Assembly (NCBI GenBank): GCA_030272155.1
Contig: CP126191.1
Coordinates: 8,640,501 to 8,704,500 of the forward strand
Direction: 5' to 3'
Length of the DNA: 64,000 bases
Source of the DNA: Tetradesmus obliquus
Lineage: Eukaryota > Chlorophyta > Chlorophyceae > Sphaeropleales > Scenedesmaceae
Positions 1 through 64,000 of this stretch are shown here, piece by piece (the first letter of the stretch is position 1; each line of letters starts with the position of its first letter). The position numbers and the translations under genes were made by a program. The notes beneath the pieces were generated by a model. It was given only the letters and a program-made list of their open reading frames with translations. It did no database searches and had not been told where the DNA came from.

Positions 1-180
1 GCATGCCTGCTGCAGCAGCTGTCAGGAGCAGCAGCGGCTAACACACAGTGCACATGCCCTCAATGAACACAACTCTATCCGTGCTGCTGGATTGCCACGC
101 CAGCAGTAGCCCGACAACACGGCACAACTGACCTGCATGCTGCTCCTGCACTTTGGTTTGCTTTTTGATGCTTGCTGCAG

Positions 181-1252
181 CAACAAGTTCAAGCTAGTCA
201 TCCTGGATGAGTGTGATGCAATGACCAGGGACGCACAGTTTGCGCTGCGCAGAGGTACAGCCACGGCAGCATGCATGGTGCAACCTGTCAGCAGGCTGCA
301 GCAGCAGTGTGCAGACACAGCACTCGCACAGTGCAGCGCTCAACAGTCGCAGCCGTTGTACATCGCTGTCGGTCAGCTGTACGCCAAGCATTGCTTACAC
401 TTCTTCCTGCAAGTTGCTGCGCTTCTGGCATCCCCTGAACCGACTCTGCCAGGCCGCCACATACATCGCTTAGTATCCATGTTGCTTGTTCATCAAGCAT
501 GCTGACGCTTCCCATCTTGCACCTGCTCACTCTTCTCCTACTGTTTGCTACTGCCGCTGCCGCCGCCGCTGCTGCTGTCATCACCTGTTATGTGCCACGC
601 CGCTGCAGTGATCGAGAAGTACACGCGCAACACGCGCTTCTGCCTCATCTGCAACTACGTCAGCAAGATAATCCCAGCGCTGCAGAGCCGCTGCACGCGC
701 TTCCGGTTCCCGCCACTCGACGAGGGCCATGTGCGGGACCGCCTGCAACACGTGGTGGACGCAGAGAAGTGAGCATGCGGCCAGCTGGATCAAATATTTT
801 GCTTGCGAGTGTGCTGTGAGCGGTGTACTTGATCTGTTTGGGCGCTCGTGGGCGCGTTGAGGCCTGCAGCATGTGGTGTTGAGCATGCAGATCATGTTAC
901 AGGCGTTGGTCATGTGTGCTTGATAGTGTTGTGGGAGGAAAATGCTCCCTGCTGTGATGCAGGAGAGGGATGCTGCTGACGATGAAGCACGCAGTCGCAT
1001 TCACCAGCGGTGTCTGTATGTCTGCTGTTGTGAGTGCAGTGTGAGCCACCTGCTGGTATGGGGGTTGGTTGTATACATGCCGCTGTGACACAAAAGGTGC
1101 TGGGGCCACAGCGCCTTGCCAGCAGCAGGAGAGCCGTTCACAGCAAATATCATCGTGCTTGCCAAGTAGCACATGCTGCTTGGTGCCGAGGGATGCGCTG
1201 TGCGCGTACGGCAGGGCAAGGCGCAGCGGTGCGGTTGGTCAAACATGTTGAC

Positions 1253-1307
<55 letters not shown>

Positions 1308-1995
1308 CAGGGTGAAGCTGGGCCCTGGCGGCATGGATGCGCTGGTGACGCTGGGAGGGGGCGACATGCGGCGCACACTGAACATACTGCAGGTGATCAG
1401 CTGACGCCCAACATATGTACATCCGTGGCTTTCGGTTCGTTCACTTGCATGTGCTCGCTTGTCAACCGCCAGACCCCCTCCGTTGTCAGCGGCTGGTACG
1501 TGGCGTGTGGCTGGGCTGGTGTGCAGAGAGTGTGCAGCACCTAGCAGCAAAATACAAGAAAGAAGAGGGATAGCGTCTGCCCATCTCGCAGACTGCAATT
1601 CTCACGACAAGCTGCTGCTGCTGCTGCGGCCGCTGCTGCTGCAGTCGTGCCACATGGCATGCGATGTGGTGGATGAGAAAGGTGTGTACCTCACCACAGG
1701 CAACCCGCTGCCCTCGGACATCGAGTCAGTCGTGAACTGGCTGCTCAACGAGGAGTTCACTGCGGCCTTTCAGAGTAAGTGACATGTTATTTATTGGCGG
1801 CCGTTGTAGTGGAGTCTTGCTGGGGCAAACGCTGGCTGAGCTTGCTTTCACATGCAGGAGCTGCAGCGTATGACTGCTGTGTGTTGTCACACATTGCTTT
1901 GATAGCATGCCTTGCTCTGAACGCCTGCACACAATGCTGCAGCCTTGCTCTGAGCGCCTGCACTGACGGACGGCCCTGCCTCCACCTTCACGCCT

Positions 1996-2038
<43 letters not shown>

Positions 2039-2755
2039 CATGCTGCTGCCCAGGCATCACCAAGCTGCAGATTGACCGAGGGGTGGCGCTCGTGGACATT
2101 GTCAGGGAGCTGCACCCGTGAGTCACAGACTGACTTTTGGCCCTGTTACTGTGCTCAAAAGTGGCTTGGGCATTGCGAAGGACAGCTACACACACAGCAA
2201 TTGCATCATCATCATGTTACCCGTCAAGCCATAGCATTAACGCCACCACAGCGATTGCATGTAAACATCCATACCTTGGCTGTGTGGTACAGCACTGATT
2301 TGCAGGTTGTTTCTGCAAGCTCTGGCTGTGTCTGCAAGCCCGCACTTGCATGCACCGAAAACACGCACAGCGTCACAGTTGTTTGCTGCATGCCAGGGCT
2401 CAGCGCCATCTGATCTGCCCCTGCTCGGCGTGCTTGCGCTCTACTTCCCAAACATCGTTCATCCTGTTGATTGCTGTGTATGATCAGCCAGTAGGATTTC
2501 GCTCTCCCTCTAACAAAACATACAGGTGTGCATGTACCATGCTTAAAGCTGTCGTTTCATACATTGTTCCCCCTGCCCTGCAGCTGGATGTTCAACATCG
2601 CCGCGCTGCCGCCCAAGGTGCGCATCACGCTTGTTGAGAAGCTGGCTGACATCGAGCACCGGCTGGCATACGGCTGCAGCGAGCAGCTGCAGTTGGGCGC
2701 GCTGGTGGCAGCCTTTAGCCTGGTGCGGGACGACATCGTGGTAGCAGCGCAGTGA
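181..2755 (+). CDS. RFC3: Replication factor C small subunit (RFC3/RFC5 type), 3' part
   Basis: This is a small subunit of the RFC clamp loader, which loads PCNA at primer-template junctions in the nucleus. Exons are 181-254, 609-768, 1311-1392, 1645-1774, 2054-2117 and 2584-2755 (TGA); phases agree throughout and give about 226 residues. The first visible exon carries the Walker B stretch KLVILDECDAMT, followed by the SRC motif in LQSRCTRFRF, sensor 2 (GGGDMRRTLNILQ) and the C-terminal collar helices. The 5' exons with Walker A lie outside the window. Homology to yeast Rfc3 and human RFC5 is clear along the whole visible length, so the symbol follows plant usage. The Walker B ends DECD rather than the more usual DEAD, which is common in RFC subunits. 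CTG runs lie in the introns just before exons 3 and 5. Confidence 0.93.
1252..1303 (+). repeat. (CTG)n microsatellite in RFC intron
   Basis: An almost pure CTG run of about 16 units ends seven bases before the RFC acceptor at 1309-1310. A second run (about 2000-2034) sits in the same position before the exon at 2054. See the finding on CTG runs at acceptors. Confidence 0.95.
2203..2252. repeat. Dispersed 50-bp repeat, copy 1
   Basis: About 50 bases in an RFC intron recur at 55979-56028 with three mismatches by eye. The shared core includes GTTAC and CAAGCCATAGCAT. Each copy is bounded by its own short direct repeat, here CACAGCAATTGCAT and CACAGCGATTGCAT. The family is unknown. Confidence 0.85.
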
Positions 2756-4609
2756 CAGGCTTGTTGAGGTGTAGTGAGGCGTCGATGATGTTAAATGACG
2801 AATTCTAGACAAAGCCAGGATCCCAAAGGACGCTGGTAATGCACAGCTGCGCACCTTCGAGCAATGAAGCCTCATTGATGCGCATGATGCCTGATGTGCA
2901 TCTGGCTGTGCTGCAGAAGAGCTGCTTTATTTCCAGAGCTGAGGTACATCCAGGCGGTGGTTTGGTGTGTGGTATCGTGCGGTGCTAGCTGTCCAGTGCG
3001 GCAACCGCAGCTGCTGCCGCCTAGGTGGGACCTGCTGGCGCTGCCTGCAGAGGGATGGCAAGTTCAACTGTGTACTTGTTGCACTGGAGCATATCCGGCC
3101 GTGCCTGGCATGGCGTGTTCATAAGTCAACGCTGATTGGATCTTTGGTTATTGTGGTGCTGCTGGCCCGTTACTAACGATGGTAGTACCATCGTGATGCT
3201 GAGGTTTTGCAGCTGCCACCACGTGTGCAGCCCACACATGCATGACAGTTTCTGGCAGTGCGCCGCAGCAGCATCAGACAGCAGGTGCACATGGAGCCCG
3301 GCTATCGTTGGCTTGCAGCTCAGCTGCATGGCAAGCTGCCATGCAACCCCCTGGGGAAGGGTGCTTAGCCAGCGTGTTCCACTGTAACCTGAACCTCTTG
3401 TGACAAGCATTGATCCCCGCTTGCCGTGAGTTGCAACAAACCCAGGTCTCCCAAAAGCACCATGGTAGCAGGCGGTTGACAATAGCTCACTGGAGATGAA
3501 GCACATGATGCTTACAGTACATTACAAGGATATGAAACAAAACTGATTACTTATCATGCATTCAACCTTAATTCAACACACACTTTGGCGGGCGCTGGTG
3601 TTCCCATCGTGTAACACACACATGTGTGGCCATTTACAAACATGGAGGCAGCCGCAGGAACTGAAACCGTTGCGCATGCGTGCCAAACATTGGTGCAGCT
3701 ATCACGATCTATTCATGCAGCAACAGCCCGCACACAGGCAGGCAGATTAAGCCGCTGCTCACTCACTGCATGTGTGTCACTGCATGCGATGCATCACCGT
3801 GACAAGACACATGACTACGACTGTAAGGTACCGTGATGACTGACACAACCAGCAGGGCCCTGCAGTTGGTCCTCCACTAGCAGTCGCCTGCAGACATACG
3901 TGCAAATACTCACTAGCCTGCTGTAAATAAACACGCACAGTGCCACAAGCACAGGCATTTTATGAAACAATGCTGGCAAAACTGCCGTGCACCGATGCTG
4001 GGTAGCATCGCCAACACACATCCACACGTTGTGCTTCTGATGGTACACCATGCCTGCATGGCTTCTGGCTCAGCATACATACTGCTACATCAGCAGAGTC
4101 CCCACTCAGCACAATGCATGCATGCACACTTGCAGGATGGCCACTGGCCTATACCTAATGCAGGCCTCGGTCCCTCGCCATGACCACACGGCTTGCTGCT
4201 CATCACCCGTGCACAGAAATCCCCAGCATACAGTGTACCAGCCAAGCAGCATGCATAATTGAGGGTTGCTGGCAAATCCTGCATGCTACCTCCATTGCAA
4301 CCCGGGTCTGCTGTCGTTGCCATATGGTGCGACAGACCGCTGTCCGACTTGGTGTAGGCGAGGTGCTGCGTGCGGCTGTGCTGCGGCCGTGGTTAATCTG
4401 CATCGGACATGTGTTGACGTTGCTATGTGATTGCCCATGCTGACTGCTGCCCCAGCTCAGCAAGCAGAGCGAGCCCAACTGGTAGTGTGCCTGATTGCTG
4501 CCACACCCTAGCAGAGAACAGCATGCAAGGCGATTGGCCTTGCCCGTGCTGGCAGTGTTGCTGCTACTGACCCATATACACCACGCGTTGGTACATCTAC
4601 TGCCGGCTA
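2756..4609. other. Convergent intergenic region, no gene seen
   Basis: This 1.85 kb lies between the stops of RFC (+) and the ubiquitin-fold gene (-). Open frames here are short and resemble no protein I know. A TGTAA motif near 3384, the usual chlorophyte polyadenylation signal, could end the RFC transcript. The rest is unremarkable. Confidence 0.5.
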
Positions 4610-5164
4610 CTACTCTCCAATCTCACTGACAAGCACGAGGCAAGCTGCATCTGGGGTGATGCCAGGGCAGTCCGCTAGCGAAAGCGGGTCGATCAGGGTC
4701 TTGCCCTGACTTGTCGTCAGCTTCTGCTTTCCCATGGGTATGCTGTAGGCCTGCTCGACCTGCAGCTTCACATATGCCACTGTTGCACCCATTTTGAAGG
4801 TGTGGGCGTGCTGGGTGCCACCTGGCAACTGCTTGCAGGCAAGGCCAGCAGAAGTACAGCAGTAATGGCAGCGGCACAACCATCAGCATGATGCGTACCC
4901 AGAACCAGCACAAGATGCTGATAGCTGGAGCAATAGGAACTGAAGCATAATCAGCTCAAAACGTGCTGATCTCTCTCCTTTAGGGATTCGTAGCAGCACT
5001 GAAGAGTGCTCTGTTTACAGCAGCATGGCTATGAGTAACCATGTGATGGTGCCCAGCCCCACCTGCAGCACGATGGAGCAGTCCTGACCCTCCTCCTGCG
5101 CAATCTCTTTTGCACGCTCATCTCCCCATGCAGCCTTGGTGGCCTCAAGCTGCCCGAGGTCCAT
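4610..5164 (-). CDS. Small ubiquitin-fold (UBL) protein
   Basis: Two exons, 5063-5164 and 4610-4828, join in phase to give 106 residues. The intron runs from GTGGGG after the exon-1 CAG to the acceptor at 4829-4831. Residues 1-28 are a charged helix. The rest fits a ubiquitin fold: strand 1 (CSIVLQ) is completed across the splice junction by strand 2 (TQHAHTFKM), then comes the helix ATVAYVKLQVEQ, then IPMGKQKL in the place of ubiquitin IPPDQQRL, then a final strand (CLVLV). There is no C-terminal Gly-Gly, so it is not an obvious conjugated modifier. An in-frame TGA 18 bases upstream supports the ATG at 5164, although an acceptor-like CCAG between them leaves another 5' exon possible. The family is unidentified and the fold is inferred from pattern only. 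Confidence 0.55.
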
Positions 5165-6088
5165 AGTGCGCGTGCGTCGTGCTGGCAGTCAACTGTATAG
5201 AAAAGCTTCAACCTTGTTGACAACAAAGGATACGTTCACAGCGAACGATTTGCACTCGACGCAGCCATTTGAAAAGCCACGTGATGCGAGCTGTCAGACT
5301 GTTTGAGCCTCACTGCTTGTCATAACATCAGGATCACCAACTAAAGGCTAGAAAGCAAGTGAGCTGCTGTAAAACACAAAAAATCACAAACTTTATCTAC
5401 TCATTCAGGTGAGAGTGCTGCAATCCGTTCAGCTTATCAGCCAAAACACCTTGCGGCATGGCGCATGACATGCCAAGCCGTGATGGCAGCCCAAACTGCT
5501 CAGCAGTGCAGTGCCACCATGGTTGCAGACCAATGCAGAAGTTTCAGCTGAACAATGGTTTGATATTTTCTGTCAAGTCCAGCGCTTATTCACGTGTGCA
5601 AAATCGTGGACATGACCAAGCATGTCATGCCAGCTGGCAGCCTGCAACCTGGGTGACCCTGAGGGTGCAACCTGCGCTGTGGCCTGGCCAGCAGCAGGTG
5701 CAGAGGCTCTCAGCCATCAAACGAGATAATAACGACAGGTAAATCTAGTGCAAGACGTAGGCTACTACTGGAGGCTACCGCACAAGAGGTAGTCAGTGCC
5801 TGGTGTAACCCCCTCAACCCGAAACCCTCCAGCATTTGGGTGTAAGGGGTGCCGGGGGTCCTCCGAGACATCACCTTTGCTATTTAACGGTACACCAAAT
5901 TTTAATAGACTGCTTTCAGCAGCTACCGACATCACTCAGCAGTGAGCCATTCACGATCTGTGCTCATCGACCGTGGCTGCAGCCACCGAAACGCTGAGAC
6001 ACCCTAACGTACCATATCAAGCAACTCTGCTGTCGAGCGCTGCTACATCACCTGCCACTACTCACCCTGCCACAGCAATAGAGCAGCC
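5165..6088. promoter_or_regulatory. Divergent promoter region, UBL gene / HBS1
   Basis: About 0.9 kb separates the UBL start (-) from the HBS1 start (+), so it must hold both promoters unless a transcript is longer than I see. The sequence TATTTAACGG at 5880-5889 is a weak TATA candidate for HBS1. I found no clear motif for the other direction. Confidence 0.4.
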
Positions 6089-7586
6089 ATGAGCAGAAAG
6101 CAGACGCAGCTCTACGGTGACGATGACCTGGACTATGACGAAGAGGACTACGATGAAGACGCTTACGATGATTGGGACGAGCCGGTGGCAGGCCCTGCAG
6201 TGGCCAAGGTACCCTGCTGGGTTGTATCTGCCAGCCCTGCTTGCTGGTGCTGCTGCATTGGGCTGGACAGCAGTACATCTACGCACTGCCAATGTGCAAG
6301 TCCTAAAACCCGCACCTTTGAGCAGTTTATGCACGTGCTGTTGCAGGGGTCTCACGGTCACAAGGCTCATGTCAAGCCCAAGGCATCCCCACACAAGCCA
6401 GCGGCGCCAGCAGCAGCAGCAGGTGCATCTGCACTGGCCCAGGCCCTGAGTGACCCTCCGCCTCTCAGGCCGGATGGAAAACCGCAGCGGGGGGGTAGGC
6501 AGTCGGCAGAAACAGCTCAAACCGTATCCTGCTGCAGCAGCAACATTCAGCAAGTGAAGCAGGTTGCAAACTAGTTGGTTTGTGCACCGCAGAAGGAGCG
6601 CTGACCGCAGAACAGACGTGCGGTGCACGGCAGCAGACTCCGTCATGTCAGCAAAGCAGCTGTGGCACTGCCTGCGTGTTACTGTCTAGGGTTTGAGGCA
6701 AGGCGTGCAGTAGTGTTCGTATCGTTGTCACCGACATAGAAACACCGACAGCTTAGCAGCCAGATGCCCTGCATCTCGTATGTTGACACTGCTGTGCATC
6801 CCCACCCCTACCTGCTGCTTTCCTGCAGGTAACAAGCACTTGGCGTCTGCACATCACCATAACAGCTACCCGCTGTCACCTGGGCACCAGCAGGGTGGAT
6901 TTGAATTTAACACGCCTTCACCAGACGACAGGGCAAAAGCAGCAGGGCCAGCAGGTGGCCCGCAACCAGTGCACACTGCTGCGCGCCTGCCCATGTTGTT
7001 TAGCAGCACCGCTGGTTCTATCAGGCCATGGCGTGGTAGCACCGGGTGGAGCAAGGCGTCCGTGTGATGCACCAGCAGCTGCTGTTTGCTTGCACAGCAT
7101 GCATGGGTGCACCATGTGTTGGCGCGCGCGTGCACACAAGTTGGCAGTCGGCTACATCACAGTGCTCAGCAGATGTGTCCATAGCTGCGCCTCAATCTTC
7201 CTCATCCTGACAAACACCACCAAGCCAACCACAAGGTTCGTTGCATTGACTTGCAGGCCGACCCACTGCGGGCATCCCGCTCGCCCCTTCAAAAACACCC
7301 ACAGTGAAGCAGCAGCAGCAAGCAACAGCAGCACGCAAGGGCCCATCCGCAGCAGATGGCGCAGCTGCAGCGCTGCACTCGCAGCACAGCATAGATGAGG
7401 CGCTGCATGACCTGCATGACCTCAACCTGGCAGCGCAGCCGGGGGACGGCAGCAGCGTCAGCGTCAGCAGCAGCAGCAATGGCCTGGCAGCGGATGCGGC
7501 ACGGAAAGGCAGCAGGGCTGGAGGCGGTGCTGTTGCCTGGCGGCCTCTTGAGGACTACTGCATGGAAGCTGACCTGGCAAGGTGAG

Positions 7587-7622
<36 letters not shown>

Positions 7623-8336
7623 CAACCACCACCTGCTAACATCACCACCAGTAATAAGGATTTTACGGCGGCCAGTGCGTCGCCTTGTTCGCTGGCAAAA
7701 CACGAGCAGGCATGTCGCCAGGTATTTGGCACCAGGCCTGGCAATGCATGTGCAGCACACACCTGCAGCTTGCAAAGGGCATGCCGTGTGTGGGTGAATG
7801 TAGCGCGCTGCCTTCAATGTTTGGCAGCACATGTGTATGCGGTGATCTGCAGTCGGGCGCTTGCATGCATCCTGCAAGGTCTGCTGCTGTCACTTTGTGT
7901 CCTGCAGGGATGTGGATGCTGCGCTTGCTGGTGAGGCTGGTGTGGGGCGGCGTGGGCTGCACCTTGTGGTGATGGGGCACGTGGATGCAGGTGGGCCACG
8001 CAGCGCCAGTGTTTTGCTGACAGAGCAGCTGCAGGTTCATGCGTGGAGTGTATACCTGGTGACATTTGAGTGCAGGGTGTTTGATAAAGAGGGTTTGTGT
8101 TGCAAGCACAGCATTTGAAAAGGTTGCAGGGAGACCTTGATTGCACACAACGGCAGTTCTCGGCGGGTGCAAAGCAAGCCTGGGCGCTGGCTGATGCAAT
8201 GCACCCGCCTATCAGCAAGTGATGCATGATGCGGGCAATTCAACAGTTGATTGTGGTGTGAATGCGCTGCATCGCTCGCAATAGCTCATCACCACATTCA
8301 TCAGTTTGGCTAGTAGGCCAGGTTGTGCTGTGTCAG

Positions 8337-8383
<47 letters not shown>

Positions 8384-11041
8384 AGGCAAGTCCACGCTGA
8401 TGGGCCGGCTGCTATCTGAGCTGGGCCAGGTCAGCCAAAAGGAGGTGCACAAGAACCAGAAGGAGTCGGCGCAGGCGGGCAAGGTGAGCAGCAGCAGCAG
8501 CGGCAGGGACAGTGGCACCGGCAGGGGGAGCAGGGGTGCAGGCTACAGTCGTGGTTTGGCAGCAGCCGCGCAAGCAGCAGCAGCGGCAGGGCGCAGCAGA
8601 TCCACTGCCTGCATGCCTTTCCGGCAGTGCATAGCCTTGTGTGTCGTTGATGAGACCAGTCTGAAGCCAGCTCCGCCAACGTGTTGCTGTTTGATGCCCT
8701 TGTAAGCAATGCTGTTACCTGCGCTCTGCTCTCTCGTCAAGCACTTTACTGTGGTGTTCAAACGCTCTCAAACACATCGGCCGTGCTTGTCACTCGCCCC
8801 CTCCACAGGCATCCTTCTCATGGGCCTGGGTGCTTGATGAGCGGCCAGAGGAGCGGGCTCGCGGCGTGACAGTTGACGTAGCAGTGGCTCGCTTCAACAC
8901 ACCCGGCCACAGCATAACCCTGCTGGACGCGCCCGGCCACAGAGACTTTGTACCCAACATGATCTCAGGCGCAGGCCTGGCAGATGCTGCGCTGCTGCTG
9001 GTCGACGGCTCGCCGGGCGGCTTCGAGGCCGGGTTTTATGGCGAGGGCGCGGCGGCTGGGGGTGCAGCCGCAGGGTTTGGCGGTTTGGGGCCTGATACGC
9101 CACCCGGGGGCCAAACGCAGGAGCATGCGCAGCTAGCTCGTAGCTTGGGCGTGGAGCAGTTGGCAGTGGTGATCAGCAAGCTGGACACGTGCGACTACTC
9201 GCAGGTGAGCGTGGCGCTGTGTGTGTCCGTGGTCAACCGTTTGACTGTGCGTTGCTATGTGTTGACTATGAGTTGACTATGTTTGACTGTCGACCCCAGG
9301 ACTTGCACAGCCAGCAGCAGGAGGTCGCGTTGTGACTGCATTCCTGGCCAATCCCTTGCAGGAGCGCTTTGAGTACATCCGCTCCCAGCTGCTGCCGTTT
9401 CTCAAGACAGTCGGCTTCCGGGAGAGCAGCGTGCAGTGGCTGCCAGCAGTGGGGCCCGCTGGCCAGAACCTTGTGGCACCACCCAGCGAGCCGCTGCTGT
9501 TGCGCTGGTGGCAGGGCCCCACACTGGTGCAGGCGATTGATGCGTTCAAGCCCAAGCCCAGGAACACAGGTGTGGCTGGCTGCACCGCTGCTGCAGTAAA
9601 CACGTGGGGCAGCTGCGACTTGAACGTTTCTGCTCGACGGCTGCATGCACACTGCTGGTGACGTAGATAGGGAGAGACCTGATAGTGTTTGCTGCGCAGC
9701 TGCTTTATGTTGTGCTACCTGCTTATGGTCGCCTGTTGTTGACATAGAGGTTGCATCAGTTGCATGCAAGCAGGCTATTGAAGCGTCCAAGGAAGTTACA
9801 GTAAACACGTTTTGTGACGTTTGGGTGTTGTGTGCTGGGCTGCTGCAGGCGCCCCGCTGCGTATGCCTGTGCACGACGTGTTTAAGGCGCGCCAGGGCGG
9901 CGTGTGTGTGGGGGGCAAGCTGGAGGGTGGCGCGCTGAAGCCTGGCAGCAAGCTGCTGCTGGTGCCTGGCTATGAGGCAGCAGTAGTGAAGAGCCTGGAA
10001 GTCAACGGCCAAGTGAGCAGGGAGAGGCGGCTCACTGCATGCTCAGCCAGCAAACTAGATGCAGCACAAATGGTTTTCAAGGCAGACGTCTGTGATTCAA
10101 AAGGCAGAATTGATAACGATGGCAGTGATACGTCTTGCTGCGGCCTTGCAAGTGCTGTGTGGGGTGTGTGCTGTTCCTCTTGCGTGCAGCTGCATGTGTG
10201 CTGGCATCTTGGGAGCAGACCTAACCGATGCTGGCAAGAGATTGAATTTGTCATCTACCAGCACACAGTGTTGACACCTGGAGTTGAACAAATGATTTCA
10301 GTTTGCCACATTAATCAATATTGTGTGTCATAAGGAAGTTGGTTATGCCAGCTTATATGTCTGCTTCTGTGCAACTGTGTACTGCTTGCAGGACCACGCC
10401 CCCCTGGCACTTGCAGGAGACTCAGCAGACGTGCTGCTCAGTGGAATTGATGCATCAGCACTTCACGCCGGCGCGGTGCTGTGTCACCCAGAGTTCTCGG
10501 TGCACCTGGCTGTGAAGTTCACAGTGCAGGTGCTGGTGCTGCAAGTGCCGCTGCCCATCCTGAAGGGCCATGCAGTCACAATACATGCACACACAGCGCG
10601 GGAGGCTGGCGTGATCAGTGCGCTGCTAGGGCTGTGCGACTCAAAAACTGGGCAGCACCGGCAGCACAAGCCGCGCTGCCTGCTGAGCGGCCAGGTAAAC
10701 AGTTGCCACATGGCGCGTTGTGCAGGCGGTGTTGGCTTTAAATGCAATTTGCATGCACCTCTTGTCCATAATGTGCCAGTTGTGTGGCTGTGAGAAAGCT
10801 GTATTTCACAGCGTGACATGCAGCCTTTTCAAAGCACACGCTACACCCCAACTAACTTTTCAAGTACGCGCGTGATGCTGCTGTATACTGCCCTGTGCTG
10901 CAGACCGCGCTTGTTGAGGTGACGCCGGTGCGGCCGATGCCACTGGAGCGCTTTGCTGATGTGAAGGCGCTGGGGCGCGTTGCGCTGCGGGAGGGGGGCC
11001 GCACAGTGGCAGTGGGCGTCGTCACCAGCATCAACGAGTGA
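6089..11041 (+). CDS. HBS1: HBS1-like translational GTPase (ribosome rescue)
   Basis: HBS1 acts with Pelota/Dom34 in the cytosol to split stalled ribosomes in no-go decay. Eleven exons (6089-6208, 6347-6494, 6829-6954, 7257-7581, 7908-7990, 8386-8483, 8809-9204, 9362-9569, 9849-10012, 10392-10694, 10904-11041) give 702 residues. The acidic N-terminus and the later FNTPSPDD motif are HBS1 hallmarks. The G domain starts near residue 255: G1 GHVDAGKST is split by an intron, G2 lies at RGVTVDV, G3 is DAPGH, and G4 is SKLD where most family members have NKxD. Domains 2 and 3 follow, ending TSINE. A Gly/Ala-rich insertion of about 25 residues lies between G3 and G4. Lack of eRF3-type features and the N-terminus favour HBS1 over eRF3 or EF-1alpha. 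Intron 1 (138 bases) has no stop and keeps frame. Confidence 0.93.
7586..7621 (+). repeat. (CAG)n run in HBS1 intron 4
   Basis: About 11 CAG units begin four bases after the GT donor at 7582-7583. Here the run is at the donor side and in CAG phase, unlike the CTG runs near acceptors. Confidence 0.9.
8338..8385 (+). repeat. (CTG)n run forming the HBS1 intron 5 acceptor
   Basis: About 15 CTG units run directly into the CAG acceptor at 8383-8385. The exon that follows completes the P-loop ([10 protein letters not shown]), so splicing at this run is essential for GTP binding. Confidence 0.93.
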
Positions 11042-11341
11042 GGCAGGCAGTGTGGCACACGATTTTATGTGTCAGGGTGACGCGGCTGTGTTCAATGCGC
11101 ATACCTGCATGCTCGCACGTGAGGCGTGGTGGCTATTTGTTATGTTATGGAATGTTGAGGTACAGCTGATGGGCGCTGTTACTGGCAACCTTTTGCGTGC
11201 AGGAGTAGGTGCGCGCACATGTGGGTGTGGGTGTGCGTGTGCACGTATTGCATGTAACAGCGTTATGTTGCCAACCATTGTGGCTTGTCACAAGCAGCAC
11301 TGCTGCACACCCTCGCACCTGTTTGTGCACAACAGCGGTTT
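11042..11341. other. HBS1 3' flank
   Basis: No coding sequence is convincing here. TGTAA at 11251-11255, about 210 bases after the HBS1 stop, is the best candidate for the polyadenylation signal. Confidence 0.4.
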
Positions 11342-12224
11342 TGACCGAGATAGATAGCTTGCTCATTCACAAGCAGGATCTGTATTTTGAATACGATGTC
11401 TTTCGCTGCCACGCTTGCTAAAAACCCTCCCTGCACGGGATAAGCTCCCTGTACGGGCCGTGGTGTTTTGCCAGCTTCAAGGAGGCGCTTCAAGCTCAGT
11501 TCAGTGAACATCACCCTGCGTTGGCTGTGCATGTGCTGAGGTGCTGTACGGGTTGAGCCATGATGTGGGTGATGCCTTTGTGTACCTAAGCAACTTTGAA
11601 TGTGTTGCTCCTACACCTGTTTGTGTGATGCATGCATTTGTTGTGCAACAGTGCAAGGGCTGTGCAGTTTGCAGACACGTGCTGCGTCATTGCAGTGATA
11701 CGCTAGTGCTTTTTGTTGAAAGCGGCCACTGGTGGTGGGTGTTGCTTTGTCCTGCCAGGATCCAGGCTGAATGGGTCCAGGCGTTGCATGCTGGGCATCT
11801 TGTCTCTCTGCTCATCATGAGACACTGAGTGTCAATCAGCAGCAGCCGGGAGGGGTCACATTGGCAGTCCAACTACTGCAGCAAGAATTCGTCCGTTTGT
11901 TGACGTCCTGGCTGCTGTTGTCAGCGTGTCTGACGGTCAGCGTTGGTGTTTTTGTCCCCTCTGGGAACGGCTGTCGTGGGTCTACGTGAGGGTCCCTGAA
12001 GTGCAAGTACAACTCACGCCCTTATTACTCTTTTGCAGCTCCGCAGGATGGCTCACCGACTTGAATACCATGAAAACGCTGTCGAGTATAACGTGCGCTT
12101 TCAATGGATGCGTCGAGGATTGCAGGGAGCCTTGAAAGCGATCCTAGTGTATCGATTGGGTGACAGACTCATGCACGCGGCTGACGCCGTTTCTGGGTGC
12201 CTTGGAAAACATATTCTAGTATAG
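11342..12224 (+). pseudogene. Possible coding remnant or unrecognised small gene(s)
   Basis: Several short stretches read like protein and can be joined in phase. The segment at 11475-11539 (FKEALQAQFSEHHPALAVHV) joins through an acceptor at 11758-11759 to 11760-11828, which contains AEWVQALHAGHLVSLLI and ends TGA. A second set, about 11881-11986 and 12040-12224, joins in phase 0 (donor GTGAGG, acceptor TTTTGCAG) and includes RLEYHENAVEYNVRFQWMRR. I see no ATG in good context, no known family and no clear 5' exon. It could be a decayed gene, a transposon-derived fragment or chance. Confidence is low. Confidence 0.25.
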
Positions 12225-12626
12225 TAGATGGTCTAGAACGGTCCGTTCGGCCGGGAACTGACCCCAAGTTTCCAGAACCCTCGTCCAAGCTCCAAGGTCT
12301 GACTACTTTTAGCCGAAGGTATGACGGACTGGATGACGGGTGATTTCCACTCTGCGAACAGAACACAACAACACGTCCTACCTAACTCAAAGAAGCCCAG
12401 GCTCACCTGCTGTGTCAACAGAGAAGCACTTCTTTTGAATGGCTGTAAACTCAGCTAATTCCCCAAAACGCTGGAAGCGCTGTAAGGAAGTATTTTGCTT
12501 TGAAGTTAGCAGCCCTCACTGTCTCAGTAGCAAGTAAACTGCACTAGTCATAGCACTCACAGCTCAACAGCGCGATTAAGCTAGCACGGAGGCGCATTTG
12601 GACTTCCATCCAGCGATCATACACTC
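12225..12626. promoter_or_regulatory. Upstream region of sucrose-phosphate synthase
   Basis: About 400 bases of lower GC content precede the SPS start and hold no open frame of note. It is the natural place for the SPS promoter, but I cannot point to a specific element. Confidence 0.35.
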
Positions 12627-15600
12627 ATGGACACAAGCAGCATAGCCAACGCGTGGGGTGAGTGCCTGTTGGCTCGATCGGGAGTTGAGCATCCAAGGTC
12701 TTCTCCATTAACTTGGGAAGCACCGAATGGCGTGCCTGTGCTTACATCTCTGATGTATGGTGCTTACGGCCTCAGTTGAACAAGCGCTTGCGCTTGCACG
12801 CCTAGGCCTCGGGCAGAAAGGGCTTCTCTGTGCTAGTGCTGGTTTACTCATGCTGCTGTTTGTGTTCATGGCCTCCTTCTGCTCTGTGTTTAATGCATTC
12901 ATTGTCATGCAGTTGATTCCTACTTGAATGCGCTGCTGAGCACGGGGCTGAGCAGCGAATACACGCGCAGCGAAGCCGAGGCCAAGCCTACTGCCAAGGA
13001 GGACGCAGACGCATCGCTCGTGGCGAAATACTACGTCAACCAGATCTTGAGCCTTGATGAAGAGAGCATCAAGGACAGCTGGTTGAAGGTACGGTGCTTG
13101 CAGTGTGCAGCTTTCATGGCAGGCGCTGGCATGGTTTCTGTATGCATTAGCAATTCGTGGATGCTTTGGAAGTTCCTTGCCAGGTCCATGCTGCTTACAG
13201 GGCACAAAGTGAATGTGTGTCGTAGCGACTTGAGCACACACGGATTTTCCCGGCAAAGGGCCTAGGCTCATGGCAGCCCGACGCACCCCGCTAAACGTCT
13301 CTCATCGACATGTGTAGAGTCGCAAGGCACCGTCTACGGCGTGTCACTAGGAGTGGTGCTCACACAGCAGCAGCTAGCTGGCAGTGTCAGCAGCGGCAGG
13401 CTGAGCTAAGGTTGCCTTGCACACATGATTATCAGCACATTGAGCTAGCACTATGCTCCACCCTTCATAACATAGCATAACACGCAGCAAGCGCTCTCGA
13501 GGTGCAGTAGTACCTCAGCCGACCCACTCAAGTGCGCTGCAGTCACCAGATCACAATGCATTGCCAGTGGTTCACTCACTCACATGGAAGCTCACTTTCT
13601 CATGTCACACCACCCGTCTCCTTCTGCCTGCTGCTCCGCCACTGCGCTACATCGCACAGGTGTCGCATGCCAGCGGCGTGCATGAGAAGGATGCGCGCTT
13701 GCAATACCTCAGCTGGCGCGTGTGGGGCATCAAGCGCAAGCATGCCATGGTGGCGCAGCAGCGAGTGCTGGAGGCAGCAACAGAGGTTGAGGACAGCGAG
13801 CTGTCTGAGGTCCGCTCCGAGGAGGCTGGCGGGCCTGGCCCAGTGCCGGAGGAGGTGAGCTTTTTAGCATCAAGCTCAGCAGCAGCAGCAGCAGCAGCAG
13901 CAGGGATTGCCAGGCGCCGGGGATCTGCCTGACTGTTCGGTGCAAAGCAGCAGCACTTCAACAAGCAGCAGCTTGACATGCGCAGGCAGGGATGTCTGCA
14001 AGCTGCATCAGTGGCACGGCAACAGCGGGGCGTGCAGTGTGTGCTAATGCCAATGGCAAAGGCAAGGGCAGTTGCAGTCTGTTGGTACAGCTGTATTGGT
14101 CAAGGCACCACCACCACTGATGGTTGGAAATGCCATGGCGCAGCAGCCGCAGCTGTTCTGTAACTCGCTTGCCTGCATTCCACAACAAGTACCTACTGCT
14201 TGCCTGCTGCTGCTGCTTGCAGGACATCGCCAAGATCTTCTCAGCAGCGCCCCAGCTGCCCCGCCTTGCAGTCAAGACAGCAGCAGCGCCCGGCGCCACT
14301 GCAGACTCCATCTCAGAAGACACCGAGGAGCGGGAGCTGTTCTCGCCAGAGACTCCTGCAAGCCCCACTGGCGGCTACGGTGCAGTGGAGCAGCTGGTTG
14401 TGAGCGGCGACCGCGTGCCCAAGCTGTACTGCGTGCTGATCAGCATGCATGGCCTGGTGCGCGGCGAGCACATGGAGCTCGGCAAAGACCCGGACACTGG
14501 AGGCCAGGTGCGTGGCAGCGCGAGTATATGTATGTAGATAACATGTTATGCTGCTGTTGGTTGCAGTAGCAGTAGCTGTTATTTCAATTGGGCTGTATGC
14601 GTCTCACTGTGTCATCAGATCCGCATTGAACGGCGTCCCTGGCAGGGCCCCTAGCTGGCGAATTGTACACCAGCCCAACCGCACCGCAAACACCAGTATG
14701 ACCCTGCCGTGCTGTGCTGCACCGGCACACCGTGCTGCAGGTGAAATATGTTGTTGAGCTGGCCAAGGCGCTGTCGCGCCACCCTGCTGTGCACCGCGTG
14801 GACCTGCTGACGCGCCTGGTGCGGGACCCCAAAGTTGACCCCAGCTATGGTGTGCTTGAGGAGCCGCTTACTGAGGCAGAGGGGCAGCTGGGTGGTGCAT
14901 ACATCGCGCGCATCCCCTGCGGGCCAGTCAACACGTACCTCAGGTGGGTTGCAGGCTGCAGGGGTGGCTTGCAGGAAACACTTTTTGCTTGCAGGAGACG
15001 GTGTTTGCTTGCAGGAACTGCAGCATCGTTGGGGTGTGTGGCAGTGGGGTTGGAAGGCGGTGTCGCTGGCTGGAGGAGCTTTGTGCTGCGCTGTGCTGCA
15101 GCAGGATTGCTTTTGGCTGGGAGTGAGTAGAGCTGGGATGTACGACACGCTTCACTCACTCCATGCCTGCCGTGTTGCTGCTGTCTGCCGCGTTGCTGCT
15201 GTCTGCCGCGTTGCTGCTGTCTGCCGTGTTGCTGCTGTCTGCCGTGTTGCTGCTTCTGCCTGCAGGAAGGAGCAGCTGTGGCCGTACATCCGCGAGTTTG
15301 CAGACAACGCGCTCACCTATGTGGTGACCACCATGGCGCGCCTGGCAGCAGCGGGCGAGGCCTGTGAGCTATACGACATCCACGGCCACTATGCAGATGC
15401 AGGGGTGAGCGGCGTGTGTACGCTTTGATCATATAACTTGACGCGGCTTGCTTTTGCCAGGTGCACGTGCAAGTAGCGCCAGACTCTGCACGTGCAGCTG
15501 CTGCTGTTGTCCCACCAGCAGCGCTTGCATACAAGCTGCAAGGTATTTGCTGCAACGTAAATTCCTGCAAGCACGCTCACCCCTTGCCCCATTTGCTGAT

Positions 15601-18600
15601 CAACCTTAACTAGTGTATGTCTGCTGCAGCAGCTCTGAACCTCTCCATGCATGGCTGCTATGTACCCTGCTGCGCCCTGCAGGAGGCTGCTGCCCTCATG
15701 AGCTACACCCTGGGTGTGGATATGGTGCTAACTGGGCACAGCCTGGGGCGCAACAAGCTGGACCACCTGCTGAAGTCAGGTGAGGCTGTGTGTTGCTAGT
15801 GGGCGGAATTTGGGTGCCGCAGCAGCTGCAGTTGTGTTTGTCGGCTGTGCTGAGTGCTTGCAGGACAGCATAGGGAGCTGAAGGGGCTCTCCATGCCCCT
15901 GCCATATGGATGAAGTACAATCTGATGCAACGCGTGTGGGCTGCTGCCACTGCGGAGCAGCTTGTGAAGACACCTCCTCTATACAGGGGCACGCCTCAGA
16001 CCGCTGTGGTTTTGTCGCTGCGCCAGCTGCAACATACATGTTCACTTGCACACTCGTGCCATGTGCCTGCTCGTTCTCGTCTCTGCAGGCACCATGTCAC
16101 GCGCAGAGATCGAGGCCAGCTACGCAATCGGCAGGCGCATCGAGGGCGAGGAGCGCGCGCTGGATGCAGCGCTGCTGGTGTTCACATCCACGCAGCAGGA
16201 GGTGAAGGATCAGTGGGGGCTGTACGACGGGTGAGCTGCGGCTGCCTGGCTGATGCTTGCTGCTGTGGCTGCTGCTGCGATTTGTGTGTGAAGAAAGGCG
16301 TGGTTGTAGAGTCTTTGTGGTGAGGCAGACAGAAAGGCAGTGCAGGTACAGGTAGCGCGACGTGATGGTTTGCTCCAGAGTCAAGGCTGCGAGGTTGCTG
16401 GTTGTGAGCAAGGGTGCAAGATGAAGCTATGCTTGGCTGCCTCCGTGCTTGGTCACCTGTGTGGTCATCGCACGCCTGCCCTGCAGGCAAGATCACACAT
16501 GTGCATGCACTTTCTGTGTGTGTCGTGATGTTTTTATCCTTACTCTGCCACTGTCTGCCCTTCCTCGCTGCAACTATCACAACACCACCACACTGCAACC
16601 GTCAACCAACGCCAACCACCACCAACAACAACAATAACAACAACAGCTACAACGCTGACCTGGAGCGTGTGGTGCGCACGCGCGGCCGCCGTGGCCGCCA
16701 CTTCCCCATCATGCGTGTCATCCCTCCTGGCCTTGACTTTTCCAACCTGAAGATCTCTGCACCACCTGACCCCTGGGACACAGCCAACACAGCAGGTGGG
16801 GCCGGGAATGGGGCCCTCAAGCGAGCGGGCAGCAGGCGCCGCAGCAGCAATGCCAGCAGCAGCTGGGCATTCCTTGCAGGAGCGAGCAATGGGCCAGCAA
16901 GTAACGGGCCAGCAAGCAATGGGCCAGCTACGGACGACCACCTGGCTCCTGCAGGGGAGGCAGGTAGGTGGTGCTGTGCGCTGTGGCATTGTTGGCAGGC
17001 TGCAGCTCTGTGGGGCACAGCACAGCAGGGAGCAGGGAGCATGCAGCGAGCATGCAGCGCTGCCCCCTGCGCTTTACTGTGCTGTGAGCCACAGAGCTGC
17101 ATCCTGCAAGCTGCGTGCTTGGCGGCAGTGCAGCACTTTCGGTGAAGCTCATCAAGAGCTGTGCAACTGAATTGGTGCAGGGCAGCAGCAGAGTAATCTT
17201 GGGTCGTGATATGCCCAACACAAAACATCAACATGCCAGGAGATGCCAGCACAGAAACAAGGTGGATGACTTCTTTTGACTGTGCTAAGGCAGTCCTGCA
17301 CCCACCGACTCCTCGTTCCTTAAGCATGTGCATGCTGTCAGCTGCAACATGTTCCTGCAGCCAACAGCTCCACAAGAGGCCACCACCGCAAGCAGTTGAT
17401 CCAGCTCCTAGCGCCTGCCTGCAGCTGCTATACCACCCTCCGTTTCTTGAGACCGTCGCCCGGTGCTTGATGCTGTCCTGTTTGTTTGCTTTGTTCCCTC
17501 GCTTGCAGACATGGGAGGCGGCTCACCCACCTCTGGCTCCCCCAAGGGCACCGCATCCCCCAAAACTCCTGCAAGCGCGCTCACCCCCAACAGCGCCACC
17601 GCAGCAGCAGCGCTGGACATATTCGCGCCGCGCGTGCAGCACGAAGACCCACCCATTTGGCGCAGCATCTTCAAGTTCTTGCGCAACCCGCGCAAGCCGG
17701 TTATCCTGGCCATGTCGCGCCCTGACGCCAAAAAGAACATCACCACGCTGGTGAAGGCCTACGGCAGGTGTGTGGTGGTAGTTGCAGCACGCAGCAGCGT
17801 CGTTTTGAGCTGGCAGCGCCGCGTTTGCGCAAGGGTATTGCTGTTGGCCAGAGCTATTTGCGCCATCTGTGGACTAATGTTCTGGTTGCGCCATACGTAA
17901 AGCTCCAGGTAGAAGTGTCGAGTTTGACTGCTGCATGTGCTGAGCAGCAGCTGATGAGGACGGCAGGCAACCGTGCACAGGTGTAGCTGCAGCTACTTCT
18001 GTATCTTGACTCGCATCCTCGTATCGCTCCGCCTCTGCTGCCTGCTGCTATACAACCAACCGCCAAACCAACAGCAACAAGGCGCTGCGGGAGGTTGCAA
18101 ACCTGGTGCTGATCATGGGCAACCGCGAGATCATTGACAGCATGGCCCCGGGCAGTGTGAAGGTCATGGACGCGGTGCTGAAGCTGATTGATGCCTACGA
18201 CCTGTACGGCAGCGTGGCCTACCCCAAGAAGCACACGCAGGACGACATCTCCGACATCTACCTCCTGCCCGCGGCAACACGCGGCGTGTTTGTCAACATC
18301 GCGCTGCAGGTGGGTGCGGATTGCGGGTGGTGCGTCGTGCTGTTGCCGCATGGCGATGCTGCTGTAGAGCAATGGAGCGTGAATAGACTGGCGTGGTGGA
18401 GGTGCTGTGCAAATGCTGTACACGCCCCTGCTAACTATACACATATCTATACACATCTGCTCATCAAGCTGCGCATGCTGCCGCCTGCTCTGCTCTCCTG
18501 CAGGAGCCCTTTGGCCTCACCCTGATTGAGGCAGCTGCGCACGGCGTGCCGATTGTGGCCACAACCAACGGAGGGCCTGTTGACATCGTGCACACGCTCA

Positions 18601-20574
18601 AGAACGGCATCTTGGTGGACCCTACAGATGCAGATGCTGTTGCAGACGCGCTGCTGAAGCTGCTGACCAACCCCACCACCTGGGAGGAGTACGCCAGCAG
18701 CGGCGTCACCAACATCAACGCCTACAGCTGGACCAGCCACTGCATCAAGTGCCTCAACGCGGTGGAGGAGGAAAAGGTGAGATAACAACAACAGCGTGTG
18801 CAGCGACAGGTATCCTGAGCTGCAGACTGGATTGCTCCAGGGCGAGCATGCTACTGATGTAGATGACGGTGCTGCTTGACAGTGGAATTGACAGAGCTGT
18901 GGGTGGTGAGCAGCGCCGCTGCCGACAACATGCTGCTTGGTACATTCCTCTTTGCCGGCTCTGTGACAGCAACCGCCTTGTATTTATCAACAGCTTATGC
19001 TGCTTGCCTCCTCCCTTCTGTCCGAGCTCTGCTGACAAGCGCGCGCGCCGCTCTCCGCTGTTGCTGGCTGCTTCATGCTGCGCTGCTCACCACGCCTGCT
19101 CTCCGCGCAGATGGCTGGCACCAAGCGCACAAAGCACAGCCAGCTGCGCACCAACTTCAGCGCCTCACTGGACGACTTCACCTTTGTGGCAAGCAGCGGC
19201 AGCTTCTCCGCGCTGCGCCAGGCAGCAGGCAGTGCCTCATTCTCCGGCCCAGAGGGCAACAGCAGCAGCGAGGCGCGCGGCGCGCTGCTGAGCCCTCGCG
19301 CTTCAACCGCGCTGCTGGGGCAGAGCTTCACCACTGATGACATTGACACTTCCAGCAGCAGCGAGCCAGCACTGCCCAGCATCAACAGCGGTGTGGGGCT
19401 GGCGGCGCAGCAGCAGCAGCCTGGCTCGCCAAACGCGGCAGCAGGTGGTTTGTTGTCTCCGCGCGCAGGCAAGGGTCAGGAGCGCATGTTGGCGAGCAGC
19501 TCTATGCCGCTGACAGGCGCGTACGGAGGCGGCGGAGTGAGCAGCAGCGCTTTCAGCGCCGCTGCAGATGCGGCCGCAAAGCAGCTGGGCATGATCCGCG
19601 ACAAGTACGTCGTGTTTGTGCTGGACAGCAGCAATACAGTGTCCCGGCTGAGCAAGCTGCTGGCCCGCAAGGGGAAGGCCCTGATGGGCCTGGCAGCTGC
19701 AGGACACTCTGTGGGTTTAGGCGTCACAACCGCCTTCAGCTTGCAGGAAACGCAGGATCTGCTCAAATCAGCCGGCCTGGCCATGTCAGACCTGGACTTT
19801 GCGATCACGAATGCCGGCAGTGAGATCTGGTACTGCGGCGCCAGCACAGGCGACGCCAGCAGCGGCAGCGACGGCTGCAGCATCGATGAGCAGTACGACC
19901 ACATGCTGGATGCCAAGTGGGACCTCGTCAGTGTGAGGCGCGTGCTGGCTCAGTGCCTGGCTGAGAGGAACTTCCTGACAGGCGGCACAGCAGCAGCAGG
20001 TGGCGTGCGGCCACGCATCCGCGTGGATGCCAGCAGCGGCACGCACCACCTGAGCGTCACGCTGCGCCCCGGCAGCGACGGCGGCGCAGCAGCAGATGCC
20101 CCTGCAGGCCCTGCAACGCCAGCAGCAGCACCAGCACTAGCAGCAAAGGGCGGCCTTGCCATGACTGCAGCCGAGCAGGTGGCGCTGATCGGCCGCATCA
20201 AGCGGCGCTTCCGCTGCAGCGGCCTGCGCACGCAGGTGGTGAGTCAGCTGGACGGTGGCGACATCAAGCTGCACATCACGCCGCTGCGGGGCTCGCGCGC
20301 GCTGGCGCTGCGTCACCTCACCTACAAACACAAGGTAGACATGACGAGCCTGGTGATGGTGTGCTGCGCGCGCGACATGGCGCCAGGCGCGCAGGGCGGC
20401 ACGGGTGCGGCAGGCGTGGCGCGGTTTGCGTGCAGTGACATGGAAGATGTGGTGGCGGGGGTGCAGGGGGTGCTGGTGGTGCCGCCGCCGGCTGGTGCTG
20501 CTGGCGAGGGCTTCCCTGTTGATCTGGGGCTGTTTTCGCATGACGGGCGCGTGCAGCTGCTGCAGATCAAGTAG
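12627..20574 (+). CDS. SPS: Sucrose-phosphate synthase (GT4 plus SPP-like domain)
   Basis: SPS transfers glucose from UDP-glucose to fructose 6-phosphate in the cytosol, the committed step of sucrose synthesis. Thirteen exons (12627-12657, 12913-13088, 13660-13854, 14223-14507, 14741-14943, 15266-15404, 15683-15779, 16089-16230, 16647-16963, 17509-17767, 18075-18309, 18504-18776, 19111-20574) sum to 1271 residues with all phases consistent. The N-terminal VDSYLNALL and SWRVWGIKR match the plant SPS leader. The glycosyltransferase has the N-lobe [46 protein letters not shown] and the E-X7-E element in EPFGLTLIE. The last exon holds a phosphatase-like C-terminal domain in which the motif expected as DxDxT reads LDSSNT, so it is probably non-catalytic. 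Ser/Ala-rich linkers flank both domains. The separate phosphatase SPP is not in the window. Confidence 0.95.
15166..15258 (+). repeat. 18-bp tandem repeat at an SPS intron acceptor
   Basis: About five copies of an 18-base unit built on CTGCCGCGTTGCTGCTGT, differing at one or two positions, end just before the acceptor at 15264-15265. It looks like a diverged and expanded version of the CTG tracts seen at other acceptors. Confidence 0.85.
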
Positions 20575-21963
20575 GCGGTAGGCGCGGGACAGCGGGCGCT
20601 GTTGAGTGGAGCTGCTTGCAATGCAGGTGTGGGGTTTGACAGCTGGTGGTGCAGGTGTTGGGGGCTGTGGTGTGCAGATGGGCGGGGAGAGGTGGCCGGG
20701 TGTGGGAGTGGCTTTGAGCTAGTGGTTGTGGCTTTGCTGGTGTGGCAAAGGGTGTGCAGTGACTTGCGCCGCGGCAGCAGCAGCAGCAGTAGTGCTGTGT
20801 GGATGTCATGCGCTGCCACTGCCGCGTATGTAGGTTGGCAGCTGCAGCTGTTGGGGAGAGACGAGTCGATGGTGCCTGCTAGCCAGTTTGGATCAGGTTG
20901 TGTTGGCAGTGTTTCAGAGCGTGTCTGCCAGGTTGCCAGGCTGCCAGAGCACCCTGCTTGCATTTGCCTTGCGCTGAGGTAGAACTAGGCCGCTGCAGGC
21001 TTGCCAGGGGGCAGCCTTGAGCTTTCAGGCTCACCTGCCAGCATTGTGTGTCACAGTTTGAATTTGACAGTGGCTGCTTGTGGTAGGGGTTGTGTAGTGT
21101 GGTGCAGCAAGGAGGGAGTGCTGTGTGGCAGAGGATTGTCACAGATGCAATGTGGTGGAGGGTGCCGGGTGTGTATGGTTCACCCGCATGGTGCGTGTTT
21201 GCACGTTCAGTGGCGAGAAGATGCCTGTGCTTGAATGGGGTTGGGCTAGCAGCCAGCAATGCACATGTACGGTGTGTTGCAGTGCACTGGCGGTGCTAGG
21301 TGTGCAACAGCCTTGAAGGGTTGATGGTACTGCTGTTTCCTTGCATCGCACGCCCCGTGTGTGGCGATTCCCTTGAACCCAACGCAGCGCGCTTTCTGCG
21401 AGTGAAGGCGAGCTATCGTGCATCTGTTCCTTTTGACTTGTCGTGTACTTGAGATTTGACGTGCTTGCTGTTTACTTGAAGATGTTTAGATTTGGCAGGG
21501 TTGCTTGCTTAGGTAGCGTGCTGACAATTCAGGTGCTGAACAGGTTTTGACTCAGCTGTCTGTTTTCATGTCTGCTGTACCTTTCACTAGGACCTGTACT
21601 ATGTTGTGCTTTTATCTGCGTGCCAAGGCAGCAAAGCAGGGGTGCTGAACGCTTGTGTGTTTTGGTTATTGCTGGATTCTCTTGCTGCCCCCTGCGTGTT
21701 GTTTTTGTGGTGGTTGTGGTGTTTCCCGGTGGCTAGGCGTGAATCTGGCAGCGATTGTATATGTGGTGGTGCTAGCTGCCCAGCAGGCTGCTGCATGCTT
21801 GCAGGACTCGCGGCTGGCCCTGTGTGAAGTGTGGTTACTGCTGTGCACACTTTCGGTGGTGGAAGAGGTGTCGTGAGTAGTACTGAGTGCACAGCCAGGA
21901 CGTGTGCCTGCCTGCCAGGAAGTTCATTGGCCACTCAGGATGTTGATGCATGACACCATGCGG

Positions 21964-22000
<37 letters not shown>

Positions 22001-24900
22001 ACTTCTTGTTTCACTGCTGAATTGTGGGAATGCATGGGCGTTCAAAGATAGCAAACTATCTGTTGCACATGCGCCACATGGGAGCAGGTTGTGGTCTGGC
22101 GCGGGAGGAGTGTTAACAGGGTGTCTCATACTGGCCAAACCTGCCTGCTTGCCTTTTTCTAGAGGTCGTCCAGCACATGGCCTCTTTTCACAAACAAAAC
22201 CGGCCTCTTTTCACAAAAAATCTTGACAGCGCCTTGCCGCATGCAAGGCGAGGCGGGGGTGTTGAGGTCAACTTATCCAGCTGGCATGCCAGCACCTAAC
22301 AGCGTAGTTGCTCAGAGAAGTGTGCAGCAGTTTGTGTAATGCCCAGCTTGATTGTGGAGTGGAATGCAATGCCGTGTTGTATGTGTGCATGTGTAGCCAA
22401 GGGTGCTTGATGTGTGCATGTGCTTTTGCAGTTCCACACTGATTGTTGGCAGCAAGCCACACAACTCGACGGCACCTGGTATCAGTGATACACAGCAGCT
22501 GTTCTGAGTGCTGAAAGTGGTGGTGGTCTGCATTTGTTGACATGTGCGGCTGAGATTGGCCGGCTACGCGCGCAGGTACAGCAATGTACGCTTGCTCGTG
22601 AGCCGCGTAGGTATGGCAAGAGTTTAATGCACCGGCAGAGGATGTGTGATGCTTTGGATGGGTGGTTGTTACATCAGCACACATCACACACCTACATCTG
22701 GTTGAAGTTGCGGCAAGTAATGCTGCTGCTGGCTAGGGGTTAGTTGACAATGCATGCATGCTTGATGGGTCTGCTGTGGAAGGGTGCCTGTTGACGACCA
22801 GCTGTCTGCAAGCTTACATTTGCTTTCTATGGGCAGCTTACGATTGCTTTTTATGGGGAGCTCACGTGTTGTCAGCTGCTGGTATGAATAGTTCACATCG
22901 ATGCTCCTGGCGGTGCTGACTGGCATGTTTTAGAGTGCAGGTGGATGCGAGCAGCTGGCTTGGCGGCAGCAGATGCATCGAGCTTCGGTGAAACGTTGCT
23001 GTGAAGGAGATGCAGTGTTGCATGCATTGCGGAGCTGGTGGCTCGCAATTGCCATGGTGTAGCCCTTGACGGAGCAGCGGCACCAAGTTGAGTTGTTGCG
23101 CTGCTGACGCTGCCACAGACTTGCCAGTGTTTGGTGTTTGATCATAATCATCATGATCAGTGGCACTTGTGGCACTTGTGACACCACAGGGTGCGCCCAA
23201 CTACCCCAATGGAAGCTGGTTGATCCAAGATGACTTTCATAGAATTCCGTCCTCCCTGGTAACAATAAAACATGACTTTCATCAGGGCGCTGGTCAGGGG
23301 TCCCGCTGGCGAACGAGCAACAACACTAACCAACTGCCAGTTGGTCACCAGTGGTTGCACAATATGTAATAACACAATGCACCATGACGCGTACTCACAT
23401 GCGTAGAAGGGCCCCCGCCACCATGGAAGCCCGCACGGGCGTAGCATCATGAGCAATGCGTTAGACACCACACCTTGCACCGCAGCCTGCACCCGTGCCC
23501 ACACATGCACCACCATCATCCTGCGCAGCAGCAATAGACCAGCAGTCTGCAACTCTGGCGCTGATGTGTGCAGCAGCGCACATGTTCCCTGAAGCGCTGA
23601 TGAATGCATCGCAGGAGAGCCGGGTGCAGCTGACGCAGCTGCTCCGCAATACGCATAGCTATGCGTGCAATTCTATAAGTTGGAACAACTTGGGCTTGAC
23701 TTGAGCCACCTGTAGTATCTTGCCCATCAATGAACATGCTGAGCCAACCGTGGCCATACAAACATCAGCCACCACATGCTGTAACCTCTCTGTCCTAGAC
23801 GGACTATCGCGGCCGGTTAGCCCGCCTGCTTGCATGCAGCCACATGCAAGCCCCTTGTGAATGCAATCCAACACAGCCAGAGTCACGCTCAGCAACTGCC
23901 AGCCATCGTGCTGCCATGGGGTGAGCTGCAATCGCTTGCTTGCTTGCAAGCAGCCATGCACTGACCAGCACGGTGCATTTATAACTGATATTGACTTGAT
24001 CCAAGTGATGAAGCGTGCGCTGTGTCAACGGGCCTAGGAGCAACCAGCAATTAGAACGGCAACTTGCTAAGACACGTGGCGGGTGAACAGGCACGCCCCG
24101 TGTGTGACACGCGTCACCCCACACACGGTGTGTGTCTTGCATGTGCGTGCCTGCAGTACCATGCAACACCATGCCTGCAGTACCATGCATGCAGTACCAC
24201 GCATGCACTACCATGTGCGTGCCTGCAGTACCATGCATGTGCGTGGCTACAGTACCATGCATTGCCCGGCTTCACGCAGCAAGCTCAGATGCTGCTACTT
24301 GGCATGCAGAAGCAGAACTGCCACCAAACACAAACCACGCGGCAGTGGAACTGGCTATGGCTCGCCACAGTTGTTGTGTAGCCGATCTGCACAAGGCACC
24401 TCACTTGATGCGCTGTACATTAATTACATCAGCAGAACAGCAGCAAGATACGCTGACGTATCTACCTTTGGCACTAGGCACACCTGTCACTTGTTGTACA
24501 TTGCGCTGAACCCTTCACACATACACAACACACAGTCCATCGTATACATGTTGACATCCGTGCAAGTCTGCAACGGCCTGTTGCAGCCAAGCTACAACCC
24601 CTTGGAACCTCACAATGTGGTGCACAAGGGAGCTGGTGCTGAAGCAGCGATGAGGGCCTCTCGCGCCTGCAGCTGCCCTACAGAGGATCGTACTCAGGCA
24701 GGTCAGGTGGGTAGGCATCTATCAGGTATCGCACCAGACCTGCACAGCCTGCAGCAGCAGCAGCAGCAGCACCAGCAGCAGCAGAAGCGCAGGCGGCACA
24801 GACATGTTCAGGCAGCAATAAGGCGAGCAAAGCTACTGCTGATCACAGCCACACTTTCGATGTTGCATCACACCTCTACGCCTCCAATTTCATGAAACAC
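20575..24900. other. Long intergenic region between SPS and the LMW-PTP-like gene
   Basis: I recognise no gene in these 4.3 kb, which lie between two converging genes. Contents include a (CTG)12 run at about 21965-22000, a degenerate minisatellite at 24150-24262 and many short open frames without homology. A TGTAA at 22335-22339 could end the SPS transcript but would imply a 1.7 kb 3' UTR. A non-coding RNA cannot be excluded. Confidence 0.45.
24150..24262. repeat. Degenerate minisatellite
   Basis: Roughly six imperfect copies of a GCCTGCAGTACCATGCATG-like unit, with variants such as GTACCACGCATG. Several ATGs and short open frames in this stretch come only from the repeat. Confidence 0.75.
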
Positions 24901-26673
24901 TCAACACCTTGCAAACATAACCACATCACTAATCCTCGCCCTGCCTGCAGACTCCACAGGGCTCAAATGCACGACCACGCTGAACGAATGGCTGCGGTCA
25001 AACACCCAGCAGCAGCAGGCGGGCAGGCACTGACCTGCAAATGCAGCAGCAGCAGCAGCAGCAGCAGCAGCGCGGCACTCACCCAGCATCACTGCCAGCA
25101 CTGTCTGGTTCCACGCCGCCACGCCGCGAGGCGAGCCGTCAGTCAGGCTGGGCCGGCACACATCCACCACGCGCCGCAGCTGTGGCAGGTCCTGCTGCAG
25201 CTGCTGCGACATGCGCCGCGGCAGCAGCGCGAGGCCGCCGGTGCGCTGCACCTCTGCGTCTGTCAGCGGCTGCGGCTGCGCGTAGTCAGACAGCAGGTTC
25301 ACGCGCTCCCTGTGCAGCGCAAACACGACAGGGAAAAGGCGAGAGAGAGGTGAGCTAGGACGCACATACACACAGAGGATATGTCCGCTGATTGCAACGC
25401 AGAACCGAATATGCTGGAAGTGGCTTGTAGACATGCACCAGCCTGTGCAGCACAGCCAGAGGAGGTGGATGGCCAGAGAGACACACAAACACACACGGTG
25501 AGTGCCGTCATCGGCTGCAGGCATGCGGCAGATACAACCAGGAGGTGACTGGTGCGGGTACAGCTGCCTACTGCTGTCCTGCGGAACACGCACACACGCG
25601 ATGAAGCACCCAATCTTCAGCTGGTTTGACCTGGACACCATCGTGAATCATCCTACAACAGTGCAGATCTGTACAACATACCCTACACAACCAGCAGCCT
25701 CCTCTGCCGTATGCGGCTGTGCAAAGGTCTGGCATACGACAGGCGGCGCAGTGCGGCCTCTGTCTCCCTTCTGCTGCTGCATCCCTGTACCAGCAGCCAT
25801 TTCCAACAGCTAGTCCCCCACACACCACCCCGCCTCCTACAGCGCCCTGCAAGCCCACTCTCAGGCCCATACCAGGCCTGTCCGTTTCCTTCTCGAACTC
25901 ACGCACGGAAGAGCATAGGCTCAAGCAGGCTTGCCTGCTCCGGATGCATTCGGATGCATTCGGACTTGTAACGTGTCACCTGCAAGCCCACCTGTAGTAC
26001 TGCTGCCCCTGCGGCTCCACCTGCTCCAGCACTGCCTCCCGCGTGGCTGAGTCAACCGCAACAATGACGTCATAACAGTCCAGATCACGCAGCTCAAAGG
26101 ACTCGGGCCTGCGCGTGAACACCTGCAGGGAAAGGGGCCAGGGGGGGACACAGCAAGGGACAGGCAGCTGAATGCAGGCGCCGCAAGGAGGAACCTGGAT
26201 GCAGCATACCAGTGGGTGCCTGTCACGGCAGGATCGGGCCCTCGCGTGCACGCATGGGCATCTGCCGGAGGGTTATAGTGCACATTGCATCATGTAACAT
26301 GGCGCGGGCCGGCACAACGCTGCAAGCAGCCCGCCATCCGCAAAACAGCGCAGCGTGGGAACAGCTGTGCGCAGCTGCTGAGCTCATGCTGGCCCAGCAG
26401 GCACAAGATGAGCCAGCAGCGCACACCCCTGCAGCTGCAGCAGTGACCCGCGCCTGCACACACACCACGCGGCGGCCTGCTCTAGTGGCGCGCTGCTGCA
26501 CGCACACGCACACGCAACATGCACACACTCGCACACACGCACGCACAGGCACACATACATTGTATCGACTTGCCTTTGGCTCTATGCCCAGCACCGCAGC
26601 CTGCGAGACAAGTGAGGTCGACAGCCACATGTGCGCAGTGCGCCCCGCTGCACTGTCATCAACATGTGTGCCT

Positions 26674-26708
<35 letters not shown>

Positions 26709-27890
26709 TGTGAGTCTTCAACAAGCAGGCTGCTAGGTGCAGCAGCGTAACACGGAGCTGCTGGTGCTGTGTGCAGCTTGACCCAGCACTGCCGCCATAA
26801 GCTGTCTCGCATGGTGATGTTGTAAACTAGACAACACGATGAGCAGAGAGGGCAGCACAGGGCGAAACGCAATCAAAGCCGACCTGCCAGGTGAGGTATA
26901 GTTATGAGCCTGTGTCATTGGTGTTAAAGCAAACAGAGCAAGCTGCACACGGAAGAGCAGCAGCAGGCACATACCGCAGGTCCAGGGGTACAGCGCCCGC
27001 CCGTAGCCGTTCCACTCGGCCACCTACAGCGTCATCACGCACAAGCGACAGAGCCGCATGTGTAACTTCCAACAGCAGTGAGGTGACAAGAAGCGTCACA
27101 CATGGGAACACTGCTGCATTAGTGCTCTGCTGCAGCGCCTTGCACAGGCGCACTGGCCGTGCCTGCTGCTGTCGTGGCTGTTAGCCTGGTGCTTGACGCA
27201 TCAGGGTAGCTGCTGTTGTGCAGTTTGTTGTGCGCTATCAAGTTGAGGCTAGCCAAGCATGTCTGCTTTGCTCAAGGCGTGGCGCTGGCTGCTGTGCCAC
27301 GTGGTCCCTCTCTACTTGTAAGGCACAAAGCCGGACTAAACTACACTGGTCTGAATGTTGCGAGGCGTTCACAAGTGAACACACACCTTCTCAAACAGCC
27401 CCGCTGCTAGTCTTGCCCGCAGCTGGTCGTGTCTATCAATGAACAGCACCTGCCGCAGTGGCAGCAGCAGCAGCAGCAGCAGCAGCGGCGGCGCTCACAG
27501 CTGCATGAATGGCCCTCAATGCCACTCACGACAAATAGTGCTTTCAGTTCGGTCCATCCTGACAGCAGTACACAGCAAACCGTTGCTGCACTTGTGTTCT
27601 AGTCGGTAGTGCGCCTCACACCCCACCTGCAGATGGTATCTGGACCAGTCCACATCTGCAAGCTTTGTGTGGCACCCCTGCTGCTGTTGCTGCTGCCACT
27701 GCTGTGGCTCTGGCTGACCCAGCTGAAAGTCCATGCTGTCTGCCGCTGACAACGAGTCCGCATCCTTGGCTGAGCATGCAAGTACAACACGACGCCGTTG
27801 CAAGGTGGTGAGGCGAGGGGGCAGGTGGTGATGACTTTGGTGAGGCAAGCAGGTGCATGAGCTAGCGCACGGAAGCTGCATCGAAACCAT
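24901..27890 (-). CDS. Plastid-targeted LMW phosphatase-like protein lacking catalytic Cys
   Basis: Exons are 27627-27890, 27387-27449, 26975-27023, about 26559-26671, 25992-26122, 25083-25309 and 24901-25034; they keep frame and give about 326 residues. The start MVSMQLP opens a basic, Ser/Thr-rich leader with a VVLAC-like cleavage site, suggesting the plastid. The core follows the low-molecular-weight tyrosine phosphatase order: P-loop strand VLFIDRHDQLRARLA (about 89-103), RTAHMWLS, the helix with SQAAVLGI, YDVIVAVDSATREAVL (family: FDLILAMD) and VNLLSDYAQ. The nucleophile of the CX5R loop is replaced by Asp (D93-RHDQL-R99), the Arg is kept, and the DPYY general-acid motif is not evident. 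The fold is therefore likely and activity unlikely. The fourth exon may end at 26559 (GTATGT donor) or 26574 (GC donor, AAG|GCAAGT). The last exon is the least certain part. Confidence 0.65.
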
Positions 27891-28205
27891 GAGTTAGTAC
27901 TACAGTCTCGTATTGTGTAGTGGGCACGCGCTAAGGTGGGGCTGGAGAATTTGGCAACAACAACTCGAGACCGAGGACACGCGGCTGATATGTTTGAGCA
28001 CGCCTCAACAGCATTGATCGCCGTTGTTTATTGATGCCACAGTTCAGCCGGGGATGTTGTACTTGACTTCAACCGAAACCCTAGTTACACAACAGTCATA
28101 CGTGGCAACGCATGCGACAGCATGTGCTTCGACGTGAAAGAGCACACAGTCGAACCGTGCTCTGGATGTCACTACCAGTGCGCTGCTGCACCAAAAGCTG
28201 CCTGC
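27891..28205. other. Short spacer between two minus-strand genes
   Basis: About 315 bases separate the LMW-PTP-like start from the stop of the coiled-coil gene upstream of it. It must hold the phosphatase-like gene's promoter and the other gene's 3' UTR. I see no motif. Confidence 0.4.
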
Positions 28206-29162
28206 TCATCCAGAGGGCTGCTGGTGCAGCTGCTGCTGCAGTTGCGCCAGCCGCCTGAACATTGCCTGCTCGTGCTTCTGTACATTGACATCGACCTGCT
28301 GCTGTAGCTTCTGCCCCTGCTGCGCGCTGTCTCCTAGTGTGCGCAGGTCCTCGTCAAGCTGCTGCCATGCAGCTGATGGCAGGCGTTGACCAGCGTTGAC
28401 CATGGCATGCAGCTGCTTCAAGCGCTTGAGCGCCAGGTGCACTGGCGAGCCCTTGAACTCATCGCCTGCACGCATAGACACACAGGCAGGACATTTCATG
28501 CAGCGAGTGCACATCCCAGCATGCAAAGGGAGCAAATCACAATGCTACGCTGCGCTGCCGGCAGCTGATTACACGTCGACATGACAGGCTGGCACAGGGC
28601 CCAATGTGACCTCACAGAACCACAGATGCTCTGCGATACGTGCAAAATTGGCCAGCAATCCAAGCCCTTACCTGCCCTGAGCTTGAGCTTAAGCTCCAGC
28701 AGCTCTAGGTCTAAGTGGGCCATATCCTTGCGCAGCATAGCAGCATGGGCATCCTGCAAGCAAGCCAATGCGGCATGTGTTGTGTGGATCAACGGACACA
28801 ACAGGGTGCTTTCTACCTTGTAGGACCAAGCTGCGCACCTCTTGGAGCATGCATGTTCTCCTGGTGCGTACATGCGTGCCGCATCAGCAATATAATGCAG
28901 TGTGCGCTTTGACCACGGGTTATGACGTGACGCAAATGCTCACGGAGATTTACCTGACAAACAAGTGCAGCTATACATGGCGATGTTGCTATGGCTGAAA
29001 TGGCGTCATGATGATAATAATATGGCTACATACACACCTGCAGCTGCGTCACTGCCTCCAGCAGCTGCTCCAGTCGTTCAGTCTCGTCGCGCAGCGGCTG
29101 CAGCTGCGGGATCTCCACCTCATCCTCAAGCTGCTGCCGCAGCGCTTGCAGCTCATGCACCT

Positions 29163-29212
<50 letters not shown>

Positions 29213-31201
29213 TTACAGGACGCAATCTTGTGCAGCACATCACGAGAGCGCGCTGCGAGCAATGTCTGCTGCACACCCTGCAGACACAGCCAACCAGCTG
29301 CACAGACAAGCCGGCTGCAGGCAGCTCCTCGCAACAAATAACATGTCACTAACATGTCATGTTGTGTTACTACCAACGTCCTTCCAACCCCTCACCAGCA
29401 GCTTGCGCTCCCTGTTGAAGGCAGCTAGCGCCTCCCGTGCCGGGCCCTGCAGCTGCTGCTCCACCGTCCTGCTCATGCGCGTGACTGTGGCGATGTACTG
29501 CTGCCATGTCAGCAGCGCCAGCGGGTGCCCCGACCGCAGCGCAATGCGGATGCCGTACGGGTCGGCTGCCTGCGCTGCTGACACTGCCGCCGCATCGCTG
29601 CCAGTCACCTGCTGCACGGTGCAGAAAAAAACGTTGCTCGTTGTGAGACATAGGCAATACCAGCCTCCATGGCAGAGGCGCACACACAACACCTGTCTTT
29701 ACATGCCCCACTCTCATCTGCTTTACATGCTTCAAAAACTCTGGAAAACCCATGTTAACAACAAACACAACAGCACCATGTTGTGTTCAAGCTCGTGCTT
29801 TTGAGCTTGCGCTGACCCGCTGCCAGGCCTCAGCAGCGCGCCGCACCTGCATGATGGGCTGCCGCATGCCCTCAGTGGCGGCAAACTCAGCTGCTGCGCT
29901 CATCTCCTCGGGCCGCAGCTGCTGCTGCAGCGCAGGCAGCTGCTGCACCACCGGCCGGTACTTCAGCTCCAGCTGCTGCTGCCGCTGGCTGTACTCCTGG
30001 AGCTGCATTATGTGACAGGCAGTACCAAGCTGGTATGGGCGCATGTCAGGCAGCACCACGGCAATACACAAGCATGCTGGGCTGTACACAAGGATGACGA
30101 CAGACCACGTTAAAGGCGACACAGCAGCAGCAATGTGTGCTGCGTGTGGCGCTTTGCAGCAGACACACAGCTGCGGTTGTTATGCAAATAGGGATGCAAT
30201 GCAATGTATAAGCAGCGGTGCTTGAGGTTGACTAAGCCATGCTCCCACCTGCTGCAACAGCTCCCTGGCCCTGACTGCCTTCTTCAGGACAACATCCAGC
30301 CGAGCAGCCTGTGGGATGGTTCAGCAAACAGATAAATGGGGGTTGGCGGGCCGACACGCTGCCAAGTTATTGCCAGCTACTCAGTTGATGTGTGCGCAGC
30401 CCAGGATGTGCCTGGCACAGTATGCCTAGTGTGGGTGCTGTAGGTACAGCGCGGCAGCAATTGCTTACACATACACATTCACATGCATATGCTGCATGCT
30501 GGCAGCAACAGGCGGCAGCTGCCATAACCGCATGCTGATGCCATGCAAACTTGAAGTTGTCGAGATTGCTGCTTAAAATGGCCGAGGTGTGAAAGGCGCA
30601 CCTCCAGTGGGTTGACTTGCGGCGCTGTTTGCCTAGCAGAAGCCATCACGCCTCCGACTGCATCCATTAGCATCTGCCAGCGTGTGAGGAATGCCTCTGC
30701 TGACGCTCGCCGCATGGTGCTTTGACTGCGGTAGTAGGTTTGAAGCTGTGGCTGTCTCCAAGGGTGGCTGTGTAGAGCGGTGGGTGCAGTGTTGGTGCAG
30801 GAAGTGCAGCAGCCCAGCAGCAGCAGCAGTAGCAGCAGCTGTGTAGCTGATAATAGCTGTTGACGATAGCTGAAGGCCAGATGGTCAATGAAGAAACGTT
30901 GGCTTTGAACCGAACACACAAACAGCGGAGAGACCGGCAGAATCCAGCACAATGTGCAGGAACCGGGCCGTGGCCAGTTGACAAAACAACTGGGGCTTTG
31001 CCAGGCGACACTTTACTTGACGCAGCGCATGCGCAACGACTTGAACTTTGCTGCATAAAGTTCGTCTATGTGCAGATGCAATAGAAGATTGTGAACGCAA
31101 GCAGCAGAGGACGATCGCAGCGACTCTCTCATCACCTGCTCGGTTACCTCTGCCCGATCCATCGCTGTTCCTAGATGCATGTTCCGTAGTGCGTCGAACA
31201 T
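28206..31201 (-). CDS. Coiled-coil protein of unknown function (8 exons)
   Basis: Exons 31017-31201, 30602-30902, 30249-30308, 29817-30002, 29396-29608, 29038-29160, 28672-28753 and 28206-28465 join in phase to 469 residues. Almost every exon encodes long charged helices rich in Leu, Gln, Glu and Lys, for example ERLEQLLEAVTQLQ and LDLELLELKLKLRAG, with a Leu tract coded by CTG in exon 2. No catalytic motif, signal or membrane segment is evident. The stretch QRFFIDHLAFSYRQQLL faintly recalls augmin subunit 3 (KVFINHL in Arabidopsis AUG3), but the rest does not align, so I do not name it. The first ATG (31201) overlaps the start region of the divergent Nudix gene; MHLGTAM (31180) or MDRAEV (31159) could be the true start. 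Real coding status is well supported by eight phase-matched exons. Confidence 0.62.
29167..29211 (-). repeat. (CTG)15 before a coiled-coil gene acceptor
   Basis: Read on the minus strand this is a run of about 15 CTG units ending in GGTGCAG, the acceptor of the exon that starts at 29160. Confidence 0.92.
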
Positions 31202-31202
31202 G
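31178..31202. promoter_or_regulatory. Overlapping divergent start codons
   Basis: Two CATG palindromes (31178-31181 and 31199-31202) each supply an ATG to both strands. ATGs at 31179 and 31200 open the Nudix transit peptide, and ATGs at 31180 and 31201 open the coiled-coil protein. There is therefore no conventional intergenic promoter between the two genes. Confidence 0.55.
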
Positions 31203-34200
31203 GCTTTCCGTGCGCTCTCAGCTTCGCTGCAAGGCCGTGTGCATGCTCCCAGCAGCAGTAGCACATGCAGAACACCTGTCAATCTCCCCTGTCACAGGAC
31301 AGTGAGCTGGAGGGGTGCTTCAACCGCAGCAGCAACAGGCAGCCCATCAGAAGCACCCACCAACTCAGCCTCAAGCCAAGATGCAGCAGCAACAGCAGAG
31401 CAGCCTACACCTGCACCGCGCACCAGCACAATGCCCAGGCTCCAAAGCAAGTTTTGCAGGTGAACAGCGTCGGGCGCGAGCTTGGCCTCAACACAACCTG
31501 CTCCTCATGAAACCCGGACGTGCTTTGTTGATCTCAGACCAAACAGGGCTGTAAATGCATTCCTGCAAGCTGCATGCTGTCGTCAGCGTGCATCTGCAGC
31601 TGGCTCTGCAACGGATGACCTATAGATCCCCGTCACACCTCGGCATGAGCAATGCCTGACGAGCGCTGGTGCACATATGCTTGCACGCGTCCCAAGTTTG
31701 ACTGGTCAAACCTAATTCCAAGTTTGACTGGTCAAACCTGCTTGTTCACGCCGTGCTCCGCAGGATGTGTGGCGGCAGCATGGCCATCATCCAGCCGGAA
31801 GGAGACAAGGAGTGGCGCCACGTGTGCAACAGCTGCGGCTATATAGGTGGGCAACTAGCGCGCAACTTCGATGCCGCAGATCTAGAAGAGGATTGCAACC
31901 TAATAAACACCAATAATGAAGGGAGATCGGGCTTGTGTGGCAGCGCAGGCAGCAGCGGCCACGCTGCGCTGGCCTTGCAGTCAAGTGGCCTGTAGCCACA
32001 GACGCTCGCACACTCACAGCAGATCAATACCAGCAGTTGGATGCAGTATGTCGTTTTGCAGCAGCTGTGGCGCCACCGGTGCTACAGCTGCGGCTGCATA
32101 GGTGGGCGCGGCGAGGCAGCGCATGCGACAGCGCACGCTGCAGCCGCTGCGCTGCGCTGACCATGCAGGCATGTGACCCACAGCTGCGGAGACTCGCACA
32201 CTCACAGCAGATCAGTATCAGCAATCGCACGATCTAGTGTGTTGCTCTGCAGCAGCTGCATGTGGCAGGGGCAACAGGGGTCCATCGCGCTCCATCTGAG
32301 CATTTGCTTTCGCAAGCAAGCAATGATGCTGCTGCTGCTGCTGCCGCTGCCGTTGCTGCTTGCTGCAGACTACTTCAACCCCAGGATGGTTGTGGGCTGT
32401 GTTGTAGAGCATGAGGGCAAGATCCTGCTGTGCAAGAGGTGTGCGCGCATGTGTGACGGAGAAACACAAGTAATGCTTGCACCACTCGAGCTCTCTGCAG
32501 CTGCTGCGACATGCATCCAGGCAGCGAGCACATGCAACTTGTCTATCTGTGGTGAGCCAGATAGCAGAGCAGCTATGGGAGGTGAACCTCAACACTGCCG
32601 GCCGTTGCTGTTGGCAAATCACAACAAATGGTCATGCAGCCAGTGTGGCTGCAGGTGGAGAGTTATCAGCAGACACGCCCAGGCACCAGCTGTTGGTGCT
32701 GCACTGCTGGGCCATGCTGCGTCGATCAACCGATGTTTCTGCTCCAGCAGCACTGCTGCTCGTTGCATAACCTGCTGTGCTGATGGCTGATGGTTGTTGC
32801 TGCTGCTGCGTGCCCTGCAGAGCCATAGAGCCGTGCAGGGGCCTCTGGACCATACCGGCAGGCTTCATGGAGGTGCGTTACGATACAATGTTATTTTGGT
32901 CCTTCAATAAAGCACTCCTGCAAGTTGGCGCCTTGCACATCACTGACTGGCGACTTGTCTGTTGACATACTCTGGGCTGACTGGCTCCGAGCTATTGGTG
33001 CCTGCATCGAACGACATCAATCTGCAAGGCAACATTGTGTGTGCACAAACGCCGTGTTGACAGACTTGACAGCTGACTGCTGCTGCTGTTGCTGCCGCAG
33101 ATTGGCGAAAGCAGTGCAGCTGGTGCGGAGAGAGAAACGTATGAAGAGGCGCATGCACGGTACGGTGCTTATCTGGCAGCAGCCGTGCCACTTACTCCTG
33201 CGCGCAGCCATGCGAGCAGCTTGCCAGCAGCATCTGCCACATTTTGCTCATTGCTGCATCTGCTTGTGCTGTGTGGTGGCCCTTGCAGGGTGCAGGTGCT
33301 GTCACAGTACGCTCACTGGGACATCCCGGTGATTGGGCAGGTGGGTGCTCCACTGCAGACAGATAACGCGCTTGATATTCAACAAGTATCCTGCGGCAGG
33401 TAGCTGCGGGTTGCAGCAACAACACCGTGTGCTTGCGCACTGCGTTGCGGCAGCGCGACCAAGAAACATCAGCGTTCCTAGGCGCTCTCTGTGTTTGACA
33501 TCTCAACCTGCTGCACGTTCAATGCACATTCCGCGACACAGCAGCTTGCATGCACCTGCACCTGCTTGTCACTCACACGCGCTTCCTTAGGTGCTGTACT
33601 CCCACCCTACCCTCATTGTCTTTTCGGCACTGCTGCTGTGACAACTGCTGCTGTTGCTGCTGCTGCTGCCAGGCGTACATCCTGTTCCGTGCGAAGCTGG
33701 CCAGCCCCTTCACCTTTTCCTCTGGCCCGGAGAGTCTTGAGGTGGCGCTGTTTGACCCAGCGTCCATCCCCTTTGACCAGATCGCCTTCAGCAGCATCAG
33801 CATCACGCTGCGGCACTACCTGCAGGTGTGAATGGTTGCATACATGCAGCTTGCAACGGCTGCTGATGCGCGCTGCGTGGCGCCTGCCACTCACTTGCGC
33901 TGGCTTGTTGCGCGCTGGCATGTGGATGTGCTCCGTATGGACGTGCGTGACTGCAAACATCACAAGTACAAATGCCATAAGGCAGGCATGGATTCTGCTT
34001 GCTGGCCTCAGCCTGACATGATTCCTCGCTGGTCTAGCACCCATGCCTGGACTTGGACCTGTCAATCCTGAGGCCTGCTCCGTGCCACTTGCCCTGGGTC
34101 TTGCTGCTGCGCTATGTTGCCCTGCTGCTGCAGGACATGGCCTCAGGGCAGTGGCACCTGCACCACGGGGTCATTGACAAGGTGCCAGGGGCAGCGCCAA

Positions 34201-34265
34201 ACGACCCAGCCTCTTTCCAGTTGAAGGATCACTTCTCCATGCCGGTGACGCTCAGCCAGCAGTAG
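31179..34265 (+). CDS. NUDX23: Nudix hydrolase, AtNUDX23 type (FAD pyrophosphatase)
   Basis: AtNUDX23 hydrolyses FAD to FMN and AMP in plastids and helps control flavin levels. Exons 31179-31459 (or from ATG 31200), 31764-31846, 32369-32438, 32821-32872, 33101-33159, 33289-33340, 33673-33825 and 34134-34265 give 286-293 residues. The first exon is a Ser/Ala/Arg-rich organelle leader. A zinc ribbon follows, FCRMCGG and VCNSCG, with the first pair split by an intron. The Nudix core reads VVGCVVEHEGKILLCKR, GLWTIPAGF and GESSAAGAERETYEEAHA; the usual EEAGA has His for Gly. SGPESLEVALF and the C-terminal HHGVIDKVPG match the plant protein closely. TGTAA at 34644-34648 may be the poly(A) signal. 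Intron 2 contains a copy of the end of exon 2. Confidence 0.9.
31691..31739. repeat. Tandem pair with internal palindrome
   Basis: Two identical copies of CCAAGTTTGACTGGTCAAAC lie at about 31692-31711 and 31718-31737, in intron 1 of the Nudix gene. Each contains the inverted arms GTTTGAC and GTCAAAC. Confidence 0.85.
32066..32110 (+). repeat. Partial copy of Nudix exon 2 inside intron 2
   Basis: TGGCGCCAC, then ACAGCTGCGGCT and ATAGGTGGGC repeat the last 32 bases of exon 2 plus its donor (31813-31851) with a few changes. The copy still reads without a stop as WRHRCYSCGCIG against WRHVCNSCGYIG. A following block (CTCGCACACTCACAGCAGATCA) is also duplicated, at about 32004 and 32191, so this is the trace of a larger tandem duplication. 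Confidence 0.8.
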
Positions 34266-36947
34266 CAGCGCAGCAGCAGCAGCAGCGGCGGCGGCGGCCA
34301 AGGGTGTGGCGTGGGCTGGACGGCAGGCTCGATGACGCCGCAATGTTGCTGCGCTGCAGGAGGTGGCGGGGTTGCAGGATGCAGCACGCATCTTGCCCGT
34401 TTAGCGTGCAAGCTTGCCGCGCGTGTCACAGAGGACTGGTTACTATTGTCGGATTTCTGCTGAGTTTTTCCCCCTGTGCAAAGCACGCATGTGCATGCCG
34501 CTGGTGTCTGAGATGGCGTGTGCTGTCAGGGCACGCATGTGCTGATTATGAAGCACGCATTGATGTACACGGTTGTACAAAGTGCAAGACCTGGTGCGCA
34601 GTGAGCTGTTTCTGCTCGCCCGGTGAATCTGGGCCCTTGTGGGTGTAAAAGGACAAACATTTGCGGCTCCAGGATCTCAAAGGACCGGATCCGGATGGTG
34701 AATGCATAGCTGCGCGCAGATTCAAGCAATGCTGGTACCGGGTGTACTTCTGAAGGAATTACTTGACTGCGTGCATCTAATGGCTGTTTAATCTGCGCAC
34801 GGCGTGGCCTGGTGATTTGAGGGGTGTGTAACAGCAATACAATTGTCTGTGTTGAAGGATGTCTGACGTTGCAGTCCAATCATAAGTCAGTGTGACAAGT
34901 GTGTCACTTTTAACATTGTACAGTGTTGTTTCGGGTAGAGCGTTACAGTTCCGAACTGTTGGCAACTGTGCATCAGTACGCGAGTCAGTTGAATGACACC
35001 CACGCACGCACACGCACAGAGTTTCCACTCCTTACAACATCAGAAGCACCACACGGTGCCGCTAAATCAACAGCATACCCCTGTGGCAGTACACTACATA
35101 CCAGCCCGTCAACAACCTGCAGTCCCGTTTTGCATGGCCCCGGGGGCGACGCTGCTTGCCACGATAACCTTTGCCTCTGCAGCACTCACATTGAGAGTGT
35201 TCAAAGCTTGCCGGCAAGCTAAATGAAACTGCACTACGTTGTACGGCAGCAGTGCAGCTCCATGTGCTGAGCGGCGCGGCAGCTGCCGCAGAAGCAGCGC
35301 CCAACATACACACACCAAGCAGCAGGCTCTTCGCGAGTGTGACAGCTAGCAGACATGTTGCCGTGTTCTCACATTTTGGAAGTTACAAGAGTAACCTCGC
35401 CCGTTGGGGAGCCAATGACAGGCTCATTGGGCTCTCACCGTGCAGGCTGAGCCTCTGCAGCAACCAGCCACCACCGTGTCTGTGACAGACAGACGAGCCT
35501 ATCAACACAGCCAAGAAAGCGCCACAACAACATGCTGACAACCACTGCATCCAGATGTGTGCTGCAAGCAATCACGAGGACAGAAACTAGGATAAGCGCT
35601 GACGCCACGTCTGTGCCGCAGCAGCGACAGCAGTTCCCGCCACGGTCGTCGTAGCAGCAGCAGCAGGACCAGCATGCCTTGCTGCTGTTTCTGTTTTCTC
35701 ACAGGTGCTGCAGCTCTGCAAACATGCCCACGGATGCAGACAACATCATCTACGATAGTTTCATCCCCCACCCTCTACAACAGACATACCAAGGCAGCTG
35801 CCCACAGCAAGACTATAAAACAGCAGAGGCTGGCAGGGAACCAGCGACGCGTGACAAAACAAGGCAGCGCTAGGGGCACGGCATGACCAGCAGTACATGC
35901 GTGTAGCGCTTACCGCACACCAAAGCCATGCAAACACAGGAGCAATCCATATGGGCAGCAGCCTTACACATGCATGTGCCTAATCTGCAGAAACTCTCCT
36001 GATGCCACACCTCTAGGGACCCTAAACAGGGGCCTTTCGTGCACAAGAGGAATGGAACGATCAGCTCTCAGCCGAAGCAATGCCGGCAACAAATGGCACC
36101 CGTAAGTTCAAGTTGGCTTTCCACAAAGACCACAGTCAGAGCTAGATTTCTGCACAATCTTCAGCAGTGCAGACCAGTGCCCGGTAGTCAAGCGGCTCAC
36201 TGACAGATCTATGGTGCTGCTTCTCTGCTGGCAAGTGGGCACACATCAACCAGCCAGGGTCAATCATCTGCGTGTTTGTAGCTGCTACTGTTGTCAGCAT
36301 CTGCACATAGTGCTCAGCTGGATCACACTTGTTCAAAAGCTTCTGCTCAACTCCACAGCACGCTTGATCTGAATGACACGGATTTCAGTACGCCAGGAAT
36401 GCAACTAAAGAAAACCAGAATGAATGACACAAAAACGTTGGCACCCGCATGGCTCAGCTCAACATCAGTCACTAGAAGCTGGGCTGTGCCGTAGGCCCGC
36501 AAACAACCGTGCAGCCAGACGGCGTGCTACAGCAGCTGCAGTGACAGTCTGGAACAGGGGTTGCCGCTGGCCTGGGCTGAGCCGACTGCCAGGCCCCTGC
36601 TGCACCGTTTGCGCTACCGCAGAAAAAAGTTTGCAAGCCTGGCGTGTGCCTGGGCAGCTGCGGCTGCTGCACGGCCTGGCGCAGCTGCTCCCGCCCCGGC
36701 CGGGAGACATCACGCTGCGTGCCGCTCCGCAGAGAGTATCTGCAGCCTTCCGCAGCATACAGTGCAGCCAGGTATCTCATCCCGTATGGACAGCCCTGCT
36801 CGGCACACACCAGCTGGTGCTGCGAGCTCACAGCAGTACTTCAGCCGGCAGCGCTGCGCTGCGCTGCAGGCGCCGCAGCTCCTGCGAGCTCCGCACGCCC
36901 TGCGCAGCAGCAGCAGCCGCCGCCGCGACGTAGCACGCTTCTCTCTT
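34266..36947. other. Convergent intergenic region
   Basis: No gene is recognised between the Nudix stop (+) and the kinase stop (-). TGTAA at 34644-34648 fits the Nudix 3' end. The part at about 36480-36940 is GC-rich and open in several frames. It may be 3' UTR of the kinase or hold one more C-terminal exon (36828-36899; see findings). Confidence 0.45.
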
Positions 36948-38642
36948 TCACTTCTTCACCCTGCGCACTGCCGCCATCATCTCCTCAAGCTCTCCCACCA
37001 GCTCCCTGCTGCTGGGCCTGGCTGCTGACTCAGCGCGCCAGCAGCGCTGCATCAGCGCAGACCAGCCAGGCGCCGGCTCAGGCGGTGCCGCCGCATCGCC
37101 CCACTCGGCACTGCCAGGCACTGCCAGTGACAGGCCGCCGTGTGTTGTCAGCTGGTGCAGCAGCGCGTGGATATGCACGCCTGCAAAGGGCTCCTGCATG
37201 GCCCACAACTCCCACATGATGACGCCAAAGGAATACACGTCGGCCTGCAGGCAGCGCAGCATGCATGTGCACACATGGAACACAAAATGGTGAGCCCGCA
37301 GGCGCTTTCAATGTCAATGGAATTTCAAATGCAAAAGGATGAGCTCGCAGGCGCCGCAAGAAGCTTGCTGAGCCGATATGTGGGTGGGCACTGAGAGTAG
37401 CCTGTTTACCGCACTGTGCAGAACTGTACGCAATGCCACATGCATATATGCAGCCACGCCACCACTTCCAGTGCACGCCTGTTGTCACGGCATACGCCAG
37501 GTGCATGGCTGCTGATCAACACTCTGCTTATCAACAGTCTGTAACATGTCGGTGCCTTACCGCCTCAGTGACGTTGCCTGGGCTCTTGATTATTTCTGGT
37601 GCGATCCAAGGCAGCGTGCCCCGCATGGAATCTACCCCTGCAGCACAACACGACAAAAATGCAATATGCTTAGTAACAAGGCAGGCGCTAGCCAACCCAT
37701 TTGAGCACAGAATTTGCTGATTGTCCTTATACAGCGCTGTTGCTGCTGCAGAGCATCAAGCCACGTCAGTGCAAGGGGGAGCAGCAGCACGCTTGCACAC
37801 AACTGACAACTAGATGAGACAACACCTCACGCAGCACCACCACTCATGCACCTCAGCGGCTGCTGCACATACATTTGACTCCGACACAGCAGAGTTGGCT
37901 TGTGAGTGAAAGCTAAGCACAGGCCTGCAGGCCACCTCTCACACGCATCCACCGCAAGGCTTCTACTGAGCGCCATGTCCACAAGCAGAGACTGCACCTG
38001 TCACGTAGGTCTGGTAGCGCCGCTTGCTCAGGCCAAAGTCGGCCACCTTCACCGTAGGCGTGCGGTCCCTGCAATGAATGAAGCACGCAGCGCATCACAA
38101 GTCAGGCGCCGCGCACATATTGCCAGTGCGGAGTGCGGAACTTGCAGGTAAGCCTAGCGTTGTATTCGGCTCCTTACAACGTGCTGCAGCCTGCTCATTT
38201 GCAAGCTAGCTAGGCCGGCAGCAAGAAGAAGGGCAGCTGCAAACTGCATACCGTCAGCTGCTAGCGGCAGCTGTAACAAGCAGGTCGAGGCACTCAAACA
38301 TGCGGCAGCGCCAGGCGGCAGACATATTAAATATGCGGCAGCGCCAGGCGGCAGCCTTTTCAAACAAAGCGCCAGGTGGCAGCCTTTTCAAAAAGAAAAA
38401 CAAAAGCGCCAGGCGGCAGCCTCATGAAACATGCGGCAGCGCCAGGCGGCAGCCTTTTCAAAAAAAGCGCCAGGCGGCAGCCTTTTCAAAAAGAAAAACA
38501 AAAGCGCCAGGCGGCAGCCTTTTCAAACATGCGGCAGCGCCTGGCGGCAGCCAGCACGCAGCGCACCTGATGGTGAACAGCAGGTTTGCGCTTTTGAGGT
38601 CAAAGTGTACCACATGCTTGCTGTGGAGGTAGGACAGCCCCT

Positions 38643-38682
<40 letters not shown>

Positions 38683-39256
38683 AGCCGCGTTAGGCAGCCA
38701 CTTACATGCAAGATGCACACAAAGAGTGCCTTGCAAAGCCAGCAGCAGACAAGCGGCATTCCAAAAGCTTCATCACATCTGGGCGCCAGAGGCAGTCGCC
38801 GCTGCCTAGTGCGCCCTGAGTGCAGCTCGAGCACTGCACATGCACAAGATTTGAACACACAGCAGGCGTGTAGGCTGCTCGGCGCAGCTGCCGCACAGCA
38901 GAACTGCAGACTGCACACTCACCCGTGCTGTGTCCAGCAGCACCTTCACCTTGGCCATGCCGCTTTTCAGCCACTCAGCCCCGCTGCTAATGCAGCTCTG
39001 CAGTGAGCCTGCAGACAGGTACTCACACACCACTGCAGGCCCCTGCACAGCATCACCCGGCCGGATCCCGCCTGGCCCTGCTGCTGCTGAGTCAGCGGCG
39101 GCTGCGTCATCCCTGCCGCCGATTACTATCCCGGTGAGGCTGACGATGTCACTCGGCGGCAGCACCACGCCGATTGCAGACATGACATGCGGGTGGCGCA
39201 TGCTGGCCATGGTGGCTGCCTCCTGCAGCAGCTCAGCAGCCGGGCCTGCTGCACGC

Positions 39257-39287
<31 letters not shown>

Positions 39288-39762
39288 CCAGCAGCGAGGG
39301 CGAGAGGCACTTGACTGCCACATCGGTGCCGTGCCATTTGCAGAGGTACACCTCCCCAAAAGCACCTCCACCAACGTACCTGCGGCAGGCAGCAGCATCA
39401 TTGGCGGGGCCGTCACGCAGCGACGAGGAGCAGCAGGCCTGCCCAACGCAACTGCGCTGCTGTTGCAGCTGTGCGGGGCTGGACACACGCTGCAATGCAC
39501 GCTCAGTACCGCGCTGCGCCATTGAGCAAGCCGTCCTTTGCACTTGTGTCAAGTGACACAGCAACTGTTGTCTGGCTGCGTCCCGCTCACGCTGCACTTG
39601 TGGCAGCATCTGTGCGTGTTCATTTGCTGCTGCAGCTGCAGAGCTGGCATGGTGCCCTGGTTGAAGCCAACGCTTTGATGCTGCTTCGCGCTCTTACTCA
39701 CCGCACCACGCGCAGCTCATGAGGCATGATGAGCTCCACTTGGCCCTGCCAGCAGCAGCAGC

Positions 39763-39796
<34 letters not shown>

Positions 39797-40234
39797 GCAG
39801 CGATCACATCAGCAATTGTAGCAGCAACACCGAGCAGAGCAAGTGCGCTGAGACAGCCACAACTGCAGCAGCAACAGCACGTTGCCAGCAGCAGCACGTC
39901 ATACGCAGCATCAACAGGCTATGATGGGTGTGGCCAGCACATGGTGTTTCTTGTCCTCTTGGTCACGTTCGAAAGCAAAGGCACATGTGCTGCTGCTGTT
40001 GGCCATTCACGCGGCATGCTGCTCGCAGCAAATGTTCTGGCTGGTGTCGACACTGCATGTGCACATTTATGGGCACTGCCTGCCCTTCAAGCCATAGATG
40101 CAAACGGGGCAACATGATGCAACATGCATCAGGCTGTCACATGGCGCGCTGCGCAGCGTGATTGTAACGCGTACGCCAGGAATCGAAGGCGCACCTGGAG
40201 TTGCTTCACAAGCTGCTTCAGCTCAGTATCAACC

Positions 40235-40270
<36 letters not shown>

Positions 40271-40949
40271 TGGTCTCTGCTGCTGCTCTGCACCTCCCCG
40301 ACTACCTGCTTGCCTGCTGCTCTCTCTGCTGCCATGGCAGCAAGCACCGCCGCCACCTCTGGGTCGGCCTGCAGCGCATCTGTCATCTCAAAGCACGTCG
40401 CAAACTGCTCCGAGGAGTCCTCACCAAAGCCTGCAGCGCTGTCACCCTCAGGAGCTGCGGCCTGTACACTGTGCACGTTGAGCCACGGCTGCAGCACCTG
40501 CTGCTGCTGCTGCTGCTGCTGCTGATGCTTTGCAAGCAAGGAGCTGCACATCGGCACCAGCACATGTGCATCTACAGAGCCGCATGAAGCAGCCAAGTCA
40601 TCCTTATTCAAGGTGCTCAGCGGCGCTGCTGCTGCCATGCCTGATGCTGTGCACGCGCCAGCAGCCGCAGCGCCGGCAGCAGCAGCAGCAGCAATGACAG
40701 CAAAACCAGAGCCGGAGCCGCTGAGCGAGCCGGGCGTTGCCGGCTGCAGGTTCCGGTGTCCGCCGCTGCTGCTTGCGCCGCTGCTGTGGGCGCTGCCGGC
40801 TGCAGCATCCACATACAGCTGCAGCCGCGCAGTCCCATTGCTGCTGGATGCTATGAACTCTTCCCATTCCTCCCACATGTTGTCTAGGTCTTCGCTGCAT
40901 GCCAGGTCGATCAGCGAGCCTGCCATGCCTGGCAGCGCATACTTGACCT

Positions 40950-40991
<42 letters not shown>

Positions 40992-42068
40992 AGCAAGTGA
41001 AGCTTGGGCACCAACTTGTTCTGCCAGTCTGTGCACGCTGAGTGACTGGCAGTCGCACAGAATGCATGCAGCCAGCGCCCGTGTGTGCTGCCAGCGCAGC
41101 CGGCGCCACGGCATTGTGTTGTGGGCCAGCTTTCAATGCGCTGCATGCTGGCACATTGAACGAGCACCACTACATGCTGTGAGGGCACTTGGTGTCAACA
41201 GACTGGTACAGATGCAGCCCTCTCTTGCCAGCCATGCATACAGCCATGATTGAAACCATACATGCAGCATGCAAGCCATAGATTACCACATCAGCTGCTT
41301 TCCAGCTGAGCTCAACCTCAACACAAGCTTACGCAGCAACATGATCCTACAGGGCTCACCTGAACCTGGCCAAACCCTGAGCCAGCCGCGTCTGCCCTGC
41401 TGCTCAACAGACCTAGCAGCTCCTCAAAAGCAGCAGCGCGCGGCAACACCACCACCTTCTGCGCCCCACCCGCATACTCCCACGCCCCAGAAGCACCGGC
41501 GCGCCTGAACGAGCCGCCAACTGTTACTACTGCGCGGACCTTGCTGTTGGCGGCCGCCGAGCCACTGTCAGAAGGCATGCGCCGGGCTAAGATGTGCATG
41601 GCAGGATCAGCGCCGAGAGACGACCGATGCAGCTGTTGCAAGGTGCTATGAACAAGCTCCTGCTGTTGGTGCTGCGAGTGCGTGCTGCAGCTGCTGATGC
41701 TGTTGCTGCGTTGCTGCTGCTGCAGTGTCCAGGCTTCGCTGCTGCGGCGGCTGAGGTTGCTGCTACTGCTGCTGCCAGAATTTAGCAGATGCTGCTGGAT
41801 TGGCATCTGCATGTCGTGGTGCGGCTGCAGTTGATGGGTGTGCTGTGGACACTGCTGCTGCTGCTGCAGTGGCGCAGCAAAACTGCTGCTGAGCCTGCCT
41901 CCCGCAGCTGCTGCTGCATGTTGATAGGCGCCCTGCACTCCTCTGGCAGGGCTGTAGGAGGGCACTGCTGCGAGCCCAGCAGCTGCTGCAGCATGCTGCT
42001 GCTGCCCCTTGTCATACGCAAGATGCTCTGTGTAGATCAAAGACATGCGGCGGCTTCGGCGGCGGCTG

Positions 42069-42099
<31 letters not shown>

Positions 42100-43233
42100 C
42101 TGATGTGTCGTCTGCAGCAGCATCTGAGTCTGCCGCCAGCCAGCTGCTGCTGCAAAAGCCATCCTGAGTCAATCGAACTGGCACAGCAGAGGACAGCTCA
42201 GGTATCCAGAAGTCACATTCCTGCAAGCAGCAGTTGAAGCGCTTCAATGTTGTCCGGATGACATGCCCTTGCAGGACGGGTGTGGCTGCATGGGAGTGTC
42301 AGCAGGGGCTAGCCGAACCAAGCCTGACCAATGAATGGCATGCTGTTTTTATGCGCAGCAAGCAGTCCGCCTGCACAGCAGCAGGCGATGCAGATAAAAC
42401 GGCAACAACTCCGCGCATAGCAGGCGCACCTGTGCTACTTCTTGCAGGATTCCCACCGCAGTGGTGAAGTCAACATCCTTTTCTTGCTGCACAAGCTCCA
42501 GCACGCAGCAGGGCAGCTGCTGCTGCTGCTGTTGCGCGTCATGCACAGCCAGCACCAAGCTGCTGTGCACGTTTGCTAGCCGAGCTGCCGCTTGCCGGTC
42601 AAAGTAACCAGCAGCGTCATCTGTCTTGCTGCCGCTGCTGCTGCAGGAGCCAGGTTGCAGGTTGGCATACACGCGGGTGATGGGACAAGCGGCATTCAAG
42701 CCAGGCCCATCGCACAGCGGCTGGTATTTGCCTGCGGTGGTGCTCGTTGCACAGCGATGCAGTGAGTGATGTAGCGGGGAGTGATGCTAGATGCAGCGTC
42801 AGCAGAAGCAGTAGGGGACAGAAGGGCGACAACAGCTGGCTCTGCTGTGGCGGGTGGAAGCCCACTGCACCCACCAGAGTAGTATCTGTACAGAGTCAGC
42901 GCGTCAGCACTGCCAAGGATGGCGAACGGGAAGCCCTGTGTCGTCAGCCGGACACCCCCAGGAGTGTCTTGAGGCACCCATACCTGCAGAAATGGGTGCA
43001 CAGACTGTCAGCTGGACAACGCTGCAGCCGGCCCTGCCCAGTATGACAGGTACGGATGTAGGTTTTACAGTGCGCCAAGTGCGTGCTGGACGCCGGTGCC
43101 CTGGTTTGTTGCGGGTTCGCACAAGGTCGGAAACACGCACCTGGCAAAGCGCCCCAGTTTCTCCTGCCTGGGATGTGTGAGATTGAAACTTATACGCAAA
43201 GCTGTTACAGAAGCGATCAAGGCGCTCGCGCAT
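36948..43233 (-). CDS. Raf-like protein kinase with NLP-type GAF-like region and PB1 domain
   Basis: Eleven exons (43141-43233, 42875-42983, 42430-42731, 41360-42220, 40195-40947, 39702-39745, 38923-39379, 38567-38640, 37998-38068, 37561-37637, 36948-37244) sum exactly to 1045 residues. Residues 1-170 resemble the GAF-like region of NIN-like proteins: QVWVPQDTPGGVRLTTQGFPF, then CCVLELVQQEKDVDF. A PB1 domain spans about 395-501 (KVRAVVTVGGSF, WEYAGGAQKVVVLP, ALPGMAGSLIDLACSEDL). The kinase spans about 721-1035: GGGAFGEVY, VAVK, HFDLKSANLL, DFGLSKR, GTLPWIAPEII, DVYSFGVIMWEL and RPSS. All catalytic residues are present, so it should be an active Ser/Thr/Tyr kinase of the TKL class, likely in MAPKKK-type signalling. 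Exons 4-5 add Gln, Ala and Ser tracts. I see no RWP-RK motif. The GAF-like assignment is less sure than PB1 or kinase. Confidence 0.85.
38299..38552. repeat. Minisatellite in kinase intron
   Basis: About ten copies of GCGCCAGGCGGCAGCC joined by TTTTCAAA, AAGAAAAACAAA or AACATGCGGCA linkers, in the intron between the HFDLK exon and the DFG exon. Open frames across it are repeat artefacts. Confidence 0.9.
38641..38679 (-). repeat. (CTG)n acceptor tract before the HFDLK exon
   Basis: On the minus strand about 12 CTG units run straight into CAG and the exon that starts at 38640. A similar run, 40948-40990, forms the acceptor of the PB1 exon at 40947. Confidence 0.93.
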
Positions 43234-43504
43234 GCTGTAGAGGCGGCAGGTTTGCGATGAGGATTAGGGCCGCATTGAACACGGAGCAAGGAGGAGCAAT
43301 ACATATAGCATACAGCTGAAAGCTTGATATAACACCTCATGCATGCCATACCCATCATGCTTTCTGCAGTGAAAAGTCGACAGGCCTAGGGTCCAGCGGT
43401 ACCTTCACGGCGTGTGAGCATGCATACAAGGCCAAAATGCATACATATCAATAATAGTACAACCAATGGTGTATTTGTGCCATCCTGTACGGAAACGTTC
43501 ATGA

Positions 43505-43690
43505 GTGTGACCGGAGGAGTACCGTCATACACTATGGTCAAGGCCCATCCACAACACATCCACAAATCGTCCACATCAGGTCATCCATAGTGCCATCCAC
43601 AGCGGACTACGGCCATCCACAAGCCATCCTCATCCGTCTGGGTCCACACGGCGTGTGGATGAACTTCGCACACTTGTGGATGAAGATGTG
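43505..43690. repeat. CATCCAC-rich degenerate repeat
   Basis: CATCCACA, its variants and, near the end, the complement TGTGGATG recur about ten times in 185 bases, with both orientations present. Confidence 0.7.
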
Positions 43691-45482
43691 GATAGCGTAA
43701 ACCAGCCTCGAATCACTGATTAAACATGTTACATACTGATATATAACAATAATCGATAACTTCCCGTCGCGCTGGCGCCGGGTACGCGAGCACAGCGTGC
43801 AGCAGCAGAAGCAGCAGCAGGTAACAAAGCTTGCAAGGCCAAGTCACTGCTGCTCCTGCTGCACCTTGGGTACTAGGCCACAAGTACACAAACACTCACA
43901 AGAATGTCGCAATATGTGCTATGTCCCCTGCAATGCAACGCCATGCTGTGACGTGCCACATGCAACCTGGACCATTGTGTTCCGTCTGATACTGCTCAGT
44001 CAGTGGCATGCTGCTTGCCACTCCAGCAACCCGTCTTGCTGTGTCAGGCCCTGATCTGCTGTTGAACCGTGCACACATAGCTTGCACCTTGGTGACCTGC
44101 ACAACAGCTTGCACCGCACTGGGCAAGTCAGTCGCAGTCGCAGTCGCAGTAGCAGCAGCAGCAGCAGCAACAACAAAGGCAGCAAAGTGGTTTAGGAATT
44201 TGTGTTGTACGTGCAACTGCTACAGCAGCGCTGCTGCTGCCAAGACCACATGCAGGAACCGTACAACTTCGTCATTTTACATGCAAAGTGCGGCACTGCT
44301 TCTTGAAGGAGTGGCCGGCTGCTGCTGCTGCTGCTGCTGCTTCTCAGCATAGAAGCACTGGCATATCAAGACCCCACACAACATGTGGCGCAAGTCTGAC
44401 GCTGCTACTGCTGCGGAGGTGATCTGACACTAGGCGCGCATCCGATCTGTGTTGCGCTGCAAAACCCTGGATGGCGCCCTGCATGCTCAACCTTGCACGT
44501 ACCTGTCAACAAGTTCCAGACTGTTGTTGACAGTTAGGTTGTTGTGCGCGAGTAAGCCGTCGCGCTGCAGGCTGCTTGCCTGCATACAGCTCGATGCACT
44601 GGACGAACCTGCAGCAGACCATCACGTGTGGTGAGTGCTGTGCAAACGGCAGCTGCTACTGCATTGACGCATGCAGGCACCCGGTGGTGCGACCCAAGCC
44701 ATCAACATGCATCACAGGCACTGCTGCTGCTTCTGCTGCTAGTGTTACCGTGGTGCCGCGCGCATGCAGGGCAGCCGCTGCAGCCGATAGTGCCATCACA
44801 TGCTACTGCAGCCACTGCCAGCTGTTGGCGTTGCTGTGAACTGCCTCTGGGGTCATGTAGCTGTCGCTGAACGTGTGCTTCTGCTGTGCACCTGGGAGCA
44901 GATCTTCTCACCTGGTATCAAGCTGTTGCAGCCGCTGAGTGTGCTTTTGTTGCTTGAGATTAATGGCGCAGCTTCACTACATGGCATCCAATTCAGGAAA
45001 TGTAGCCGTGGCAGCCTGTGCGCAGCGCAGCACAATACTCACCAGGAGCAAGACACGGTGAACAGATATGTGCTTGTGTTTTGCACAAGCCAACTGTTCT
45101 GTGTTGAATTGTTCACAAATGCGATTTGTCAAGCCATGCATGCGCAACAACATACATGTGACATGATGCATGTTCAGTGTGCTACACAGCACTGCTTCAT
45201 TTGCGCTACCGTGAGAAAGCTGTTGCGGGCTAAGCGTTGGCCGCACGACGTAATTGCACAAAAATACCGCTGACTGCCTGCAGGACAAGATGCACATGCG
45301 TGCATATGGACTGCAGTCCGCTGCTGTGCTCACGTCAGCTGCTGATGTCACCACCGGCCTAGTGGCTTGCACAGCTTGCTCACCTGCTGTCTGCTGCTGT
45401 ATGTTTGGTGCAATAGCAGATCCAGCGTCCAGGATTTACCGCCTGCACATGTGTCCCTTGGCGTGCATGTATGTTGTGCATG

Positions 45483-45514
<32 letters not shown>

Positions 45515-46470
45515 GCAACTCCTGCTGCATCAACTGGCACTAGTGTGGTCGACGCTGCAGTAGCGCTGCCAGCACCATTGAGTATGTGGATTTAGTAACG
45601 AATGAAGCAGGCGCACGACAGTGATCGGCCCAGGATCAATCACAACAGCCATGGTTGCTGTTGGCAGCAGCACTGATGATCTGGCGGATCCTGAGCTGGT
45701 CACTTGCAGTGCGCCTGTTGTGTTCAATGCAGTCGCTTCGATGTAAAATTTGGAAGATGTCGTCATCGTTCGCTTGTGAAAGCAGCCCGGCAGGTACGCT
45801 GCATTGGCTCACGATGCTGTATACGCAGGCGTTAATCAGGCGCAGTTGAAAGCACGTCCATTGGAGTCACAGCTTCGATTCCATTTGTCAGTGAGCTTGC
45901 ATCAGCCATGGGGTGCTCCGCACCAGGCTGGGCTGTCAGTACCAAACCCAGATGTTTGAACAGTTGTTAGGAGCGCGACCAATGCTGTCGGGCGCGCTCC
46001 TTCTATCAAACCGTTTGATTAGAACGTACAATTTCAATGGCTATCCATTTTGTGCTGGCAGCGAGATGTGCCATCGGCACACCAAGTGCTTCAGCCCAGT
46101 CCTGCAGGGATGCAAGGGAACTGCAGTAGTACAACAACCACAGCTAAACAAAAAATAATTATGGGAAACTAGCATAGTATGCCTTCACCGTGCATGTGTC
46201 CTGCCAGGCCTGCACCTGCACCTGACATCTGGGGGGCTTCTGCAGCACAACTGTTGCTGCTGCACAGGTGTGCTGTCCTTGTATAACCATAGCATGCACA
46301 TAAAAACTCATCTACGGCATCAGTTACAGGTTCTGTGAGCAGCCACTGAACAGTCATCCACAGCAGCATGCTGTGGATGCACCAGTCAGGCGCTGTGGAC
46401 GACTTGAGGATGGTTTGTGGATCAGGCTTGGCCATAGTGCTTCAAGGACCAAGGCTTGGTGGGTCTCGGA

Positions 46471-46588
46471 CGACCAAGCCTTGACCGAGCTGACAAGGCT
46501 TGTCATGATCAATGCTTGATTACTAGCCCTGGCGTGTGCGCTTATCAATGCTTGGTTCATAAGCCTTGTCAACAAAGCCTTGGTCGTG
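46471..46588. repeat. Imperfect inverted repeat, about 45-bp arms
   Basis: The left arm (about 46471-46518, CGACCAAGCCTTGACC, GACAAGGCTTGTC, ATCAATGCTTG) pairs with the right arm (about 46544-46588, CAATGCTTGG, AAGCCTTGTC, AAGCCTTGGTCG) around a loop of some 25 bases. Short perfect palindromes such as ACCAAGGCTTGGT (46448-46460) flank it. Confidence 0.7.
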
Positions 46589-48334
46589 CAGCAATCAAGG
46601 CTGCCAGCCTCAGTGCGTAGGCACACGTGCCGCTAGGGCTTCGCAGTAGCAGGCCCAAGTTCAGTAGTCTTTCCTGGTGCTCTGTTACACTGCAAAGAAG
46701 CAACACGTACAGCTTTGTACGCAACAACAACCCAGTGAATGATTGCAAGGCTCAAAATAAGAGCTCTCTAGGTGATAGAACTGCCTGCAGCAGCCCGTAC
46801 TGCTGCATGCAAGTGCCCAGTTGCCAGATTCAAGGTGTGGATCCACGAACCCACAGCTGCTGACCTAGCACCACAAAAACAACATGTGGCAGAATTTGGA
46901 AGGAACAAACGGGGAACCTCGTCCGTGGCAACACATCATGAGCAACAAAGCAACGCGCCAACAGCATTGCTTCACAACTGCATGGAAGGGGCACGTTGCT
47001 ACTGAACACGCTGCTGCAGTTGACAGCAGCACACACAACAACAAACTGCTATGATTGCTGCCTATCCTTGTTTCCTCTCAAGATGCTGAATGTTGCTGCT
47101 AAAACATGCTCCCGGATTTTGTGGCCTGCTTGTCCTCAGTTGACTTCCCAACTTCAGCAGCTGGGCCTGTGCAATTGGGCATGTGCACCGCTGTTGCGGC
47201 TTTGCCTGGGAATACCCTGCACAGTACAGCAGAAAAAACCAGCAGCAGGTTAGAACAGCAGCAGAATGCTCTGAAGAGGGGTGGGCAGCACACTGTGGAC
47301 CTGCTCAGGCGAGCCTGGTCCCTATCACAATGCACACCAGCATGTCACTGGCATCTGTCACGCACTAAGCACTGTATGTGACATACTTATGCATATAGTT
47401 GCCGGAATGATATGTAGCGGTCAATCCGTCAACCACTATATGCACAACACAACCGCAACTGCGTGGTGCAGCAGCGTCTTGAAGGCAAAGTGCTGGCAAC
47501 AGCAGGCGACTTGTCAGTCAGCTCACCTCAGTGCACCAGCAGCATCATGTTGCCTGACAATTGCTGTGCCAGATTGATGCCATGCCAGCCAATGATTACC
47601 CCATGACGTACGGCTTGTCTTTGTGCATGATGGCTGACCCTGGAGATAGCAGCAGCATCAAGACTTCTCACTCATTCATAAGCATGCCGGCAACATCGCT
47701 GAAAAAGGTTGGTGCGCACGGGTACCGCATTGCATGCATGTGAAGCAGTTGCAAGCGTCCGGATTTGCTGTTCTGCAGGATGTACCAGTCAACACAGCAC
47801 AGCCACAGTGCTACCTGCTACCCACAAAAGCTGTCATCCTGCAGGGAGCAGGTTTTTCACTTACCTGTGTGATCAAAATATGGGAAGGACACTGGTGATC
47901 CTAGCTGTTGCTTGCTTGCAAGCGCACAGCATTGGAACCAAACAGCACCTGGTGGGACACCTGCAAGCACCCAGCTCGTCAGTCAGCGCAGCGTGTTGGT
48001 GTGCACACAGACCTAGCTTTTGCCGATCTGCAATAGGGTCTGTCTCGTCATGCCAGCCATTTTCCACTGCACTGCTGGGGCTGGCGAGCGCTCAATGCCG
48101 CGGCCAGCAGCAGCTGCTGCTGTCTTTGCAGATGCAGTTCAGCAGGTTACGAGGCTCACCAGGGCTCACCAGGTTAACTTCTCGCTACTTAAGGTTCATT
48201 TAGGTTGAAGTCGCGGATGCAGTGCATGGAACAGCCACAGCCAGCAGAATGCACCATGAAGCCAACAAATACTGCACAGCCCCAACTGTCTGATCTGCGT
48301 CCGTTCGCAAGATCAGTGCATGTGATGCTCGCAT

Positions 48335-48362
48335 ATGAAGCTGAATAGCTATTCAGCTTCAT
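48335..48362. repeat. Perfect 28-bp palindrome
   Basis: The 14-base arm ATGAAGCTGAATAG is followed at once by its exact complement CTATTCAGCTTCAT, with no spacer. Confidence 0.95.
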
Positions 48363-49094
48363 CATCGACTTTTGAGAGCTGCGTTTTGGTGCGCAGTCGC
48401 TGGCAGTCTCTGCAGCAGCAGCATGCACCCCCCCCCCCCATGCACCAGCTGCAGCTGCAGTGTGCGATCATGTGCTATCACGCCGACACGAAACTCGCTA
48501 GATGCTCATGGATATCTTCGTTTCCCTCTATCCGGTTGTTCAGCTTGAACGGGCGGCGTGCTGCCTGTCTTTTTTGTATCGTAACACATGACATAGCTTC
48601 ATTGGAGCATTGCTTATGGTAGTGCGTGTCTGATCGATATTTATTACAAGAATGAACAACATACGAGGCTCCTTCTGCGGCCGAACGCCTCAGTCAGAGC
48701 CGCACTAAGCAGCAACTAAGCATGACCAACGTTTGCTTACGCAGTCTTGGTCGGTTTCACCAGGCGAGCAAGCCCTGGCACCACTCCCTTCGTCACTACT
48801 TCGTACCCCCTAGTAGCCCTTAGTTGGCGGGAGAGGCCTTGGTAGGCACCCTAGCAGCTGGTTGGTAGACAAGGAGGACTTGGTTCACTAAGGCTGCCAA
48901 GGTGCGATCCACTGGATCAAACAAGCCCCTCTCGGCATAGTGGTCACCTTCAAAGCAGCAGCCACTCCAGGTCGCTTACATACAGCACATGCGCGCCATC
49001 CAAGCCAAGTGAGCACGGTGTCACTGGCTACCATGACCAAGTCATGCACACTGAGTTACACCTGCAGGAATCGCTGTACACCCAATCAGGCTGA

Positions 49095-49139
49095 CATGCA
49101 GTCCGACTGCATGACCGTCACGGTGACAGTGACTGTCAC
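49095..49139. repeat. Cluster of three adjoining palindromes
   Basis: CATGCAGT-ccg-ACTGCATG (49095-49113), GTCAC-g-GTGAC (49117-49127) and GTGACAGT-g-ACTGTCAC (49123-49139). The last two share the arm GTGAC. They lie about 410 bases upstream of the AP2 start. Confidence 0.92.
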
Positions 49140-49258
49140 TGCGTATCTGCCATTTACTGCACCTTTTGTTCAGGTAATGTCTGTAACTAAAACTGCTTAG
49201 CCACGGGAAACAGCTAGTAAGACTGCTGTTCTCTTACGCGCACAGCGAACCCTCAGGG

Positions 49259-49308
49259 CCTGACGTCAGGGTCGACCCTGCCCCCCCCCCCCCCCCCCAA
49301 AAAAAAAC
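49259..49308. promoter_or_regulatory. CRE-like palindromes plus poly-C/poly-A tract
   Basis: CCTGACGTCAGG (49259-49270) contains the perfect bZIP core TGACGTCA and overlaps CAGGGTCGACCCTG (49267-49280). About 19 C and 8-9 A follow. The cluster lies about 250-290 bases upstream of the AP2 ATG, a plausible promoter position. Binding is inferred only. Confidence 0.4.
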
Positions 49309-49551
49309 CCTAGGTCCTGTATCAGCGGCCTGGGAGCGAGTGAACACGCCCCTCTTTAGCTAGTGGCATGAGTTGTGTGGTCTAAGTGTGGTCTAAGTGC
49401 TTGAAGTGTAGTTATAGAAGTCTGAATACACCCGTTAGACATCAAGTAGTCGATCGCCGGCGAGCACCTGCTTCAAGGAAGAGCGGACGCCCAGCAACTG
49501 ATCGCTGCAACATCACTGAAAATCTTTTAGCTACATCACGCAGGCTTCAAG

Positions 49552-50769
49552 ATGCCCGAGGACCAGCCTTGGCAGCATCACAAGCACCTGGGCTATGGGG
49601 TGACCCTGGACTCCCACTCTGGCAGATCGAAGAAGTTCAAGGTTCGGCTACGCTTGCGCTCCATAGTCTTCAACGCGGGAAGGTAGGCTAGCACAGGCCC
49701 AGCAACTTGAGAAGGCAACCCGTGCGGGTGTCGAGGCTGCAGCTGTACGCTTTCATTGATCGGACTTACTTGCCTGATAAACCTTAAGCTTGATGAAAGG
49801 ATTCCTATGAAGCTGATCCGCGTCGGCGCGTGTCACGCACCCTGTCGAGGTGGTACAGCAGCAGGAGGCCCCTGGCCAATGACAGCAAGCCTGAAGATCA
49901 GCAGGCACTGCTTTACCTGACAAGCAAACTTGAATCCCATCCCGCAGCTGCTGACGTTGCTGCTGCTGCTGCTGCTGCTGTCTGGCTGCCTATGTCCGAC
50001 CCCTGCCCTGCAGGTCCGAAACGGCGCACGACGCACGCCTTGCGTATGACCAGATCATAACACAGCTGGGCCTCATCAAGCCCACCAACTACTGCCCAGG
50101 CTCATACCTGCTAGACAACCCCGAGGTGGAGGCAAAGCTGAAACAGTTCATGCAGGAGCACCCAGAGGCAGCAGCAGCGGCAGCAGCAGCGGCGGCGGCA
50201 GAATCTGCAGGCCGGGTTGCAGCACGCATGCGTGGCACAGATGCAGAGACGGCCGATACTGGCGCAGCTGCACCAGATGCACACAGAAGGGCCTCCGATG
50301 ACATTACAGGCGCTTCCGTCAGTGGTGTAGCAGGGGCAGGAGCTGCTGAGGAGTGTGCAGATGCTCCTGCTGCTGCCGCAGCTGCTGCTGCTGCTGCTGC
50401 TCCTGCTACTGCCGCAGCTGCTGCTGCTGCAGTCGCGCGCTCGCCACCAACAGTGGCACAGGTGCTGTCAGGCAGTGCGAGTGAGAGCAGTGCGTGCTGT
50501 ACGAGTGCTGCCACCAGCAACAGCAACAGCAGCAGCAAGCCTCTTGATTGCTCTGGCCACAGCGCATCTGTAAATCACGGAACGTCAGCCTGCTGCAGCG
50601 CCCCGCTGCCAGTGCAGCTGCAGCTGCAGCAGCTTCAACCACCCTCCACCTCGCCCCCAGCAGCAGCAGCAGCAGCAGTGACACACCCGGACCTTGTGCC
50701 TGGGGCGGCACCAGTGCTAGATGTCAATGCAGGTGACCATGGCAACAGCAGATCTGTCTTTGAGGAAAA

Positions 50770-50827
<58 letters not shown>

Positions 50828-51574
50828 ATGACTGCTGCTGTGGTTGAAGCTGAAGCAGATGATCTGCTTGACCAGTTCACGGGCATGCAGCTGCCTGAGG
50901 TGGCAGCTCTGCAGCTCAACTTTGACGACACACCCTGGCTGCCACAGCAGCAGCAGCAGCAGCAGCTGGGGTGCAACCACAGCCTGCTGGGACCCCTGTA
51001 CAGCTGGTCCCTGCCGCAGCCAGCAGCAGCAGCAGCAGCAGGTGGCCCTGCGGCCCCGGCAGACCCAACCGCAGCAGCGCCTGCTTTGGAGACCTTGGAA
51101 GCATGGATAGCAGCGCAAGAACAGCAGCAGCAGCAACAGCAGTACAGGGAGCTGCAGCAGGAGAGGCATGCTGAGCTGCCGGCGCGCAGGCGCAGCCCGA
51201 CTGTCTGGCGCAGCGTGACTTGCAGCAGCCTGGCAGCGCGAGGCAGCCGCGCTGCCACAGAAGCACCTGGCGGCGCCACCCGCACCGCCAAGCGCACCAA
51301 GTCCCTGGCAGCGGCTGACTTTGCCGGCACAGTTGCTGCTGCTGCTGCCAGCCAGCTTGCGCCGGCTGCAGCCAGCGGCAGCAGCAGCAGCAGCTGCTTT
51401 GAGATGCACCTAGCCGCCCCAGCAGCTGCTGCTGCGGAGCCTTGCCTGTTGGGTGCCGCCAGCCCGCAGCAGCAGCAGCCCTTCACAGTAGCTGCATACG
51501 AGGCAGCCGTAGCTGCGGCAACTGCTGCTGCTGCTGCTGCTGCTGCTGCGGGTGGGGTGTGCGCATTTGTGTGA
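49552..51574 (+). CDS. AP2/ERF-domain transcription factor with Ala/Gln tracts
   Basis: Two exons, 49552-49682 and 50014-51574, join in phase (AG|G) to 563 residues. The junction completes an AP2 domain at about 11-70: HLGYGVTLDSHSGRSKKFKV before it, VFNAGR across it, and AHDARLAYDQIITQLG with KPTNY after it. This follows the AP2 order YRGV, strands, the AARAYD-type helix and the final TNY/F. AP2 proteins bind DNA in the nucleus and control stress or developmental genes. The remaining 490 residues are low complexity, with poly-Ala runs up to about 19, poly-Gln and Ser/Ala stretches coded by GCT/CAG triplets. An in-frame TAG lies 20 bases upstream of the ATG, but an acceptor-like GCAG lies between, so a 5' exon is possible. 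The open frame inside the 331-base intron is spurious. Confidence 0.72.
50771..50826 (+). repeat. (GCT)n run coding poly-Ala in the AP2 protein
   Basis: About 18 GCT units code an uninterrupted alanine tract. Other GCT/GCA tracts lie near 50341-50435 and 51521-51549, and CAG tracts near 50946-50965 code glutamine. Confidence 0.93.
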
Positions 51575-52799
51575 AGCACTGCTCCTCCAAAGCCGTCACT
51601 ACAATGAAAATGCATGGGGCTGGTGACAGGGTACACAGGGGCGGCAGCCGCAGCAGTGCACGCCGCAGCTAGGCTGGGGTGCAGGAGGTGGGGTGCTGTG
51701 CAATTGGTTGATCAGGGGTGTAGCATGACGCTTGACTTGCAGCGGAGTCTTGCCGCATGTTTGAATGCTCTGGCAGCTGTGGGTGAGCTCCAAGCGGGCT
51801 GCATGCTGCCCGATCAATGCAGGCTGGATCAGTTCTCCAAAGCCCTGCATGATGTGTATGCGGCAGCTTCAGGTGCATGGTCCAGGTAGCTGGTACAGTC
51901 ACATGGGATGGTGGGTCCAGGCAGGTGTAGGTTTGCTTGTGCATTGGCTGTCCTTCTGCATTCATCCGGCCGGCAGGTGCACCACATTCTTGCATAGCTA
52001 GCGGTTGTAGAGCTCTTGCCAGAAGAAGTCACGTGCGCATGCGCATGCTGCATAGGATCAGCTAGGGTTTGGCAGTGTTATTCCATCTGTTGCGGGGCAT
52101 CATCGATAGTATTGTCTCTTGTTACACTTGCACTGCGTCCTGCTGCTGCAGTTTTTTGCAGCAGCTGAACGGCAGCGTGGTATCTGCTGCAGCGCATTGC
52201 ATTGCTTGCATTCCTTGTGCAGCCATGTATTGCATAAGGAATCCTTATGCAATCCTTAAATAGGATGCATGTCCTCGTGAGCAGGTAGCCTGGGACTGTG
52301 GGGCAGGGGAGTATGCAGGGCATGCTGTCTCATCCGCTTTCCTTCTATTTGTGTCTGGTGCAGCCTTTCTGTATGTGTCTAGTGCAGCACTAAAGCACTG
52401 ACAGTTTTGACCTGTGCATTTCCGCTATTGCTTGGTGCTTACCTCTCAAGTGCGCATGTACGGGAAGCCGGCTTGTGCATTGTGCCTGCTCTGTGGGCAG
52501 CACACCCAGCGCACTGGCGTGCCATGTTTGTCTTGCCAGTCTTTGAAGGGTCATTTCATGGGTTCTGCACTTTGCAAGCAAGGCAATCAGGCCGCGATCC
52601 GTCTGTCATGCACCCGCGGGAAGTGCGTGGGGCGCAGGATCAGCTCATGTTTTTACAAAGCAGTTCGGCTGATGCATGACAACTGGTCATGCTCAGCTGC
52701 AGTGTCAGCACCACCGCATGGTGGAGGCTGGATTCCTCGCAGCAAGATGCTTTCAGCCGCGCCTGAGGGCCACTGAGCTGCATTGGGGCTGCAGCTGCT

Positions 52800-52835
<36 letters not shown>

Positions 52836-55800
52836 AGATTTCAGCTTGGCCTGATTTGAGGTCTATGCGGCACCCAACTGTGGGGCTGAAATGGCGCAGC
52901 ACAGTAGTCACGTGCTATTGCTGTGGCCAAGATGCGGTGGGCCGAGATTGATCCCATCTGTTGCAGTGGCTTTAATTGCTTATTACAGACAGCACGTTGA
53001 GGTGTGGGTGTGCACTGCAGGATGTGATGTAGCACAGGTGCTTGGATTTGTTTGAAGGCAGCGACCTGCCTTGCTGGCAATGCTTATTCTGATGATCAAA
53101 GGAGTTCTGGGCACAGATATGTGATCATTTGTTGCAGCAGCAGCAGCTATGTGAGCAGCGCAAGTGTGCCGTGTCCACATGCCGCATGCTTTCCCTCTTA
53201 GAAAGAGGCTGCCAGCGGTTTTAGGACGGCAAGACAGGCTGAAGGTTTATACACAGCACCAGCTCTGCGCATTGACTGCACACATATATGGTTTTAATGT
53301 TCTCTTGGGATTGGTTTTGTGCGTTGCTGGATGACTGCTTGTTCTTTGAATGCCCCAACCTTGTAGCGCAGCAGTACCTGGCAAGGCTGGAGTAGTAGTA
53401 TTTATTTGCCAATGACAGCAGTCAGCTCAGCACGCAATTGGCTGCCCGCGCGTTTTTGTCACACCAGCAATCGGCACTGCTTCATCACAAATGTTTTTCC
53501 AGTCCAGCAGTATGTGCTGTGCTGTGCTTTTGAGTTGGCACCAGGTGGCGTTCACATCCCGCTATCTGGCATGTCTGCTGGTTAATGAAGTGCAGTACTG
53601 CTGTGCTAGCTTGTGACATGGCAGCACCTGCATTGGCCTGCGGCTTGCCAGCAATGCGTACTGCTTGGCTAACGGCACACCTGCCATTTCTGTACGCCAT
53701 AAGGCGGTACTGCCTCTGGGGTTGCCAGCAGCAGCTATTCCATCTGCGGAAGGCAGCCAGAGACTTGGCTTGCTTGCCAGGCGCACTGTGCGCTGTTGGC
53801 TGGTTGCACTTGTTGATTGATCAGATGCAGCGCCATGCACGCTCCCAGGCAAAATTGCGGTTGACGAGGTTTTGCACGTAGCTGCTGGCAGCACGATCTG
53901 CAGGCAGTCGGCAGCAACTGGGAGTCAATTCGTGCTAATAACAGGCCCCAGTGTCACTGGGCAGGCTGCTGTGCCGCAAGCCTGCTTGGTGCTGTTGTTC
54001 CGTGAGGAAGAATGACCTATAGCGCTGAACATACCCTGTCTATGTATTTCACAGGTTGCAGGTGTCTGTGTTGTGCTGCAGGCGCCGCGTGGCATGTGCT
54101 GTTGATGCAACAGCGCTCATATGCATGATGCTGCTGGTGGGTTGCTCAGCGCTTGCATCCAGTCGCAGGGCTGGGCTGAGGATATCTCATGTGTACCTCA
54201 GTCTGTATAAGAACGAATAGGTAGTATCTCATGTCTGTGTGCACTGCATGCTCTTCTTTTCTTGTACGTTCCTTCTTCTTTCATGTGAAATGGGCTGTTG
54301 ACTGGTGCATGCTACTTTCAATTGTTGTTCATGTTCACTGGTGTATGCCTAGGCCTAGGGTTTGGAGAGATCCTGCGGAGGAGGGCAAAGTGTTGCAGGC
54401 AGCAGCACGTGATGTGGCGCGCCCCGCGCGGGATCGGCAGGCACAGCAACAGCAGCGTGCACAGCACATTGCGTGTGATGAAAGGTGGCCTTTTTGAATT
54501 CAAAGCATTGCAGCGAACGCCTCCACGAGCTGCACTAGCCAGTGCATGCATTTGGTGTGAAGCGCTGGTGGCGTCGCGGCATGACATGCACTGCAGGTAG
54601 CTGCTGCTGCCGCCCAGTTGCTCTGCCGATGGCAGGTGTTGCGTACTGCTCACCAAAATGGCGAGCTAGCAGCGCTGCCATCTTGCTGGTGAGTCAGTTG
54701 TTACTTTGTAAAAATCACAACTCGCTTGCAAGCGAGCAATTGCCCAGAGTGAACCGTTAGACGGCTCGGGTGCCGCTCAGAAACCAACCAACAGGGCATT
54801 GTGAATACCACCTCCGATGCCACTGGTGCCAGTTGCACTGCTGTACATCTGCAGAGCAAAGGCGATCAGACTCGAGCAGATGCAAGCAGATGCGCGCACT
54901 CTAGAAGGCAACGTATGGCTGCTGCACCTTCCTTGCATGTGCTGCTGCTGCACCTTCCTGGCACAAATCCAGAATGATATCTTATGTTCTTATAGAAGCG
55001 ATACAGCGTCAACAGTGATACAGATCTAGCACAGATCTATGTATTGCTGGTGCAGCTATATCACGGTTGCCAGCGCGCACGCCTGAGCCGTTGGCAGCCA
55101 TCAGGTCGTTGGTCAAGGCCACAACAGATCAACAGCGCCGACACACACGCAAGACACCGATAAAATCTCAAAGCAGGCTGTTGCTTGCATGTACCGGTGC
55201 ATACCAGCGGCACGTAGTACGTACAGAAGTGCAACTCAACCCGGACAGAACAAGCTGACAGTCGCTGGCGGCCATTAAAAAAAAATCGGCATGCCTAACA
55301 CCAGTCTACCCACAGCTATGTTGCTGTGTAGCAATGTTGCCATCAGCTCCAAACACCACTGAAACAGAAAGAGCAAGAAGCACAGCCCTGTGTTCTGCAC
55401 ATGTTGCCAAATGGCCTGTTGACATTGATACCCACAGCAGTGCCCCTCACCATCAGCTGCCCCACACCAACAACGCCTCATGCATGCTGACACACCAAAC
55501 ACTCCCCACTGAAGCAACAAGCAAGGACTAAAATGTTGGAAGGGACTTGCAGTTCGCGCAGGCAAGGACCTGTTGGCAACATGCTAATTGTCTCAGCTCT
55601 GGGAGTGGAAGGGCACTCAAAATCACACAACCTGACAAACACTCAACAGCTGCATCCACGCCAGCCGCAGCTGTAAGATCAGCTGATCCAGCCCTGCCCT
55701 TCCGCCCCTATGAATGTATGCTGACTGGTGCGCTCATGCACACACAAATATGCATGTGCACGGGTTATATCCATACAAACACAATTTTTCATAAACGCCC

Positions 55801-55978
55801 TTGAACACATAAGTCCCAAGTGAAGAAGATCCCGGGTGCATTATTGGCATACACTGCCTGAACAGTTCGCACAGATGGGCTGCATACAAGAAACTCAGCT
55901 CAGCAGCTCAGCGCGGTCCAGCCTAACAGACATCGTCACACAACAGACACCCCTCAACAGCCCAGCACCACAGCCTGG
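51575..55978. other. Intergenic region downstream of AP2, no gene recognised
   Basis: This 4.4 kb lies between the AP2 stop (+) and the stop of the GAF-PAS kinase (-). A CAG run sits at 52797-52833. Two coding-like stretches, a Cys-rich one at 52414-52776 and a charged one at about 54357-54497, match no family I recognise and lack clear starts and splice partners. The last bases (54700-55978) are AT-richer and empty to my reading. Confidence 0.45.
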
Positions 55979-56028
55979 GCATCATCATCATGTTACACAT
56001 CAAGCCATAGCATCAACGCCACCACAGC
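55979..56028. repeat. Dispersed 50-bp repeat, copy 2
   Basis: Second copy of the element at 2203-2252, three mismatches apart by eye, here bounded by the direct repeat CACAGCCTGGGCA. It ends nine bases before the kinase stop codon. Confidence 0.85.
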
Positions 56029-56036
56029 CTGGGCAG

Positions 56037-58673
56037 TTACGTGCCCAGCAGCACCTCACTGAGTGGCATCAGCACGTCCACTATGTCTTGGAAGCTGGGC
56101 CGGTCCCTTGGCTCATGTGCCAGGCAGGCCTCCCCAAGCATCACAATGGCCTCAGGCGTGGCTGGCGGGAAGGCCAGCTGCAGCCGCTGCACACACACCG
56201 CCTGCACCACGGCCTGGTGCGACAGGCCCGCCCAGGCCCTGCTGCTGGCGGCCATCTGCAACATGACCAGCAGCAGCAGCAGGAGCAGCAGCAGCAGCAG
56301 GCGTCGGCGTCGGCTTGTAGCACCGTGCGAGAAGTTTTTGAGGCGTGATTGTCAACACAGCACATAGCAAGCTGGTTCTATACGTTTACCAGATCTGGCA
56401 GGAACATTACGGCGATGTGAGTATTGCTGTGTCGCGTGGCGCAGGCTGCACTGCCCTCAAGTGTGCTGGCCTAAGCATGCATATGCGAGCGTGCTCATAT
56501 ACATTATACGCCTGCCCTCAACGTGTGCATTGTGTGCGCAGTCACCTGGAAGAGCAGCACCCCAAAGCTGTACACATCTGCTGCTTTGCTGCAGATGCCG
56601 TGCTCCAACACTGCAGCGACAAATGCAGCGCCAACAACGCAGCGGCAGCACCACAGAAGCACAAGCATGCGGTTGTTGGTTTACAAAGCACGACGTGAAC
56701 GCCGTTTGCAGCGCAAAACACAGCACTGGCACTGCATACACCGTTGAGAGATGCGTCCAGCGTGCATTGCAAGCGCTGCATTGACATGCTAGTGCTCAAG
56801 CGATGCAGTCAACCGGCGCAGATTGCAGCTGACTCTCAGGTGGGTCATCGTCAACCTTTTGCCACTTGCAACTCTGCCATACCAGCTACACCTAAACTCC
56901 AATTCATGACAGTCCCTGATGCAGCACCCAGCAGAGAGCGCTGCAGACAGTAGGCTGTGGGCTTGCTGTACTGCGCATGCTGCCCCACTGCACTGCAGCA
57001 AGCAGCAGTGGCGCCGCCGCTGCTCAGCACACTAAATGCCTCGCCAGCAGCGCTGCAGCTGGCAGGCAAGTGATAGTGTCAAAACTCACTTTCTGGCGGC
57101 ATATGTGTGATGGTCCCGTATGTCTTGGTCACCACCTTGCTGCCGTGCGTGAGAGTGCGGGACAAGCCTGCAAGCCATGACAGGCGGCAGCAGCATGCAT
57201 AAGTACAGGCTGACAACCAATGAAGCAGCAGGGCAACTCAGGTTGCAGACCATGGCTGAACCTCCATCCTTCCCTCGGTCACACCCTGCAGCCGTCAATG
57301 CGTGCTAACATGTACAGCATCGTCGCACAGCGGCATGCGCCACGCATATCTGTCTGCGCTGCAGCATGCTCACCAACATCTGCCACCTTGGCCACATAAT
57401 CTGCAGCAAGTCATTCACAAAGTGCACAAAGCACAAGTCATTGCAGGTCTGCGCTGCTGCGCGGCCTCACCAAAGTCCGCCACCTTGGCCACAAAGCCGC
57501 GCTGCCCCACAGCAGCTGACGGGTCTGCGCTGCTCAGCAGCACATTGAAGCCCGACAGGTCGCCATGCACGATGCCCTGGCTGTGCAGGTGCAGCATGCC
57601 AGCAGCAATCTCGGCTGCTGTGGCCAGCAGCTTGAGCGTGGAGACAGGGCCTGCAGGGCCCTCACGCAGCCAGCCGCGGTCCACCGCATCCTGCAGCAGC
57701 AGCAGCACGTTGATGCGGGAGTTCGTGCACAAGCTCCTGACTCAGAACAAGCAGCAATAGTGACAGCAGCACACGCTGGCAAGGTGAGAGCCATGAACTT
57801 GCATGTGCTGCTCTATGCCAAGCACCGCCGCGCAGCTCACAATATGCACAGCGCAACACCGTCCCTAAGCGTCATCAAATGAAAGCAATAACTGAAAACG
57901 ATAAACATACCCCAAGCCGTCACAACAAAGCCTCACCTGCAGACAGCCCCGGTCACAGTACTCCAGCACCATCCAGGTCTGCCCCTCCAGCATGCACTGC
58001 TCAGCGCTGTCATGACTGGCACAGCCATCTGCACCTGCAGACGCCGCCATTATGGGTGTGCCGCCAGCGCTGCCATAACTGGCACAGCCATTCGCGCCTG
58101 CAGACGCCGTACTGACGGGTGCACTGCCAGCGCTGCCGGCCGCAAGCGCCGGTGCTTCGGCTGCTGCCGTGCTATCTGCTGCGGGGCTGCTGCGCATGCG
58201 GTTGAGGGCAATGGAGGGCTTGCTGGGCTCCAGGCTCTCGCCCCACAGCCGCTCAGCATGCGGCAGCCGCTCCTAAAAGACAGCCACAAGCACAGCAGGA
58301 GCAACGTGCGCAACGCAGCGCTAGTGATGGCAAGGGTTGAAGCTGGCAGGCTCGCATCGCAACTTGTGCACTGTCAACGCGTAGTAACAAGCACCCCGCA
58401 ACACTTCCCACAGCAGTAAGCAACACACGGCGGACCACAGCGCTGTAAGCAGCAGCAGCAGCAGCAGCAGCACCCCAAGTCCGCAACGAGCCTGCAGCTG
58501 GCGCGCCCTCACCTCGCCCGTGATGACTGCCCAGGCCATTGTGCGCACGATGTTGGGGTGCTGCAGCGTCTGCCAAAGCAGCGCCTCCAGGCACAGCCCT
58601 GAGGAGGCGTCGCGCCGCAGCACGGCATCGCCGTCAAGCACCTTCACAGCAACCTGGCAGCAGCAGCAGCAGC

Positions 58674-58708
<35 letters not shown>

Positions 58709-58782
58709 TGAGGCAACTACGCACGTTCACAGCCCCGAGCAGGCAGTGGCAATGAGGCCGTCAAGTACCTGCACAAGCCACC

Positions 58783-58816
<34 letters not shown>

Positions 58817-60025
58817 GGCAGGACACACAGGATCATGCCACTGCACTGTCACAAAGGTGACCAAGCACCACACCAACTGCCAATGTATCGTCAGTAGCAG
58901 TGCCCGCGCTGCTTCCTCAGCCCCACCTTGGTGCCAAAATACTCTCCCCTGAACACCCTGCCCATGGAGCCAGCCGCAATCTGGTTCTTGATCCGCAGGC
59001 CCTCCACCTTGCTGCACACCGCGCGCGCCACACTACTGCAGCTGCCCAGCCTGTGGCTCGCGCCGCTGCTGCTGGTGCTGCTCGCCAGCATGAGGTCATG
59101 GCTGTGCGCGCCGCTACTGCTGGTGGTGGTTGTGCTGGCCGGCGCGACGAGCGTCAGCAGCACGCAGCCAGCGCCGCTGCCGGCCCACGCGCTGTCTGCG
59201 GCCCTGGCAAACTGCGGGAATGCGCACGGCACGAGCGACACGCCGCGCTGCCCGCCAGGCGACATGTGCATTGCCTGGCTGCTGCTGGCGCCACTGCTGC
59301 TGCAGGGCGACGCCTGCACCTGGCTGCTGCTGCTGGGCTGCACTGTCACCGTAACGAAATAGAGTGACGGTGCAACCGGTTCCGCTGTGACGGGTGACTC
59401 ATCGCTGCTGCGAGCTGCCAGTGCAGAGGCGGCGGCTGGCAGCTCTGCAGCATCAGGCAGGAAGCTGGGCAGGCAGATGCTGACTGCGCCATCCACCTCA
59501 CCATGCTCGGCAGACCTGTGCAGCAGCAGCAGCAGCAACGGACATAGCACCAGCGCCTACTCTGTGACGTCATGACTGCCCGCATTGGCAGGGGTCATTG
59601 GTTGGGAGTCACGCAGACATGAATGGGACTGGCGGGCAACTGCGTGTGCACAGCGTGTGTGAGCCCAAGAGCTGGCCTTGGCCTGCCCCGCTGGCACGCA
59701 AGTCAGCAGAGGCTGCTACCACGCGGTCCAGACAGATCTGAGAGAGCACGCTTGCATCCGGCAAGCACACCAAACGCACCTGAAGCTCAGTGATACAGGC
59801 TGCCCTCCCAAGCCCGGAAGCTGCAGCCCAGCCAGAGTAAAGCACTGACGCTCGGCCGCCAGCTGCTGCAACTGCTCAACACATGGTCGCTGAGGTTGCT
59901 GCTGCTGATGCTGCTGCTGCTGCTGAACGCCAAACGGTGTGCTGCTGTTCATATCGCACAGCTGCTCTGCAAGCAGCGGCCACAGCAGCTGCCCAACAAT
60001 GTCATGATTACCGCCGCGCCTGGCT

Positions 60026-60067
<42 letters not shown>

Positions 60068-60902
60068 ACTGCATCTACCCACTGAGACGTCATGCTGGCC
60101 TGCTGCCGCTGCTGCAGCAGTCTGTGCCAGCTGCTGTTTGCATGCAGCACCGGCCAGCCGGGTCTCACAGTGTCCACTAGCAGCACAGCACTGCACGGCA
60201 CCAAGCCAGATGTGGTAACATCATACGATTGATTAGTGGTTGCATGATACAGGCGCAAACGTCGGCAAGATATCACAGTGAGTGGTGCTGACCCTGGCGA
60301 TGCGATCATGCAAGTACAGTGCAGAGCCGGCTGCTGGCAGCATGGCCACAAAGTGCCTATCACAGAAACTGTGCATCAGGCACATCAGCAGCCCACTTGC
60401 AAGTGCAGACTGCATTTCTGCTGCTGCAATAGCGCAATTTCCCTGCCACCACGCTCACTTGCCTTGAGATACAGTCCAAGGATCGCAGCTGCACCTTGTC
60501 CATATCTGCGACTGCTGCTGCTGCCCGTTTGCTTGCACCGGCGTCTAACTGCAGCTTCTGCCGAGCCAGCATAATGTCTCGCTCAATCTCGCGAGTCACC
60601 TGAGCACAGGGGCAGCAGCATGCACGCCGTGCCTTCATCCACATTGCACAACACATGCTTGCATGCGAATCAGCACACGGGGCGGCTTTGCTGCTTGCAC
60701 TGCGCAGCTGTAAAGGCGATCAACGCTGTGGCAGGCCATTTGTGCATGCTGTGCAAGCAAGGATATGGCGCAGCCTGTGCTGCCTAGAGTTTATGTTGCA
60801 CTTCCGGCTGTCCTTTCATCCACGCACCAGCTCGCTGAAGTTGCACATGATCTGCACAGAGTTGTCGTCAAAGACGCGTGGCACTGCATCAGCAAAGCAG
60901 CT

Positions 60903-60935
<33 letters not shown>

Positions 60936-62646
60936 GCAGCGGTAAAACAGCAGGTCACGCACATGCGATGGCGGGCACAACAGCAGCAGCAGCATCACAT
61001 AAGCATCCAGCATATTACGGCTGCGGACCACTGGCTATGATTGCAGCACACATGCCAGGAGCACCACCAGCCGCTGCACCTCCATATCACTACCTGGCAG
61101 ACATATCAGTAACCCGCAGGTGTGCTGTGCTGCTGCAGCACTGCAACAAGCGCGCGCAACGTGCAGGCAAGCGCGCCGTCATGGCTCAACAGCAGCATCA
61201 ACACGCGCGCCGTCATGGCTCAACAGCAGCAGCACCAACACGAGCTGGCCTTACATAGTGCCTAGCCTGTGGCCAGTGCTTGAGACAAGCGGCGCTCCTA
61301 GGTAGCTGCGCACGGCCTTTGACGTGACATATGGGTTGCGGCAGAACCTGCGGGTGGCACATGTGGATGCTGCGTGAGGCGATAGCCGCGGGTGTACCCT
61401 CAGGTACAGCTGTGGCTCTGCCCTAGGCGTGATTATTGAGCTTGCATGGCGAGCAAGGCAAACAGGAGGACGTGCCCTGCTGGCAGCACAGGACTGCCCC
61501 CCTGCCACTGCAGATATGCAGCAACTATCCACAAACCTACGGTTGGCGTTCACAGCAGCAGCAGCAAGTGCACATGCTTGTGTGATGACTTGCAGCAGGG
61601 CAGGGCCATCGCGCACCTGGAATCCTGCTGCGCATCGTTCACAACCATAACTGTGGGGTGCTCGCAGGACATGGTCCACGCGCAGAAGCTGTGGCGCCAC
61701 GGGAAGTCGCCTTCCTGCAAGCATGAAGCGTGCAGCAGGCGCGCAACGGATGCGTACACATGACCACCGGGCAGGTCGCAGACAGTTGCAGTAGCAGGCA
61801 CATGTGATTTAAGGAATCAGCAGGCAGCTAGGCATGTGCATCAGTGCTTGCTGCAACGAATGCTGCACCTAAACATGTTGCGAGACAGCAGTCAGGTGCT
61901 GCAGAAGTGCAGGAGTTTGCGGCTGGCCCTCGCATACTGCACGCCATATCTCTGCTGATACACTACTTGGTCAAGCAGCTGAGTTCAGCCGGCAGCGCAG
62001 CTTGTGCTTGCTGCCCGCACACTGCTGTACCACTGGCACACAGCCAGAGATGAGGCGCTGCTGTGCTGCAGCGCACCTGGAACACGCCGGTGCAGTTGAT
62101 GAGGTAGATGCGCCTGTCCGCAAACAGCGAGATGAGCGCATTCTGTGTGTGGAACATGCTGCAGAGCAGCTGCAGGATGCTCTGCAGCTCCTCCTTAGGA
62201 GCAGCATCCAGCAGCTGAGGGATCTGAGAGACCTGCAGCCTGGGGTAGCAGTTTGCAGGACAGCAGGGACCGGGTTGCGTAGGAGCACCGCTGATTACAT
62301 GAGAGCAGCTGCAACCGAATGACCGTTACAAATGCAAGTGGCTGAAAGATCTTCAAGCACATCAGTTGCGAGGTTGATGCAACACGGCCGCTCACGTAAC
62401 AAATCAGCCCCTTTTCTGTACAACAAGCGTAGATGGCCAAGGCAGCCTGCACAGCCGGTTCTCCCTGCAAGCAGATTATGGCTTGCAAACGCACCCAGTT
62501 GCATGCACAGCATGCTTTTGCAGCAGCTGTGGCCAACATAACGTTGCACTGCCGCACCTGTCAAGCTCACAGGGTGGCAGCGGAGGCCCGCTGACTGTCA
62601 CATCCATGGGCAGATTGGGCTGTGGAGCACGCCCCAGCAACTGCAT
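56037..62646 (-). CDS. GAF-PAS sensor protein kinase (TKL class)
   Basis: Fourteen exons (62558-62646, 62077-62239, 61617-61714, 61255-61347, 60828-60900, 60459-60599, about 59780-60330, 58927-59515, 58513-58653, 57937-58272, 57471-57690, 57090-57167, 56546-56610, 56037-56255) keep frame and give about 951 residues. A GAF domain spans about 25-172: ELDRLQVSQIPQLLDAAPKE, FPWRHSFCAWTM, MVVNDAQQDSRF, YLGAPLVSSTGHRLGT and CFADAVPRVFDD. A PAS-like strand pair follows (AVLLVDTVRPGWPVLHAN). The kinase has AAGSMGRVFRGEYFGTK, VAVKVL, HGDLSGFNVLL, VADFGLSR, GTITHMPPE, DVYSFGVLLFQ and RPSFQDIV. HGDL for HRDL and MPPE for APE are seen in chlorophyte TKL kinases. An insert of about 100 residues rich in Ala/Ser splits the N-lobe. 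The start is uncertain: coding-like sequence continues to about 62770 without a clear ATG. The left edge of the PAS exon is also tentative. Confidence 0.85.
58654..58706 (-). repeat. CTG-rich acceptor tract before the VAVK exon
   Basis: On the minus strand a CTG run with one CCG interruption runs into CCAG and the exon that starts at 58653. It is one of several such tracts in this gene; others precede the exons at 57690, 59515 and 60900. Confidence 0.92.
60028..60067 (-). repeat. (AGC)n run coding poly-Ser in the GAF-PAS kinase
   Basis: About 13 AGC units on the minus strand code a serine tract within the PAS-containing exon. Confidence 0.9.
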
Positions 62647-64000
62647 GTCTGCTGCTGCCGCATCGCCAGCAGGAGTTTCTGCAACTGTGCCATTTCCAGC
62701 AGCAGCTGTAGGGGCTGCTGCTGCCAGGCCACATTTGGCGTCGTCCACCGCTTCATTCTGGCAAGCGGCGCATAACAAGGAACGGCATGTGAGTTCTCCT
62801 GCAGCCGTGGCGTTGCAAGCCTGCTTGCTGTTCGCGCAGTCGGTGACAAGCCAGGGTGCGGACTCATATCAAGCAGCTGTGCTGCCGCTGGGGCTGGGCA
62901 TCACTGTCGCTGCTGCCACCCCTGCTGCTGTTTGCAGTCCTTCATGACAGCAGTGGCCCAGCGCTGCTCCGTGATCGCACCTGCTCGGCTGGCTTGAAGC
63001 AGGAAGCACCTTGGCCCATGTCTCACTTATGAAGCAACGCCGGACGCGTCTATTGCATAAGCTGCTGCAAAAGGAAATGGGGGTCCATACTGTTCAAGTT
63101 GCTGCAGATGGAAGCGGCTACATGCAGGCTACATCATGTGCTTTCATCAAATAAAACGATAATGAAAACTCAATTTAGTTTGAAGGGCAGCAGTTCATGC
63201 ATGGCGAAAGCGTTGAGAGTTGGCATCAGAAGTTCATAGCGCACATCAAAGCGTGCAGAACACTTGAAACAACAAAAATGAAAATGTTACATCTCCAGGA
63301 ACGCAGCGCCACGATGCGAAGGGAGTCATAGCCTGGCATTGACACTCTACGAACCGAAACACAAGCCACGGCGAAGCTCTGCGGATCGCCATATGGTTGT
63401 TGTGTGCTACAAGACCACGATAAACGCTCAACAATACTGGTTAAGATCATGCATCGGCTGCCGTGATATGATCAACATCTCAGGACAGCACAGCACAGCG
63501 CAGCAGGTTCGCTGGGCCGTCCTGCTACAAAACGCACAGGCACAAGCGTGCACAAGTGCAGTGCTGCACCCGTATCGCTGTGCACTGGCCGCACACTGGC
63601 AATGCGCAATGCCCCCATGATTGCCAACGTGCTGCGCCAATATATATCTGCCTGCATCACACGCTGATCCCGCATCATGGTGGACACCATTGTCGCGGCG
63701 GACACTTCAACTTGATGGCACAATGTGCTGGTGTGCATTACAACAGAGCGTCATGGACTGCACTTTCACGCTGCTCTCCAGTCAACTGCACCTGGAACCG
63801 CATGCTCTTATACACGCTTGCTGCCATTTGAGCAGCCTTTGCACAGTGCCCTCTGCAACTCAGCAATAGCAGCTGATGCTCTTAAGCTCCATGAACAGAA
63901 CCTCGCAGCAAAAAACCCCACACCCCAAAACAGCTGCCGACCACCAAGCTAAAATCTGCTGGCACCTCCTGACAGCCTCGAACCCCCGGCTGCATGCAGC
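62647..64000. other. Upstream flank of the GAF-PAS kinase
   Basis: Minus-strand sequence to about 62770 stays open in frame with the kinase and may be N-terminal coding. Beyond that I see no exon. From about 63090 the sequence becomes AT-richer, typical of a flank. No RNA gene or mobile element was recognised. Confidence 0.4.

Follow-up and report, generated by a model that had tools for sequence, protein, structure and literature searches.

A predicted PB1-Raf kinase of Tetradesmus obliquus carrying a homologue of the first GAF-like domain of NLP/NIT2 transcription factors

The plant PB1-Raf kinases, which we take to be the group B4 Raf kinases, are among the closest described systems to the gene analysed here. 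The 'Kinase' PB1 family of Mutte & Weijers 2020 (PMC7051960) is presented there as a combination of PB1 and kinase, and the main text of that source contains no match for GAF. The NLP/NIT2 transcription factors form the second system, and Ser205 in the first GAF-like domain (GAF-A) of NLP7 is described as a phosphorylation target of CPK10/30/32 (PMC13210779, PMC10572113). A single protein containing an NLP GAF-A, a PB1 and a Raf-like kinase was described in none of the literature matches listed, among which subscription papers were mostly beyond reach.

Here we analyse a gene on the minus strand of a 64,000-nucleotide stretch of T. obliquus DNA (the window). As predicted from its sequence, the encoded protein is a PB1-Raf kinase that carries an NLP GAF-A module.

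Structure and unity of the gene

Scripted splicing of 36948..43233 (minus strand) gives a gene of 11 exons that runs from an ATG at 43233 to a TGA ending at 36948 and has 1045 codons and no internal stop. All 10 introns are GT-AG, measure 143-498 nt and have compatible phases, which bears out the original prediction of eleven phase-matched exons in one frame. The true start may lie in a further upstream exon, so far undetected. Together with Pfam, the splicing defines a protein of 1045 aa in which an NLP-like region (residues 1-168) is followed by a Q/S-rich linker, a PB1 (394-502) and a TKL/Raf kinase (707-1045). The 224 residues from 169 to 392 include 36 Q, 36 S and 30 A, and low-complexity tracts are present in exons 4, 5 and 7. 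Such tracts could mean that this is a degenerating, though still full-length, copy of a kinase that was once regulated, and that its GAF has been freed from constraint; we consider this highly improbable, given the uninterrupted frame, the integrity of every kinase motif sought and the GAF residues kept across divergent paralogues.

Candidate split points at 42250 and 40950 fall within or beside introns 3 and 4, and intron 4 interrupts the PB1. The position of intron 3, which divides the GAF exons 1-3 from exon 4, speaks for the alternative that two neighbouring genes, one an N-terminal piece of an NLP and the other a PB1 kinase, have been wrongly merged. However, exon 4 (41360..42220, minus) contains the GAF tail, the linker and the first half of the PB1 without interruption. 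It starts with the tail motif ECDFWIPEL (42194..42220, minus), which is similar in three GAF-kinase paralogues, whose tails were located by alignment to that of the window protein. Further on, basic residues are followed by the linker motif R-x-S-x-I-x-T-E/D-x-L/F (RRMSLIYTEHL in the window; 42020..42070, minus), present in all four GAF-kinases. A paralogue on another contig (C4:4958137-4965081) shows the same succession of GAF, PB1 and kinase and the same exon 4 layout, its 621-aa open frame running from the GAF tail through the linker motif to the middle of the PB1. Because the domain order is repeated in this C4 paralogue, and one open frame links the GAF tail to the PB1 in both, the sequence predicts that the locus is very probably one gene. 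In two other genes, C1:8784k and C12:1000k, single open frames (~750 and ~660 codons) link a GAF tail, an RQSFIVTDY motif and a kinase glycine loop, which also argues against an erroneous merger, in our view a very unlikely event.

The N-terminal GAF-A module and its relatives in the same genome

Residues 1-168 are encoded by exons 1-3 (43233-43141, 42983-42875 and 42731-42430; 42430..43233, minus). No Pfam family matched residues 1-201 even at E<=1, and the likeness to NLPs was therefore tested by BLASTP and with a custom HMM. In single BLASTP comparisons, residues 1-168 showed 35% identity to the GAF of an RWP-RK protein of the same genome (E 7e-22) and 27% identity to AtNLP7 (E 1e-7). An HMM built from four kinase-linked GAFs gave best-domain values of 3.3e-29 for the RWP-RK protein and 1.4e-10 for AtNLP7 in a set of 603 sequences including 600 shuffled decoys, the best of which reached E 0.083. 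In addition, the position of intron 1 (GALCQ|VW, phase 0) is common to the window gene and the RWP-RK gene. Direct tblastn with the GAF gave weak matches (E 0.33 for the RWP-RK gene; 0.007-0.5 per exon for the C4 paralogue), so that the links to both genes rest on the reconstructed domain. Pfam matched no family on five GAF regions, that of the RWP-RK protein included, and two PDB sequence searches with the GAF gave weak matches (best E 0.6 in one and 0.036 in the other), to phycocyanins and to a designed repeat protein, which were taken as chance. These sequence comparisons show that residues 1-168 are a predicted homologue of the first GAF-like domain of NLP/NIT2 proteins; the claim of an NLP GAF-like N-terminus thus holds for the first GAF.

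The second GAF is the one represented by Pfam GAF_NLP (PF22922), which matches residues 316-500 of AtNLP7 at 1.8e-80. According to this alignment, W395, H404, L406 and Y436, which we take to be the nitrate pocket, fall inside it. GAF_NLP had no match in the window protein by Pfam search, nor in the T. obliquus genome, in a search that gave no match in any of 14 control genomes either. Nitrate sensing by the window protein, one form of the nitrogen sensing that had been proposed, is accordingly unsupported: the presumed pocket lies in a domain that is unmatched in this protein. Moreover, the NIT2 GAF is reported as not binding nitrate (PMC4620153).

The GAF-kinase fusion was shown to recur in three other genes of the same genome. 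The GAFs of the paralogues scored 203-342 with a 190-residue query, and the nulls peaked at 102 (32 reversed pieces) and 119 (20 shuffled-query runs); the nulls were obtained with a slightly shorter query of 168 residues and cover the GAF queries. Since the models of the paralogues were derived by aligning them to the window protein, the similarities are somewhat flattered. A C14 match scoring 124 was dropped, being near the shuffled-query maximum. Relatives were also sought in viral and prokaryote contigs, where 40 and 24 pattern matches, respectively, yielded no confirmed case.

Two further PB1 kinases, C1:20k and C13, were searched upstream (16 and 20 kb) with five GAF queries. Scores at C1:20k were 100-112 against reversed nulls of 88-112, with four of the five queries above the null, and at C13 they were 109-121 against 92-99, with all five above. 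The best places differed between most queries and the scores were close to the shuffled-query maximum of 119; the GAF is therefore called undetected at these loci, not absent. Two of the four PB1 kinases modelled are thus without a detected GAF, so that kinases of this type can do without the module.

PB1 and kinase domains and the origin of the fusion

The PB1 (40807..41545, minus), delimited with the help of Pfam and the PB1-kinase paralogues, contains an OPCA-like acidic stretch, SEDLDNMWEEWEEF (40896-40855), preceded by ALP, whereas QLP precedes it in the plant 'Kinase' family (PMC7051960). As in that family, a kinase-type PB1 is followed by a C-terminal TKL/Raf kinase. Pfam recognises residues 417-502 with 24.1 bits, barely above the cut-off of 23.6. 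With a model of three PB1 kinases of the same genome, the window PB1 scored 109 bits versus 0.9 bits for the NLP7 PB1, which is under its best shuffle (12.5), a test that is one-sided since the references are paralogues from the same genome. The domain is central, with the kinase C-terminal to it, rather than at the C-terminus as in NLPs. On these sequence features, the window PB1 is predicted to be of the kinase type, not the NLP type. A PB1 family search of the genome gave a single match (C4:113458) and missed the window PB1, probably because of its intron; Pfam also matched no PB1 on a piece of the C1:20k paralogue that covers the first half of this domain.

The kinase domain (36951..39745, minus), delimited by splicing, Pfam, motifs and PDB search, is predicted to be TKL/Raf-like with a complete set of catalytic motifs: G-loop (39372-39349), VAVK (39321-39310), HFDLKSAN (38607-38584), DFG (near 38040) and APE (near 37600), all on the minus strand. 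It scores 138 bits with Pfam PK_Tyr_Ser-Thr, so that PB1 and complete TKL kinase do occur in the same protein, as originally predicted. The closest solved relative in a PDB sequence search is the Raf-like kinase CTR1 (3ppz, 4.9e-35). CTR1 resembles the window protein in this domain, and we know of no NLP GAF-A or PB1 in it. C1:8784k and C12:1000k share GAF-A, GAF tail, RQSFIVTDY-type motif and a C-terminal TKL kinase with the window protein, but their kinase is of another subtype (HGDLKAAN; 85 bits with Pfam Pkinase for the C1:8784k core) and PB1 was undetected: the PB1 query scored 108 and 100 there, similar to the 95 at the RWP-RK locus.

According to the original prediction, the protein senses nitrogen or a metabolite and arose from an NLP through exchange of the RWP-RK for a kinase, and it is possibly an ancestral link between NLPs and PB1-Raf kinases. 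The GAF-A homology, the intron position in common with the RWP-RK gene and the co-occurrence of GAF and PB1 in one protein are in favour of such an origin, which we nevertheless judge improbable. Unlike NLP/NIT2 factors, the window protein has no detected second GAF and no RWP-RK (none by Pfam on the spliced protein; the seven matches in the genome search are all outside the window), its PB1 is of another type, and a kinase takes the place of the DNA-binding domain. The PB1 scores argue against an exchange within an NLP. An ancestral link is likewise unsupported, as the two families are not connected by the PB1 and the same GAF also occurs on TKL kinases of another subtype, where PB1 was undetected. 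In the unrooted quartet of PB1 kinases (four rows), moreover, members with and without a detected GAF are intermixed; an eight-row kinase tree was set aside for its long outgroup branches, its window-guided models and the position of the window row in an open fork. The simpler history is that a PB1-Raf kinase gained, or anciently possessed, GAF-A.

GAF-A as a putative input of a kinase

The motif YRYYS (residues 63-67; 42876..42890, minus) aligns S67 with Ser205 of AtNLP7 and retains the Arg at -3; the serine is present in all six sequences compared, as is R or K at -3. Across five rows from the T. obliquus genome, 28 of the 168 GAF-A residues are invariant, and the serine with its basic residue, being one among these 28 columns, may be structural instead of a phosphosite.

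The explanation we rate highest, at about even chances, is a single-gene Raf-like PB1 kinase with an N-terminal NLP/NIT2 GAF-A as its regulatory input. GAF-A would most likely gate the kinase via phosphorylation or a ligand: its Ser205-equivalent could be the substrate of a calcium-dependent kinase or of another basophilic one, and/or the domain could bind a small molecule or dimerise. The PB1 would bring in partners, and downstream targets would be phosphorylated by the Raf-like domain. In NLP7, GAF-A phosphorylation governs nuclear retention of the transcription factor; in the window protein it would gate a kinase.

A less probable, but still plausible, alternative is that GAF-A has no switch or ligand role and instead brings the kinase into a complex, by dimerising or by docking to partners, while regulation falls to the PB1. 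This would fit the location of the presumed NLP7 nitrate pocket outside GAF-A, the reported behaviour of the NIT2 GAF and the related kinases without a detected GAF, whereas the Ser205-equivalent with its basic residue in six of six sequences argues against it; the 28 invariant residues suggest a constrained function, but not which.

A bolder and rather unlikely extension would be that GAF-A is a portable phospho-switch. The calcium/CPK step by which NLP7 is kept in the nucleus via Ser205 would in T. obliquus act instead, at the equivalent conserved serine, on a family of Raf-like and other TKL kinases, so that nitrogen signalling would have a kinase branch alongside NIT2/NLP. The module would have been shuffled among transcription factors and two or more types of kinase.

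In the literature found, the NLP GAF-A has been studied within transcription factors, where its contribution is difficult to tell apart from DNA binding. With GAF-A on a kinase, there would be an enzymatic read-out for what the domain senses or how the conserved serine works, and four natural GAF-kinase variants are available for comparison. The gene also shows that the nitrate-response factors and MAP3K-like kinases of this lineage have a putative input module in common. The recurrence of the combination in this genome hints that the NLP GAF-A can act on a kinase and not just on a gene switch.

Gene structure and domain content

The window lies at C1:8640501-8704500 (C1 being contig CP126191.1), in a genome of 104.66 Mb distributed over 17 contigs, whose NIT2/NLP-like RWP-RK protein is in keeping with a green alga. 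The gene runs on the minus strand from 43233 down to 36948. Its introns all have canonical GT-AG ends, the phases of its 11 exons agree, and the spliced frame of 1045 codons is uninterrupted by a stop; Pfam matched both a PB1 domain (residues 417-502, barely above the cut-off) and a TKL-type kinase (138 bits) in the product. The eleven phase-matched exons and the combination of PB1 and TKL kinase put forward in the original prediction were thus confirmed. All catalytic motifs sought in the kinase are present (G-loop, VAVK, HFDLKSAN, DFG and APE), and its closest solved structure is that of CTR1, a plant Raf-like kinase. No Pfam match was obtained in the first 201 residues. By eye, GCGCCAGGCGGCAGCC-like units form an array in intron 8 (38300-38560), between kinase exons 8 and 9.

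Elsewhere in the window, a 512-aa open frame on the plus strand (19036-20574) matches Pfam S6PP (28.5 bits, cut-off 20.3), and its sequence resembles sucrose-phosphatase or the C-terminal part of sucrose-phosphate synthase. An open frame on the minus strand (58891-59556) ends in a kinase-like glycine loop (IAAGSMGRVFRGEYFG); this piece gave no Pfam match and might be one exon of a further TKL kinase.

The N-terminal region and NLPs

Searching the genome with residues 1-168 (tblastn) identified related exons at C1:8784k (2e-17) and C12:1000k (4e-12), and weak matches at C4:4958k (0.007) and C4:366k (0.33). The domain was rebuilt at these loci with a purpose-written splice-aware aligner, with scores of 297 at C4:4958k (C4a), 342 at C12:1000k (C12a), 323 at C1:8784k (C1b) and 203 ahead of the RWP-RK gene at C4:366-371k, whereas the nulls peaked at 102 (32 reversed pieces) and 119 (20 runs with a shuffled query). 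At C1:20k (C1a), C13 and C14 the scores for a GAF domain (101-124) were about at null level. A profile HMM built from the GAFs of the four kinase genes matched the RWP-RK protein (3.3e-29) and residues 159-292 of AtNLP7 (1.4e-10), the best of 600 shuffles having an E of 0.083; pairwise, the window region shares 35% identity with the GAF of the RWP-RK protein (E 7e-22) and 27% with AtNLP7 (E 1e-7). Moreover, intron 1 of the window gene (GALCQ|VW, phase 0) matches an intron position of the RWP-RK gene (GALVQ|VW), whose next intron (LSAQ|GLPF) is common to the other three GAF-kinases. As judged by these alignments the N-terminal region is NLP-like, and the HMM matches bear out the earlier claim to this effect.

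NLP7 has two GAF-like regions, and the window domain aligns to the first (AtNLP7 159-292), here called GAF-A. Pfam GAF_NLP spans AtNLP7 316-500, including W395, H404, L406 and Y436, which we take to be the nitrate pocket. GAF_NLP had no Pfam match in the window protein; it also had none in the genome, in a search that was equally silent in all 14 controls.

GAF-kinases and the history of the fusion

Because open frames at C4a, C1b and C12a join the GAF tail with PB1 or kinase, the genome holds at least four GAF-kinase genes. At C4a, one open frame of 621 aa runs from a GAF tail (FWLPCL) through the motif RRQSVIYTEYL into the PB1, of which it covers the first half. Exon 4 of the window gene repeats this layout (FWIPEL, RRMSLIYTEHL, PB1), and the GAF part and the PB1 kinase very probably belong to a single gene. 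At C1b (~750 codons) and C12a (~660), the GAF tail, an RQSFIVTDY motif and the kinase glycine loop lie in single open frames, and no PB1 was detected in either gene. By domain content, the window gene and C4a make up a GAF-PB1-Raf kind, and C1b and C12a a GAF-TKL kind.

Two of the four genes (C1:8677-8683k and C1:8783-8790k) lie ~100 kb apart on one contig, with kinase domains differing in type. On C12, the GAF-TKL kinase gene (C12:993-1002.3k) has an RWP-RK match ~9 kb away, at C12:983674, and a further RWP-RK match is at C12:931011. Partial extra copies were seen beside real exons for GAF exon pieces in C12 (L037/L038) and for PB1 and glycine-loop exons in C13 (L045), and the PSVIAELRKCLK piece is a partial extra copy in the RWP-RK gene (L042, near 4050-4250). 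Exons may often be duplicated in this genome.

The window PB1 is of the kinase type: a model from three other own-genome PB1 kinases gave it 109 bits, versus 0.9 for the NLP7 PB1, which speaks against the proposed swap of the DNA-binding domain in an NLP. In the kinase PB1s described by Mutte and Weijers (PMC7051960, in the part consulted), QLP precedes the acidic motif; the window PB1 has ALP. The comparison argues for a PB1-Raf kinase carrying GAF-A, rather than an NLP with an exchanged DNA-binding domain.

No GAF was detected in the own-genome PB1-Raf kinases C1a and C13. A quartet computed from the combined PB1 and kinase alignment (429 columns) paired the window gene with C1a, and C4a with C13 (SH-aLRT/bootstrap 98.6/99; 24 informative sites versus 9 and 8); it is unrooted and its paralogue models were window-guided, which leaves room for a second GAF gain, or for a GAF overlooked in C1a or C13. 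Since the GAF-bearing members, the window gene and C4a, are not sisters in it, the fusion is probably older than at least one of the duplications, with a loss in C1a.

Classification and possible working of GAF-A

The architecture of GAF-A, PB1 and kinase was not encountered in the literature searched, most subscription papers being outside its coverage, and orthologues may be annotated already, with no remark on their architecture. The main text of the PB1 survey does not mention GAF, and its consulted part describes a plant kinase class matching animal PB1 kinases in architecture (PMC7051960). We file the window gene with the PB1-Raf kinases as a variant, outside the NLP family, which perhaps works in the manner of the NLP N-terminus.

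According to the parts consulted of the respective reports, CPK10/30/32 phosphorylate NLP7 Ser205, leading to nuclear retention of NLP7 (PMC10572113, PMC13210779), nitrate binding by the NIT2 GAF is absent (PMC4620153), and export and function are blocked in NLP7 without GAF (PMC9310391). The column aligned with Ser205 is Ser in all six sequences (S67 in the window protein), each with Arg or Lys at -3. Together, this column and the NIT2 and NLP7 GAF reports favour a model in which phosphorylation, or a ligand other than nitrate, would act on GAF-A, GAF-A would gate the Raf-like kinase, and PB1 would serve in assembly.
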